A DNA stretch of 64,000 bases from assembly GCA_001447805.1 (NCBI GenBank), contig CP013099.1, positions 992,001-1,056,000 of the forward strand, given 5' to 3'. This DNA is from Candidatus Tenderia electrophaga (GTDB lineage Bacteria > Pseudomonadota > Gammaproteobacteria > Tenderiales > Tenderiaceae). Below the pieces are notes generated by a model, which worked only from the letters and a program-made list of their open reading frames with translations, did not search any database and was not told where the DNA came from. A program made the translations under genes and the position numbers. Of the stretch, positions 1 to 64,000 are shown piece after piece. Numbering within the stretch: position 1 is the first letter of the stretch; every line of letters begins with the position of its first letter.

Positions 1-353
1 CCGGTCTCCAGATCGACCACAGAGACGGCGCCGCCTTCCGGCACACCGCGCACTTCGTGGGTGCGGTACATGAAACGGCCGGCCATGGGGCCGGTTTCGT
101 TGACGGTGTTCATGTCGTGCCAGTCATCGCGGCCGCCGTCATAGATGTTCAGATCGGTTTCGTCCGAAACCACGAATTGCTTGTAGCCCTTGGGCAATTT
201 AAAGGGGGCGCTCGGGTCCCAGTCGGCACTGGCGGCGGATTCGTTGATCGGTTTGAAATGGAACGGACCGCCAAGCCCCTTGTCCGCCATGGCGGCGCCG
301 GCCATGGCCATGGCGACGGTGGCGACGCAAGCCTTCAGTTTGAAATGGTTCAT
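1..353 (-). CDS. Exported PhoX/DUF839-like protein, N-terminal part only
   Basis: The reading frame runs off the left edge, so about 117 N-terminal codons are visible. Translation begins MNHFKLKACVATVAMAMAG, a Sec-type signal peptide ending near AAMA. The mature part contains FVVSDETDLNIYDG and a DMNTVNETGP-AGR-MYRTHEVRG stretch, which resembles the N-terminal region of PhoX-type alkaline phosphatase/DUF839 beta-propeller proteins. The start is supported by GGAG about 8 bases upstream of the ATG. Only the family resemblance is claimed; the metal and substrate residues lie outside the window, so enzymatic activity cannot be judged. A protein of unknown function with the same fold is an alternative. 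Confidence 0.55.
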   Translation of the reverse strand, partial: MNHFKLKACVATVAMAMAGAAMADKGLGGPFHFKPINESAASADWDPSAPFKLPKGYKQFVVSDETDLNIYDGGRDDWHDMNTVNETGPMAGRFMYRTHEVRGVPEGGAVSVVDLET

Positions 354-648
354 AGGTGTGTCTCCAAGATTAGCGAAAGTTGTCATGAATAGGTTTACAG
401 GCAAACCCGTCAGGCAGTATCCGGCGCTATTGTGACGCTACGATGAAGACTGAATGATGATTCTGTTGCAGCCTGGCTGCACCATCGCTCGGCGAAATAT
501 GTTTTTCATCAGTGGCTTGGAGAATAAACAGATGCATTTTGCGGGATTATTTTTTAAGCTTTGTACACGCGACTGCTATAAATTCTATTTAAGCGGCCGA
601 TTAAGCTCGTGGTGGCGGAACGAAATAACTATATAAATAGAGGTGTGT
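354..648. other. Divergent intergenic region upstream of the hybrid kinase
   Basis: No convincing gene is present. A weak sigma70-like promoter reading rightward can be drawn: TTAAGC at 554-559, a 17-base spacer, and TATAAA at 577-582, about 67 bases before the kinase ATG. The -35 is poor, so this is tentative. The leftward exported gene must also start from this region, but no clear promoter for it was seen. Confidence 0.3.
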
Positions 649-3600
649 ATGGGGTTGCAGGAAGCCAATACGCTGCTGCAGGCAATCAATCGATTTCAGG
701 CCGGTTTTCTCGACGACGCCGACCCTGACGACATATTCGCGGGGTTGCTGAATGACGTATTGGCGCTGAGCGCCAGTGAGGCGGGGTTCGTCGGCGAAGT
801 GGCGTCCACGCCCGACGGGCGGCCGCGCCTGGAGATGCGCGCCGTCGCCAATCTATCCTCTGGCGCGCCGCTTCCCGGCCGGATTGTGCAGGCCCAGCAA
901 GCCCTTTGCGATCTGGATTCCCTCGATCCGTTGATCCAACAGGTGTTGACCAGCGCCGAGATCGTTAGCGCGACCCATCCGGATAGCGCATCCGGAAGCC
1001 TGGCCGGCGTGGGGGCACTGTCGTGCATGCCGGTGATGTCTGATAACACCATGGTCGGCATGATCGGGCTGGCCAAGGGGCGCGGCGTTTACGCCGCCGC
1101 CCTGGTGGATTACCTGCGGCCTTTGTTGGATAGCTGTGGCCGTATCATCACCCGGATGCGCGCTGAGCGGCGCCGCGATGACGCCCAGGCGCGCCTGGAT
1201 GCCACCGTTGCCACGGCGGTCGATGCCATTGTAGTGATCGATGCCAAGGGGCTTATCCGTTCCTGCAATCCGGCCGTGGAGCGCATGTTCGGTTACCGGG
1301 CAGATGAATTGATCGGAAAAAACGTCAATCAGCTCATGCCCGAGCCTTACCGCAGCCGACATGATAGTCACTTGACGCGCTATTTAAGCGGCGGCACGGG
1401 CGCGATTATCGGCATCGGACGTGAAGTGGAAGGACAGCGCGCGGATGGTGATGTGTTCCCCATGCGCTTGGCCGTGAGTGAATTCACTCACGGCGATGAA
1501 ACTTTGTTTACCGGGATCGCCAGTGATCTGTCCGCCTTCAAAGAGGTGGAGGGCGCGTCGCGACGTTTCCAGCTCACCCTGGATCAGGTCCATGACGGCG
1601 TCTTCATCTTCGATCCCGACAGCTTGCTGTTCACCTATGTCAACGCGGCGGCTACAGGCCAGGTCGGCTACTCGTGCGAAGAACTTTACGGCATGACGCT
1701 GTTGGACATCAATCCCTTCTTCACTGAGAATATTTTGCAGGAAGTCATGGCCCCGTTGCGTTACGGGGAGCGTCAGTCCCTGACCTTTTCCACTGTGCAC
1801 AAGCGTGCCGATGGGGCGCACGTGCCGGTGGAGATACTGCTGCAATATGTGGTGCCGGAGTATGAGGCGCCGCGTTTTGTCGCGGTAGTGCGCGATATCT
1901 CCGACCGTGTTGAGGCCGAAAATGCCTTGCGCGAAAGCGACGAGCGCCTGCGCCTGAGTCAGTCATTCGCCAATGTCGGTACCTGGGACTGGAATATCAA
2001 AACCGGTGATCTGTTCTGGTCGGAGCGCATTGGACCGCTGTTCGGCTACGAGGAAGGTGAGCTGGAGACTACTTACGAGAATTTTCTCAGCGCCGTCCAT
2101 CCGGATGACCGCCAGGCGGTGATCGATGCGGTCAATGCCTGCATCGATACCGGTGCAGAATACAGTATCGAGCACCGCTGTGTCTGGCCCAACGGCCAGG
2201 TGCATTGGATGCTGGAACGCGGCGATGTGATCCGTGACAAGAACGGCGAGCCGTTGCGCATGCTCGGCGTGGTGCAGGACATCACCCAGTTGAAACAGGT
2301 GCAGACGGATCTGCTCGCCGCCAAGGACGAAGCCGAGCGCGCCAACCGCGCCAAGTCGGATTTTCTTTCCAGCATGAGTCACGAGCTGCGCACACCGCTG
2401 AATGCCATTATGGGCTTCGCCCAGTTATTCAATTACGATATAAGCGCCAGCGAACAGCAGCGTCAGGTGGCGCGCGAGATCTACCAGGCCGGTAAACATC
2501 TGCGCATCCTGGTGGACGATATACTGGATTTGGCCAAGATCGAGGCGGGCCAATTCCAGGTGTCGTTGGAGCCGCTCGCCATCCCGCCGCTGGTAGAGGA
2601 ATGCCGCAAATTGGTTCTGCCGCTAGCCGACAAGCATGGCGTGAGGCTTGATTTGCGCCCTGAGCACTGCCGGGACCTGGCGGTGTTGGCCGACCAGACA
2701 CGGCTGAAACAGGTCATCCTGAATCTGTTATCCAACGCCATCAAATACAACTACCGAGAGGGGGCAGTCACGCTGTCCTGCAGTCGGCACGATGAGGATT
2801 ATGTACGTATCAGCGTGCGCGATACCGGCGTGGGTATCGCGCCACAGGATATCAAACATCTGTTTAAACCGTTTAGCCGCTTGGTGAGCGATCAGAGCTA
2901 TATCGAAGGGTCGGGTATCGGTTTAAGCATTACCAAGCAATTCGTCGAGCTGATGCAGGGTGACATCGGTGTCGAGAGCGAACCCGGCAAGGGCAGCACC
3001 TTCTGGGTGGATCTGGCGCTCGCCAGGCCGACCGAGCAGTCAGCCGGCGTGGCCGAAAACGCAGCCGGTGCCGCGCAGGTCGCTGCCTATGGCACCTGCA
3101 ATGTGACCGGCGTACGCATCCTGGTGGTCGAAGACAATCCCACCAACCGCACGGTATTCCAACATCAGCTTCAGGCCCTGGGATACAGCCCGGAGATTGT
3201 CGGCAGTCCGCGTGAGGTGCCGGCCCGGCTCAAGAACTCGCCTTACGACCTGATCCTCACCGATATCCACATGCCCGAGATGGACGGTTACGAGCTGGTG
3301 CAGTACATCCGCGCACGGGAACAGGAAACATCTACCTATACACCGGTGATCGCCGTCACCGCCAACGCCCTGCCCGGGGAGAGGGATCGTTGCCTCAAGG
3401 CGGGCATGGATGACTATATCCCCAAACCCGTGGATATGGAGGTGTTGAGGCATACCCTGTGTTACTGGCTGGGGGGGCGCGAGCCGCCGCCGGCATCGGA
3501 TCAGGACCTGGCATACGCCGCCACCGGCAATGCCGAGGGCAGTGTCAATCTGGCGCGTCTGGCGGCCCTGGTGGGAGGCGAACTCAGACAGCAGCGCGCC

Positions 3601-5121
3601 ATCATCAACAATTTTGTCGAGACCCTGCCGGAGACCTTGGCCGCGATTCATGCCGCCTTTCACAAGCCGGACGCCGGGGCGCTTTATTTCTGGGCGCATC
3701 GTTTCAAATCGTCGGCCGCGGCGGTCGGCGCGGAATCGCTGGCGCAAATGTGTCAGACGCTGGAGGATTTTGCCGAGGAACAGGAGTGGGACGGCATTGC
3801 CTCTCTGGTCGGCGAACTTGACAGCCAAGTGCAGCGCGTCGTCAAGGATTTGAAGGCGGCATTGATGGATTTCGACCTACGGCGGGTGCCACAGACAGCG
3901 TATGCCGCAGACGCCCTGGACATCGGCCTGGCCCTGGTAGTGGATGACGACCCGGTCATCCTCTGCGCCCTGGAGGCGGCGCTGCGGGGTGTGGGCGTGG
4001 CCGAAGTGCTCACCGCCAAATCGGCTGCCGACGCGCTGCGGCTGATGGACAAGCACCAGCCGGACATCGAGGTGGTGTTGTGCGATCTGAATATGCCGGT
4101 CATGGACGGGGTGGAATATCTGCGCCATCTGGTGGCGCGCAATTACCGCGGCGCGATTGTCCTGCTCAGCGGCGAGGACAGCCGCATCCTGGCATCGGCG
4201 CGCAATCTGGCTGATGCCCACAGTTTTCAATTCGTTGCCGCCATCCCCAAACCGGTGGCGCAGGCGCGGCTGGCCGAGGTACTTTCCGGCATTCAACCGC
4301 GTCAGCAGCGCGCCGCTCGGCGTGCCCAAAGCGAGATTTCTTTGGACGAGCTGCAGGGCGCCATTACGCGCGACGAGTTCGTGGTCTATTACCAGCCCAA
4401 GATCGACGCCTTCAGTCGTCGCTTAGTGGGGGTGGAGTCGCTGGTGCGCTGGCAGCATCCGCAGAAGGGTTTCATCATGCCGGACCGTTTCATTCCCTTG
4501 GCCGAGGACAACGGTCTGATCGACGAGCTCACCGACCTGGTGCTGGACAAGGCCTTCGCCCAGTTAAAGCAGTGGCGTGCCCGCGGAATGGCTATGTCGG
4601 TATCCATCAACATCGCTGTCGGCACCATCGGCCGCCGTCTCGATTTTCCCGAGCGCGTGATGAGTTGTCTGGAGCGTTATGAATTGGCGCCGCAGGACGT
4701 GATCCTCGAGCTCACCGAGGGCGGGCTGATGAAGGATATCGCCGCCACTCTGGACGCCCTGGTGCGCTTACGCCTGAAAGGCATCACCCTGTCCATCGAC
4801 GACTTCGGCACCGGTTATTCCAGCTTCAAGCAGCTGCAGGGTATTCCCTTTAGCGAACTCAAGATCGACAAGGAATTCGTCATGAATGCGAGTGGCGACG
4901 CTGCCAGTCGCGCCATCCTCGAGTCCAGCGTGTTGCTGGGGCAGAAGCTGGGCATGACCCTGGTGGCCGAGGGCGTGGAGAGCGAGACGGATTGGGCCTT
5001 GCTGCGCGAGCTGGGTTGCCACATGGTGCAGGGCTTTTACATCGCCCGTCCCATGCCGGGCGAGCAACTGGAAGCCTGGCACGCCGAATGGTCGGCCCAG
5101 CCCGGGCCGGGCGCGTCCTGA
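649..5121 (+). CDS. Hybrid histidine kinase with full phosphorelay and EAL phosphodiesterase output
   Basis: This protein of about 1490 residues carries, in order: a GAF-like sensor region (about 15-170), three PAS domains (about 180-560, the last with PAS-fold-3 character), HisKA with SMSHELRTPLNA (phospho-acceptor His near 578), HATPase_c with NLLSNAIKYN and a GSGIGLSI box, receiver 1 (LTDIHMPEMDG, Asp near 872), an Hpt domain (WAHRFKSSAAAVG, His near 1017), receiver 2 (LCDLNMPVMDG, Asp near 1146) and an EAL domain (about 1240-1480). The EAL core reads ESL at 1263, with SINIAV, ELTEGG, DDFGTGYSS, KIDKEFV and AEGVE all kept, so c-di-GMP hydrolysis is expected. No transmembrane segment is evident, which implies a cytoplasmic sensor. 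ATG 649 is preferred over GTG 643 because GAGG lies 5 bases upstream of it. Confidence 0.93.
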   Translation: MGLQEANTLLQAINRFQAGFLDDADPDDIFAGLLNDVLALSASEAGFVGEVASTPDGRPRLEMRAVANLSSGAPLPGRIVQAQQALCDLDSLDPLIQQVLTSAEIVSATHPDSASGSLAGVGALSCMPVMSDNTMVGMIGLAKGRGVYAAALVDYLRPLLDSCGRIITRMRAERRRDDAQARLDATVATAVDAIVVIDAKGLIRSCNPAVERMFGYRADELIGKNVNQLMPEPYRSRHDSHLTRYLSGGTGAIIGIGREVEGQRADGDVFPMRLAVSEFTHGDETLFTGIASDLSAFKEVEGASRRFQLTLDQVHDGVFIFDPDSLLFTYVNAAATGQVGYSCEELYGMTLLDINPFFTENILQEVMAPLRYGERQSLTFSTVHKRADGAHVPVEILLQYVVPEYEAPRFVAVVRDISDRVEAENALRESDERLRLSQSFANVGTWDWNIKTGDLFWSERIGPLFGYEEGELETTYENFLSAVHPDDRQAVIDAVNACIDTGAEYSIEHRCVWPNGQVHWMLERGDVIRDKNGEPLRMLGVVQDITQLKQVQTDLLAAKDEAERANRAKSDFLSSMSHELRTPLNAIMGFAQLFNYDISASEQQRQVAREIYQAGKHLRILVDDILDLAKIEAGQFQVSLEPLAIPPLVEECRKLVLPLADKHGVRLDLRPEHCRDLAVLADQTRLKQVILNLLSNAIKYNYREGAVTLSCSRHDEDYVRISVRDTGVGIAPQDIKHLFKPFSRLVSDQSYIEGSGIGLSITKQFVELMQGDIGVESEPGKGSTFWVDLALARPTEQSAGVAENAAGAAQVAAYGTCNVTGVRILVVEDNPTNRTVFQHQLQALGYSPEIVGSPREVPARLKNSPYDLILTDIHMPEMDGYELVQYIRAREQETSTYTPVIAVTANALPGERDRCLKAGMDDYIPKPVDMEVLRHTLCYWLGGREPPPASDQDLAYAATGNAEGSVNLARLAALVGGELRQQRAIINNFVETLPETLAAIHAAFHKPDAGALYFWAHRFKSSAAAVGAESLAQMCQTLEDFAEEQEWDGIASLVGELDSQVQRVVKDLKAALMDFDLRRVPQTAYAADALDIGLALVVDDDPVILCALEAALRGVGVAEVLTAKSAADALRLMDKHQPDIEVVLCDLNMPVMDGVEYLRHLVARNYRGAIVLLSGEDSRILASARNLADAHSFQFVAAIPKPVAQARLAEVLSGIQPRQQRAARRAQSEISLDELQGAITRDEFVVYYQPKIDAFSRRLVGVESLVRWQHPQKGFIMPDRFIPLAEDNGLIDELTDLVLDKAFAQLKQWRARGMAMSVSINIAVGTIGRRLDFPERVMSCLERYELAPQDVILELTEGGLMKDIAATLDALVRLRLKGITLSIDDFGTGYSSFKQLQGIPFSELKIDKEFVMNASGDAASRAILESSVLLGQKLGMTLVAEGVESETDWALLRELGCHMVQGFYIARPMPGEQLEAWHAEWSAQPGPGAS

Positions 5122-5184
5122 CAGTCACCCGCCTGACAGTATATTATTGGCAGCTTGCCGGCGAGTGATGAAAGGGATAGTGAC

Positions 5185-6243
5185 GTGAGTAAGTACTGGA
5201 GCGAATTGACCCGCGGTCTGGTGCCCTATGTGCCGGGCGAACAGCCCAGGGTGCAGGACCTGATCAAGCTCAACACCAACGAAAATCCGTATCCGCCGTC
5301 ACCCGCCGTGGTGGCGGCCCTCGACGCCTTCGACAAGCAGCGCCTGCGCCTGTATCCCGATCCCAACAGCAATGTGCTCAAGCAGGCAGTGGCGGATTAT
5401 CATGGCGTGACCCAGCGCCAGGTGTTCGTCGGCAACGGCTCGGACGAGGTGCTGGCGCTGGCCTTCATGGCGTTCTTTAAACAATCCCGCCCCATCTTGT
5501 TTCCGGATATCAGCTACAGCTTCTATCCGGTCTATTGCAGTCTGTTTCAGATTGAATATGCACGCCCGCCCCTGAATCCTGCCTTCGAAATCGTCTTGGA
5601 TGACTATCCGGCGGACAACGGCGGCGTCATCTTCCCCAATCCCAACGCCCCCACCGGACGTGTGCTGGGGCTGGATGAGTTGCGCCGCTTTCTGCAACGC
5701 AATACCGAATCGGCCGTGATCGTCGACGAGGCCTATATCGATTTCGGCGGTGAGTCGGCCGTCGCCCTGGTGAATGAATCTCCCAATCTGTTGGTGGTGC
5801 AGACCCTTTCCAAGTCGCGCAGTCTGGCCGGCATGCGGGTCGGCTTTGCCGTCGGCAGTGCCGAGCTGATCGAGGGCCTGGAGCGGGTCAAGAATTCCTT
5901 TAATTCCTATCCTCTCGACATGCTGGCGGTGAGCGCCGCCGTCGCCGCCTTGCAGGATCGCGATTATTTCGAGCAGACGCGGCAGCGCATCATCGCCTCG
6001 CGTGACTGGTTGCAGGCCGAGCTGCAGCAACTCGGTTTTGAGGTGTTGCCATCGGCGGCCAACTTCATTTTTGCCCGCCACCCCCGGCAAGACGCCGCCC
6101 GGATGTTTGTCGCGCTGCGCCAGCGCAAGATCCTGGTCAGGCATTTCAACAGTCCCCGCATCGACCAGTTTCTGCGCATCACCATCGGAAGCCAGGAGCA
6201 GGTCGAGGCGCTGGTGACCGCCTTGCAGGATATCCTGGGCTGA
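5185..6243 (+). CDS. hisC: Histidinol-phosphate aminotransferase
   Basis: This is a PLP-dependent fold-type I aminotransferase that converts imidazole-acetol phosphate to histidinol phosphate in histidine synthesis. Family landmarks are the N-terminal [11 protein letters not shown] and [12 protein letters not shown], the NPNAPTGR box, the VDEAYIDF Asp/Tyr segment and the PLP lysine in [18 protein letters not shown] 5185 is chosen as start because an AAAGGGA Shine-Dalgarno lies about 7 bases before it and the protein then begins [15 protein letters not shown], as HisC proteins do; an upstream TTG would add ten untypical residues. The length of 352 aa is normal. It stands alone here, away from other his genes, which is common for the second-type HisC of proteobacteria. 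Confidence 0.93.
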
Positions 6244-6412
6244 TCCGCGCCTCCTTCTGGCGGGAGAATGACTCCCCCTTTTTTTCAAAGTGGGGCGGGT
6301 CGGCGTAAATCCCAGTAGTCCCCCCAAAAAACACCGCCCCCCGCTGTTTTCTCGAGTTTTCTGCCGTAATGCCGATAGATTCGTTAGTCGAGTCCACAGC
6401 AGCAGGGGCAGG

Positions 6413-6937
6413 ATGAGCGAACAACGCAGCCAGCTTTTTATCAAACAGCAGTTCCAGCAAAGCCTGATCGTCGAGGTCTTGCTGATCACCTTCATCCTGA
6501 TCAACCTGATTGTGATCGCCGGCTATTTTCTGATCGACTCCATCAGTGACGTCCAGCAGCTGAAACGCTATCTCGGGGTGACCGTGGCGGCGTTAGAGGT
6601 CGTCGGGTTCGTTGTGGTCTATCGCTTTAACCTGAAATCCAGTCACCGCATTGCCGGGCCGGTGTTCGTCATCGAGCGCAGTCTCAAAAGCATCGAAGCC
6701 GGTGATCTGAGCTTTACCATGCGGCTGCGCCAGGGCGATCAGTTCCATGAAGTAAAAGAGCAGATGAACGCGACCGTGGGCGAACTCAGGCAACGCCTCG
6801 CCAAGGCCCAGCAGTTGGCGCGCAAACTGCAAGATCAGTCATCGCCGGACGAGGCGCTTGTCGATGCGTTGCTGCGGGAGCTGGATTATTTCAACACGCA
6901 GGCGCCACCGCCCCCAGACACGACGTTACAGCGATGA
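6413..6937 (+). CDS. HAMP-domain inner membrane protein, chemoreceptor-like
   Basis: The protein is 174 residues. It has two hydrophobic helices (about 20-45 and 58-75) flanking a very short periplasmic loop, followed by a HAMP-type linker with the segment IAGPVFVIERSLKSIEAGDLS and a coiled-coil tail ending in a Pro-rich stretch. There is no MCP signalling domain, so it is not itself a chemoreceptor. ATG 6413 follows GGGGCAGG. Its stop overlaps the start of the pilin-like gene by four bases (ATGA), so the two are probably translationally coupled and may act together at the inner membrane. Function unknown; members of this group are often automatically labelled methyl-accepting chemotaxis protein. 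Confidence 0.75.
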   Translation: MSEQRSQLFIKQQFQQSLIVEVLLITFILINLIVIAGYFLIDSISDVQQLKRYLGVTVAALEVVGFVVVYRFNLKSSHRIAGPVFVIERSLKSIEAGDLSFTMRLRQGDQFHEVKEQMNATVGELRQRLAKAQQLARKLQDQSSPDEALVDALLRELDYFNTQAPPPPDTTLQR

Positions 6938-7383
6938 GGCCTAAAACCGAGTTTGGCTTCACCCTGCTGGAAGTGCTCATGGCCCTGGCCATTATTAGCA
7001 TCCTCGCTGTAGTCGCCATCCCTTACTATCAAGATTACCGCACGCGGGTAAAAGTGGCGGGTGAGTTCGGTCTCGTCGAGCCGGTGAAGCAGCGCGTGAC
7101 GGAAGAATATTTCTTGACCGGCGATTGGCCCGTCGACAATGAGAGCGCCATGGTCGGTCCGTTCGACCGTTACAAGGGCAACTACCTGAAAGCGATAATA
7201 GTCGAGAACAAACCTCAGCCGGGCGCGGTTAAGCTGATCTACGACAGCAGTAAACTGCCCGCCTTGGGCGACAACAATACGATAGTGTTTTATCCACGGA
7301 CGGAGAATGGCGGTGGTTCAGTGTCGTGGAAGTGCGACGAAGGCAATATGGTTGACGACTACCGCCCGCGCCAGTGTCGCTGA
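6934..7383 (+). CDS. Type IV pilin-like prepilin
   Basis: The start has the classical class III signal: a short charged leader ending in Gly, then FTLLEVLMALAIISILAVVA, with cleavage expected between Gly and Phe and Glu at mature position 5. A DYRTRVKVAGEF segment follows, as in major-pilin PilA proteins. The C-terminal half holds two cysteines (in SWKCDEGN and RPRQCR) that could form the usual D-loop disulphide. The length of 149 aa is right for a pilin or pseudopilin. No pil assembly genes are adjacent, so it must use machinery encoded elsewhere. The gene overlaps the HAMP protein upstream, and its stop abuts the convergent DUF1841 stop with no gap. Confidence 0.85.
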   Translation: MRPKTEFGFTLLEVLMALAIISILAVVAIPYYQDYRTRVKVAGEFGLVEPVKQRVTEEYFLTGDWPVDNESAMVGPFDRYKGNYLKAIIVENKPQPGAVKLIYDSSKLPALGDNNTIVFYPRTENGGGSVSWKCDEGNMVDDYRPRQCR

Positions 7384-7815
7384 TCACTCAGTGACAAGTT
7401 GTTTGAGCGCTGTTAGATAGAGCGAATCGTCCGGAGCCTTTCCTTGGCGCTGGGCTTGCCACATCATCTCCGCCAGACATTCCATCATTTGATGCTCCGC
7501 CTCATGGGCGTCGCCGTGCCGTGCGCAGAGCTGCTGATAGATGGCGCGTATGCCCGCCGGGCGGTTGGCGTTCAGTTGTTCATGGATGGCGATGTGCATG
7601 CCCATGTGCATGAAAGGATTGCTCTCGCCCGATTCGGGCAGATATTCCTTGCCGAGGGCCTTGTCGGGATCGGAAAGGGTGGTCTGATATTCCGGGTGCA
7701 GCTGGATGGTATCGGCCACCATCTTCTCCAAGGGTTCCAGCGCTACGTCATTCTGGGCCTTGTGCCAGACATCGACGAAGTACTGGCGTAGTTGATTTCT
7801 GTCGTTGCCAAACAT
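7384..7815 (-). CDS. DUF1841 family protein
   Basis: This is a 143-residue soluble protein of the DUF1841 family; the N-terminal MFGNDRNQLRQYFVDVWHK and the central NPFMHMGMHIAIHEQL with clustered His are typical. No function is established for the family. The ATG overlaps the stop of nth as TGATG, so it is the last gene of the long rnf-nth transcript. The conserved His/Met/Glu cluster (HMGMHIAIHEQ) might bind a metal, but that is a guess. It ends back to back with the convergent pilin-like gene. Confidence 0.85.
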   Translation of the reverse strand: MFGNDRNQLRQYFVDVWHKAQNDVALEPLEKMVADTIQLHPEYQTTLSDPDKALGKEYLPESGESNPFMHMGMHIAIHEQLNANRPAGIRAIYQQLCARHGDAHEAEHQMMECLAEMMWQAQRQGKAPDDSLYLTALKQLVTE

Positions 7816-8450
7816 CAGTCATACACCTTGTCTTTGTATTCGCACAGATCCTCGATTATACATGCTCCGCATTTGGGGCGGCGCGCCACGCAGACGTAGC
7901 GACCGTGCAAGATAAGCCAGTGGTGGGCGTCGTGTTTGAATTCATCGGGAATGAATTTTTCCAGTTTGCGTTCCACCTCCACCACGTTCTTGCCCGGCGC
8001 GATTTTGGTGCGGTTGGCAACCCGGAAGATGTGGGTGTCCACCGCGATGGTGGGGTGACCGAAGGCGGTATTCAAAATCACATTGGCGGTCTTGCGCCCT
8101 ACGCCCGGCAGGGCCTCCAAGGCGGCACGTTCCTGCGGCACCTTGCTGTGATGCTGCGCGGCGAGGGCTCTGCAGGTCTTGATGATGTTGGCCGCCTTGC
8201 TGTTGAACAGGCCGATGGTCTTGATGTGGTGTTTTAATCCCGTTTCGCCGAGGGCCAGGATTTGTTCCGGTGTGTTGGCGACGGCAAACAGCTTGGCGGT
8301 GGCCTTGTTCACGCCCTTGTCCGTGGCCTGGGCCGAGAGAATGACGGCGATCAGCAGCTCGAACGGGGTGGCGTAGTTCAGTTCGGTGGTGGGGGCGGGG
8401 TTTTCGGCGCGCAGGCGGGTGAAAATCTCGATGCGTTTCTGTTTATTCAT
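7815..8450 (-). CDS. nth: Endonuclease III
   Basis: Bifunctional DNA glycosylase/AP lyase that removes oxidised pyrimidines in base excision repair. At 211 aa it aligns residue for residue with the E. coli enzyme: helix-hairpin-helix LPGVGRKTANVI with catalytic Lys120, the Asp138 in AVDTH, and the C-terminal [4Fe-4S] motif Cys187-x6-Cys194-x2-Cys197-x5-Cys203. It follows rnfE by 23 bases and is coupled to DUF1841. The rnf-nth linkage is widespread in gammaproteobacteria. Confidence 0.97.
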   Translation of the reverse strand: MNKQKRIEIFTRLRAENPAPTTELNYATPFELLIAVILSAQATDKGVNKATAKLFAVANTPEQILALGETGLKHHIKTIGLFNSKAANIIKTCRALAAQHHSKVPQERAALEALPGVGRKTANVILNTAFGHPTIAVDTHIFRVANRTKIAPGKNVVEVERKLEKFIPDEFKHDAHHWLILHGRYVCVARRPKCGACIIEDLCEYKDKVYD

Positions 8451-8473
8451 CGCGATTTGACTGCGCAGCCTAC

Positions 8474-9175
8474 TTACCCCACCGCCTCATCCACTGCCTC
8501 GGCAGGCGCCTCGGTAATGGCAGGCTTGCTACGTTTGAGCCGGGTGCGTTCATCGATGACGTTCTTCAAGGCGATCAACAGCCCCAGGCCGATGAAGGCG
8601 CCGGGCGGTAGGATGGCGAGCAGGAAGCCGCGGTAGTCTTCAATGAGAGTCAGGGTGAGTATCTTGCCGACCTCGCCGAACATCAGGTGGGCTTGGGTCA
8701 TTAAGGTGCCGTGCCCCAGAATTTCGCGCATGGCGCCGAGTACGATGAGCACGGCGGCGAACCCCACGCCCATCATCAGACCGTCGAGTGCGGACTTGGC
8801 GGGGGTGTTCTTGGAGGCGAAGGCCTCGGCGCGGCCGAGAATGGCGCAGTTGGTGACGATCAGCGGCACGAAGATACCGAGGATTTTATAGAGTTCGTGA
8901 AAGTAGGCGTTCATGGCCAGCTCGATGGCGGTCACCACCGAGGCGATGATCATCACGAACACCGGAATACGCACCTCTTGTTTTACCTGGTTGCGAATCA
9001 GGGATACGATCAAGCTCGACAGCACCAGGGTCAGCGTGGTGGCGATGCCCAGTCCGATGCCGTTGATGGTGGTGGAGGTCACCGCCAGCAGCGGGCACAG
9101 GCCGAGGATTTGCACCAGTGCGACGTTATTGGACCAGAGTCCTTCGCGGTTGATGTCGCTGTAGCTTTTATCCAT
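8474..9175 (-). CDS. rnfE: Ion-translocating oxidoreductase complex subunit E
   Basis: Integral membrane subunit (233 aa, about six helices) of the Rnf complex, which couples ferredoxin:NAD+ electron transfer to ion movement across the inner membrane; in some bacteria its Rsx form keeps SoxR reduced. Recognisable segments are [30 protein letters not shown]-like [17 protein letters not shown], and [18 protein letters not shown], which pairs with the homologous motif in RnfA. Start overlaps the end of rnfG by 8 bases. The C-terminus ends in an acidic, Ala-rich tail (about 215-233) that is not part of the membrane core. Confidence 0.96.
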
Positions 9176-9839
9176 GGGTTTCTCCTGATTTTGCGGGGGC
9201 GGGGACTTCTCTGACAGATTCGGCGGGTGCGAATAAGGCCTCGCGATTCAGATAATAGAATATCAGTGCCTTGTGCACCGCATCGACCACGGCGCGCGGG
9301 GTGATGGTGGCGCCGGTGAACTGGTCGAAGATACCGCCGTCCTTTTTCACACGCCAGCCTTGCGGGTCGGGCGCAAACAGCGAATGGCCATAGAAGTTGG
9401 TGATCCAGTCCGATTTTTCGCTCTCGATGGCATCCCCCAGGCCGGGGGTCTCCTGGTGCGACAGCACGCGCACGCCGCCGATCTGACCGGCCAGGTCCAC
9501 CGCCACCAGCAGTTTAATGTCGCCATTGTAGCCGTCCGGTGCGGTGGTGGTGATGATGGCCGCCACCGGCTTGCCGTCTTTGCGGGCGCGATAAATGGTC
9601 TGGGCCTTTGCACTGCCGAGCAGCTCTTTTGAATGGACCTTGAGCGTGTCGGTATAGATGTCGTTGTTATAGGCCTTGGCGGGCACCATCTCGTTCAGGG
9701 TGCGCAGCAGGAACTGACGTTCGTTCTCGGCGATGCGCGCCTTGGTGTTTTCATAGGTCATGCCCACCAGGCCGGCGCCGAGCAGGGCGAAGACGCCCAG
9801 GATCACTGCGGCGGTGACCATGTTCCGGCCCAGTGCCAT
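9168..9839 (-). CDS. rnfG: Ion-translocating oxidoreductase complex subunit G
   Basis: Single-span, mainly periplasmic flavoprotein of Rnf. The N-terminal helix (about 6-28) is followed by the FMN-binding domain with [21 protein letters not shown] and HQETPGLGD, and the covalent-FMN threonine motif in [12 protein letters not shown]. The start is ATG 9839, which overlaps the rnfD stop as TAATG; a longer upstream reading of this frame would lie inside rnfD and is not needed. Length 223 aa is normal. Confidence 0.95.
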
Positions 9840-10873
9840 TACTCGCCCCTGTGGCCGAAGACGCGCGGCCGGGTGTAGTAGTCCAGGGTCGGGGCGCCCA
9901 TGTTCATCAGCAGTACGGCGAACGCCACCGCATCGGGGTAGCCACCCCAATTGCGGATGATGTAGGTCAGCAGGCCGACGCCGATGCCGAAATAGAGCCG
10001 CCCCTTGGGGGTGGTGGCGCCGCTGACCGGGTCGGTGGCGATAAAGAAGGCCCCTAGAATGGCGCCGCCGCTGAACAGGTGGAACAGGGGCGAGGCGTAT
10101 TCATCCGGATTAACGATATGAAACAGGAAGGCGACCACGCCCAAGGTACCCAGCATGCCGACCGGTACATGCCAGCTGATGATTTTCTTGCGTATCAGCC
10201 ACAGCCCGCCGGCGAGGAAGGCGAGGTTGATCCACTCCCAGCCGGTGCCGCCGAGCATGCCGTAGATGGGGCGGGCGGTGATCTGTTCCATGGCCTTGTC
10301 CAGGCCCAACTGGGTCTTGAGATCATCCAGCGGTGTGGCCATGGTGAGGGCGTCGAAAGTGATGCCGACGGGCAGGTTGCCGCCGAAGACGTAGGCCAGC
10401 GACTGGCCCAGGCCCAGATCCACTTCGCGCAGGGACAAGGGCGCCGGCCAGGCGGTCATCTCGCGCGGAAAGGAAATCAACAGCATGACATAGCCGACCA
10501 TGGCCGGGTTGAAGGGGTTGAAGCCCAGGCCGCCGTAAAGGTGCTTGGCGAAGACGATGGCGAAGGCGGTGCCGATGAAGACCACCCACCACGGCGCCAG
10601 CGGCGGCAGGGCCAGGCCCAAGAGCACGGCGGTGACCAGGGCGCTGCCGTCGCTGAGATACATGCCCGCCGGCCGGCCGCGCAGGCGCAACATGGCGGCT
10701 TCGGTAAGCAGGGCGGTAGCGGCGGCCAACACAATGTTGATGATCACGCCCCACCCGAACAGCCAGAAATAGGCGATGATGCCGGGGATCAGGGCATACA
10801 CCACCCGCAGCATGACGCCGGTGACCGTGGTCGGGCCGTGAAAATGGGGCGAGCTGGGTGTTCTCAACATCAT
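9839..10873 (-). CDS. rnfD: Ion-translocating oxidoreductase complex subunit D
   Basis: Multi-spanning membrane subunit (344 aa) homologous to NqrB. Landmarks: the N-terminal SSPHFHGPTTVTGVMLRVV, FAKHLYGGLGFNPFNPAMVGY, the DALTMATPL segment, where the family carries covalently bound FMN on a threonine, and FFIATDPVSGATTPKGRL near the C-terminus. The sequence carries two adjacent Met codons at its start. It lies 12 bases after rnfC and is coupled to rnfG. Confidence 0.96.
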   Translation of the reverse strand: MMLRTPSSPHFHGPTTVTGVMLRVVYALIPGIIAYFWLFGWGVIINIVLAAATALLTEAAMLRLRGRPAGMYLSDGSALVTAVLLGLALPPLAPWWVVFIGTAFAIVFAKHLYGGLGFNPFNPAMVGYVMLLISFPREMTAWPAPLSLREVDLGLGQSLAYVFGGNLPVGITFDALTMATPLDDLKTQLGLDKAMEQITARPIYGMLGGTGWEWINLAFLAGGLWLIRKKIISWHVPVGMLGTLGVVAFLFHIVNPDEYASPLFHLFSGGAILGAFFIATDPVSGATTPKGRLYFGIGVGLLTYIIRNWGGYPDAVAFAVLLMNMGAPTLDYYTRPRVFGHRGE

Positions 10874-10885
10874 GGCGGCGCGGGC

Positions 10886-12511
10886 TTATCCTTGTTGTTT
10901 TTCGTCGGCGCTGCGGCGCGCGTCTGCGTCTTCCACCTGCTTTTGCTGTGCCGGGGTCAGGTTGTCGGTATTCTTGGCCGGCACTGCCTGCACCGCTTTC
11001 TTGGCCTTGGCCCGCTCCAGCGCCGCCTGGATCTCGGCCTGTTTGTCGCCTTTGCCGCCGTCCTCCGCCGGTTTTTTCACGGCGGCCTTCTTCTTGGCCA
11101 GGCGCGCCGCTTTCTCGGCCTTTTCCCGTTCCAGACGGGCAAGGCGGAATTCATGTCGTTGACGCGCGATGTCGGCCTTTTCCTTGTCGCGCTCCTGGGC
11201 CCAGATCTCGGTCTTGGCGTAACGGAAATAATGCACCAGGGGGATGTTGCTGGGGCAGACATAGGCGCAGCAGCCGCATTCGATGCAGTCGAACAGACTG
11301 TACTCCTGAGCACGGTCGAACTCCTGCGAACGGGCATACCACTGCAGCTGCTGCGGCAGGAGGTCGACGGGGCAGGCGTCGGCGCAGGCGCCGCAGCGGA
11401 TGCAGGGTAGCACTTCGGCGGGGGGGGTGACGTTTTCTTTCACCGCGGCCAGTACGCAATTCGTGGTCTTGATCACCGGCACCGAGGTGTCCGGCATGGC
11501 AAAGCCCATCATGGGGCCGCCCATGACCACTCGGTCCACGTCCGGACTGAGGCCGCCGCACTGGTCCAGCAGTGCCTGCATGGGGGTGCCGAACAGCACC
11601 TCCAGGTTGGCAGGTTCGGCGACGCCGTCGCCGGTCACCGTGACGATGCGCGAGATCAGCGGCTGGCCCAGATCGATGGCGCGATGCACCGCGGCGGCGG
11701 TCGCCACGTTATGCACCACCACCCCGATTTGGTAGGGCAGGCCGTTGCTGGGGCATTCCTTACCGGTGATCACCTGAATGAGCTGTTTCTCGCTGCCCGC
11801 GGGATACAGTGTGGGCACCTGCAGCACCTCGATGTCTTCGTCTGCACAGGCCTGTTGCAGGGCGGCATAGGCCTCGGGTTTGTTATCCTCGACGGCGATG
11901 ACCACCTGTTTGGCCTGCACCGCGTGACGCATGATCTTGGCGCCGGCGATGATCTCCGCCGGGCGTTCGCGCATCAGCATGTCGTCGCAGGTGATGTAGG
12001 GTTCGCACTCCACGCCGTTGAGGATCAGGGTGTCGATTTGGGCACCCGCCGGGTTGAGCTTGATGTAGGACGGGAAACCGGCGCCGCCCAGACCGACGAT
12101 GCCGGCACCGCGAATCAGGTTGCGCAGGTGGCTGGCGTCCATCTCGGTGTAGGGTTTGTCGTCCGGGACGACATCGGCCCAGCGCTCCTCGCCGTCGGTT
12201 TCGATGACGATGCATTCGGCGCTCAGGCCGGACGGATGGGGTATGGGCCGCTCTTCGATGGCCACGACTTTGCCGGAGCTGGGCGCATGCAGTGCGGCGC
12301 TGACATAGCCCTGGGCGCGGGCGATCTTCTGGCCTTTCAGCACGTGATCGCCGATCTGGACGATGGGCGCGGAGGACTCGCCGATATGCTGATGCACGGG
12401 CAGCACCAAGTGTTCCGGCAGCTGCGCCGCGCGGATCGGCCGGCCGTTGGACATCTGCTTGCGCTGGGGCGGATGGACGCCGCCCTTGAAACGGAACAGG
12501 CGGCGCATCAT
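10886..12511 (-). CDS. rnfC: Ion-translocating oxidoreductase complex subunit C
   Basis: Peripheral NADH- and FMN-interacting subunit. It has the Rnf-N barrel-sandwich region ([24 protein letters not shown]), the Complex I 51-kDa-like Gly-rich loop [24 protein letters not shown], and two [4Fe-4S] motifs, [12 protein letters not shown] and [13 protein letters not shown] Lys/Ala/Glu-rich coiled tail of roughly 130 residues follows, which is typical of gammaproteobacterial RnfC. Start is ATGATG at 12511/12508, embedded in the rnfB stop; an in-frame upstream extension of 40 residues inside rnfB is rejected. Length about 541 aa. Confidence 0.96.
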
Positions 12512-13074
12512 GACTTGGCCTCTTGCGGCGTATCCGGCGTCGGTTCTTCCGGATAGGGCCATTTCCAGTGAAAAATATCCTCCTTCACCGGCACCATGTC
12601 GATACAGTCCACCGGGCAGGGCTCGACGCACAGTTCACAGCCGGTGCACTCGGGCTCGATGACGGTGTGCATCTGCTTGGCCGCGCCTAGGATGGCGTCC
12701 ACCGGACAGGCCTGGATGCACAGGGTGCAGCCGATGCAGATGTTCTCGTCGATGATGGCCACCATCTTCTCCTTTTCCTCGCCCACCTCTTCATCCAGCG
12801 GGATAGGCTCGCGCCCCAGCAGGTCGGCCAGGGCGACAATGGTGGTCTCGCCGCCGGGCGGGCAGCGGTTGATGTCGGCCTCGCCGGCGGCGATGGCGGT
12901 GGCATAGGGGCGGCAGCCGGGGTAGCCGCACTGACCGCACTGGGTCTGCGGCAGGATGGCATCGATCTGGTCCACCAGCGGGTCACCCTCGACCTTGAAG
13001 CGCACGGCGGCGAAGCCGAGTAGCAGGCCGAAGACGATCGCGAGGGCGGTGAGGGCGAGTACTGCGGACAGCAT
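12508..13074 (-). CDS. rnfB: Ion-translocating oxidoreductase complex subunit B
   Basis: Membrane-anchored multi-cluster ferredoxin of Rnf (188 aa). An N-terminal helix (about 1-25) precedes a 4Fe-4S domain with [13 protein letters not shown] and a later NRCPPGG cysteine, then a 2[4Fe-4S] ferredoxin domain with [12 protein letters not shown] and [12 protein letters not shown]. It passes electrons from ferredoxin into the complex. It lies 3 bases after rnfA and overlaps rnfC by 4. Confidence 0.97.
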
Positions 13075-13077
13075 GAT

Positions 13078-13659
13078 TTAACCTTTAACCAATCCGGAAA
13101 AACCCATGAAGGCCAGGGACATGAGACCGGCGGTGACCAGGGCGATGGCCGGGCCGCGAAAGACCACCGGCACGTCGGCCGCGGCGATGCGTTCACGCAT
13201 GGCCGCAAACAGGATGAGCACCATGGAGAAGCCGGCCGCGGCGCCGAAGCCGTAGACCGCGGACTGTAGAAAGCCGTGCTCTTTTTGCACATTGAGCAGG
13301 GCCACGCCGAGCACCGCGCAATTGGTGGTGATCAGCGGCAGGAAGATGCCCAGCACCTTGTACAGCAGGGGGCTGGTCTTGTGCACCACCATTTCGGTGA
13401 ACTGCACCACTACCGCGATCACCAGGATGAAGGTGATGGTGCGCAGGTATTCCAGGCCCAGCGGGGCGAGCAAGTATTGATTGGCGAGATAGCTGCAGAC
13501 CGAGGACAGGGTGAGCACGAAGGTGGTGGCCAAGGCCATGCCGGTGGCTGTCTCCAGCTTTTTCGAGACGCCCATAAACGGACACAGGCCAAGAAACTTG
13601 ACCAGGACAAAATTGTTTACCAGCACGGTGCTGACAAGTATCAGGGCGTATTCGGTCAT
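13078..13659 (-). CDS. rnfA: Ion-translocating oxidoreductase complex subunit A
   Basis: First gene of the Rnf operon; a 193-aa, six-helix inner membrane protein homologous to RnfE but of inverted topology. It begins [20 protein letters not shown], with the membrane-buried Cys in [12 protein letters not shown] and the second in [13 protein letters not shown]; these pairs are where the family holds an intramembrane iron-sulphur centre together with RnfE. Confidence 0.97.
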
Positions 13660-13742
13660 ATCCGTTTGTCGTTAAGAGCTTGGGCCGGGGCCGGCGCCGA
13701 TTCGATGCGGCTGGCGCAGGCCCCAGCGGTTATAACTAGCGT

Positions 13743-13771
13743 ATATTAGGTGCCCTTTATTCAAAATACAA
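13743..13771 (-). promoter_or_regulatory. Probable sigma70 promoter of the rnf operon
   Basis: On the minus strand: TTGTAT (13771-13766), a 17-base spacer and TAATAT (13748-13743). The region is strikingly AT-rich compared with its surroundings. The predicted transcript would have a 5' leader of about 75 bases before rnfA. Confidence 0.5.
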
Positions 13772-13823
13772 CACTTAAATCATATACGATATAAGTTTTT
13801 GATATATTGGTCGGGCCTTAAAT

Positions 13824-15899
13824 CTATTTCACCTTCATGCCCGGCTGGGCGCCCTCATGGGGTTCCAGAATCCACAATTCCCTGCCGCCGGGGCCGGCCG
13901 CCAGCACCATGCCCTCAGAGACGCCGAAACGCATTTTGCGTGGCGCCAGGTTGGCCACCATGACGGTCAGTTTGCCCGCCAGCTGTTCCGGGCTGTAGGC
14001 GGATTTGATGCCGGCGAAGACGTTGCGGGTGTTTTCCTCGCCGATGTCCAAGGTCAACTGCAGCAGCTTGTCGGCACCCTCGACGTGTTCGGCCTTGACG
14101 ATGCGGGCGATGCGCAGGTCGACCTTGGCGAAGTCGTCGTATTCGATGGTGTCACTCATGGCTTCGGTCATCTTCTCTTCCTGCTGCTGTTGCGCCTCGC
14201 CGTGGCGGGCGGGGGAGTGTGCGGCCTTTTTCAGGCTCTCCGTACTTTCGGCCAACATGGCCTCGATCTGTTGCGGGTCGATGCGGGTGGCGAGATGCTG
14301 ATAGGGCTCGATGGCATGGTCCAGCAATAAGGTTTGACTGTCGCCCCAGCGCAGCGGTTCGATCTTGAGAAAGGCTTCCACCTGTTCGGCCAGCTGCGGC
14401 AACACCGGTTTCAGGTAGATGGTCAGCAGGCGGAAGGCATTGACGGTGGCGGTGCAGATGCGCTGCAGCGTGTCGTTCTGCCCGTCTTCTTTGGCCAGCA
14501 CCCAGGGTTTGGTTTCGTCCACGTATTCATTGGCGATGTCGGCCAGGGCCATGATCTCGCGCATGGCTTCGCTGAACTGGCGCTTTTCGTAGCGTGCGGC
14601 GATGGCAGCCTGCTTGCTCTGAATAGACTCCAGCAATTGACGGCCGGCGTCGTCCAGTTCTGCGCTGAGCCGGTTGTCGAAACGCTTCTTGATGAAACCG
14701 GCCGAGCGTGCGGCGATGTTGACGTACTTGCCCACCAGGTTGCTATTGACGCGGCTGACGAAGTCCTCCAGGTTGAGGTCGATGTCTTCCACCCGGTCGC
14801 TGAGCTTGGCGGCGAAGTAGTAGCGCAGGTATTCCGGCTTGAGATGATTCAGATAGCTGCTTGCCATGATGAAGGTGCCGCGCGACTTGGACATTTTCTG
14901 GCCGTTGACGGTCAGAAAGCCATGCACGCAGATGCGCGTCGGGGTGCGGTAGTCGGCGAACTTCAGGGTCGCCGGCCAGAACAGGGCGTGGAAGTAGAGG
15001 ATGTCCTTGCCGATGAAGTGATACACCTCGGCGTCGGAATCGGGTTTCCAATAGGCGTCGAAATCGATGCCTTTCCTGTCGCACAGATTCTTGAAGCTGG
15101 CCATGTAGCCGATGGGCGCGTCGAGCCAGACATAAAAATATTTGCCCGGCGCGTCCGGGATCTCGAAGCCGAAATAGGGGGCATCGCGGGAGATGTCCCA
15201 GTCCTTCAGGCCGGCCTCGAACCACTCGCTGAGCTTGTTGGCCGATTCGGCCTGCAGCGGCGCTTGGTCGGGATTTTCCATCAGCCACTGCTTGAGAAAA
15301 GCTTCACACTCGCCCAGTTTGAAGAAGTGGTGTTCCGATTCCTTGAGTACCGGCTTGGCACCGGACAGGGCCGAGTAGGGATCGATGAGATCGGTCGGCG
15401 CGTAGGTGGCGCCGCACACTTCGCAGGAATCGCCGTACTGATCCTCGGCCCCGCATTTGGGGCACTTGCCCTTGATGAAACGGTCCGGCAGGAACATTTC
15501 TTTTTGCGGGTCGTAGAGCTGTTCGATGGTGCGGATCTCGATCAGGCCCTTGGCCTTGAGGCGGCGGTAGATCGCCTGCGCCAGCTCGCGGTTTTCCTCC
15601 GAGTTGGTGGAGTAGTAGTTGTCGAAGGCGATGTGGAAAGCGCTGAAGTCAGCCAGGTGTTCGCCATGCACGCGTTCGATCAGCGCCTCGGGGGTGATGC
15701 CCTCCTGTTGGGCGCGCAGCATGATGGGGGTGCCGTGGGTATCGTCGGCGCAGACATAATGGCATTCATTGCCCGACATGCGTTGGAAACGGGCCCAGAT
15801 ATCGGTCTGGATGTATTCGACCAAGTGGCCTAGATGAATGGAACCGTTGGCATAGGGCAGGGCGCTGGTGACGAGGATTTTTCTGGGGCTTGCTGACAT
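13824..15899 (-). CDS. metG: Methionyl-tRNA synthetase
   Basis: Class I synthetase charging elongator and initiator tRNA-Met. The signature is HLGH at 22-25 (HIGH box), a zinc knuckle with CPKCGAEDQ and CEVCGATY, the KMSKS loop in GQKMSKSRG near 335, and a C-terminal EMAP/Trbp111-like tRNA-binding domain ([13 protein letters not shown]..., about the last 105 residues) that drives dimer formation. The linker before that domain is rich in Gln and Glu. Start is ATG 15899 ([19 protein letters not shown]); an upstream in-frame TTG would add ten unneeded residues. The Shine-Dalgarno at either start is weak. Confidence 0.97.
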
Positions 15900-16003
15900 C
15901 GCGCGTGTTTGATCCGTTGCTGAAAACAAAGCCCGGGATTATAACCTAAATGTCATATCCGGCGTGTTGTCGCGAGCTGTTCCGGGCGCTGAGGGCGCGA
16001 AAC

Positions 16004-16033
16004 AAAAACGGGAAGCCTGGGCTTCCCGTTTTA
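16004..16033. terminator. Bidirectional rho-independent terminator
   Basis: AAAACGGGAAGCC, a 3-base loop, and GCTTCCCGTTTT form a strong stem with A-run on one side and T-run on the other. It lies just downstream of the leftward secreted-protein gene and upstream of metG, so it mainly isolates that gene from metG. Confidence 0.85.
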
Positions 16034-16072
16034 AGTCGCTGGCGTCCGACAAACGCCTTGGCCGGGGGATGC

Positions 16073-17083
16073 TTACGGAAAACTGGGTTCCGTACCGAAG
16101 GTCGGTTCGTGCCAGTCAAACGGCGTCGCCGGGGTAGCGACCACGCCCGTGGAGAGCTCTGAGGCCGTGGCGCCGGTATCATGATTGGTGACGTTCTGGT
16201 AACGGATGGCGGCGGTATCGCCGTTGAACAGGTCGGATTGCACCAGCCAGTTGGTGGAGACCGTCTGCATCTGCGCCCAAGAGACCGTGTCGCCGCCCAG
16301 GGTCATGTCGCCCGCGGGGGTCAGCGGTGCGCTGGCAAAGAAGCCGTTGTTGGGGAATGAAATTAGGGCATTACCCATGACGCCGCTGCTCTGGCGATGT
16401 TCGAAGCCCTGAGCGGCGTTGGGATCGATAGCCGCCGTGCCGTCGGGATTCAGGAGCACTTCCTGGGAGATGCTCATGCTGTAGCCGATGACATTGTTGG
16501 TATCCGGGACCAGAAAGATGGGGGTTGAGGGCATCTCGGTGTAATTGGTGAACTGGAAGGTGGACTTCAGATCATCGCGATCGAAGGACTGGGTCAGGCG
16601 TACCGTCCACATCTCCTCGGCGGGGGTTGCGACCTGAATGTCATTGGGGTCGCGCATGCCCGGATCACGAAAACGCATCATGGCGCGTTGAATTTCAGCT
16701 TGATCGGTGAAGCCTTCGGCCGCGTCGCGGATGACATGCTTGGCGGCCACGCCCTGCGAGATGCCCTCGTCTAAGATAGCGAAGGGTACAAAGGACTCGG
16801 AGACGAAGGCCTGGTCGCCGGCGCCGCCGTCGGCGCCTGGGTCGGTCACGATCACGCGGATGTATTCATAGTCATCGACGATGACCTTTTCCTGGATGAA
16901 GCCGTCGTCCTCCGACAGAACCTCACAGGCCACGTCCACGCCGCCGCAGGACAGGCTGGTATCAATGGTCCCCGACGACGCCGTCCAGCCGTCGAAATTG
17001 ACGGGCGGGGCCGCCGATACCATGCCGGAAACCAGAAGTGTGGAAATACCCGCGAAACCGATTTTTCTAAAATTAAGTATCAT
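16073..17083 (-). CDS. Secreted protein of unknown function
   Basis: A 336-aa protein with a signal peptide (MILNFRKIGFAGISTLLVSG..., cleavage likely after VSA). The mature chain is acidic with few Lys and contains two early cysteines (SCGG and VACE) that may pair. I recognise no domain. There is no C-terminal sorting signal. It is a single-gene unit: an AT-rich region lies upstream (17084-17200) and the terminator at 16004-16033 closes it. RBS: AGGAG a few bases before the ATG. Similar acidic proteins occur in PEP-CTERM or choice-of-anchor type families, but I cannot place this one. Confidence 0.75.
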   Translation of the reverse strand: MILNFRKIGFAGISTLLVSGMVSAAPPVNFDGWTASSGTIDTSLSCGGVDVACEVLSEDDGFIQEKVIVDDYEYIRVIVTDPGADGGAGDQAFVSESFVPFAILDEGISQGVAAKHVIRDAAEGFTDQAEIQRAMMRFRDPGMRDPNDIQVATPAEEMWTVRLTQSFDRDDLKSTFQFTNYTEMPSTPIFLVPDTNNVIGYSMSISQEVLLNPDGTAAIDPNAAQGFEHRQSSGVMGNALISFPNNGFFASAPLTPAGDMTLGGDTVSWAQMQTVSTNWLVQSDLFNGDTAAIRYQNVTNHDTGATASELSTGVVATPATPFDWHEPTFGTEPSFP

Positions 17084-17353
17084 TTTTCTTCTCCTGCCGC
17101 CCCTGACAACTGCAAACAGTGGATCTGCGCTGAGCTAAAGAATATCGAGAAACCGCCGCTAGTGTCCACGCTTTTTTGGCTGTTGAAATATAATAAGTAT
17201 GGTTTTCAATAAAATCTGTGGCAAGGGGGGTGGTCCGGAGTGACCCCGTTTCCCCGGCTTGCACCGCAGGCAAGGTGTAACCTATTGTGCTCACAGCGGA
17301 TTTTCCCGGCGCCGCGGGTTGCCGCAGACGCCTCGGCGCCGCCGAGTGAATTC

Positions 17354-17383
17354 CTGACTAAATTAGTCAGGCAAAACTATGCT
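17354..17383 (+). promoter_or_regulatory. IscR type 1-like operator overlapping the apbC promoter
   Basis: CTGACTAAATTAGTCAG (17354-17370) is an odd-length perfect dyad. It fits the 17-base core of the published IscR type 1 consensus, YYGACTRWWWYAGTCRR, at every position. A TATGCT -10 lies at 17378-17383, and the corresponding -35 position (TGACTA or CTGACT) falls inside the dyad, so a bound regulator would occlude RNA polymerase. The downstream gene is the Fe-S carrier apbC, which makes functional sense. The rest of 17084-17353 holds no other recognisable feature. Confidence 0.75.
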
Positions 17384-17439
17384 AAATTAACGACCGGATA
17401 AATTTTGCAGTACACGCACTTACCAGGGAGAAATTGGGC

Positions 17440-18531
17440 ATGGCTGATTTAACCAAACCCGTCATCGAGACCGCGTTGGCGGAGATAGTCGATCCTTATA
17501 TGGGGGCCGATCTGCTGACCTCGAAAGCGATTAAGGCCGTTGAAGTGGAAGGTGGTCAGGTCACGGTGAGGATTCGCCTGGGTTACCCGGCCGAGGGGTA
17601 TACGGCGACTCTAAGGCAAAAAGTGCTGGATCGCCTGGCGCAGCTCGACAGCACGGCCAGCGTCAATGTGGAGGTCGACTGGGAAGTGACCGCCCATGCC
17701 GTCCAGCCCGGCGTCAAAGTGCTGCAGAATATCAAAAATATCGTTGCCGTCGCCTCCGGCAAGGGCGGCGTGGGCAAGTCCACCACCACGGCCAATCTGG
17801 CCCTGGCCCTGGCCCGGGAGGGCGCCCGCGTCGGTGTGCTGGACGCGGATATCTACGGTCCCAGCCAGCCGCGCATGCTCGGCATCGAGGCGCGCCCCGA
17901 ATCCACCGACGGCAAGAGCATGGAGCCGCTGGAGGCCTATGGCGTGCAGGCCATGTCCATCGGTTTCCTGATCGACGAAGAGACCCCCATGGTGTGGCGC
18001 GGCCCCATGGTCACCCAGGCGCTGGAACAGCTGCTGCGGGAGACCAACTGGCATGACCTGGATTACCTGATCGTCGACATGCCGCCCGGCACCGGCGACG
18101 TGCAGCTCACCCTGTCACAGAAGATTCCCGTCAGCGGTGCGGTGATCGTCACCACGCCTCAGGACATCGCGCTGTTGGACGCGCGCAAGGGGCTCAAGAT
18201 GTTCGAGAAGGTCAACGTGAGAGTGCTCGGCATCGTCGAGAACATGAGCACCCACATCTGCAGCCAGTGCGGTCACGAAGAACACATCTTCGGCGCCGGC
18301 GGCGGCGAGCGCATGGCGCAGGATTACGGCGTCGATCTGCTCGGTTCCCTGCCGCTGGACCTCAGCATCCGCGAGAACGCCGACGGCGGCAAACCCAGCG
18401 TGGTGGCCGACCCCGACGGTACCATCGCGCAAATCTACGGCGAGATCGCGCGCAAGGTGGCCGCCAAGCTGGCGCTGCAGGCCAGGGACTTCAGCAGCAA
18501 GTTTCCCAATATTGTGATTCAGAATACCTAG
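17440..18531 (+). CDS. apbC: Iron-sulphur cluster carrier protein ApbC/Mrp
   Basis: P-loop NTPase of the Mrp/NBP35 family that binds and transfers Fe-S clusters to apo-proteins. The N-terminal DUF59/MIP18 domain (about 1-95) is followed by the deviant Walker A SGKGGVGKST (about 106-115), DADIYGPSQPRMLG, the Walker B-like VDMPPGTGD, and the cluster-binding CSQC pair near 274 and 277. ATG 17440 is chosen because AGGGAG lies 9 bases upstream; a TTG two codons earlier is too close to it. Length 363 aa is normal. Control by Fe-S status through the upstream IscR-like site is inferred. Confidence 0.95.
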   Translation: MADLTKPVIETALAEIVDPYMGADLLTSKAIKAVEVEGGQVTVRIRLGYPAEGYTATLRQKVLDRLAQLDSTASVNVEVDWEVTAHAVQPGVKVLQNIKNIVAVASGKGGVGKSTTTANLALALAREGARVGVLDADIYGPSQPRMLGIEARPESTDGKSMEPLEAYGVQAMSIGFLIDEETPMVWRGPMVTQALEQLLRETNWHDLDYLIVDMPPGTGDVQLTLSQKIPVSGAVIVTTPQDIALLDARKGLKMFEKVNVRVLGIVENMSTHICSQCGHEEHIFGAGGGERMAQDYGVDLLGSLPLDLSIRENADGGKPSVVADPDGTIAQIYGEIARKVAAKLALQARDFSSKFPNIVIQNT

Positions 18532-18536
18532 TTGCT

Positions 18537-18559
18537 ATGGTGCGCGGCGCGCACCCTAC
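18537..18559. repeat. Solo palindromic GTAGGGTGCGC element
   Basis: The minus-strand reading is GTAGGGTGCGC, a 3-base centre (GCC), GCGCACCAT. The same sequence with centre ATA forms one arm of the larger element at 54407-54483, so these are copies of one dispersed repeat family. It sits between the apbC stop and dcd and could fold as a hairpin, but it lacks a T-run. Confidence 0.6.
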
Positions 18560-18600
18560 GCTACAATGTGGCGCTTTGCGATTAGGCGGAATAATAAACA

Positions 18601-19167
18601 ATGAGTATTAAGTCGGACAGGTGGATCCGCCGCATGGCGGAGCAGCAGGGCATGATCGAGCCGTTTGAGCCCGGCCAGGTGCGGGAAACGGACCAGGGGC
18701 GGGTCATCTCGTACGGGACCTCCAGCTACGGCTACGATATCCGCTGTTCCGACGAGTTCAAGATCTTCACCAACATCAACTCGGCCATCGTCGATCCCAA
18801 GAATTTCGACGACAACAGCTTTGTCGATGTGAAATCCGATGTCTGCATCATCCCGCCCAACTCCTTCGCCCTGGCGCGCACAGTGGAGTATTTCCGCATT
18901 CCCCGCAGCGTGCTGACCATTTGTCTGGGCAAGTCCACCTATGCCCGCTGCGGCATCATCGTCAATGTCACGCCGCTGGAGCCCGAATGGCAAGGGCATG
19001 TGACGCTGGAGTTTTCCAACACCACGCCGCTGCCGGCCAAGATCTACGCCAATGAGGGCGTGGCCCAGGTCTTGTTCTTTGAATCCGATGAGGTGTGCGA
19101 GACGTCCTACGGCGATCGGGCCGGCAAGTATCAGGGCCAGACTGGAGTTACCCTGCCGCGCGCCTAG
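18601..19167 (+). CDS. dcd: dCTP deaminase
   Basis: Homotrimeric enzyme deaminating dCTP to dUTP, feeding dTMP synthesis. Family motifs: [12 protein letters not shown]-like [12 protein letters not shown] near 40, GKSTYARCG near 112, and the catalytic Glu in [16 protein letters not shown] near 138. Length 188 aa matches the E. coli-type monofunctional enzyme. It lies downstream of apbC in the same direction, an order seen in many gammaproteobacteria. Confidence 0.97.
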
Positions 19168-19172
19168 TTGGA

Positions 19173-19940
19173 TTAAGGCTTGATCGAGGCGGTGGTGTTC
19201 GGCGTGTCGGCTGGCAAGCCCTTTATTGATTTCAGCTTCAAGACCAGCTTGCGGCCGTCCTCTTCCTGCATAATGCGCACTGGCAGGTAGTTGAGTTCCT
19301 TGGCGCACCAGAGGATGGTGTCACGGCTGCCGGGGCGTTCCAGCTTGACGGTCTTGAACCTGCCCAGTGGTGTCTCGATGGTCTCTTCCGCCAGTTTGTG
19401 GAATGTATAGGTCTTCAGGGTGCCGCCGTCGGCGACTTGATAGTTGAGTGATTCATCGCCCCGTTCCAAGTCGTACATCACCGCCAGGTGATAGAGCAAT
19501 TTGTCCAAGGTACCCTGCGGCACATCCATGGACCACGGATCGTTATTGATGGTGTTGGTGACCCGCATCTTGTCCCAATCGAACGTGAGTTTGACATGGC
19601 GTTCTTTGTCGCTGCTCTGACGGTCGTAGGAATATTTCAGCGGGCGCAGGTGTTGCTCATGGTAAACCCATTCGGTTTTTTCCAGCAGGGTCGAATCGGT
19701 AAACCAGCGCGCATAGCCGATGGGCTTGGAATAGGACTCAAAGACATAATGGCCGTCTTCGTTTTTGTATAGCTTGCGTTTCATTTCGGCCAGCGACAAC
19801 GGCCCCATGCTCAGCACATACGTCGCCTCGAATGACTCGGGCAAGGCATGTTGCGGCTGGGCAGCAGCGGTGAATGCGGGGCCGGCCAACAGGAGCCAGG
19901 CCACAACAGCGCGCCGAATTGATCGCATTGTGGGTGTCAT
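19173..19940 (-). CDS. DUF3108 periplasmic protein
   Basis: Exported protein of 255 aa. The signal peptide has an Arg-rich n-region (MRSIRRAVVAWLLLAGPA), and the mature chain is a DUF3108 beta-rich fold (FEATYVLSMGPLSLAEMKR, LGRFKTVKLERPGSRDTILWCAKELNYLPVRI). No biochemical function is known for the family. Its start overlaps the purN stop by four bases, so it is co-translated with purine genes, a linkage conserved in gammaproteobacteria. It converges on dcd five bases away. The true start may be the second Met (19928). Confidence 0.88.
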   Translation of the reverse strand: MTPTMRSIRRAVVAWLLLAGPAFTAAAQPQHALPESFEATYVLSMGPLSLAEMKRKLYKNEDGHYVFESYSKPIGYARWFTDSTLLEKTEWVYHEQHLRPLKYSYDRQSSDKERHVKLTFDWDKMRVTNTINNDPWSMDVPQGTLDKLLYHLAVMYDLERGDESLNYQVADGGTLKTYTFHKLAEETIETPLGRFKTVKLERPGSRDTILWCAKELNYLPVRIMQEEDGRKLVLKLKSIKGLPADTPNTTASIKP

Positions 19941-20596
19941 GTCAATGTCTTGTCCATTTGCGCCACGGGCTCCCCATCGAGTATTGCCTGATCACCCACC
20001 AACTGCAAGCGCCCCGCGGCGAACCAGCCGATGGCTTCGGGGTAGATGCGGTGCTCTTGTTCCAGCACCCGCTGGGCCAGCGTTTCGGCGTCGTCGCCGG
20101 GCTGGATTTTCACTACCGCACGGCATACCACCGGGCCGCCGTCCAATTCCGGGGTGACGAAATGGACACTGACTCCGTGTTCCGTACAGCCGGCGTCCAG
20201 CGCCCGTTGGTGGGTCTTCAGGCCCTGGAAGTTGGGCAGCAGGGAGGGGTGGATGTTCAACATGCGGCCGCGATAGTGATTGACGAATTCATCGGTCAAG
20301 ATGCGCATGAAGCCGGCCAGAACCACCAGTCCCGGCGCGTAGCGATCGATCTGTTCCGCCAGGGCCTGGTCAAAGGCCTGGCGGTCGCTGTAGCGCGTGT
20401 GTTCGACCACCCGGGCGGGAATGCCGGCGCGCCGTGCCCGCTCTAGGCCGTAGGCCTCGGCGCGGTTGCTGATCACGGCCTTGATCTCAGCATTGATGCG
20501 TCCCGCCGCGCAGGCGTCGATAATGGCCTGCAGATTGCTGCCGCTGCCGGAGATCAATACCACCAGCGGCAGCGGTGTTTTTCGGGATTGAGACAT
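19937..20596 (-). CDS. purN: Phosphoribosylglycinamide formyltransferase
   Basis: 10-formyl-THF-dependent GAR transformylase of de novo purine synthesis. The N-terminal LVVLISGSGSNLQAIID binds phosphate, the catalytic Asn and His are in MLNIHPSLLP, and the catalytic Asp is in HFVTPELDGGPV. Length 219 aa is typical. It shares TGATG with the purM stop, so purM-purN-DUF3108 is an operon. Confidence 0.97.
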   Translation of the reverse strand: MSQSRKTPLPLVVLISGSGSNLQAIIDACAAGRINAEIKAVISNRAEAYGLERARRAGIPARVVEHTRYSDRQAFDQALAEQIDRYAPGLVVLAGFMRILTDEFVNHYRGRMLNIHPSLLPNFQGLKTHQRALDAGCTEHGVSVHFVTPELDGGPVVCRAVVKIQPGDDAETLAQRVLEQEHRIYPEAIGWFAAGRLQLVGDQAILDGEPVAQMDKTLT

Positions 20597-21654
20597 CAGT
20601 CGTTCAGAACGACGGCTGCATCCCCTGCCTCGGCAACCTCGATAGTGCCGATCTGCCAGACCGTTTCGCCCTGTTCACGCAGACAGGCCAGCGCGGCGTT
20701 CGCATCCTCGGCCGCCACGATCACGGCCATGCCGATGCCGCAGTTGAAGGTGCGGTGCATCTCTGTTTCAGCGACATTGCCCTGTTGTTGCAGCCAGTCG
20801 AAAATGGCCGGGCGCTGCCAGGCGCTGGTGGAAATGACTGCCCGGGTGCCCGCGGGCATGACCCGCGGCAGATTCTCCAGCAGGCCGCCGCCGGTGATGT
20901 GGGCCAGGGCATGGACCTCGACTTTGCCGAACAGCGCCAGCAGCGGTTTGATATACAGCCGCGTTGGGGTCAGCAGGGTCTCGCCCAGGGTGCCCTTGCC
21001 GAAGCTGTCGTTCAATTGGGCGCCGCTCACCTCGATGATCTTGCGGATCAGGGAGTAGCCGTTGGAATGGGGGCCGGACGAGGCCAGACCGAGAATGACG
21101 TCGCCTGCCTTGACCTTGCTGCCGTCGATGATCTTGTCTTTCTCCACCACGCCGACACAGAAACCGGCCAGGTCGTAGTCCTCGCCGCTGTACATGCCCG
21201 GCATCTCGGCGGTCTCGCCGCCGATCAGGGCGCAGCCGGCCTGCTCGCACCCGGCGCCGATGCCTTTGACCACCGCGGCGGCGGTCTCGATACTGAGTTT
21301 GCCGGTGGCGTAGTAGTCGAGGAAGAACAGCGGCTCGGCACCCTGCACCACCAAGTCGTTGGCGCACATGGCCACCAGGTCGATGCCGATGCTGTCGTGC
21401 TTGCCCATGTCCATGGCCAGCTTGAGCTTGGTGCCGACGCCGTCGGTGCCGGAGACCAGCACCGGCTGTTTATAATGTGCCGGGATCTCGAACAGGGCGC
21501 CGAAGCCCCCCAGGCCGGTGAGCACGCCGGGGCGGCGGGTACGGGCGGCGACGGGCTTGATGACCTCCACCAGATCATTGCCGGCCTCGATGTCGACGCC
21601 GGCGTCGCGATAGCTCAGAGAGGTGGATTTTTGCGGATCCTGGGAGTCGGTCAT
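20596..21654 (-). CDS. purM: Phosphoribosylformylglycinamidine cyclo-ligase
   Basis: AIR synthetase, the step after FGAM synthetase in purine synthesis. Landmarks: [64 protein letters not shown] and [14 protein letters not shown]. Start is ATG 21654 ([19 protein letters not shown]); an in-frame TTG 13 codons earlier has no better ribosome site. Length 352 aa. Divergent from the DUF2066 gene, with a 15-base palindrome in between. Confidence 0.96.
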
Positions 21655-21719
21655 AGCTGCGGTTCGCTCTTTCAAAATGTCGGAAGTGGGCAAGAAAGTG
21701 TATTATTTTAAATGATCTT

Positions 21720-21734
21720 GTCGCTGACAGCGAC
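21720..21734. promoter_or_regulatory. Perfect 15-base palindrome between purM and DUF2066
   Basis: GTCGCTGACAGCGAC is a perfect dyad (7-base arms, one central base) in the divergent promoter region, flanked on the purM side by the AT-rich TATTATTTTAAAT. It is not the PurR consensus. A regulator site shared by both promoters is possible; the protein is unknown. Confidence 0.35.
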
Positions 21735-21803
21735 TTGCAAATTGCGCCGCGGCCGTGCCAAGCATTGCCGGGACTGGCGCCTGCATAGGGAGCTGAAGTT
21801 AAT

Positions 21804-22925
21804 TTGTTGGCCATACGTTGTATTAAGCAGATTGCCGGCTGGCTGCTGGTCGGGCTGGCTGTGGGGTACGTGCCCGGCGCCCAGGCGGCGCAGGTCGAGG
21901 GTCTGTACCAGGCCCAGGTGCCGGTGAAGACCCAAACCCGCGAGGAGCGGCTGGAGGTCTATCCCGCCGCTCTGGCCCAGGTGGTGGTGAAACTGAGCGG
22001 TGACCGCAGCGTGCCCGAGCTGCCCGAGTTGTCCGGATTGATGGGCAACGCCGTGTCGCTGGTGCAGCAGTTTCAATACGCCGAGCTGCCGCCAGGCGAT
22101 GAAACCCTCCTCGAGGACGGCTATAAGCGCCTGCTGGTGGCGCGTTTTGACGGTCAGGCCGTCTCCCAGGCCCTGATCGAAGCCAATGTGCCGCTATGGG
22201 GCAGCACGCGCCCCGAGGTGTTGCTGTGGCTGGCCATCGAGGATCGCGAGACGCGCTATCTGCTGGGCGCCAACGCCGCGGCGGAACTGGAATCCCGCCT
22301 CGAGGCGCAGGCCGCGCGGCGCGGTCTACCCCTGATGTTACCGCTGTTGGATCTGGATGACCGCCGACAGGTGGATTTTGGCGATGTCTGGGGCGACTTT
22401 CATCACACTGTCATGCAGGCGTCGGCGCGCTACAGTGCCGATACGGTACTGATCGGCCGTCTGATTCGGGCTGAGGATGGCGCTTGGCGTACCCGTTGGA
22501 GCCTGCACTATGCCGCCGCGCCCAATACGCCTTCCGAGTTCTGGCAGGCGCAGGTCAATAGCCAGGAAGAGGCCCTGGCCGTGGGAATCGACGGCGCCGC
22601 CGACCGTATCGCCCGGCGCTATGCCCAGCTCTACAGCCCAGACTCGGCCGATTCCGTTGCCCTGACGGTGACCGGTGTGGGCGGCATGGCCGGCTATGCG
22701 CGGGCCATGGACTATCTCGAATCACTGGATATCGTCACTGCCGTGGAGGTGGCGCGGGTGCGCCAGGAGGAAGTGTTGTTCCGCGTCGCGATTCGCGGCG
22801 ACGCGCGCGGTCTGGAGCAGTCCATCCGCCTTGGCAGCACCCTGGCGCGCGACGCCGAGGCACAGCCGCCGGCCGAGAATGAGCTGACCAGCGCGAGGAC
22901 TTTCGTCTACCGATTATTGCCATGA
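21804..22925 (+). CDS. DUF2066 exported protein
   Basis: A 373-aa protein with a signal peptide (about 1-29, ending GAQAA) and a DUF2066 domain: VEGLYQAQVPV, ALAQVVVKLSGDRSV, DGYKRLLVARFD and LIGRLIRAEDGAWRTRWSL. Function unknown. Two adjacent TTG codons at 21804/21807 are the only plausible starts, with AGGGAG upstream. Its stop overlaps the next ATG by four bases. The run DUF2066-pgsA-like-perM-hda and divergent purM-purN is a conserved gammaproteobacterial neighbourhood. Confidence 0.88.
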   Translation: MLAIRCIKQIAGWLLVGLAVGYVPGAQAAQVEGLYQAQVPVKTQTREERLEVYPAALAQVVVKLSGDRSVPELPELSGLMGNAVSLVQQFQYAELPPGDETLLEDGYKRLLVARFDGQAVSQALIEANVPLWGSTRPEVLLWLAIEDRETRYLLGANAAAELESRLEAQAARRGLPLMLPLLDLDDRRQVDFGDVWGDFHHTVMQASARYSADTVLIGRLIRAEDGAWRTRWSLHYAAAPNTPSEFWQAQVNSQEEALAVGIDGAADRIARRYAQLYSPDSADSVALTVTGVGGMAGYARAMDYLESLDIVTAVEVARVRQEEVLFRVAIRGDARGLEQSIRLGSTLARDAEAQPPAENELTSARTFVYRLLP

Positions 22926-23488
22926 GCGTCGGCCGCCAAGATCTACCGAACCTGATCAGCATTGCCCGCATTCTGTTGACCCTGCCGGTGGCCTACCTGT
23001 TGCTGCAAGATCGCTTCAGCGAGGCCCTGCTGCTGTTCTTCATTGCCGGCATCTCCGATGCCTTGGACGGCTATCTGGCCAAGCGTTTCGGTTGGCACAG
23101 CCGTCTGGGTTCCATCCTCGATCCACTGGCCGACAAGCTGCTGTTGGTGACCGCGTTTGTGTGTTTGGGCTGGATCGGTATCATCCCGCTGTGGCTGGTA
23201 GTGATGGTGCTGGGACGCGATTTGATCATTATTCTCGGCGCCCTGGCGTTTCACCTGCTCATCGGCCGTTACGAGATGGCGCCCACCTGGATCAGCAAGT
23301 TCAATACCGCCTTGCAGATCACGCTGATTCTGGCGCTGGTATTATCCAACGGTCTGTATCCCCTGCCGGACGGCCTGCTGACCGGGCTGGTCTACGGGGT
23401 GTCGGTGACCACGGTGCTGAGCGGGCTGGGTTACGTCTGGACCTGGGGACGCAAGGCCTATCGTATTAAACAAAAACAAAGCAGATAG
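22922..23488 (+). CDS. CDP-alcohol phosphatidyltransferase (PgsA-like)
   Basis: Membrane enzyme of 188 aa joining a CDP-diacylglycerol phosphatidyl group to an alcohol. The catalytic motif reads SDALDGYLAKRFGWHSRLGS followed by LDPLADK, matching DxxDGxxA(R/K)x8-9Gx3Dx3D, with all Asp present and Lys in place of the usual Arg. The N-terminal NLISIARILLTLPVAYLLL and at least five hydrophobic helices agree. Glycerol-3-phosphate is the likely acceptor, but this linkage group is distinct from the housekeeping pgsA next to uvrC, so the substrate is uncertain. Confidence 0.88.
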   Translation: MSVGRQDLPNLISIARILLTLPVAYLLLQDRFSEALLLFFIAGISDALDGYLAKRFGWHSRLGSILDPLADKLLLVTAFVCLGWIGIIPLWLVVMVLGRDLIIILGALAFHLLIGRYEMAPTWISKFNTALQITLILALVLSNGLYPLPDGLLTGLVYGVSVTTVLSGLGYVWTWGRKAYRIKQKQSR

Positions 23489-23491
23489 ATA

Positions 23492-24574
23492 ATGTCCTTA
23501 ACCGATTCACAAAAATGGCTGATACTTACCGGCGTGGCGCTGTTCGGCCTGCTGTTATACGTGCTGGCGCCGGTGTTGACGCCGTTTCTGGTGGCCGCGG
23601 CGCTGGCCTATCTGGGCGATCCGCTGGTGGACAAATTGGAAGCCCGGCGGCTATCGCGCAGCGTGGCCGTGGTGCTGGTGTTCAGTGGCCTGATCATCGT
23701 GCTGTTCATGATCATCGCCTTTTTGGTGCCGCTGCTACAGCAGGAGCTGGCGGCCTTTATCAGGAAACTGCCCAGCTACATCGATTGGTTGCAGGGTACG
23801 GCCCTGCCCTGGATCAAGGCGCAGCTCTCGCTTGATGCCCCCAGTCTCAACCTGGACAGCCTCAAGCAGGCGATTCGCGAACAATGGCAGTCGGTGGGCA
23901 ATATCGCCGCCGGTGTCATGGGTTCGGTGTCGCGCTCCGGGTTGGCCCTGGTGGGTTGGTTGGCCAACCTGGTATTGATCCCGGTGTTGACCTTTTATTT
24001 ACTGCGCGATTGGGATGTCATGCTGGCGCGCATCCGCGAGCTTATTCCACGGCGTTATGAATCAACCACGGTGCGCTTGGCACGCGACTGCGACGAGGTG
24101 CTGGGCGCCTTCATGCACGGTCAGCTGCTGGTCATGCTGTCCCTGGGTACGGTGTATGCCGCGGGCCTGTGGCTGGTGGGGCTGGAGATGGCCCTCTTGA
24201 TCGGCATGCTGGCGGGCCTGGTCAGTTTCGTCCCATACCTGGGGTTTATCCTTGGCATGCTGGTGGCGGGCATCGCCGCCGCGATTCAGTTTCAGGACGT
24301 CATCCACCTGTTTTATATCCTGCTGGTATTCGGCGCCGGTCAGATGTTGGAATCCTTCTTGTTGACCCCTTATCTGTTGGGAGACCGCATCGGCATGCAC
24401 CCGGTGGCGGTGATCTTCGCGGTGATGGCCGGTGGTCAACTGTTCGGCTTCGTCGGCATCCTGCTGGCCCTGCCGGTGGCGGCGGTGATTATGGTGTTGC
24501 TGCGTCATGCCCACGAGCGCTACGTGCAGAGCGAGCTCTATGCCGACGCAGTCGAATCCGAACGCGATGGCTGA
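23492..24574 (+). CDS. perM: AI-2E family transporter (PerM-like permease)
   Basis: Inner membrane protein of 360 aa with the family pattern: two early helix pairs, a hydrophilic segment around 90-150, and C-terminal helices containing GLVSFVPYLGFILG, ESFLLTPYLLGDRIGMHPVAVIFAVMAGG and GFVGILLALPVAAVI. The family covers autoinducer-2 exporters and Na+/H+ antiporters, so the substrate is open. Three bases separate it from the phosphatidyltransferase and 16 from hda. PerM-hda adjacency is conserved. Confidence 0.9.
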   Translation: MSLTDSQKWLILTGVALFGLLLYVLAPVLTPFLVAAALAYLGDPLVDKLEARRLSRSVAVVLVFSGLIIVLFMIIAFLVPLLQQELAAFIRKLPSYIDWLQGTALPWIKAQLSLDAPSLNLDSLKQAIREQWQSVGNIAAGVMGSVSRSGLALVGWLANLVLIPVLTFYLLRDWDVMLARIRELIPRRYESTTVRLARDCDEVLGAFMHGQLLVMLSLGTVYAAGLWLVGLEMALLIGMLAGLVSFVPYLGFILGMLVAGIAAAIQFQDVIHLFYILLVFGAGQMLESFLLTPYLLGDRIGMHPVAVIFAVMAGGQLFGFVGILLALPVAAVIMVLLRHAHERYVQSELYADAVESERDG

Positions 24575-24590
24575 AGGTGGAGTGAGGGCC

Positions 24591-25310
24591 ATGGCTGAGA
24601 GCCGAACTGTCAAACAACTGCCCTTGGGCATGTGGCTGCGCCCGGGGGCCAGCTTTGACAATTATCACGCCGATGCCAATAGTGAGGCGCTGGCGGCCTT
24701 GCGCCAGGGCGGCACCGGAAATATGGAGCGTTTTGCCTTTCTATGGGGGGCCCAGGCGGTGGGGAAGACCCATCTATTGCAGGCGGCCTGCCATGCCGCT
24801 ACGGGCCGGGGCGAGGGCAGTGCCTACCTGCCCCTGCGCGAGGCGCCGCGCTTGGCCCCCGAGATGCTCGAGGGACTGGACACCCTGGCTGTGGTCGCCC
24901 TCGACGATCTGGATGCGGTGGCCGGCCAGCGCGCTTGGGAGATCGCCGTGTTCGACCTCTATAATCGTATCCGCGATCAAGGCAGCGGTATGCTGCTGGT
25001 CGCCGCGCGCCGGCCCTTGGCCGAGCTCGGGCTGGGGCTGCCCGACTTACAGTCGCGCCTGAGCTGGGGGCTGGTGTACCAGCTCCAGGCCATGACGGAT
25101 GATGAAAAACGCCAAGCCCTGCAGCAGCGCGCCGACAGTCGCGGCTTTGAGCTGCCGGACGAAGTGGCCGGCTATCTGCTGCGCCACTATCAACGTCAGA
25201 CCGGCGCCCTGTTTGAGTTGTTGGAGCGGCTTGATCAAGTCTCGCTGGCCGAACAACGCCGCCTGACCGTCCCCTTCGTCAAACAGGTTATCGAGTCCGT
25301 TCAGGAGTAA
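24591..25310 (+). CDS. hda: DnaA regulatory inactivator Hda
   Basis: AAA+ protein that, with the DNA-bound beta clamp, stimulates ATP hydrolysis by DnaA to prevent re-initiation. It begins [27 protein letters not shown] is the clamp-binding motif. The Walker A reads [11 protein letters not shown] (near 50), Walker B is [10 protein letters not shown], and the C-terminal half is the DnaA domain III-like lid ([21 protein letters not shown]). ATG 24591 is preferred: GGAG sits 8 bases upstream and it avoids overlap with perM. Length 239 aa. Confidence 0.94.
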
Positions 25311-25317
25311 CCAGGCA

Positions 25318-26145
25318 ATGGAATTCACCCAGATCATCCATGACAACGTGCGCACCGCCCTGGCGGAAGATATCGGCAGCGGCGATCTGACCGCCGCGCT
25401 GATACCCACCGAGGCCGAGGCTCAGGCATCTATCATTTGCCGCGAGGCGGCGGTGATCTGCGGCCGCCCCTGGGTAGACGAGGTGTTTCGTCAGCTCGAT
25501 CGCCGGGTGCAACTTGAATGGCGCGTGGCGGAGGGGCGGCGGGTCGAGCCGGGGCAAGAGCTGCTGCGCCTGCAGGGCAGCGCCCGCGCCCTGCTGACCG
25601 GGGAGCGCACGGCGCTGAATTTTCTGCAAAGCCTGTCGGGCACCGCCACCGAGGCACGCCGCTATGCCGATACGGTGGCCGGTTTGGAGGTCAAAATCCT
25701 GGATACGCGCAAGACGCTGCCGGGTTTGCGCGCGGCGCAAAAATACGCCGTGCGCTGCGGCGGCTGTCACAACCATCGTCACGGCCTGTATGACGGCGTC
25801 TTGATCAAGGAGAACCACATCCTCGCCGCCGGCTCCATTACGGCTGCGGTGAGCGGTGTGCGCCCTTTCGCCCAAGGCAAGCCGGTAGAGGTGGAGGTGG
25901 AAACCCTGGCTGAATTGCGCGAGGCGCTGGCAGCGGGTGCCGACATCATCATGCTCGATAATTTCTCTTCGACGCAGACCAGCGCGGCGGTGGCCATCGC
26001 CGCCGGGCGCGCCAAGCTCGAGGTGTCCGGCAACGTCTCGCTGGAGGGATTGCGGGCGCTGGCGGAAACCGGCGTCGACTACATCTCCACTGGAGCCCTG
26101 ACCAAACATCTGCGCGCCGTGGATCTCTCTATGCGCTTTCGCTAG
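25318..26145 (+). CDS. nadC: Nicotinate-nucleotide pyrophosphorylase (quinolinate phosphoribosyltransferase)
   Basis: Converts quinolinate and PRPP to nicotinate mononucleotide; its substrate is made by NadA, encoded at the other end of this window. Motifs: [72 protein letters not shown] and VEVETLAE. Length 275 aa is standard. It starts eight bases after hda. Confidence 0.97.
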
Positions 26146-26213
26146 CGTCACTGCCCCACCCCTGGGGCGCAATCAAAAGCTGGCGCGGCGGCCCGTGTTG
26201 GTCTATCCTTTCT

Positions 26214-26243
26214 CGTGTTACTCAAATATAATTTGGTAACACG
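26214..26243. repeat. 30-base imperfect dyad CGTGTTAC...GTAACACG
   Basis: Arms CGTGTTAC (26214-26221) and GTAACACG (26236-26243) extend inward with CAAAT/ATTTG around an ATA centre, apart from one extra T. A second, wider inverted pair, CGCCATTC (26249-26256) and GAATGGCG (26283-26290), follows. The segment is AT-rich in a GC-rich background. It could be a nadC transcript end structure, an operator for the small ORF at 26343, or a mobile-element relic. Confidence 0.5.
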
Positions 26244-26342
26244 AGCCTCGCCATTCCTAATAGCTGTGACTAAGGTTTGTAAGAATGGCGATGGCCGACC
26301 ATATGTTTACAATGTTGTACTTAATAGTAAGGGTAGAGCACC

Positions 26343-26510
26343 ATGGCGTGTGACAGGATGGAACGTAAGATTGCACGAACGAATCTGAATGGGGAGCGGT
26401 ATGGTTTCGCCGATGAACGCGAACTCGTTGCCTACCTGCTCAAAAGGGAACGGGAGCGCGAGGCCAGACTGCGGCGTGCGCAAATGCGTTTGATTACCTC
26501 GTCCTGCTGA
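26343..26510 (+). CDS. Small highly charged hypothetical protein (55 aa)
   Basis: Translation MACDRMERKIARTNLNGERY... ends ...RAQMRLITSSC. Nearly a third of residues are Arg/Lys/Glu, with a KREREREARLRRAQ helix. AGGGTAGAG precedes the ATG at a plausible distance. The predicted single charged helix is coherent with a real small protein, but no homologue is recognised and a chance ORF cannot be excluded. Confidence 0.4.
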   Translation: MACDRMERKIARTNLNGERYGFADERELVAYLLKREREREARLRRAQMRLITSSC

Positions 26511-26746
26511 TAAAACGGGTTTATTCGCCGCGCCATTTACCGCTCAACCGACGCGCTTCACGCGCGCGCGTTTCCTGCACGATCATCCTGCTGTGTCCCC
26601 AGTCTTCGCGTATGACATCGTTTGGCGCCGTTTAGGGCGCTGGCCAGGCGATGTTGTGCTGGCCCCATTTTTGTCTAAAGTTATAAATGAGGGGTCATTT
26701 TTAGACTGTAGCAATGAAATCGCGTAAAAGTCAGTGGGGAAATATC

Positions 26747-26932
26747 ATGTCACGTGAACGTTATGGGCACTCTCGCTCCGGCGCCGAGCTTGGCGTAGAG
26801 CAGCGCAAGCCGTCGGCCGCGGCACACCTCCAGTGTGGCGGCGATCACGAATTATCAGCCGTTCCGCGCGCTCAGGAATCACTCGCGGAAGAGTGCGAAA
26901 TCGTTTCTTACGAGTCCGTTACCAGCGATTGA
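26747..26932 (+). CDS. Possible small hypothetical protein (61 aa)
   Basis: MSRERYGHSRSGAELG... preceded by GTGGGGA 6-7 bases before the ATG. The composition is unremarkable and there is no recognisable motif; the C-terminus is acidic. An in-frame ATG 33 bases upstream exists but lacks a ribosome site. Kept because the 26.1-27.0 kb stretch otherwise holds no larger gene. Confidence 0.25.
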   Translation: MSRERYGHSRSGAELGVEQRKPSAAAHLQCGGDHELSAVPRAQESLAEECEIVSYESVTSD

Positions 26933-26987
26933 GGCCGTTGCCCATGCAATCCCGTGTTTGTGCGTGAGGGCTAAGCCGGTGTGCGCC

Positions 26988-27674
26988 TCAGTCGCCGCCG
27001 CAGCCGCCGCCGTCTGAGTCACCGAGGCCAGCGAAAAAGCCGCCGTCAGCACCGCCGTCGCTGGGTAATGCACCGGAGTCGCCGGCACAGCCCGAACTGC
27101 AGCCGATATGCGAGGCGCAATAGCCGGAGCCGTAGTTGGATGCGTTGGGATTGCGGCAATCAGGGGTGTATCGGAAGCCGTTGGGGATATTCAGCTCGGC
27201 ATCGATGGCGAACAGCAAGGGCAATACCCGGGCGCCAGCCGGATGGATGCCGTCCTTGGCGCAGGCCAGGCGCCAGGCCCGCTTGATGCTGTCCTGGGCG
27301 AAGGTGGGTGAGGCCATGGCCTGCGCCGGGGTGTGATGCAGATAGCGCCCCAGCCCTGTGCGACAGAATTGTTGATAGGCGCGGGTAAACAGGATGAACT
27401 CGTGCCAGGCGTCGTCCACCACCTGTGACGGCATGGCCACACTTTTCTTGCCCGCCTGATTGCAGATGTGGAAATAATCCCTCAGGCCGTCGAAGACCAG
27501 ATCCAGCTGGCCGTCGCTGAGCTGCGGATGTTTGGCGGCGAGTTTGCTGCGAATCGCCGGATGGAATTGGTAGGCGTCGATAAAGCCCAGCCGCTTGCCG
27601 TGCATGCCGCGGCGCATGAGGTGGCCAAGCAGGGCGGCCAGGACAACGGCGAAAATCAGGTATAGCCAAGGCAT
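26988..27674 (-). CDS. Glycine-rich-domain (DUF1399-like) membrane-anchored protein
   Basis: A 228-aa protein. An N-terminal hydrophobic helix (MPWLYLIFAVVLAALLGHLM) is followed by a helical domain with VVDDAWHEFILFTRAYQQFC and LGRYLHHTPAQAM, recalling the WHxxxxxTxxYxxFC and HH motifs of glycine-rich domain (GRDP/DUF1399) proteins. The end is a low-complexity Gly/Asp/Ser tail terminating GDSDGGGCGGD, with a run of Cys in the segment GYCASHIGCSSGCAGD before it. The Cys/His content suggests metal or haem binding, but the function is not known. The gene stands alone, divergent from proS. Confidence 0.7.
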   Translation of the reverse strand: MPWLYLIFAVVLAALLGHLMRRGMHGKRLGFIDAYQFHPAIRSKLAAKHPQLSDGQLDLVFDGLRDYFHICNQAGKKSVAMPSQVVDDAWHEFILFTRAYQQFCRTGLGRYLHHTPAQAMASPTFAQDSIKRAWRLACAKDGIHPAGARVLPLLFAIDAELNIPNGFRYTPDCRNPNASNYGSGYCASHIGCSSGCAGDSGALPSDGGADGGFFAGLGDSDGGGCGGD

Positions 27675-27804
27675 AATGCGTCTCTTAAGGCTCCGATAGA
27701 TACATTGTCGGCCGCGCTATCCCGATCTTTGGCGCTGGCAAGCCTGGGCCGGCCCCGCTAAAATTAGCCCTCTGAATCAATCCTGAAAAGAAGAACCCAT
27801 CCCC

Positions 27805-29514
27805 ATGCGTACATCCCAGTTATTGTTAGCGACTTTGAGAGAAACCCCGTCCGACGCCGAAGTGGTCAGTCACCAGCTCATGCTGCGCGCCGGCATGATC
27901 CGCAAACTGGCGGCCGGACTCTACACCTGGCTGCCCATGGGCTTGCGGGTGCTGCGCAAGGTCGAGGCCATCGTGCGCGAGGAGATGAACCGTGCCGGCG
28001 CCCAGGAGGTGTTGATGCCGGCCATTCAGCCTGCCGAGTTGTGGCAGGAATCAGGCCGCTGGGAGCAGATGGGGGCGGAGATGCTGCGCATCCAGGATCG
28101 CCATGCACGCGATTTCTGTTTCGGCCCCACGCACGAGGAGGTGATCACCGACCTGATCCGCAACGAGATGCGCAGCTACAAACAACTGCCGGCCAACTTC
28201 TATCAGATCCAGACCAAGTTCCGCGACGAGCGCCGGCCCCGTTTCGGCGTTATGCGCGCGCGCGAGTTTTTGATGAAGGACGCCTACTCCTTTCATGTGG
28301 ACGAGGCGAGTCTGCAACAGACCTACGACGCCATGTACGACGCCTATGCGCGCATCTTCACCCGCCTGGGGCTGGAGTTCCGCGCCGTGCTGGCCGATAC
28401 CGGCGCCATCGGCGGCAGCGCCTCGCACGAATTCCATGTGCTGGCCGAGTCGGGCGAGGACGCCATCGCCTTCAGCACGGAGAGCGACTACGCCGCCAAC
28501 ATCGAGCTGGCCGAGGCGCTGGCGCAGGCGGGGGAACGCCCCGCCCCGACTGAAGAGATGAAGACGGTCGACACGCCCAACCAGCACAGCATCGAGGCGC
28601 TGAGCGCATATCTGAACCTACCCGCTAGTCGCACCGTAAAAACACTATTGGTGCAGGGCATTGAGGACGACAGCGTCGTGGCCCTGGTGCTGCGCGGCGA
28701 TCACGAGCTGAATGAGATCAAGGCCGAAAAACTGGAGCAGGTGGCGGCGCCGCTGACCTTCGCCACCCCCGAGCAGGTCAAGGCGGCAGCCGGCTGCGAG
28801 CCCGGTTCGGTGGGCCCGATCGGGTTGAATTGCCCGGTGTTTGTCGATCGCAGCGCCGCCCATCTGGCCGATTTCGTGTGCGGCGCCAATCGGGACGGCC
28901 AGCACCTCACCGGCGTCAACTGGGGGCGCGACCTGGCCGACGGTATCGTGGTCGATATCCGCAACGTGGTGGAGGGCGATCCCAGCCCCGACGGCCAGGG
29001 CACGCTGCAGATCAAGCGCGGCGTTGAGGTGGGTCACATCTTCCAGCTGGGGCGCAAGTACAGCGAGGCCATGAAGGCGCTGGTGCAGGACGAAGCGGGC
29101 AAGGCGGTGCTGATGACCATGGGCTGCTACGGCATCGGCGTGTCGCGCGTGGTGGCCGCCGCCATCGAACAGAACAACGACGCGCGCGGCATTATCTGGC
29201 CGGCGGCCATCGCCCCGTTCCAGGTCGCCCTGCTGCCGCTGAACGCCCACAAGTCGCAGCGCCTGCGCCAAGCGGCAGAGGAACTCTATGAAGAGTTACA
29301 GGCGGCCGGTTTCGAGGTGCTGCTGGACGACCGTAAGGAGCGCCCGGGCGTGATGTTCGCCGACATGGAGCTGATCGGTATCCCGCACCGGGTGGTGTTC
29401 AGCGAAAAGGGGTTGGACAAGGGCGAGGTGGAGTACAAGGGCCGCCGCGACAGCGACAACCAGTACATCCCCCTGGCGCAGATCGCCGCCTTCCTCAAGG
29501 AGCGGCTGCAGTAG
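27805..29514 (+). CDS. proS: Prolyl-tRNA synthetase, bacterial type with editing domain
   Basis: Class II synthetase of 569 aa. Motif 1 lies in [21 protein letters not shown]..., motif 2 in [25 protein letters not shown], the INS (YbaK-like) editing domain spans about 225-390 (ASRTVKTLL near its start), motif 3 contains [18 protein letters not shown], and the anticodon-binding domain follows with [20 protein letters not shown]. It clears misacylated alanyl-tRNA-Pro in cis. RBS AAAAGAAG precedes ATG 27805. Confidence 0.98.
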
Positions 29515-29540
29515 GCCGATTTAATAGAGATTAGGAGTGA

Positions 29541-30122
29541 TTGTTTAAACTCATCATGCGTCGGTTATCCGTCTTATTTCTATTTTGTTTGCTTTGGCAG
29601 CCGCTGCAGGCGGCGGTGCCCCAGCCGCCCGACGATCGGCTGCGGGCGCTGCTGCGTGAAGCCGTCACCAGTTCCGACAGTTTTGCCGACCGCTTCGAGG
29701 CGGAAGTATGGCTGATGGATATGTCGCGCCGCCTAGAAACCCTGATTCCCGATGACGAGCAACGCCTGCGCCTGCTGAAGATGATTCACTATGAGGCGAC
29801 GCGCGCCGATCTGCCTCCGGAGTTGGTGCTGGCAGTAATCCAAGTGGAGAGCTATTTCGACCGCTGGGCGATCTCGGTGGCCGGGGCGCAGGGCTTGATG
29901 CAGGTCATGCCCTTCTGGCTCAACGAGATCGGCCATCCCGAAGACAATCTGTTTCACGTCCAGACCAACCTGCGCATGGGATGCACCATTCTCAAATATT
30001 ATCTCGACATGGAAGAGGGCGATCTTACCCGCGCCCTTGGTCGATACAACGGCAGTTTGGGCAAGTTCAAGTATCCCAATAAAGTCTTTGACGCCTTGCG
30101 CACGCGCTGGTATCGCCAGTAG
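29541..30122 (+). CDS. Lytic murein transglycosylase (SLT family)
   Basis: Exported enzyme of 193 aa expected to cleave peptidoglycan glycan strands in the periplasm. Signal peptide MRRLSVLFLFCLLWQPLQA; the SLT core holds the catalytic Glu in AVIQVESYFDRWAISVAGAQGLMQVMP, then the AxxYN motif GRYNGSLGKFKYPNKV. Start is either TTG 29541, only 3 bases behind GGAG, or ATG 29556; the signal peptide works with either. The gene follows proS, a frequent arrangement. Confidence 0.92.
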   Translation: MFKLIMRRLSVLFLFCLLWQPLQAAVPQPPDDRLRALLREAVTSSDSFADRFEAEVWLMDMSRRLETLIPDDEQRLRLLKMIHYEATRADLPPELVLAVIQVESYFDRWAISVAGAQGLMQVMPFWLNEIGHPEDNLFHVQTNLRMGCTILKYYLDMEEGDLTRALGRYNGSLGKFKYPNKVFDALRTRWYRQ

Positions 30123-30260
30123 TCCAAACGTGTTTCTTTCTTCGTTTCTCTCCTCAGCGGCGGAACCGTCGTTTTTATTCATGTTCGTTTTATCTGTGTG
30201 GTCTATATTTTCTTCGAGGCCGAAGGTTCGCCGTGATAACCACCTTGTAAGGAGACAGAA

Positions 30261-30653
30261 ATGAGCACCAAGATCCGTAATTTAATGATGGCTTTTGCTT
30301 TAGCGTTAGCGACACCGTTCGTTCTGGCTGATACGCCGCCGTCGTTGGCGGTGCCTGATACTCACTCCGTCGAGTCAAAAGGTAAATTGAAGTTGTTCCG
30401 GGTGCAGGTTCAGGGGCTGGAATTCGGGCGGGAAAGCGAAATGATCGACGCCGAAGTGTTCGTGACCCTTGACAGTGAACCGGACACGGTCTTCACTCTG
30501 CGCCTGCATGACGATTCGCCACCGGTGAACACCTTGATCGCCGAGACTCTGCGTGAGGCCTATCTGAATAAGATCCCGGTGACGATTTATCACCAGATCG
30601 CGCCCAAGACCCGTAAGAATGTAAAGATTCACATGGTGCAGTTCGATCGTTAA
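30261..30653 (+). CDS. Exported hypothetical protein (130 aa)
   Basis: Signal peptide MSTKIRNLMMAFALALATPFVLA, then a compact beta-rich domain with VQVQGLEFGRESEMIDAEVFVTLDSEP and a basic C-terminus. A strong AAGGAGA ribosome site sits 7 bases from the ATG. I recognise no family. A GCGTCACGCCAGGAAGCGGCGTGACGC hairpin immediately downstream (about 30663-30690) could serve as its transcript end, although the T-run is short. Confidence 0.75.
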   Translation: MSTKIRNLMMAFALALATPFVLADTPPSLAVPDTHSVESKGKLKLFRVQVQGLEFGRESEMIDAEVFVTLDSEPDTVFTLRLHDDSPPVNTLIAETLREAYLNKIPVTIYHQIAPKTRKNVKIHMVQFDR

Positions 30654-30710
30654 GCAAACTTGGGCGTCACGCCAGGAAGCGGCGTGACGCTTTATCGCCA
30701 GAGAGAACCG

Positions 30711-30980
30711 TCACCGCGTTTCAAAGGTATCCGTTTCGCGGTACTCCACCTCCTCAGCCTGCACGTCCGCTACCTGGGCGCTGGTCGGTCCCTGCCACAG
30801 CCAGCTCTCCAGTTCGGCAAGCTTATCCTCGGCGCCGCAGGCCAATACCTCCACACTGCCGTCGGGCAGGTTGCGGGCGTAGCCGCCGATATTTAACGCC
30901 TGGGCCTGTTGCTGGGCGGAGGCGCGGTACCAGACGCCCTGAACGCGGCCGGAGACGAAAAACTGCTTACAAATGCTCAT
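30711..30980 (-). CDS. acyP: Acylphosphatase
   Basis: Small alpha/beta enzyme hydrolysing acyl phosphates. The diagnostic anion loop GRVQGVWYRAS carries the catalytic Arg, and the Asn is in GYARNLPDGSVEV. ATG 30980 (MSICKQFFVSG) is the natural start; an in-frame extension of 13 residues upstream lacks family support. Length 89 aa. A single-gene unit. Confidence 0.94.
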   Translation of the reverse strand: MSICKQFFVSGRVQGVWYRASAQQQAQALNIGGYARNLPDGSVEVLACGAEDKLAELESWLWQGPTSAQVADVQAEEVEYRETDTFETR

Positions 30981-31124
30981 GGTTTCCTCGTTCGCTGGAA
31001 AAGGGTCTGGCAAAACCATAGTTGATTCCCTGTATCACCGCCAGCAAATGAGGCTCGGCTTTGGCCGGCACCGGCGATGGTTTAAACTGTGGCAATCTAT
31101 TTTTATACCAAGGTGGAGGTTCGT

Positions 31125-32525
31125 GTGAGCGAGAAACAGGAATATCGGATGGAAAAGGACAGCCTGGGCGAGATCCGGGTACCGGCGGCTGCCTGGTACG
31201 GTGCCCAGACCGCCCGGGCGGTGATTAATTTTCCGATCAGCGGGCGTCGTCCCGATGCCGATTTCGTCCTGTCGCACGTCAGGATCAAGCGCGCCGCCGC
31301 GGTGGCCAACAACCAGCCGGGTTGGCTTGAAGATCAGCAGAGTCAGGCCATTATCGCCGCCTGTGACAAGATCCTGGCCGGGGAGTACCTGGAGCAGTTT
31401 GTGGTGGACCGGTTTCAGGCCGGTGCCGGCACCAGCCACAACATGAACAGCAACGAGGTGATCGCCAACTTGGCCAATGTGGCGTTAGGCGGCGAGAAGG
31501 GTGTTTATAAGCCGGTCAACCCCAATGATCACGTCAACATGGGGCAGAGCACCAACGATACCATTCCCACCGCCATCCGCCTTACTGCCCTGGCCAAGCT
31601 ACCGCGCCTGATCGACGCCGTGAACAGCATGGCCGACGAGTACGCCCGTCTCGGCGCCGCCGAGGAAGATACGGTCAAGAGCGGCCGCACCCACCTGCAG
31701 GATGCCGTGCCCACCACACTCGGTCGCGAATTCAATGCCTACGCCTGGACGCTGCGCCGTGCCGCAGGGGCTTTGGAGGCCTGTCGTGAGCCTTTGTGCC
31801 AGATCGGCCTGGGCGGCAGCGCCGCCGGTACCGGATTGAACACCTCCCCCGACTATGCCCGGCGTGTCGCCGCTGAGCTGGCCACGCTGACCGGCGAGAA
31901 GATTCGTCCCGCCGATGATCTGGCCGCGCAGATGCAGTCCATGCATGATGTGCAGCGCCTGTCTTCGGCGATCCGCGATGTGACCCTGGAGTTGACTCGC
32001 ATCAGCAACGATATGCGCCTGCTGGCCTCCGGACCGCGCACCGGCCTGGGCGAGATCCAGTTGCCGCCGGTGCAGCCCGGCTCATCCATCATGCCCGGCA
32101 AGGTCAATCCGGTGATGTTCGAGATGCTCAACCAGACCTGTTTCCAGGTGCTGGGACAGGACGCCGCCATCGGCTTTATGACCCAGGCGGGCCAGCTGGA
32201 ACTGAATGTCATGATGCCGGCTATGGGCTCGGCCCTGTTCGATGCCATGGATTGGCTCACCAATGCGATGAATGCCGCCACGGAACGCAATCTCAAGGGG
32301 CTGAAAGTCGATCGCGAACGCTGCAAGGCATTCCTTCATGCCAGTGTCGGCCTGGCGACCTTGCTGAATACCGAGATCGGTTACGGCGCCGCCGCCGAAG
32401 TGGCCAAAGAGTCGGAAAAGAGCGGCCGTCCGGTGCGCGAGATAGTCGCCGAACGCGGTTTGATGGACGGCGATGCCTTCGATGCCTTGGTGCTGAAGGC
32501 GGCACGCGACGGCCACTTGGATTGA
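31125..32525 (+). CDS. Aspartate ammonia-lyase or class II fumarase
   Basis: Fumarase/aspartase superfamily enzyme of 466 aa that adds or removes ammonia or water across fumarate. Superfamily motifs: GAGTSHNMNSNEVIAN, NPNDHVNMGQSTND, the SGRTHLQDA segment and the signature GSSIMPGKVNPV. GAGTS, NPNDHVN, QAGQLELNVM and VREIVAERGLM favour an aspartase-like branch over FumC, but GKVNP occurs in both, so the reaction is left open. GTG 31125 is chosen as start: GGAGG lies five bases before it, and the conserved EKDSLGEIRVPA begins shortly after. Single gene. Confidence 0.88.
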   Translation: MSEKQEYRMEKDSLGEIRVPAAAWYGAQTARAVINFPISGRRPDADFVLSHVRIKRAAAVANNQPGWLEDQQSQAIIAACDKILAGEYLEQFVVDRFQAGAGTSHNMNSNEVIANLANVALGGEKGVYKPVNPNDHVNMGQSTNDTIPTAIRLTALAKLPRLIDAVNSMADEYARLGAAEEDTVKSGRTHLQDAVPTTLGREFNAYAWTLRRAAGALEACREPLCQIGLGGSAAGTGLNTSPDYARRVAAELATLTGEKIRPADDLAAQMQSMHDVQRLSSAIRDVTLELTRISNDMRLLASGPRTGLGEIQLPPVQPGSSIMPGKVNPVMFEMLNQTCFQVLGQDAAIGFMTQAGQLELNVMMPAMGSALFDAMDWLTNAMNAATERNLKGLKVDRERCKAFLHASVGLATLLNTEIGYGAAAEVAKESEKSGRPVREIVAERGLMDGDAFDALVLKAARDGHLD

Positions 32526-32648
32526 TCGTATCCGCCTGGCCCGCTGAGAAACGCGGGCTAGGATAACGTTGGTCTCCTGCTTTCAAATACGTTGGCTGAT
32601 GATACCCTGCCGCGCTGCTTTTATTTCTGTGGTCGGGATTTGTGGGGG

Positions 32649-33974
32649 TTACAGCTCAATTGTAGGCTCGATGCGTTGCCTTTCCGGTGGTTCTTTGGGG
32701 GGCTCAGGTTTTTCGTCGGTTTTGGTGTCCTGTGGTGTTTTGCTTTGCTGGCGCATGGCGTTTTGATAGATGAGGTCCAGGTGAATATCCAGTGCCTCTC
32801 TGAGGTGACGATTGGAATGTGACAAGGCCTGACTTAGGGCCTGCGCAAATGGGTCTTGCTCGCAGAGTGTGCTGTCAATTTCGGGCAAGGTATTGGTCTG
32901 AGCCTTATAGAGGTCGGCTAGAGTCAGCCTTGAGCTATCCTTGGATAGCGCCCACTGGCCGTCGATAGTTTGATGTAGCAGGCCACTGTTTTGTAGGCGC
33001 TCCAGACTCGAAGAGGCTTCAACCGTTTCCATTAAGCTGTGCTGACCCAATTCCTCTTCGCCTAGCAGCTGGTCATGTTGTTGGGCTTGCCACATCAAAC
33101 CGACGACCTTGAAATCATCTAACAACATTTGGCCGGAGCTTAGCGCGGCTTCGCGGTTGCGGCCGGGCGTGTGATACAGGCAATAACTGATCTCGGCGCC
33201 GAGCATGACCACCATCCAGGACAGATAGAGCCAGACCAGAAACACGGGGATGGTGGCCAGGGCGCCGTAGATCATTTCATAGGTTGGAAATGCGGTTACG
33301 TATAAAGCGAAGCCTTTCTTGGCGAGTTCAAATAGCACCGCCGCCACTACGGCGCCGGTCAGCGCACTGCGCAATGGAACATAGGTGTTGGGTACGATGG
33401 CGTAGAGCAGCGTACAGGCGATGGTGGTGGCGAAAAAGGGCAGTAGGGCGAGCAGATTGGCCTTGAGTCCGGCAATCAAGGCGGTCTCGTTAAACAGGGG
33501 GAGCGAGGTCAGATATGAGGTGACGGCCAGGCTGGCACCCACCAGGATCGGACCCAATGTCAGCATGGCCCAGTAGACCATGAATTTGGGGATGGCCTTG
33601 CGCTCGCTTTTGATGTGCCAGATGTCATTCATCGCCCCTTCGATGGTGTTCATCATCAGCAGCGCCGACAGAATCAAAAAGCCAGCACCGATGGCGGTAA
33701 GCTTGGACGTCTTGCTGGCGAATTCCTGGATATGTTCCTGGATCGCCTCGCTCGAGGTGGGGACGAAATTTTCAAACACGAAATTCTGTAGCTGCGCGGC
33801 AAAGGCGTCGAACATGGGGAAGGCGGCGAAGACGGAGAAGATGACCGTCGATAAGGGCACCAACGACAGCAGGGTGGTATAGGTGAGTGCCGCAGAGCTG
33901 CGCAGGCAACGATCGTCATAGAATGTTTGCGCCACGTAGCGCAGGAATGAGAACAGCTGTTTGAGTCGAGTCAT
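32649..33974 (-). CDS. YihY/BrkB family inner membrane protein
   Basis: UPF0761-type protein of about 441 aa with six helices in its first 290 residues (SAALTYTTLLSLVPLSTVIFSV, MMNTIEGAMNDIWHIKSER, TTIACTLLYAIVPNT, VFLVWLYLSWMVVMLGAEISY). Once called ribonuclease BN, but no nuclease activity applies. The C-terminal 150 residues are cytoplasmic: a winged-helix-like segment (QNSGLLHQTIDGQWALSKDSSRLTLADL) and a Pro/Glu/Lys-rich tail. Start ATG 33974, after a weak ribosome site. Confidence 0.9.
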   Translation of the reverse strand: MTRLKQLFSFLRYVAQTFYDDRCLRSSAALTYTTLLSLVPLSTVIFSVFAAFPMFDAFAAQLQNFVFENFVPTSSEAIQEHIQEFASKTSKLTAIGAGFLILSALLMMNTIEGAMNDIWHIKSERKAIPKFMVYWAMLTLGPILVGASLAVTSYLTSLPLFNETALIAGLKANLLALLPFFATTIACTLLYAIVPNTYVPLRSALTGAVVAAVLFELAKKGFALYVTAFPTYEMIYGALATIPVFLVWLYLSWMVVMLGAEISYCLYHTPGRNREAALSSGQMLLDDFKVVGLMWQAQQHDQLLGEEELGQHSLMETVEASSSLERLQNSGLLHQTIDGQWALSKDSSRLTLADLYKAQTNTLPEIDSTLCEQDPFAQALSQALSHSNRHLREALDIHLDLIYQNAMRQQSKTPQDTKTDEKPEPPKEPPERQRIEPTIEL

Positions 33975-34023
33975 TGGCACACGGCCCGTTTGATCACAGC
34001 GCTAGCCCGCATTTCTCACCGGG

Positions 34024-34692
34024 CTACCGTAGTCCGTATCGATGCAGATAGGACGCGTCTTTGGTCTGGCGTGCCGTATCACCGCGGTGCTTGGCATGTT
34101 GTCTGGCCGCTTCTCTGTCCTGCGGCGAGGGTTGCGGGTCGATCATCAAAGTCAGCCCCGGTGGGATCATATCGGCGTTATGAATATGTTTCACGTTGGT
34201 CTTGAGCAACAAGGGCCACAAAAAGGGATCGCCATACACGGATTGCTTGGCTGCGATGTCCCACAGGTTATCGTTTTTACTGACGGTGTAGACGATCGGC
34301 GCCGCTGCTGCCGATTTGGCGGGCGGGCGTGGCTGAGGCGAGGGTTGCTCTGGGGTCTTGGCGGCCGCTTCGGATTCTGAGTTGGCGACCTGTTTTGCCT
34401 GGGAGATGGCCATCGCCTGGCGCGCTGCCTCGCGCGCTGCCAGGGCTTCTTTCTGGGCTTCTTTGTAGGCGCCGGCCTTCAGGTCGTTCTGCGCTTTGGA
34501 TAGAAGCTGTTGAGCACTGTCGAGCGCCACCGGCGCGTGTTTGTCGGCACCTATGCTTTCAGCGGCTTCCACGCTCTGGCGGGCGTCGCTCATTTCCTGG
34601 GTCGGGGGCGCAGTGGCGCAGCCGGTGATAGCGCTGATGGAAATGAGGACGATTCCGTTCTTAATGATGCAATTGGATACAGGGGCGTTCAC
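34024..34692 (-). CDS. LysM-domain lipoprotein with DUF4398-like region
   Basis: A 222-aa envelope protein. The lipobox ITGC (about 22-25) predicts a lipoprotein. Next comes an Ala/Gln/Glu-rich coiled-coil region (about 35-105) resembling DUF4398, a Pro-rich linker, and one LysM domain (VYTVSKNDNLWDIAAKQSVYGDP...) for peptidoglycan binding. It probably tethers the outer membrane to murein. It starts divergent from wrbA. Confidence 0.85.
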   Translation of the reverse strand: MNAPVSNCIIKNGIVLISISAITGCATAPPTQEMSDARQSVEAAESIGADKHAPVALDSAQQLLSKAQNDLKAGAYKEAQKEALAAREAARQAMAISQAKQVANSESEAAAKTPEQPSPQPRPPAKSAAAAPIVYTVSKNDNLWDIAAKQSVYGDPFLWPLLLKTNVKHIHNADMIPPGLTLMIDPQPSPQDREAARQHAKHRGDTARQTKDASYLHRYGLR

Positions 34693-34823
34693 GATCTCTG
34701 GCTAGACCTTGCGTTTTGCACCCAAACGAATGCGTAGGCTTATACTGTACGGAAAACTAGCATCGCCGTTGAAGCGATGTCAAGGTGACTCGAGGTTGAT
34801 AATTATCTGTTTTGGGAGAGTAA

Positions 34824-37601
<2,778 letters not shown>

Positions 37602-38025
37602 CTCGCCTAGCCTTTCGGTGGAGCAGTCAACGTAAACAGCGAGCTGTTAAACGTTTCCGCGAAAAATGTTAAACATATACATGCCTAAATGTTATACAAA
37701 TTGCTTCAATATAGTCAAGACTCTATTATAACAATATCGGCGATTTGTCTCACAACTTCAGTTGCTTGGTGGAAAAACAATATCGATTCAATCGGATAGC
37801 CGAATCAACCGGCGCCGGCTAGGGGCTCTGATTTGTCATCGGCGTGCGGTGTTGGGCAGGGCGCTTGGATTCTTGCCGAGTGCAGCCGTGGCCGCGATGT
37901 TTTGGCCGGACAAGCATTAAATCAAAAAAAATCAATATGTTAAATATTATCTGGGGTGCCGCCGGCAGTCGGTAGCACCCACAGCAAAAGGCCTCATGGG
38001 CATGGTCTCGCAGGCGGTGTTCCGC
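37602..38025. other. AT-rich upstream region of the beta-helix gene
   Basis: No gene seen. The region is markedly AT-rich (37650-37800 and 37915-37960). A good leftward promoter is present and listed separately. The remainder shows no terminator or repeat of note. Confidence 0.4.
37691..37718 (-). promoter_or_regulatory. Sigma70 promoter of the beta-helix protein gene
   Basis: On the minus strand TTGACT (37718-37713), a 16-base spacer and TATAAC (37696-37691). Both hexamers are close to consensus. The leader would be about 85 bases long. Confidence 0.6.
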
Positions 38026-38367
38026 TCAACTCAAACCCCCGTCTGAGTCATTGTTGTCGTCGTCGCTGCCATTGCCGCGACTGCAGTCGTTCTCGATCTC
38101 CATGTTTTGGGTCGCCAGGGGGACGGCAGCGTAGCTGAATTGTGTCAAATCAAAACCCAGCGCCAGGGCAGTCGCCTGAAGGGCGTCTACCGTCAAGCTG
38201 CCGCTTGCCGTCGTGCTGAGGGACGGATTGCCGCTTTGATCGAAGGTGGCGTGGGTGACGGCGCCGTTGTTGTCCATTAGAGTGACTTCGTTGGTCAAGG
38301 CGATATCGCACTGGTAAATGTCGGCGGCGCTATTCTGAGCAGCCACCATGGCGCCGATGTTGACCAA
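38026..38367 (-). pseudogene. Start-less hypothetical coding remnant
   Basis: The frame reads VNIGAMVAAQNSAADIYQC... to ...NNDSDGGLS. It has protein-like composition and an acidic Asp/Asn/Ser C-terminus, but the only possible starts (TTG 38367, ATG 38349) have no ribosome site. The frame stays open a few codons upstream to a stop (TAA), suggesting loss of the 5' end. It could instead be a real short protein. It partly lies inside the clpB upstream region. Confidence 0.35.
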
Positions 38368-38389
38368 CTGGCTTAGATTATGCGTTTAG

Positions 38390-38417
38390 CTTGAATTAGC
38401 GAATTTTGGCCCTATGT
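38390..38417 (+). promoter_or_regulatory. Sigma32 heat-shock promoter of clpB
   Basis: CTTGAA (38390-38395), a 14-base spacer and CCCTATGT (38410-38417). This matches the RpoH consensus CTTGAA N13-15 CCCCATNT at 13 of 14 positions if N is ignored. Transcription would begin near 38424, about 35 bases before the clpB ATG. Confidence 0.75.
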
Positions 38418-38458
38418 TGTGTACAGATATTATTTGAAATGCCTTAGGGGAATTGCGC

Positions 38459-41062
<2,604 letters not shown>

Positions 41063-41081
41063 TCCGCTTTATCCGCTAAGA

Positions 41082-41109
41082 AACGCCGTTTTTTAGCGGC
41101 GTTTTTTTT
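41082..41109 (+). terminator. Rho-independent terminator of clpB
   Basis: AACGCCG / CGGCGTT stem with an eight-base loop followed by eight T. A competing stem, CCGCTAA (41073-41079) with TTAGCGG (41093-41099), overlaps it. Confidence 0.85.
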
Positions 41110-41147
41110 GGTCGGCAATCCCTCACCGATGGTCGGTCCGCCGAGTT

Positions 41148-41912
41148 TTAGAACGCGTAACTCAACCCCGTGAAATAACTCACATCGGTCTTCTCCACCG
41201 CCTGCGGCGGGCGACTGTCGTGGCGGATATCCAGTGACAGCTTCACAGACAGATGATCGTTCATTTTCACCGCCAGGCTGGCCTGTTCCAGGGCGCGGAA
41301 ATCCTCGCCGTCGTCCAGGCGCGGTTGATAATAGGTGGTGCTCATCACGCTCACCTGCGCGTTGAGCTTGTGCTTGTAGGACAAATAAAAACTGGCGCGA
41401 CTGTATTCGTCCGTGCCGTCGTCGGTCAAGCCGGGACGCTGTTCCAGGGTTTCGCGGGTGTAATAGGCGCCGGCGCCGAAGTAGAGCCCCAAGCGATCAC
41501 CGCGTTCGACGAGGGTGAAGCGCATTCCGGCCCCGACCAGACCGCGGAAGGAGAGGCGTGTGAACTCATCCTGCTCGGCTTGCGCATAGGCCTCCCAGGC
41601 GCGCCGCGGCCGATATTGCACCACATGACGCGCGTGCAGCAGGGTGGAGTTGGTATTGCGCCGATCGTTGGTCTCACCGTAATCGTAAGACAAAATGACA
41701 AAATCCGTGACCTGGCGGCGGTGGTATTGCAGGCGACTGTCCAGGCCCGCCTCGGCCGTGTCGGTATTGCCGCTGTCGCCGCTGATGCTCAGATCGATAT
41801 TGCCGCTGACGCCGGGCTCCGGTGCGCCGATGCGCATGTTTTCCACATTGACGATGGCACAGGCCTGGCCCGCCCACAGGCAGGCCAGGGCGAAGGGGGC
41901 TGCTTGTTTCAT
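41148..41912 (-). CDS. DUF481 outer membrane protein
   Basis: A 254-aa beta-barrel protein. The signal peptide ends near GQACA. The mature chain is built of alternating amphipathic strands (DLSISGDSGNTDTAEAGLD, LSYDYGETNDRRNTNSTLLHARHVVQY, VVQYRPRRAWEAYAQAEQDEF) typical of DUF481, and it closes with the outer-membrane consensus Tyr-Ala-Phe (GLSYAF). Function unknown. It is three bases downstream of acnA in the same direction and may be cotranscribed. Confidence 0.85.
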   Translation of the reverse strand: MKQAAPFALACLWAGQACAIVNVENMRIGAPEPGVSGNIDLSISGDSGNTDTAEAGLDSRLQYHRRQVTDFVILSYDYGETNDRRNTNSTLLHARHVVQYRPRRAWEAYAQAEQDEFTRLSFRGLVGAGMRFTLVERGDRLGLYFGAGAYYTRETLEQRPGLTDDGTDEYSRASFYLSYKHKLNAQVSVMSTTYYQPRLDDGEDFRALEQASLAVKMNDHLSVKLSLDIRHDSRPPQAVEKTDVSYFTGLSYAF

Positions 41913-41915
41913 GGG

Positions 41916-44720
<2,805 letters not shown>

Positions 44721-44853
44721 GGCGCGGTTCCCTTTTCTTTGTCTGCTTTTATTTCAACAGGATAGGTTATTAGGGTGGGGAATAGATTGAGATTGGTCAA
44801 TGGGGATGGGTTTCTAATCGCGCGGTGTGTTTGAGCAACGATAGGCATAGACA

Positions 44854-44896
44854 ACATTTATGACATTTTGAACATTTGTTGTTTTGTGGCTATGAT
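44854..44896 (+). promoter_or_regulatory. Promoter with three 9-base iterons upstream of the antitoxin
   Basis: ACATTT occurs at 44854, 44863 and 44872, exactly 9 bases apart. TTGAAC (44868-44873), a 17-base spacer and TATGAT (44891-44896) form a good sigma70 promoter whose -35 lies within the third iteron. Ribbon-helix-helix antitoxins autoregulate by binding such phased repeats. Confidence 0.6.
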
Positions 44897-44932
44897 TTGC
44901 CATAACCGCATTCATCCACCGAGGGTATTCAT

Positions 44933-45181
44933 ATGCGCCTTTCCATCGACGTTACGCCGGAACAGCATCAACGCCTGAAGGCCGCCGCCGCGCTGCAAGG
45001 CAAGTCCATCAAAGAGTATGTGCTGGAGCGCACGCTGCCCGCCCCAGAGGAACAGGCTGCACTCCAGGCGCTGGATGACTGTCTGCAGCCCCGAGTTGAT
45101 GCCGCGAACAACAACAAGCGGTCAGCCAAATCCGTCGATGAAATTTTTGATGAGGTGGAGCAGGAAGGGCGCGGCCGGTAA
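44933..45181 (+). CDS. Ribbon-helix-helix antitoxin
   Basis: An 82-aa protein: MRLSIDVTPEQHQRLKAAAA then LQGKSIKEYVLERTLP make the beta-helix-helix DNA-binding fold, followed by a disordered, charged toxin-neutralising tail (SAKSVDEIFDEVEQEG). It is of the antitoxin type paired with ParE/RelE-fold toxins. Its stop overlaps the next ATG (TAATG), as in TA operons, but the downstream toxin is broken. Iterons upstream suggest autorepression. Confidence 0.8.
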   Translation: MRLSIDVTPEQHQRLKAAAALQGKSIKEYVLERTLPAPEEQAALQALDDCLQPRVDAANNNKRSAKSVDEIFDEVEQEGRGR

Positions 45182-45429
45182 TGCCGTCGTATGAGCTCAC
45201 CGAAGGCGCCGCACAAGACCTGCGTGCCGTGGCGCGCTATGCCTTATTGAAACAAGCAAAAACGAAACAGGTGAGTACGTCGTTCATTCATCAAAGTGCT
45301 CATCATAGCCCGCAAACGACAAGTTGGAATACCTTGGGGCAGGCAGCAGCGCTGGCACGTCGGTGGAAGAGGCCTCCAGCCGGTATTCAAACGTCTGCAC
45401 TTGTCCCAAGTGTTTGGCGGCCTAAGTGA
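45181..45429 (+). pseudogene. Truncated ParE-type toxin fused to unrelated sequence
   Basis: The first 25 or so residues (MPSYELTEGAAQDLRAVARYALLKQ) match the N-terminal helix of ParE-family ribosome-independent toxins. After about 45260 the frame becomes nonsense. In another frame, 45321-45425 reads KLEYLGAGSSAGTSVEEASS... ending CTCPKCLAA, with an in-frame stop just upstream; this looks like the tail of a second decayed gene. The toxin's catalytic C-terminal half is absent, so it is predicted inactive. Confidence 0.65.
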
Positions 45430-45815
45430 GGTAGGCTGATTTTGTGCACTCAAACTGGTTGATTAGGTGAAGCTGTTACTTAATCAACCAGTCGCCTCTA
45501 TTACAAACGGTGCTCCGGGCCTGCCGTCACCCTGTCCGGGTGTCCGTTCTCGTTATTTGATGATTGTCGATATCTGCGAAAGGTAAGTCATCCTTACCGG
45601 TCATCGGTAATCAATTCATGATAACCATGTTACCCAAGTGCCTAAGTATCGAGTGTCCATCTTGACTCATGCTGCGCCGATATGAGCTGAGGGGGAGTGT
45701 ATTTTTCGTGATTTAGAGACACGCTTGCGGCTATTAGGCGCCCTTCGAGAAATAGATCCGTCCCTTTGGTCATCGATATTTACGCGCCGATATTAAAGCT
45801 GCTAGACTAACGCCG
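45430..45815. other. Non-coding gap left of the metal module
   Basis: No gene seen in 386 bases. It holds the inverted repeat at 45454-45492, a small hairpin GGTAAG/CTTACC at 45582-45598, and two CGATATT copies at 45774 and 45788 shortly before the His-rich gene, which may be part of its promoter region. No clear promoter hexamers were identified. Confidence 0.35.
45454..45492. repeat. Perfect 12-base inverted repeat
   Basis: ACTGGTTGATTA (45454-45465) and TAATCAACCAGT (45481-45492), spaced by 15 bases. No T-run follows. Its place at the edge of the toxin remnant and accessory module suggests a terminator-like hairpin or the scar of a mobile element. Confidence 0.6.
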
Positions 45816-46235
45816 ATGGAGGATTTCCGCAGAATAAACAATAAATTAATGCCTGCCTGGGCAGTATTGCTGTCATTGTTAATATTGTCCGCTCAAGGCG
45901 TGACTCTGCATATCCACAGTGTCGATCATGACCCTCATCAAAGCCATCACTCGATCGATGATCTGATTGACCACGAACATCCGGGTCAGGCGCATGTTTC
46001 TTTCGATAGCTCCCACCAGGATCATCATGATGAGGTGGCCTCCGAGATTGAGGCATGCCCGGACTGCATATTAAAACAAGTATCCGCCAATCTATTATCC
46101 ATCGCCTTGGTGGCTATCGTGCTGTTCTTGCTCACGCCTGGATTCTATCGAACTAGACTCCTTTATAATCGTGGCAAGGTCAGCCTTCCCCCGCAATTCC
46201 ATATTCTCCCACCCCTCCGCGCACCTCCCCTTTAA
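45816..46235 (+). CDS. His-rich membrane protein of the metal module
   Basis: A 139-aa protein. An N-terminal hydrophobic helix (MPAWAVLLSLLILSAQG) exports a loop with about fourteen His and many Asp (HIHSVDHDPHQSHH, DHEHPGQAH, SSHQDHHDE) and the pair CPDC (near 87-90). A second helix (NLLSIALVAIVLFLLTPG) returns it to the membrane, with a basic C-terminus. The His/Asp/Cys loop is expected to bind Zn, Ni, Co or Cu in the periplasm. No family name is recognised with certainty. The ribosome site before ATG 45816 is weak. Confidence 0.7.
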   Translation: MEDFRRINNKLMPAWAVLLSLLILSAQGVTLHIHSVDHDPHQSHHSIDDLIDHEHPGQAHVSFDSSHQDHHDEVASEIEACPDCILKQVSANLLSIALVAIVLFLLTPGFYRTRLLYNRGKVSLPPQFHILPPLRAPPL

Positions 46236-46263
46236 GGCGATTTTTAGCGAAGCATTGCTGCTC

Positions 46264-46282
46264 GTTCGAATCTGATTCGAAC
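46264..46282. promoter_or_regulatory. Perfect 19-base palindrome upstream of the DUF3240 gene
   Basis: GTTCGAATC T GATTCGAAC is a perfect dyad with 9-base arms. It lies between the His-rich gene and the DUF3240 gene, in a 148-base gap. It resembles an operator for a dimeric regulator; the tRNA T-arm likeness of GGTTCGAATC is considered coincidental because no complementary stem follows. Confidence 0.45.
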
Positions 46283-46383
46283 CGGCACCCGGCAATGCGA
46301 CATAAATTCAGGATCAGTAATGCAGCCGAATTGCGGCGCGTACTGGCATTCCTAAAGATTCCATTCATTGCGGAGGAATACGC

Positions 46384-46692
46384 ATGAAAGTTTTGACACT
46401 TATTGTTCATACCGATGTTCAGCAGCCATTGGCTGACCTGTTACGTACGACCGATCAGGTCCCGGGCTTTACCTTCAGTCATGTCGAGGGCCACGGGATA
46501 GAGGTGGAAAAAGATCCCTTTCTCTCGGCTCACGACAAGGCGGTTGGCTACATCCCGCGCATACGGACCGACATTTTGCTTGAGGACGCTGATGTGGAGG
46601 CCGTGCTGGCGCAGCTGCGTGGCGAAGCGCTCAATCTTGCAGGTCACGCGGTTTATTGGGTGACGGATGCAGCAAGAGGGGGGCGCCTGTGA
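46384..46692 (+). CDS. PII-like DUF3240 protein
   Basis: A 102-aa ferredoxin-like protein of the DUF3240 family: MKVLTLIVHTDVQQPLADLL, a GFTFSHVEGHGIEVE loop, and the terminal HAVYWVTDAARGGRL. DUF3240 proteins are PII-like and usually sit beside RND metal-efflux genes, so a metal-sensing or trafficking role is inferred; no RND genes are present here. GGAGG lies 7 bases before the ATG. The stop overlaps the HupE ATG as TGATG. Confidence 0.8.
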   Translation: MKVLTLIVHTDVQQPLADLLRTTDQVPGFTFSHVEGHGIEVEKDPFLSAHDKAVGYIPRIRTDILLEDADVEAVLAQLRGEALNLAGHAVYWVTDAARGGRL

Positions 46693-47885
46693 TGAGCAAT
46701 AATGCAACCTCATTACATCGGGACAACGGCCCAATGCCGGTAAAACGAAATCTTTTTATCCTCATGGCCGGGCTGGTTCTATACGCCCTGTTATCAAATC
46801 TTGCCTTTGCCCATGGCATGTCTGAGGAGGAAAAACAGGCCATCATCGATGGCGGCAACCTGCAGTACATGTGGCTAGGTGCAACGCACATGCTGTCCGG
46901 CTACGATCATCTGGCGTTTGTGTTTGGGATTATCTTCTTTCTCAGCACCTTCCGGGATATTGCCAAATATGTCACCGCGTTTACGCTGGGGCACAGCGTC
47001 ACCCTGATTTACGCCACGTTTAACGCGATTCAGCTTAACTATTTCCTCATCGATGCGGTTATCGCCCTCAGCGTGTGCTATATCGCCTTCGCCAATATAG
47101 ACGGTTTCCGCAAATACCTGGGCATCACTCCGCCGAATATGATGCTCATGATTGTCGGGCTCGGCCTGATTCATGGTTTTGGTCTGTCTACGCGCTTGCA
47201 GGAGCTACCGTTGAGCGAAGATGGGTTATTGCTGAACATCATTTCGTTCAACGTTGGCATCGAGCTGGGGCAAATCAGCGCACTGTTCCTGATGTTGTTG
47301 CTGATTGCGGCATGGCGGAAAACTCATGGTTTCAAGGCGTTCAGCCTGATCGCAAACTACGCCCTGATTGCCATGGGGGTTTACCTGTTTTTCATGCAAA
47401 TGCATGGGTATGAGCACGCTACCAATGAAGAACTGGCTGCAGCCAAAGCAACCCCGGCGCAGACTGCCGCGTTGGTAGACGGTCTTCAGAACGGGGAATC
47501 TACAGAGTGGAAAGACTCGATTGAGATCTCCATACCCGCCAGAGGCGACAAAGAGTACAAGCTCTTTCTTACCAAAGGCGCAAGGTTTGAGTATTCATGG
47601 CAGACGGATGGTGAGCCGCTGTTTTTTGATTTCCACGGAGAGCCTGCAGGCGACACAACCGGCTATTTCGAAAGTTTTGGCAAGGGTACCGAAAGCCGGT
47701 CTAGCGGCTCTCTAACATCTTCGTTCGAAGGTACCCATGGCTGGTATTGGAAAAACAACACCCTTTCACCTGTCAATATCACGTTAAAAGTCAGCGGTGA
47801 TTATCGCCTCATCGATAAAGACAAGATAATTGAGAAACCGCCGGCAAAACCTAAAACCACACATGAAAGCATTGGCTCACTCTAG
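46692..47885 (+). CDS. HupE/UreJ-type metal permease fused to a soluble C-terminal domain
   Basis: A 397-aa protein. A signal-like helix (NLFILMAGLVLYALL...FAHG) precedes a HupE core with the metal motif ATHMLSGYDHL (His-x5-Asp-His) and FTLGHSVTLIYATF, IHGFGLSTRL and FNVGIELGQISALF across about seven helices (to about residue 245). HupE/UreJ proteins are Ni/Co transporters. Residues about 265-398 form an extra beta-rich domain (WQTDGEPLFFDFHGEP, TGYFESFGKGTE, GTHGWYWKNN), which resembles the domain found elsewhere in separate 'transmembrane anchor' proteins of metal-resistance loci. ATG 46692 follows AGAGGGGGG. A later start (46734) is possible. Confidence 0.82.
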   Translation: MSNNATSLHRDNGPMPVKRNLFILMAGLVLYALLSNLAFAHGMSEEEKQAIIDGGNLQYMWLGATHMLSGYDHLAFVFGIIFFLSTFRDIAKYVTAFTLGHSVTLIYATFNAIQLNYFLIDAVIALSVCYIAFANIDGFRKYLGITPPNMMLMIVGLGLIHGFGLSTRLQELPLSEDGLLLNIISFNVGIELGQISALFLMLLLIAAWRKTHGFKAFSLIANYALIAMGVYLFFMQMHGYEHATNEELAAAKATPAQTAALVDGLQNGESTEWKDSIEISIPARGDKEYKLFLTKGARFEYSWQTDGEPLFFDFHGEPAGDTTGYFESFGKGTESRSSGSLTSSFEGTHGWYWKNNTLSPVNITLKVSGDYRLIDKDKIIEKPPAKPKTTHESIGSL

Positions 47886-47895
47886 GAGAAAATAA

Positions 47896-48030
47896 TTGCA
47901 TAAATTAATTTTGATAATATTTACCTGTATAAGCCTGACGCTGTTATCGGCATGTTCATCCGACCATGGGCATGATCATGATAATGGCCACTCACACGAT
48001 CAAACAACACAACACGATTCAATTAACTAA
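47896..48030 (+). CDS. His-rich mini-lipoprotein (44 aa)
   Basis: TTG start with GGAG seven bases upstream, 10 bases after the HupE stop. Translation MHKLILIIFTCISLTLLSAC carries a lipobox (LLSAC), then SSDHGHDHDNGHSHDQ, with seven His in 21 residues. The predicted mature peptide is a lipid-anchored His/Asp chain of about 25 residues, a plausible metal buffer at the outer membrane or periplasm. It is too short for routine gene finders, but signal, lipobox, ribosome site and operon position all agree. Confidence 0.75.
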   Translation: MHKLILIIFTCISLTLLSACSSDHGHDHDNGHSHDQTTQHDSIN

Positions 48031-48047
48031 ACTCACACGGAGGCTTT

Positions 48048-48398
48048 ATGCGTTACTTGACGACTACCTTGTTTTCAGTGTTTCTGATATTGGCAATCCC
48101 GGTGCACGCAGGCTCAGGACACGATCATGGTCATGGCCATTCGCATGCGCCAGTTACGCAGGAAGAAGCGGAAAAAATCGCAACCAGCAGTGTTGCCGAG
48201 CTGGTTAAGAGAAATAAAGTTGACAGCTCTTGGGGTTCGGTCGCTGTTCATAAGTCAGAAAAAAAGGAATTTGGCGGTCAAATGGAATGGGTTGTGACAT
48301 TCAAGAATAAAAATCTCAGCGACCCGGAAAAACAGACCCTTTACATCTTTCTGTCACTGGAAGGTCAATATCTTGCGGCGAATTACACCGGAAATTAG
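48048..48398 (+). CDS. Exported His-rich protein (DUF6488-like)
   Basis: A 116-aa protein: signal peptide MRYLTTTLFSVFLILAIPVHA, then GSGHDHGHGHSHAPVTQEEA at the mature N-terminus, then a small alpha/beta domain (ATSSVAELVKRNKVDSSWGSV, FGGQMEWVVTFKNKN, QTLYIFLSLEGQYLAANYTG). The domain recalls DUF6488. The His-rich start probably binds a metal. GGAGG precedes the ATG by five bases. Last gene of the metal module. Confidence 0.78.
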   Translation: MRYLTTTLFSVFLILAIPVHAGSGHDHGHGHSHAPVTQEEAEKIATSSVAELVKRNKVDSSWGSVAVHKSEKKEFGGQMEWVVTFKNKNLSDPEKQTLYIFLSLEGQYLAANYTGN

Positions 48399-48470
48399 TT
48401 GTAGTAGTCGCGATCTGATCTGACAGTTACCGGTTTTGCGGAAGTGACTGTCCGATCAAGTCGAAACTAA

Positions 48471-48731
48471 TTCAAATCATCGCCGCGGCTTGCGGTAGCC
48501 GTAGATCATCAAAAAAATGCTTATGGACAAAATATGCTGCTCGATGCCATGGCGCGCGCGCTGCGGATATCCGATGAGGCGGGCTTGGTCGGCCTGTTTG
48601 TCGATGCCAAGGATGATGTTGTAGCGGGGTATTATATGAAGTTCGGATTCGTCCCCATTGAAAACAATCCATTGTTGCTCTATTTGGCGATGGTCTCTAT
48701 TCGCCAGGCATTTGAAAATCAGGGTCAATAA
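48471..48731 (+). pseudogene. 5'-truncated GNAT acetyltransferase
   Basis: Open from a stop at 48468; reads PRLAVAVDHQKNAYGQNMLL, then ARALRISDEAGLVGLFVDAK and YYMKFGFVPIENNPLLLYLAM. This is the second half of a GNAT domain of the tRNA-acetylating toxin type (RLAVD, acetyl-CoA loop, VDAKD, YxxFGF). The N-terminal half is missing, and the acetyl-CoA pyrophosphate loop is altered (NAYGQN for QGxGxG). A partner DUF1778-type antitoxin is not present. Predicted non-functional relic. Confidence 0.7.
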
Positions 48732-48733
48732 AA

Positions 48734-48765
48734 AAGCCCCGCTGCAAACGATGACAGCGGGGCTT
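48734..48765 (-). terminator. Rho-independent terminator of acnB
   Basis: AAGCCCCGCTG and CAGCGGGGCTT stem with a ten-base loop, followed on the minus strand by TTTTTT. It closes acnB and also lies just after the GNAT relic. Confidence 0.9.
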
Positions 48766-48790
48766 ATTGGTTTTACTGAGAAGTAAAGAT

Positions 48791-51355
48791 TTACGCAGCT
48801 TGGATCGGAATCACCTTCTCCGCCACTTTCTGATACTCCTCGATCTCATTGAAGTTGAGATAGCGATAGATATCCGCGGCCATGGGGTCGATCGTTTTCA
48901 CCGCTTTCATGTATTCGGCCACGGTGGGGATCTTGCCCATCTGCGCGCATACCGCGGCGAGTTCGGCGGAGCCGAGGTAGACGTTGGCGTCTTTGCCCAA
49001 ACGGTTGGGAAAGTTGCGCGTCGAGGTGGACATGACGGTGGCGCCGTCGGCCACGCGCGCCTGATTCCCCATGCACAAGGAACAGCCGGGCATTTCGGTA
49101 CGGGCATTGGCCTTGCCGAAGATGGCGTAGTAGCCCTCTTCGATGAGTTGGTGCTCATCCATCTTAGTGGGTGGGGCGATCCACAACCGAGTCGGTACGC
49201 TGCCGCCGTAGGTCTCCAGCACTTTGCCGGCGGCGCGGAAGTGGCCGATGTTGGTCATGCAGCTGCCGATGAAGACTTCGTCGATCTTGGTGTTTTCCAC
49301 CTCCGACAGCAGCTTTACGTCGTCTGGATCGTTGGGGCAGGCGACGATGGGCTCCTTGATCTCGTTGAGATCGATTTCGATCACCTCGGCGTATTCGGCA
49401 TCGGCGTCCGCTTCCAACAGTTCCGGGTTGGCGAGCCAGTTTTCCATGGCCTCGATGCGGCGGCTCAGGGTGCGTTTGTCTTCGTAGCCGTTGGCGATCA
49501 TCCACTTCAACAGGGTGATGTTGGACTTGAGGTATTCGATGATTGGCGCTTGGCCCAGCTTGACGGTGCAGCCGTTGGCGGAGCGTTCGGCGGAGGCATC
49601 GGAGAGCTCGAAGGCCTGTTCCACTTTCAGATGCTCCAGCCCCTCGATCTCCAGCACGCGACCGGAGAAGACGTTTTGCTTGCCCGCCTTCTCCACCGTC
49701 AGCAGCCCTTTTTGGATGGCGGCGTAGGGGATGGCGTTGACCAGGTCACGCAGGGTGACACCGGGTTGCATCTCGCCCTTGAAGCGCACCAGCACCGATT
49801 CGGGCATGTCCTGCGGCATCACGCCCAGGGCGGCGGCGAAGGCCACCAGGCCGGAGCCGGCCGGGAATGAGATACCGAGCGGGAAGCGGGTGTGGGAGTC
49901 GCCGCCGGTGCCCACGGTGTCGGGCAGGATCATGCGGTTCAACCAGCTGTGGATGACGCCGTCACCGGGGCGCAGGCTGACCCCGCCGCGGTTGTGGATG
50001 AACTCGGGCAGTTCATGCTGCAATTTGACGTCCACCGGTTTAGGGTAGGCGGCGGTGTGACAGAAGGACTGCATCACCAGGTCGGCGGAGAAGCCCAAAC
50101 AGGCCAGCTCCTTGAGCTCGTCGCGGGTCATGGCGCCGGTGGTGTCCTGCGAGCCGACGGTGGTCATGCGCGGTTCGCAGTAGGTGCCGGGGCGCACGCC
50201 CGCCACACCGCAGGCCTTGCCGACCATCTTCTGCGCCAGGGTGTAGCCCTTGCCGGTGTCGACGGGGGCTTCGGGGCGACGGAACAGGGTGCTCGGTTCC
50301 AGGCCCAGGGCCTCGCGGGTCTTGTCGGTGAGTGAGCGGCCGATGATCAGTGGAATGCGGCCGCCGGCGCGCACTTCGTCAGGCATGGTGGACGGCTTGA
50401 GGTCGAAGCTTGAGATCACTTCGCCGGCCTCGTTTTCGATCACGCCTTCATAGGGTTTGATGGTGATGACATCGCCCATGTTGAGTTGGGTGACGTCGCA
50501 CTCGATGGGCAGACAGCCGGAATCCTCGGCAGTGTTGAAGAAGATCGGGGCGATCTTGCCGCCCAGCACCACGCCGCCCTGGCGCTTGTTGGGCACGTAG
50601 GGAATGTCACGGCCCATGTGCCAGAGCACGGAGTTGATGGCCGATTTACGCGAGGAGCCGGTGCCCACCACGTCGCCGACGTAGGCCAGCGGGTGGCCTT
50701 TCTGTTTCAGCGCCTCGATCTTGGCCAGCGCATCGGGCATTTTGGCACCCAACATGGCCTTGGCATGCAGCGGGATATCGGGACGGCTCCAGGCCTCGGA
50801 GGCGGGGGAGAGATCGTCGGTGTTGGTCTCACCGTCCACCTTGAAGACAGTGACCTTGATCGCGGCGGCCAGCTCGGGCTTGTTGGTGAACCACTCGGCC
50901 TCGGCCCAGGCGTCGGTGATCTGTTTGGCGTGTTCGTTGCCTGCCTTGGCCTTATCGATGACATCATGAAAGGCATCAAACATGAGCTGGGTCGTGGACA
51001 GGGATGCCGCGGCGATAGGCGCCAACTCGGCATCGTCCAGCAGCTCGATCTGGGGCTGGATGTTGTAGCCGCCCAGCATAGTGCCGAGTAATTCGGCGGC
51101 CTGCTTTCTGTCGATTAATGGGCTTTGTGCTTCGCCCTTGGTGATGGCGGCCAGAAAGCCTGCTTTGACATAGGCGGCCTGGTCCACGCCGGCGGGTACG
51201 CGCTGGCTGAACAACTGCATCAGTTCGGCCGCTTCAGCCGCCGGCGGATTTTTTATAAGTTCAATCAGCTCAGCGGTCTGCTGGGCATCCAGGGCCAATG
51301 GTGGCAGGCCCTCGGCGGCGCGTTGTTCAACGTGTTGACGATAGGCTGTAAGCAC
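48791..51355 (-). CDS. acnB: Bifunctional aconitate hydratase 2 / 2-methylisocitrate dehydratase
   Basis: The main TCA-cycle aconitase (854 aa) of the AcnB branch, with N-terminal HEAT-like domain (about 1-160), swivelling domain, then catalytic domains. Cluster ligands are in [19 protein letters not shown] (near 699) and [12 protein letters not shown] (near 757 and 760). Also [21 protein letters not shown] and [14 protein letters not shown]. The start is GTG 51355 with GAGG seven bases upstream. AcnB can bind mRNA when its cluster is lost, so iron may affect it. It has its own terminator. Confidence 0.97.
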
Positions 51356-51465
51356 TAAATCACCTCATATTATTGCGCTTTAAACGGTCGCGGATGGGCC
51401 GGATTTTACCCTATTTGCTCGGAAAACAGTAATTTGGCCTGCTGTTTCGCGGTCGGCGCGGATTT

Positions 51466-52314
51466 TTACCGGTTTTCACCGCCGCTGACTTTGAGCAGGA
51501 TTTTATCCAGCAGGCTTACCGGCAGGATGCGTCGCGCCACGCCGAACAGGTGGGTGGGGAAGGTAACGTAGTAGCGCCGTTTCGGTCTCGGGCTCTCCAG
51601 GGCGTGGATCACCTTTTTCAGCACCGCCTCGGGCGGCAGGGTAAAAGGCTGCGCGTGGCCCTTTTGGGCCAGGCGCTTTTCGACTCCCTGGTAATAGTCG
51701 CGGTGGGCGCTGTTTTCGCGATCGATGTTTTTCTTGAACATTGCGTAGGCGTTGGCGCGAAACCGGCTTTCGATGGGGCCCGGCTCGATGAGCGCGACCT
51801 GGATGCCGCTGCCGTGCAGCTCCAGCCGCAGGGTGTCCGTGAGTCCTTCCAGGGCGAACTTGCTGGCGTTGTAGGCGCCGCGGTAGGGCAGGGCCACCAG
51901 CCCCAGCACCGAGCTGTTGTGGATGATGCGGCCGTAGCCCTGGCGCCGCATCACCGGGATGATCCGGTTGGTGAGCTCCTGGGTGCCGAATAGATTGGTT
52001 TCGAATTGCGCGCGTAGGACGTCGCGGCGCAGGTCCTCCACCGCGCCGGGCTGGCCGTAGGCGCCGTTGTTGAACAGGGCAAACAATTCGCCGCCGGTTC
52101 GCTCCAAGACGGCTTTCACGCCCTGCTCGATGGAGGCTGAATCGGCGAGGTCGAGGCGATAGCTTTCGAGGCCCTCTTCTTTAAGTTTTTCAACATCTTC
52201 GGATTTTCGAGCGGTGGCGAAGACGCGATAGCCGCGCTGTTTCAGGCCATGGGCAACACAATGGCCGATACCGCTGGAACAGCCGCTGATCAGAATGGAT
52301 TTCGGTGAATTCAT
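51466..52314 (-). CDS. Short-chain dehydrogenase/reductase, YbbO-like
   Basis: Classical SDR of 282 aa: ISGCSSGIGHCVAHGLKQRG (Gly-rich NADP loop), ALFNNGAYGQPG in place of the usual NNAG, a Ser in HNSSVLGLV, catalytic YNASK, and VALIEPGPI. Basic residues after strand 2 (TARKSED) favour NADPH. It resembles E. coli YbbO, an aldehyde reductase of broad range, in both core and C-terminal RYYVTFPTHLFG-LPVSLLDKIL. Substrate unknown. Confidence 0.9.
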   Translation of the reverse strand: MNSPKSILISGCSSGIGHCVAHGLKQRGYRVFATARKSEDVEKLKEEGLESYRLDLADSASIEQGVKAVLERTGGELFALFNNGAYGQPGAVEDLRRDVLRAQFETNLFGTQELTNRIIPVMRRQGYGRIIHNSSVLGLVALPYRGAYNASKFALEGLTDTLRLELHGSGIQVALIEPGPIESRFRANAYAMFKKNIDRENSAHRDYYQGVEKRLAQKGHAQPFTLPPEAVLKKVIHALESPRPKRRYYVTFPTHLFGVARRILPVSLLDKILLKVSGGENR

Positions 52315-52443
52315 TGGGGGATATTACCTAACTAAAGTTATAGTTTTAAAGGTCGTTAACATGGCTGTAAGAGACATGTTTAAGGGGGCAAGTCATTCTT
52401 ACTTATACAAATATATCAATATCGGACTACGCCTAGGTGTGCG

Positions 52444-52971
52444 ATGAAAGACAAATCCATCAATCCCACGGATCAGGAGCGCGTCATGCGCGAGGACGAC
52501 TTCATCGTCTCCAAGACCGACCTGAGCGGCAAGATCACCTACGCCAATCGCATTTTTCTCGAGTTTGCAGGTTATAGCGAGGACCAGCTGCTGGGCATGC
52601 AGCACAATATCATCCGTCATCCGGACATGCCTCGGGCGGTGTTCAAGCTGCTGTGGGACGGCATCCGCCAAAAGCAGGAGATCTTCGCCTACGTCAAGAA
52701 CCTGGCCAGCGACGGTTCGTTTTACTGGGTATTCGCCCACGTCACGCCGGATTATGACGCCATGGGCAATGTGAGCGGATATCTCTCGGTGCGGCGCAAG
52801 CCGCGGCTCGATGCCATCGCGGTGATCACCGATGTCTACCGGCGCATGCTGGAGATCGAAAAGCAGCGCGGCGTCAAACAGGGCATGGGCGACTCTACTC
52901 AGTTTTTGCTTGATTTACTTGATGAAAAGGGAGCCTCGTATGAAGAGTTTGTCCTCGATCTCCAGGGATAG
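52444..52971 (+). CDS. Soluble PAS-domain sensor (Aer-like)
   Basis: A 175-aa protein with one PAS domain of the Aer type ([60 protein letters not shown]), known in Aer to bind FAD and sense redox or oxygen. It has no HAMP, membrane or signalling domain. Its 3' end overlaps the MCP gene by 32 bases, implying coupled translation and a shared function as the input half of a split receptor. Confidence 0.9.
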
Positions 52972-54409
52972 GCTGGCGCAACTACTGGGTCTGTTCGGCG
53001 CCGCCGTCGCCGCCTACACCGTGCTGACACACGGCCTGGAGCCGGTATTGCTGGGGATCGCGGGCGCGATGGTGCTGGGGAGCATGGGGGTGCTGATCAT
53101 GGGGCGGGGCGGCAATCAGGACCATTTGATGCATCAGGTGCGCGAAGTGACCCGCGCCGCGGCCGAGGGCCGCTTTACCCAGCGCATTGTTCGCATTCGG
53201 CGTGACGACGAACTGGGCCGTGCGGCCTGGCACATCAACGACATGCTCGATCAGCTGGAGACCTTCTTCCGTGAGGTCAGCACCTCGTTTGAATACATCA
53301 GTCAGGAAAAGTATTACCGCGTGCCTGTCAGCATGGGCCTGCACGGCGACTTTGCCCGCCTGATGGAGTGTATCAGGGACTCGCAGGGCGTCATCGCCGA
53401 AAGCCAGAAACAACATGCCAAGCACGTGGTGCTGGGTGAGTTGGGCAATCTCAACACCCAGAATCTGGTCTCCAATCTGAAACAGAACCAGGGTCATCTG
53501 GACGACTTGAACTCGAGGATGGGCGAGGTGGAGTCGGCCGCCCAGGCCACTTCCCAGCGTGCCTCCGAGAGTTATCACGGCATCTCCACCCTGGTGACCC
53601 AGCTGCGCGACATGATGCAGATGATCAATGACGCCGACCAGACCATCAGCGAACTCAACGGCCGTACCGGGGAGATCAACAAGGTCATCGGCGTGATCAC
53701 CGACATCGCCGAGCAGACCAATCTGCTGGCGCTCAACGCCGCCATCGAGGCCGCCCGCGCCGGCGAGCAGGGGCGCGGTTTCGCCGTGGTGGCCGACGAG
53801 GTCAGGACCCTGGCCGAGCACACCAAGCAGGCCACCCAGGAGATCAAGCCGGTGATCGAGCAGTTCAAGACCGATGCAGGGCTGGTGCTGGAGCGTTCGG
53901 AACGCATGAAGGAAATCGCCGACAAGGCGTCGGGCACCATCGAAGGGTTTCAGACCGATATGTCCGAGTTTGAGCAGGCCGCCAATACATCGGCCAACAC
54001 CCTCTCGGTGGCGCGCGATATGATCTTTGCCAATCTGGTCAAGCTGGATCACGTCATCTACAAGCAGAATGCCTATATCACCTTAGACAAAGGGGGCGAG
54101 TCGCAACAGGCCGAGGCCATCGGCGTGGACCACCATAACTGTCGTCTGGGATGCTGGTATGAGAAAGGTGACGGTGCAGAGCGCTTCGGCCACGTGCCGT
54201 CTTATAAGCGGCTGGTCGCGCCGCATGAGGGCGTCCATAGCAGCGCCCACGCCGTATTGGACTATTTGGCCGATCCTGATTGGGGGCGGAATAAGCAGAC
54301 GCTGGCCAATCTTCAACAGGCCTTTAAAGATATGGAAGTGGCCAGTCAGGAAGTCATGGCTGTGATCGACAGTATCGTGACGGAGAAAAACGACGCTAAG
54401 TCGCCGTAG
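52940..54409 (+). CDS. Methyl-accepting chemotaxis protein with C-terminal CZB zinc-binding domain
   Basis: About 489 aa. An N-terminal hydrophobic hairpin (about 10-52) with almost no periplasmic loop, a HAMP-like stretch ([20 protein letters not shown]), the MCP signalling hairpin (tip [40 protein letters not shown]), and a CZB domain from about 375 with [20 protein letters not shown] and [11 protein letters not shown], the 3His-1Cys zinc site. CZB receptors respond to zinc or oxidants. ATG 52940 is chosen: GGGAG lies six bases upstream. A longer frame start would lie deep inside the PAS gene. Confidence 0.92.
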
Positions 54410-54483
54410 GGTGCGCATAGCGCACCATAGCGTTAGAAAATGTCACCAAACCGACAATTCATGGTGCGCAGTGCGCAGCCTAC
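54407..54483. repeat. GTAGG-flanked inverted-repeat element between convergent genes
   Basis: Left arm GTAGGGTGCGCATAGCGCAC (from 54407) and right arm, read on the minus strand, GTAGGCTGCGCACTGCGCAC, each followed by CAT, with about 30 bases between. Each arm is itself nearly palindromic. TAG within GTAGG provides the stop codon of the MCP gene (54407-54409) and, on the other strand, that of DUF1614 (54482-54480). A single-arm copy occurs at 18537-18559. Confidence 0.7.
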
Positions 54484-55142
54484 GCCAACAGCGCCGCGAT
54501 AATACCGGTAATAAAAATCCCGTCAAAGGTCCCCGCACCGCCGATGGCGGCGATGGGGGTGCCCATCTTGCGGATGTCCTTGATGCGCAGCAGATCCGCC
54601 CCGATCAACACCCCCAGGGTGCCGCAGATGTAGGCCAGCGGTGCGCTTTGTTGCGGGTTTAACAGCAGCGCCACTAAAGCCGCCAGCAGTGGCGCCAGCA
54701 AAAAGGGCATGCCGATACCGACGCCCGGCACCGGGCGGCTGGCGAAATAGCTGACCGCGCTGACGATGGCGATGGCCAGCAGTAGGTCGGCCAGTGGTAG
54801 CGGATTGTAATAGATCAAATAAAGGCTGAAGCTCACCGGCACCAGTCCGCCGCCGGCGTTAATGGCGACGGTGGTCTTGCCCTCGAAGGGCGGCATGTGC
54901 TGTTTCAGCAGCCGAAACAGCCGCGGCGGCACCGAGCCCGCCGGGGGTTCTTCGGCGCTGACGGTAAACATAGGCAGATTGATCACGCTGCCCATCAGTG
55001 ACACCAACAGCAACAACAGCGCCGAGTCGGCCGACAGCCCCAATTTGGCGAAACTGATAGTGAGCACGCCGAGCTGAATGAACATCAGCAACAGGCCGAG
55101 CAAAAACAGCAGCGCCAACAGCACGAAGGGCGAAAAGGGCAT
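54480..55142 (-). CDS. DUF1614 integral membrane protein
   Basis: A 220-aa protein with about seven helices. DUF1614 hallmarks are TTVAINAGGGLVPVSFSLYL in the middle and RKMGTPIAAIGGAGTFDGIF at the end. Function unknown. Its start overlaps the stop of the PRPP-synthetase-like gene as TGATG, so it is the third gene of a coupled operon. Its stop codon lies within the GTAGG repeat element. Confidence 0.87.
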   Translation of the reverse strand: MPFSPFVLLALLFLLGLLLMFIQLGVLTISFAKLGLSADSALLLLLVSLMGSVINLPMFTVSAEEPPAGSVPPRLFRLLKQHMPPFEGKTTVAINAGGGLVPVSFSLYLIYYNPLPLADLLLAIAIVSAVSYFASRPVPGVGIGMPFLLAPLLAALVALLLNPQQSAPLAYICGTLGVLIGADLLRIKDIRKMGTPIAAIGGAGTFDGIFITGIIAALLA

Positions 55143-56011
55143 CAGTCGACGAGGGCCGTTGCCAGCAGTGGGTCGAGCTCAATCACATTGCTGTGGTGAT
55201 CAATACTGTCGGTGCTCCAGACATGGGTGATGCAGGCGTTGGCCAATACCTGCTCACTATCCTCGGCGAACAGCGCATGGGTGACGAGACAATCGACGGT
55301 GCGCGCACCGGCCTGCTTCAAGGCCTTGGCGGTTTGGGCGATGGTGCGCCCGGTGCTGACCACGTCGTCCACGATCACCACCACCCGATCGTTAAAGTCG
55401 TAGTCGGGTAATCGAATATCGACATCGTGATCGCCGTGGCGCTGCTTACTTGCCACCTGCCATTCCAGGCCGTCGCGTGCGGCGATTCGTTTGACCCATT
55501 GCTCCGATTCACTGTCCGGGCCGAGCAGGATCGGCGGACTGGGACGCTTGGCCAGAAAGTCGGCCATGAGTTCAGCGGCCGACAGGGTCACGGTCTCGGC
55601 GCCGCGCATGACCTGACTCAGATTGTGGCTGCGGTGCAAGTGCGGGTCGACTGTGACAATGCGTTCGAACAACTGGCCCAACCAGGCGCCGATGATCTGC
55701 TGACTCACCGCCTCGCCGGGATGGAAGGCGATATCCTGGCGCATATAGCAGAGATAGGGCGCCACCAGGGTGATGTGCTTTGCGCCATGGTGGCGCGCCG
55801 TGGCGCAGGTCAAATAGAGCTCGATCAGCTTGCTGTTGGGAAAGTCCAGGCTGCGGCAGATGATCAACTCGTCGTCCAGTTCGATCGGCAAGGTGACCTT
55901 GCTCTCGCCGTCGGGAAAGCGATGCACGGCTATCTGGCGGTATTCGATGCCCAGCGTATCGGCCAAGCGTTTGGCTTGGTGGCGGTAATCATGGAAACCC
56001 AAAAGTTGCAT
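55142..56011 (-). CDS. Ribose-phosphate pyrophosphokinase family protein
   Basis: A 289-aa type I phosphoribosyltransferase-fold protein. It has FPDGESKVTLP, APYLCYMRQDIAFHPGEAVS (the RQD ATP-site motif and flanking region) and the PRPP loop VVVIVDDVVSTGRTIAQTA. It is shorter than canonical Prs (about 310-320) and lacks part of the usual catalytic flap, so it may be a salvage enzyme rather than the housekeeping PRPP synthetase. Coupled by TGATG to the phosphorylase upstream and DUF1614 downstream. Confidence 0.88.
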   Translation of the reverse strand: MQLLGFHDYRHQAKRLADTLGIEYRQIAVHRFPDGESKVTLPIELDDELIICRSLDFPNSKLIELYLTCATARHHGAKHITLVAPYLCYMRQDIAFHPGEAVSQQIIGAWLGQLFERIVTVDPHLHRSHNLSQVMRGAETVTLSAAELMADFLAKRPSPPILLGPDSESEQWVKRIAARDGLEWQVASKQRHGDHDVDIRLPDYDFNDRVVVIVDDVVSTGRTIAQTAKALKQAGARTVDCLVTHALFAEDSEQVLANACITHVWSTDSIDHHSNVIELDPLLATALVD

Positions 56012-57567
56012 CAGAACTCCACATAGGCCTTGGGCAAGTCCTCGGCGGCGCCGAGGGTGTAGCCGCTGCCGTGTTCCTTCGTCATGCGTAGGGCGAAGTC
56101 GTAATCACTCTGGAATTCGGCATGGACGCGGTAAAGAGGTTCCCCTTTTTTTGCCGTGTCCCCCAGTTTTTTCAGCAGGTCGACGCCGGCGCCCTTGTCC
56201 ATGGGCGCACCGGCGAAGCGCGCCAAGCGCGCCATGTGATAGTTGTCGATGTCGATCACCGTGCCATCGCGCTCGGCGTTTATCGCGAAGCTGAGTGGCC
56301 CCAGGCTGGGCTGGCGGGCCTTGCGCCCCTGAGCGTCGATGATCGCGTTCATCTTGGCCAGGGCGCGGCCCGATTCCAGGATGTCGCGGGCGATGGCATA
56401 GCCCTGGCCGCCACGCACGTCGGGATCGAATTCCAGCACCCGGCCGGCCAGGCGCAGGGCCTTCTGGCGCAGGTCATCGCAGGCATCGGGATGGTTGTCG
56501 AGTACCTGCATCACATCGCGCGCCTCCAGCACCGGACCGATGCCGCGGCCGATAGGCTGGCGACCGTCGGTGATGACGACTTCGAGATGAATCCCGAGCC
56601 GGTCGCCGACGAACTCGAACAGCTTGCGCAACGCCAGGGCCTCGTGCATGTGACGCACCTTGGCACTGGGCCCCACCGGTATATCGATGAGCAGGTGGGT
56701 GGCGCCGGCGGAGAGCTTCTTCGACAGGATGGAGGCCACCATCTGACCGGGCGAGTCCAGGCTCAGCGGTCGCTCCACCGAGATCAGCACATCGTCCACC
56801 GGCGCCAGGTTGGCCGTGCCGCCCCAGCCGATGCAACCGCGTTGATGGCGGATGATGTGGTGCAGTTTGTCCGGCGACAGCTCCACCTCGGCCAGCACCT
56901 CCATGGTGTCGGCGGTGCCCGAGGGGGAGGTGATGGCGCGGCTGGAGGTCTTGGGGATGAGCATGCCGTGGGCGGCGACGATGGGCACCACCAGCATGGA
57001 GGTGCGGTTGCCCGGGATGCCGCCGATGCAGTGCTTGTCTGCCACCAAGGGTTCGTGCCAGTTGAGGCGCGTGCCGGTGTCGGTCATGGCCTGGGTGAGA
57101 AACAGCACCTCGTCGCGGTCCAGGCCGGTTTGGTCCGCCGCCACCAGGAAGGCCGCCAGCTCCATCTTGGAGTAGCGATGGGCGGCGATGTCGCGGGCGA
57201 TGCCCTGATATTCCTTGGCGTCGAGACGTTTGCCGCTGATCTTTTTACGCAGCGCCTCCATGGAGGCAGGCGGTTCGGCATGGGCCACGCTCACCGCCGT
57301 CCCCGGCTCCAACTTCATCTGCGCGAAGGCCTGTTCCGACAGGCCCAGTTCGCCCGGGGCCACCAGGCCGGCGTCGTCGACCACGTTGAGCATGGCCAGA
57401 ATGGTATTGCCGTTGGCGCTGATCTCGATCTTGGACAGGGCCTGAAAACCTTCGGCGCGATAGGTTTCGCACTCGCGATGCAAATAGGCGACGTTTTCGC
57501 GGTAGGTGTCGATCGCCACCCGGCGCAGGGTCAGTTGGCCGCTGGCCTTGACGCTTTTTTTAGGCAT
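56011..57567 (-). CDS. AMP/thymidine phosphorylase (archaeal-type DeoA family)
   Basis: A 518-aa nucleoside phosphorylase-family protein with an N-terminal extra domain (about 1-85) as in archaeal AMP phosphorylases. Core motifs: [27 protein letters not shown] (phosphate site), [33 protein letters not shown] and [20 protein letters not shown]. In archaea the enzyme yields ribose 1,5-bisphosphate from AMP; bacterial homologues are annotated as putative thymidine phosphorylase. Its pairing with a PRPP-synthetase homologue favours nucleotide-ribose salvage. Confidence 0.9.
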
Positions 57568-57579
57568 ACCTTTAAGGTA

Positions 57580-59388
57580 TCACTCCGGCGGGGAAAATTC
57601 AGACTGCGTTTGCTGTTGTTCCTGCTGTTGCAAGGCCCACATATGGGCGTAGATCTCATCCCGGTCGAGCAACTGGCGATGGCTGCCGCGCTCGACGATA
57701 CGGCCCTGTTCCATCACCAGGATCTGGTCGGCGTCGATGACGGTGGAAAGGCGGTGGGCGATGACCAGGGTGGTGTGGTCCTGGGCCACTGCTTTTAGCT
57801 CCTTCAAAATGGCCTGTTCCGATTTTGAATCCAAGGCCGAGGTGGCCTCGTCGAAGACCAGGATATGGGGGTCTTTAAGCACGGTGCGGGCGATGGCGAT
57901 GCGCTGCTTTTCGCCGCCGGAGAGCTTCAGGCCGCGTTCGCCCACGGTGGTGTCGTAGCCCTCCGGCAGGGATTCGATGAATTCGTGAATGTGGGCGGTC
58001 TTGGCGGCTTGGATAATTTCCGCGTCGCCGGCATCGGGGCGGCCGTACTGGATGTTGTATTTAATGCTGTCGTTGAACAGCACCGTATCCTGGGGCACGA
58101 TACCGATGGCGGCGCGCAGGCTTTGCTGGGTCACGTCGCGGATGTCCTGGCCGTCGATGAGGATGCGGCCGGCGTCGATCTCGTAAAAGCGGAACAGGAT
58201 GCGCGACAGGGTGGATTTGCCGGCGCCGCTGTGGCCCACCACCGCCACCTTCTTGCCGGGGGGAATGTCGAAGCTGACGTCGTGCAGGATCTGGCGGTTG
58301 GGGTTGTAGCCGAAGTCCACATGCTCGAAGCGCACCTCGCCACGGCTGATCTGCAGCGGCCGGGCGTCGGCTTTGTCTTGCACGTCCGGATTGTTGCGCA
58401 GCAGGTTGAACATCTTCTCCATGTCCGCCAGGGAGTGTTTGATTTCACGGTAGACGAAACCGAGAAAATTGAGCGGCATGAACAGCTGCAACAGATAGGC
58501 GTTGATGAGCACCAGGTCGCCGATAGTCATCTCGCCCTTGACCACGCCGTCGGCGGCCAGGATCAGCAACGCCGTCATGCCGCCGGCGACGATAAACCCC
58601 TGGCCGAAGTTGAGCAGGCTGAGGGAGGTCTGGTTCTTGATGGCCGCCTCCTGCCAGTGTTCCATGTTCTGATCATAGCGCCGTGCCTCGTAGGCCTCGT
58701 TGCCGAAGTATTTCACCGTTTCGTAGTTGAGTAGGGAGTCGATGGCGCGGGTGTTGGCCTTGGAATCCAACTCGTTCATGGTGCGGCGAAAGCGCATGCG
58801 CCATTCGGTCACCAGCAGGGAAAAGGCGATGTAAACACTGACGCTGGCCAGGGTGATCAACGCGAACCAGACATCGTAATTGATCAGCAGGATGAGCGTG
58901 ACCAGGCCGATCTCGAACAGGGTCGGCAGGATATTGAAGACCATGAAGTTGAGCAGAAAACTGATACCGCGGCTGCCGCGTTCGATGTCGCGCGATACGC
59001 CGCCGGTCTGGCGTTCCAGGTGAAAGCGCAGCGACAGCCGGTGCAGATGCCGAAACACCTGTAGCGCCACGCGGCGGATGGAGCTCTGGGTCACCCGGGC
59101 GAAGATGGCATCGCGCAGCTCGCCGAAGCCGGAGGTGGCCAGGCGCATGGCGCCGTAGCCGAGCAATAGCGTCAACGGCAGGGTCAGGGCTACATCCTCG
59201 GCCGAGAGATGGTCGACAATGTGTTTCAAAAACCAGGGCATGGTGACGGTGGCGACCTTGGCCAGCATCAGGCAGACCAGGGCCAGCATTACGCGCGGTT
59301 TGTGCTCCCATAGATAGGGGATCAGGCTGCGGAGGGTCTGCCAGTCATTGCGTGGGGCGGCGGGGGCGTGCTCGGCGAAACTGCGCAT
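57580..59388 (-). CDS. Atm1/HMT1-type ABC exporter
   Basis: A 602-aa half-transporter: six membrane helices (about 30-320) then the ATPase with Walker A GHSGAGKST (near 388), signature LSGGEKQRIAIA (near 497) and Walker B HILVFDEATSALD. The Atm1 hallmark NYETVKYFGNEAYEARRYD lies before helix 5. Atm1-class exporters move glutathione-bound metal or sulphur species; bacterial members confer heavy-metal tolerance. It lies 103 bases downstream of the Fur-controlled Cys-rich gene in the same direction and 12 bases before the phosphorylase gene. Confidence 0.93.
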   Translation of the reverse strand: MRSFAEHAPAAPRNDWQTLRSLIPYLWEHKPRVMLALVCLMLAKVATVTMPWFLKHIVDHLSAEDVALTLPLTLLLGYGAMRLATSGFGELRDAIFARVTQSSIRRVALQVFRHLHRLSLRFHLERQTGGVSRDIERGSRGISFLLNFMVFNILPTLFEIGLVTLILLINYDVWFALITLASVSVYIAFSLLVTEWRMRFRRTMNELDSKANTRAIDSLLNYETVKYFGNEAYEARRYDQNMEHWQEAAIKNQTSLSLLNFGQGFIVAGGMTALLILAADGVVKGEMTIGDLVLINAYLLQLFMPLNFLGFVYREIKHSLADMEKMFNLLRNNPDVQDKADARPLQISRGEVRFEHVDFGYNPNRQILHDVSFDIPPGKKVAVVGHSGAGKSTLSRILFRFYEIDAGRILIDGQDIRDVTQQSLRAAIGIVPQDTVLFNDSIKYNIQYGRPDAGDAEIIQAAKTAHIHEFIESLPEGYDTTVGERGLKLSGGEKQRIAIARTVLKDPHILVFDEATSALDSKSEQAILKELKAVAQDHTTLVIAHRLSTVIDADQILVMEQGRIVERGSHRQLLDRDEIYAHMWALQQQEQQQTQSEFSPPE

Positions 59389-59491
59389 GGGTCGATTCCT
59401 GAATTCAACCCGTGCACGCTAGCAGATCGCCTCAGAGTTGGGAAATTAGCCTGCTGCCCCGCAGCCGATTTATCCGAAATCCGACAGGCGC

Positions 59492-59791
59492 CTAGACTTT
59501 CTGGTCGACGCGCTGGGGAGAATGACAGTGGTCGCGATGAAGGCAGCTCCGGCAATCTGCGACCGTTGTGTGTTGCAGCGCTTGGCCGATGGTCTCGCAG
59601 CAGCCGATCATGAACAGCTCGCGCGCCAGTTGCTGGGTGCCGGCGGGGGTCGCTGCGACAGGCGCCTGTTGGGACGGTTCGAGCTCGATCCGGCCCAGGC
59701 GCCACAGCTGACGGATCCGGCCCGTGTCGGTGTCGATGATGCCCAGGCGGGCTTCGCCGTGTTCCAGCCAGGCATGAATGGCATGGCTCAT
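59492..59791 (-). CDS. Small Cys-rich protein under probable Fur control
   Basis: A 99-aa protein starting MSHAIHAWLEHGEARLGIID. It has a beta-strand N-terminal half (DTDTGRIRQLWRLGRIELEP) and a C-terminal helix-rich part with five cysteines: GCC near 64-65, then DCRSCLHRDHC (positions near 80, 83 and 88). The Cys spacing (CC-x14-C-x2-C-x4-C) suggests an Fe-S or zinc site. No family recognised. GGAG lies nine bases ahead of the ATG, and its promoter overlaps a Fur box. An iron-starvation role is inferred. Confidence 0.78.
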   Translation of the reverse strand: MSHAIHAWLEHGEARLGIIDTDTGRIRQLWRLGRIELEPSQQAPVAATPAGTQQLARELFMIGCCETIGQALQHTTVADCRSCLHRDHCHSPQRVDQKV

Positions 59792-59826
59792 AAATACGAT
59801 CTCCAGGCTGATTTGATAGCGGTGAC

Positions 59827-59858
59827 GTAAATGATAATCATTCGTGTTTAATAGTCAA
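59827..59858 (-). promoter_or_regulatory. Sigma70 promoter with overlapping Fur box
   Basis: Minus strand: TTGACT (59858-59853), 16-base spacer, TATCAT (59836-59831). The 19-base window 59827-59845 matches the Fur consensus GATAATGATAATCATTATC at 14 positions, including the whole central AATGATAATCATT, and covers the -10. The nearest downstream gene is the Cys-rich protein, with a leader of about 33 bases. Confidence 0.75.
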
Positions 59859-59903
59859 GTCAGGCGTTTTGTCGTGGCGCCCCGTGACAGCGCCGAAAAA
59901 TGG

Positions 59904-59909
59904 TATAAT
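59904..59909 (+). promoter_or_regulatory. Extended -10 element of fmdB
   Basis: TGGTATAATT gives a consensus TATAAT at 59904-59909 with an upstream TG, typical of extended -10 promoters; no good -35 is seen. It would start transcription about 32 bases before the fmdB ATG. Confidence 0.55.
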
Positions 59910-59947
59910 TCCTCGCCTTTCAACCGTTTGGAGTATGGAGCCGAGCC

Positions 59948-60196
59948 ATGCCGATTTATGAATATCAATGTCAGTCCTGTGGTCATCAGTTGGAAAAACT
60001 GCAAAAGATGAGCGATCCGCTGTTGAGTGATTGTCCCGCGTGTAACAAGCCCGAGCTGGTCAAGCTGATGTCGGCCGGCGGCTTCCAGCTCAAGGGTTCG
60101 GGTTGGTATCAAACCGATTTCAAGAACAGCGGCAATGACAAAAAAGAGGCGCCTGCGCCCGCCTGCGGCACGGGTGCCTGCCCGGCCTGCGAATAA
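59948..60196 (+). CDS. FmdB family zinc-ribbon protein
   Basis: An 82-aa protein. Zinc ribbon: MPIYEYQCQSCGHQLEKLQK then SDCPACNKPELVKLMSAGGF, with Cys pairs at 8/11 and 30/33, followed by a linker and a second Cys pair at the end (CGTGACPAC). The family is named for FmdB, a putative regulator; its real function is not known. It precedes aspS, a conserved arrangement, but a strong terminator separates the two here. Confidence 0.92.
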   Translation: MPIYEYQCQSCGHQLEKLQKMSDPLLSDCPACNKPELVKLMSAGGFQLKGSGWYQTDFKNSGNDKKEAPAPACGTGACPACE

Positions 60197-60220
60197 CCAA
60201 GCCTGAATTCAGGCCCACAC

Positions 60221-60250
60221 GCGGCAGCGAGCCCTCGCTGCCGCTTTTTT
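60221..60250 (+). terminator. Rho-independent terminator after fmdB
   Basis: GCGGCAGCGAG and CTCGCTGCCGC form an 11-bp stem with a two-base loop (likely opened to four) followed by TTTTTTA. It lies between fmdB and aspS. Confidence 0.9.
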
Positions 60251-60359
60251 ATTGCCGCCGGGAGGGGACGAAGTTGCGCCCCGGGGGCCAAAAAACGTAA
60301 TATTGCCCGCCCTTGCGGCGGTTTTGGCTAAGACCAATAATTTTAAGGAACAGAACAAT

Positions 60360-62138
60360 ATGCGCACCCACTATTGTGGACAGGTCACCGAGACCCTGGT
60401 TGGTGAAGAGGTAGAGGTTTGTGGTTGGGTTCATCGCCGCCGCGACCACGGCGGGGTGATTTTCGTCGACCTGCGCGACCGCGACGGCATTGTCCAGGTG
60501 GTCTACGATCCCGACAGCCCCAAGGTCTTCGAGGTGGCGGAGCGGGTGCGCAACGAATACGTGCTGCGCTGCAAGGGTAAGGTGCGCTTCCGCCCCGAGG
60601 GCACGGAAAACCCCAACATGAGCACCGGCAAGATTGAGATCATCGGTTCCAGCCTGGAGATCCTCAATCGCTCCGAGCCGCCGCCCTTCCTGGTGGAAGA
60701 CGAGACCGACGCCTCGGAAGAGGTGCGCCTCAAACATCGCTATCTCGATCTGCGCCGTCCCGAGATGCTGCAACGTCTCAAGATCCGCGCCGAGATCACC
60801 CGCCAGCTGCGCAGCTTTCTCGACCAGCGCGGTTTCATGGAGATCGAGACGCCGTTCCTGACCAAGGCCACCCCGGAGGGCGCGCGCGACTACGTAGTAC
60901 CGAGCCGCACCCATCAGGGCAAGTTTTTCGCCCTGCCGCAGTCGCCCCAGCTGTTCAAGCAGCTGCTCATGGTGAGCGGCATGGACCGTTATTATCAGGT
61001 GGTGCGCTGTTTCCGCGACGAGGACCTGCGCGCCGACCGTCAGCCCGAATTCACCCAGCTGGATATCGAGGCCTCCTTCATCAGCGAAGCGCAGATCACC
61101 AATCTGATGGAGGATATGTTCCGCGACATTTTCACCCACGTGCTGGAAGTCGCGCTGCCCCATCCCTTCCCGCGCATGACCTATGCGGAAGCGATTGAGC
61201 GTTTCGGTTCCGACAAGCCCGACCTGCGCATCCCGCTGGAGCTGGTGAGCATCACCGATCTGATGCAAGAGGTGGAGTTCAAGGTCTTCTCCGGCCCGGC
61301 CAACGATCCCAAGGGGCGCATTGCCGCCTTGCGTCTGCCCAAGGGCGGCGAACTGACGCGCAAGGAGATCGACGACTACACCAAGTTCGTCGGCATCTAC
61401 GGCGCCAAGGGGCTGGCCTATATTAAGGTCAATGATCTTTCTCAGGGACGCGAGGGGCTGCAATCGCCCATTCTGAAATTCCTGCCGGACGATGTCGTCG
61501 ACGCCATCATGCAGCGCACCGGTGCCCAGGACGGCGACCTGGTCTTCTTCGGCGCCGACAAGGCCACTATCGTCAACGAGGCCCTGGGCGCGTTGCGCGT
61601 CAAGCTGGGCCATGACCGCGGCATCATCGAACACGGCTGGAAACCGCTCTGGGTGGTCGACTTCCCCATGTTCGAGTTCGACGAAAAAGAGAACCGCTAT
61701 GTCGCCCTGCATCACCCCTTCACCGCGCCGGTGGGCAGTGTGGAGCAGGTGGCGGCCGACCCCGAACAGGCGCTGTCGCGCGCCTACGACATGGTGCTCA
61801 ACGGCACCGAGGTGGGCGGCGGCTCTATTCGTATCCACGATCCGGCCATGCAGCAGGAGGTGCTCAAGCTGCTCGGCATCGACGCGGCCGAGGCCAAAGA
61901 TAAGTTCGGCTTCCTGCTCGAGGCGCTGAGCTATGGCTGTCCGCCTCACGGCGGCATTGCCTTCGGCCTGGACCGGCTGGTGATGTTGATGACCGGCGCC
62001 CAGTCCATCCGCGATGTGATGGCCTTTCCCAAGACCCAGACCGCCAGTTGTCCGCTCACCGCGGCGCCGACCGAGATCAGCCCTGCGCATCTGCGCGAGC
62101 TGGGCCTGCGCCAGCGCCAGCCTGCAGCGACGGAATGA
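60360..62138 (+). CDS. aspS: Aspartyl-tRNA synthetase, predicted non-discriminating
   Basis: Class IIb synthetase of 592 aa: OB-fold anticodon domain (about 1-110), class II core with [19 protein letters not shown], bacterial GAD insertion (about 285-410), and motif 3 [16 protein letters not shown]. Start ATG 60360 ([11 protein letters not shown]) after AAGGA; an in-frame extension of 36 residues upstream would include the fmdB terminator region. His30 in RRRDHGG and Gly81 in RPEG correspond to the residues that give the P. aeruginosa enzyme relaxed specificity for tRNA-Asn; E. coli has Leu and Lys there. Confidence 0.96.
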
Positions 62139-62195
62139 TTCTGTTATAAGATTGAACCTGTACCGTCAAATTAGGACTAAAGCACAATATATGGG

Positions 62196-62312
62196 GTAGG
62201 TTGGGGTAAGCGCAGCGCACCCCAACAGCCCCCCGACCGGCACCACCGAGCGTCGGGTGGTTCGGCCAGGGCGCCGCGTTGGGGTGCGCGAAAAACGCTT
62301 ACCCCAACCTAC
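62196..62312. repeat. Long inverted repeat GTAGGTTGGGGT...ACCCCAACCTAC
   Basis: Left arm 62196-62226 (GTAGGTTGGGGTAAGCG... to CCCCAACA) and right arm 62278-62312, imperfectly complementary over about 30 bases, with GC-rich inner stems. Repeats of this look are scattered in proteobacterial and other genomes as miniature, transposase-less elements. It lies between aspS and nadA. Confidence 0.75.
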
Positions 62313-62339
62313 ATGTAATAGCGAGTTCACGGTGAAGTA

Positions 62340-63443
62340 ATGACAGCGACAGCAGCAATCAAGATTCAGCGGTTTTCAGAGGTCAGCGACGACGATTGTC
62401 AGGCCCGCATTCAGGCCGCCAAAGAGGTCCTGGGCGAGCGCCTGTTGATTCTCGGTCATCACTATCAGCGTGAAGAGGTGTTTCGCCATGCCGACGCCAG
62501 CGGCGATTCGCTCAAGCTGTCGCGTGTGGCGGCGGCCTCCAGGGCCGAGTACATCGTCTTTTGCGGCGTGCACTTCATGGCCGAGGTGGCGGACATCCTG
62601 TCGCGTCCGGACCAGGTCGCCATCCTGCCCGATCTGGCGGCCGGTTGTTCCATGGCCGATATGGCCAACCTGGCCAAGGTGGAGCGCGCCTGGCGTGAAC
62701 TGTCCGAGGTGATCGACCCGGACCAGACGGTGACGCCGGTGACCTATATTAACTCCGCCGCTGATCTGAAATCCTTCTGCGGCGAGCACGGCGGCATCGT
62801 CTGTACCTCCACCAATGCCCGGCACGTGTTGGAGTGGGCCTTCGAACGGCGCGAAAAGATCCTGTTCTTCCCCGACCAGCACCTGGGTCGCAACACTGCC
62901 TACAAGATGGGTATCCCTCTGGATGACATGGTGGTATGGGATTTCGATCAGCCCATGGGCGGCCTCACTGCCGAGCAGATCAAGAATGCGAAGATGATCC
63001 TGTGGAAGGGCTTTTGCTCCGTGCATCAGATGTTCCGTCCCGAACACATCGATGCCTTCCGGAAAAAGTTTCCCGATGGCAAGGTGATTTCACATCCGGA
63101 GGCTTCCTTCGAGGTGTGTCAGAAGTCCGATTACGTCGGTTCCACCGAGTTCATTATCAAAACCATTAATGAATCGCCGGACGGCAGCCGTTGGCTGGTC
63201 GGCACCGAACTCAACCTGGTCAAACGTCTGGCCGAGCAGAACAAGGCGCGCGGTACCCACGTGCACTTCATGTCGCCGACCCTCTGCATGTGTTCCACGA
63301 TGTTCCGCATTGACCCACAGCACCTGCTTTGGACCCTGGAAAACCTGGTCGAAGGCAAAGTGGTGAATCAGATCAAAGTGCCGGAAAAGACTGCCGCGCA
63401 GGCGCGCCTGGCGTTGCAACGCATGTTGGATTTGAATATATAA
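62340..63443 (+). CDS. nadA: Quinolinate synthase
   Basis: [4Fe-4S] enzyme condensing iminoaspartate with dihydroxyacetone phosphate to quinolinate, the substrate of NadC. At 367 aa it is of the long gammaproteobacterial type. Landmarks: LLILGHHYQREEV, the first cluster Cys in FCGVHFMAEVADIL, FPDQHLGRNTA, the second Cys in WKGFCSVHQMF, VISHPEAS, and the third Cys in SPTLCMCSTM. The gene begins just after the inverted repeat. Confidence 0.97.
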   Translation: MTATAAIKIQRFSEVSDDDCQARIQAAKEVLGERLLILGHHYQREEVFRHADASGDSLKLSRVAAASRAEYIVFCGVHFMAEVADILSRPDQVAILPDLAAGCSMADMANLAKVERAWRELSEVIDPDQTVTPVTYINSAADLKSFCGEHGGIVCTSTNARHVLEWAFERREKILFFPDQHLGRNTAYKMGIPLDDMVVWDFDQPMGGLTAEQIKNAKMILWKGFCSVHQMFRPEHIDAFRKKFPDGKVISHPEASFEVCQKSDYVGSTEFIIKTINESPDGSRWLVGTELNLVKRLAEQNKARGTHVHFMSPTLCMCSTMFRIDPQHLLWTLENLVEGKVVNQIKVPEKTAAQARLALQRMLDLNI

Positions 63444-63464
63444 TCTGATGGAAGAGTTGCGCCA

Positions 63465-63599
63465 GTGATCAAAATAAAATGCTTCGCTCTTTTGGCTGCA
63501 TTATCATTGATCACGGCATGCGCCGAATTGCAAAAGAATGCCGAGGAGGGGCTGGATAACGCCTCGGACATACCGGACAAGGTGTGGACGTCTAAATAG
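63465..63599 (+). CDS. Small lipoprotein (44 aa), entericidin-like
   Basis: GTG start with GGAAGAG upstream. MIKIKCFALLAALSLITAC has a lipobox (LITAC), then AELQKNAEEGLDNASDIPDK and a short end. Its size and plan resemble entericidin-type lipoproteins. It follows nadA by 21 bases, and a terminator follows 24 bases later. The signal, lipobox and terminator together make it credible. Confidence 0.65.
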   Translation: MIKIKCFALLAALSLITACAELQKNAEEGLDNASDIPDKVWTSK

Positions 63600-63623
63600 T
63601 CTGGCCTGCCGAGCCCGATCCAG

Positions 63624-63650
63624 AAAGCCGCTTCGATAAGCGGCTTTTTT
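63624..63650 (+). terminator. Rho-independent terminator after the mini-lipoprotein
   Basis: AAAGCCGCTT, CGAT loop, AAGCGGCTTT and a continuing T-run. It closes the nadA-lipoprotein unit. Confidence 0.9.
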
Positions 63651-63720
63651 GCGTTTGTATAATGATAGAGTGGCGGCATGCCACACACCGGGTTTTATCA
63701 CTAAAAGGGCCTCAACCCCC

Positions 63721-64000
63721 ATGGCAAAGCGCAATCCTCCGACCATTGACCAAGCGCAGCGATTGTTGCGTGACAAGCAGTTGCCGGCGGCACGCACGGC
63801 CTATAGTCGACTTTGCCAGCAATATCCGCATGACACGGCCGCGTGGCTGGGGCTCGGCGCGGTAAACGCCATGTTGGGCGAGTTGGAAAACGCACAGCAG
63901 GCCTTCACTCGGGCGCTGGCGCTCCAGCCGGATCTGCCCCAGGCCCATTTCAATCTAGCGCGTCTGGCGGTCATGCGCGAGCAATGGCCGGTGGCCGAAA
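63721..64000 (+). CDS. TPR-repeat protein, N-terminal part only
   Basis: The frame runs off the right edge; 93 codons are visible. After MAKRNPPTIDQAQRLLRDKQ come two to three tetratricopeptide units (TAAWLGLGAVNAMLGELENA, FTRALALQPDLPQAHFNLAR) with typical W/G/Y/A positions. No signal peptide. TPR proteins of this sort often continue into sulfotransferase, glycosyltransferase or methyltransferase domains, but that part is outside the window. The ribosome site is weak. Confidence 0.75.
   Translation, partial: MAKRNPPTIDQAQRLLRDKQLPAARTAYSRLCQQYPHDTAAWLGLGAVNAMLGELENAQQAFTRALALQPDLPQAHFNLARLAVMREQWPVAE

Follow-up and report, generated by a model that had tools for sequence, protein, structure and literature searches.

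A Conserved Metal-Transport Operon of Candidatus Tenderia electrophaga with a Putative Arrest-Peptide Leader and a Candidate Partner Rule for DUF6488

Introduction

CruR of Bordetella pertussis, a DUF2946 upstream open reading frame, is an exported protein encoded by the first gene of a metal operon and separated from the second gene by a long gap (PMC9426467). It arrests at its C-terminal RAPP motif in vitro (PMC12992588), and this motif is required for copper control by CruR (PMC9426467). RAPP is avoided in bacterial proteomes (PMC12992588). A second leader, CutF, acts in cis via its own C-terminus, and CutF-like leaders that have His motifs only adjoin HupE/UreJ genes (PMC9973294). Among the HupE/UreJ permeases themselves, proteins with an N-terminal His have been described, as have fusions of HupE/UreJ-2 with an Anglerase domain (PMC12537917).

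Here, we analyze a related locus in a window of 64,000 nucleotides from Candidatus Tenderia electrophaga (contig CP013099.1, positions 992,001 to 1,056,000), to which all coordinates without contig name refer. The locus shares with CruR the position of the leader as first gene, its export, the long gap to gene 2 and the C-terminal RAPP. The genes downstream differ: a TonB receptor in the case of CruR, and genes for HupE, DUF3240 and DUF6488 here.

Results and Discussion

Gene Content and Layout of the Operon

A first-pass annotation had reported five same-strand genes at this locus. All five are present on the plus strand, with the following features.

45816-46235, plus strand: gene 1, RAPP leader, CruR/CutF-like and DUF2946-like; a protein of 139 aa in which an N-terminal export segment is followed by a His-rich loop, a second hydrophobic segment and the C-terminal RAPP
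45909-46028, plus strand: His-rich loop, formed by leader residues 32-71, with H32, H34 and H60 conserved without exception among 33 aligned leaders
46218-46229, plus strand: codons CGC GCA CCT CCC, which encode the RAPP arrest motif and are followed by one further codon ahead of the stop; motif function according to PMC9426467 and PMC12992588
46236-46383, plus strand: intergenic region of 148 nt between leader and DUF3240; the slot of OMF-MFP-RND in RND-type relatives
46384-46692, plus strand: DUF3240, PII-like protein, 102 aa; sole copy in the genome
46692-47885, plus strand: HupE_UreJ_2 permease, 397 aa; HX5DH motif and C-terminal extension; TGATG overlap with the DUF3240 stop
46812-46814, plus strand: His41 codon of HupE (AFA-HGMSE), at least 90% conserved; would be the N-terminal His after predicted signal-peptide cleavage
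47514-47798, plus strand: GOLD-like beta-sandwich domain of HupE, residues 275-369; predicted structure, presumably on the periplasmic side
47862-47873, plus strand: C-terminal tail motif HESI of HupE, from the tail pattern search
47896-48030, plus strand: mini-lipoprotein rich in His, 44 aa; starts at TTG and ends with QHDSIN, with LSAC as lipobox
48013-48024, plus strand: tail motif HDSI at the C-terminus of the lipoprotein, a counterpart of the HupE tail
48048-48398, plus strand: DUF6488 protein, 116 aa; exported, with a His-rich N-terminus and a compact alpha/beta domain

The His clusters pointed out by the annotation are real, and so is the TGATG coupling of DUF3240 to HupE at 46690-46694. 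Its statement on strong ribosome sites applies to genes 2, 4 and 5, which are preceded by good Shine-Dalgarno sites, but was overstated for gene 1, upstream of which no clear site was seen. Pfam assigns DUF3240 (PF11582) with 48.2 bits against a cut-off of 21, and this protein also passes the P-II cut-off. HupE_UreJ_2 (PF13795) reaches 170.8 bits (cut-off 24.5) and DUF6488 (PF20098) 84.6 bits (cut-off 27), while the mini-lipoprotein gave no meaningful family match. Searches with the window proteins identified DUF3240 and HupE as single-copy genes. A promoter scan returned nothing exceeding chance, and an Rfam search nothing relevant.

Conservation of the Neighborhood

Scanning 84,980 species genomes with HupE yielded 80 loci, which span Pseudomonadota, Nitrospirota, Nitrospinota, Acidobacteriota, and Thermodesulfobacteriota. 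In most of these 80 relatives, the operon families recur around HupE with their order kept; hence, the five-gene set is far from a chance assembly. Conserved co-occurrence had been proposed as a check of the module, and the neighborhood is indeed kept across several bacterial phyla. Three arrangements occur among the relatives: leader-OMF-MFP-RND-DUF3240-HupE-(lipoprotein)-DUF6488, the compact form found in the window, and leader-HupE-(lipoprotein)-DUF6488.

A second set of 143 genomes of the class was drawn separately, a few of which overlap with the first set. In this set, DUF6488 lies within about 1.2 kb of HupE_UreJ_2 in 8 of 12 DUF6488-bearing genomes, and DUF3240 adjoins HupE in 5 of 34 DUF3240-bearing genomes. 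In three of the non-overlapping genomes inspected (L101, L103, L104), a RAPP or RGPP leader was found upstream of HupE. Judged by these sequence comparisons, the five-gene set is a genuine and widely conserved operon of predicted metal-transport function. A literature search retrieved no paper that pairs DUF3240 with HupE and none that names DUF6488.

The RAPP Leader

In all 48 homologous leaders, i.e., those ahead of DUF3240, OMF or HupE, RAPP is located 1-6 residues from the C-terminus and is encoded by varied synonymous codons. Four more loci without a clustered leader show RAPP or RGPP ends shortly upstream; overall, RAPP ends beyond the 48 were found at L069, L080, and L081, and RGPP ends at L082 and L103. 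Mean column identity among 33 aligned leaders is 26%, with H32, H34, H60 and P-RAPP as the only invariants. In each of the 33 type-a leaders, RAPP follows the end of the second hydrophobic segment at a distance of 21-31 residues, and the last loop His mostly at 60-66 residues; in type-b leaders the second segment is weaker. The ribosome exit tunnel accommodates about 30 residues. Given the spacing between segment and RAPP, once a ribosome is positioned on RAPP the membrane segment would be located at the exit of the tunnel, and the His loop would be outside.

The profile of DUF2946 (PF11162) scores 23.3 bits on the window leader and matches 3 of the 33 leaders even at E 0.1. As the cut-off of 23.7 is missed, we name the leader DUF2946-like and not a DUF2946 member. 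In CruR, copper is sensed via a CxxC located 45 residues before RAPP, whereas the conserved feature here is the His loop: the window leader has a CPDC 50 residues before RAPP, a motif that recurs with a spacing of about 50 in a few relatives and is absent in most. The C-terminal RAPP or RGPP that characterizes RAPP arrest peptides is present.

CutF-like leaders are defined as proteins of less than 150 aa that have a signal peptide, a PP among their last 15 residues, and a same-strand gene within 1000 nt (PMC9973294). With 139 aa, an N-terminal hydrophobic segment (called by hydropathy, not by a signal-peptide predictor), RAPP at residues 135-138, and a gap of 148 nt, the window leader falls within this definition. 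The His-only SSN clusters 14 and 17 of that study are likewise short, exported and His-rich, carry PP near the C-terminus and lie next to HupE/UreJ. Likened by description rather than by member lists, the window leader and these clusters probably represent the same group. Pairing of such a leader with HupE is thus not new, as it is already contained in PMC9973294; the available part of that study mentions neither DUF3240 nor DUF6488, nor does it describe an optional slot for RND genes or a tail shared between proteins. What differs from earlier reports is the low detectability of the leaders, the DUF3240/DUF6488 module, the pump slot, and the presence of several sister leaders in one genome.

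The first-pass annotation had taken gene 1 for a metal-handling membrane protein. This is not supported, since an invariant P-RAPP end and a near-fixed spacing of the membrane segment point to an arrest-peptide leader (PMC9426467, PMC9973294). Very probably, gene 1 does not encode a metal carrier but a regulatory peptide that stalls its own synthesis and acts as metal sensor.

From the Leader to the Downstream Genes

The 148 nt intergenic region of the window folds more stably than shuffled sequences (z -2.5), and in most compact relatives folding with the leader end masked makes the ribosome site more accessible. A stem-loop that shields the ribosome site of gene 2 is suggestive in the window fold. 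However, synonymous recoding over 12 loci gave no significant evidence that the leader end shields the Shine-Dalgarno site of DUF3240 (Fisher p 0.14), and partner swapping, which has little power as the site is nearly constant, gave no support for conserved shielding. Attractive as it looks in the window fold, shielding consequently gained no support as a conserved feature; in this respect, the window-type loci may differ from the CutF-like leaders of PMC9973294.

Close to an even chance, though slightly below it, is given to the alternative that the leader works via Rho-dependent termination in the manner of CruR and not via unmasking of a ribosome site in the manner of CutF. The insignificant shielding agrees with it, as do the strongly C-rich, G-poor 3' end of the leader (46180-46235), the C-richness of which is in part due to proline codons, and a gap to DUF3240 of 148 nt that resembles the cruR gap of 162 nt (PMC9426467).

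The RND Pump Slot

It had been proposed that the module serves a route without any RND pump. This is correct locally: the window operon contains no RND pump genes, and no RND remnant was detected in the gap between leader and DUF3240. In relatives, however, the pump has a fixed slot. An OMF-MFP-RND operon lies between leader and DUF3240/HupE in about 16 of 77 loci, and these 16 relatives thereby resemble operons of the CzcCBA/CnrCBA type, from which the window operon differs by the absence of the pump and the location of matching pumps elsewhere in the genome. On well-supported branches of the HupE tree, RND presence switches at least nine times. In the compact locus L005, a sister of the RND-bearing L008 in this tree, the last 60 RND residues remain between leader and DUF3240 (82% identity, E 2e-23). 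The pump is internally broken in L032 and placed divergently in L057.

The genome of Candidatus Tenderia electrophaga encodes 14 full-length ACR_tran proteins. Two of these (C1:736534-739644 and C2:94741-97815) share 72-86% identity with the RNDs from about ten HupE-linked loci; about seven further HupE-linked RNDs belong to a different subclass and are only about 43% identical to the pumps of this genome. Both matching pump operons start with a RAPP leader of their own (L095, 14395-14850, minus strand; L096, 3494-3940). One pump of the genome (L084) carries the DFG..VDGA motif, which is typical of divalent-cation pumps. Given the pump slot in relatives and the matching pumps with RAPP leaders, the window operon appears as one of three sister units, not as a pump-free pathway. 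Taken together with control by a nascent-peptide sensor (see below), we consider it fairly probable that it constitutes that half of a heavy-metal RND system which lacks the pump, with the pump in cis in relatives and two pumps in trans here.

As a separate observation, the genome has a fourth RAPP leader, which is of the CxxC type (L115); downstream of it are a possible beta-barrel gene and an ABC-3 metal permease.

The HupE Permease and DUF3240

H66, D72 and H73 of HupE, which constitute the HX5DH motif, are invariant in the aligned relatives. The extra domain already noticed on this permease is real; it is C-terminal, present in all aligned relatives, and modeled at a pLDDT of about 90-95 in most parts. 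Its similarity to the GOLD domains of p24 proteins (TM-score 0.7-0.8, normalized by target length) predicts a GOLD-like beta sandwich. Six membrane helices would place both ends of HupE in the periplasm. A sequence search of the PDB with HupE gave no match.

Compared to Rhizobium leguminosarum HupE, a nickel permease of the same superfamily that shares the HX5DH motif, the window protein belongs to PF13795 and scores below the cut-off for PF04955, carries an extra domain and a tail, and is not encoded in a hydrogenase operon. Anglerase-HupE/UreJ-2 fusions (PMC12537917) resemble it, as they too join HupE_UreJ_2 to an additional non-cytoplasmic domain and have an N-terminal His that is conserved. 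In these fusions the Anglerase domain is N-terminal and bears the His. Here, by contrast, the His directly precedes the permease, which begins immediately behind the signal segment, and the additional domain is GOLD-like and follows at the C-terminus. DUF3240 matches PII signaling proteins over its own length, but, inspected by eye, its alignment does not show their ATP-binding B-loop.

The C-Terminal Tail and DUF6488

HupE ends with a linker and an H-[DE]-[ST]-[IL] tail. The strict tail pattern occurs in 45 of 77 HupE proteins versus 3 of 983 other open reading frames, and most mini-lipoproteins carry the same tail at their C-terminus. With a looser pattern, tail and adjacent DUF6488 are associated (50 loci with both, 15 with neither, 6 with DUF6488 only and 2 with the tail only; Fisher 4e-9, where related loci are non-independent). 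Read by eye, the HupE tree shows paired losses of tail and DUF6488 at about nine or ten distinct positions. Concerning the two tail-only loci, L080 has DUF6488 on another contig of the same genome, and L013 has none nearby; G056 also shows a tail without DUF6488. Short HupE proteins without the GOLD domain keep the tail where DUF6488 follows, and a natural HupE-DUF6488 fusion (G102) has no tail. A PDB fold search with DUF6488 gave no significant match, only weak PepSY-like ones, e.g., YpeB.

Because of the association, the tail copy on the lipoprotein, and the tail-less fusion, DUF6488 is probably a periplasmic partner of HupE. That permease, His lipoprotein and exported DUF6488 are functionally linked, as was first suggested, is supported by the association and the natural fusion. 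Tentatively, and with some reserve, we propose that DUF6488 recognizes the H-D-S/T-I/L tail of HupE and that the lipoprotein is a lipid-anchored free copy of it. These would form a tail-based metal relay under a His-sensing, metal-tuned ribosome-arrest leader of a type common to RND pumps of the same cell.

Conceivable, although we hold it to be short of an even chance, is a linked deletion of neighboring DNA as the source of the association, DUF6488 then being an independent periplasmic metal chelator. In many loci, no more than about 12-20 nt separate the tail codons from the gene that follows, such that one deletion could remove both tail and DUF6488, and the HupE frame of L032 ends with residues resembling the DUF6488 C-terminus, as such a deletion would leave. 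DUF6488 genes without HupE exist as well; that of L098 immediately follows an RND pump. Yet the GOLD domain ends are intact in the tail-less HupE cases, L080 retains its tail with DUF6488 in trans, the same tail is found on a different gene, that of the lipoprotein, and the natural fusion is tail-less, all of which speaks against this reading.

Metal, Direction of Transport and Proposed Mechanism

In Sphingobium ba1, a HupE/UreJ gene beside a Cnr-type RND pump is the most nickel-induced gene (PMC5557971). Together with the RND association and the position of DUF6488 after a pump in L098, this favors a response to metal excess. On the other hand, the large subunit of a [NiFe]-hydrogenase (PF00374, 89.6 bits), in which the motifs CGIC and DPCISC are present, is encoded about 23 kb from HupE, which leaves room for metal uptake. 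In such an operon for nickel (or cobalt) uptake, HupE would import Ni for a nickel enzyme, lipoprotein and DUF6488 would hand on the metal, and the leader would switch the operon on under metal scarcity. Rhizobium HupE is a nickel importer (cited in PMC12537917), HupE/UreJ-2 proteins with metal-capturing domains have been proposed for metal uptake (PMC12537917), and leaders of the CruR type can turn on at metal scarcity (PMC9426467). We nevertheless regard uptake as unlikely: the operon recurrently occurs together with RND efflux genes for heavy metals and not with hydrogenase or urease genes, no urease alpha subunit was found in the genome, and the Sphingobium gene beside the RND pump is induced by nickel.

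We therefore favor, with somewhat better than even confidence, a transport operon in which a nascent peptide senses metal and controls expression. The leader would be made and exported, such that its His-rich loop reaches the periplasm. With the ribosome at RAPP, the second membrane segment would be just out of the exit tunnel, and the ribosome would stall. Metal bound to the His loop may alter the duration of this stall and thereby decide expression of DUF3240, HupE, lipoprotein, and DUF6488; metal excess would most likely turn the operon on. HupE would act as inner-membrane permease, DUF6488 might dock onto its H-D-S/T-I/L tail in the periplasm, and the mini-lipoprotein would display a second, lipid-anchored copy of the tail.

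That gene 1 is an ordinary His-rich membrane protein of the zinc chaperone type, acting as a protein with the RAPP end as a family by-product, is very improbable, for although it is exported, His-rich, protein-length and has three conserved His, its only other invariants form the P-RAPP at the extreme C-terminus, at a near-fixed distance to the second membrane segment, RAPP is avoided by bacterial proteomes (PMC12992588), and the related leaders CutF and CruR regulate downstream genes (PMC9973294; PMC9426467).

Conclusions

The initial observation of the module is confirmed, while its interpretation is supported in part and substantially revised, towards an arrest-peptide-controlled metal operon with a partner rule for DUF6488. 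On this reading, arrest-peptide control would extend from copper (CruR, CutF) to a family with a His loop that is mostly missed by the current Pfam profile, and DUF3240, DUF6488 and the DUF2946-like leader would each receive a testable function. By the rule linking tail and DUF6488, along with the natural fusion, an anonymous periplasmic family becomes directly testable. The pump slot points to a metal system in which the efflux pump comes and goes, whereas the type of sensor stays the same.

A common tail in HupE and the mini-lipoprotein

The HupE permease and the mini-lipoprotein of the operon have a C-terminal H-D/E-S/T-I/L tail in common, which maps to the window as follows:

47862-47873, + strand, tail of HupE
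48013-48024, + strand, tail of the mini-lipoprotein

Across relatives, DUF6488 and the HupE tail co-vary in presence, and the tail is absent from the natural HupE-DUF6488 fusion (L122:1503-2591).

Gene and leader organization

The GOLD-like domain, predicted at the C-terminus of the window HupE, and the permease are encoded separately by two neighbouring genes in genome G038 (L116:817-1386 and 1399-2145), which a DUF6488-like gene adjoins. Two metagenome bins that carry the operon (L047 and L054) are titled Klebsiella pneumoniae, a label that looks wrong for their sequences.

A tiny TGCG/CGCA hairpin (window 46369-46383) abuts the DUF3240 start codon and holds the ribosome site of this gene in its loop. 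It is also present in several relatives, and in L020 the stem reads TGTG/CACA, a compensatory change.

In the window, the operon is flanked by two minus-strand genes, aconitase-type by eye (41916-44720 and 48791-51355). A ParD-type antitoxin gene is followed by an apparently disrupted ORF with a ParE-toxin-like start (44933-45429). By eye, a short ORF (48534-48731) resembles a GNAT acetyltransferase in its C-terminal portion and is probably a remnant.

Further metal-related loci

A small lipoprotein family, for which no convincing Pfam match was found, recurs in one of two positions, either immediately following the RND genes or in the space that separates DUF3240 from HupE (L095:8020-8475, minus strand; L096:10291-10812; L102:5313-5762). 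A fourth RAPP leader of the source genome (L115:913-1221; G000:C1:1117212-1117520) is of the CxxC type (CQIC); downstream of it lie a gene that may encode a beta-barrel protein and one for an ABC-3 metal permease. Downstream of HupE, at a distance of about 23 kb, the same genome encodes the large and small subunits of a [NiFe]-hydrogenase (L114:1859-3852; G000:C1:1061858-1063851).
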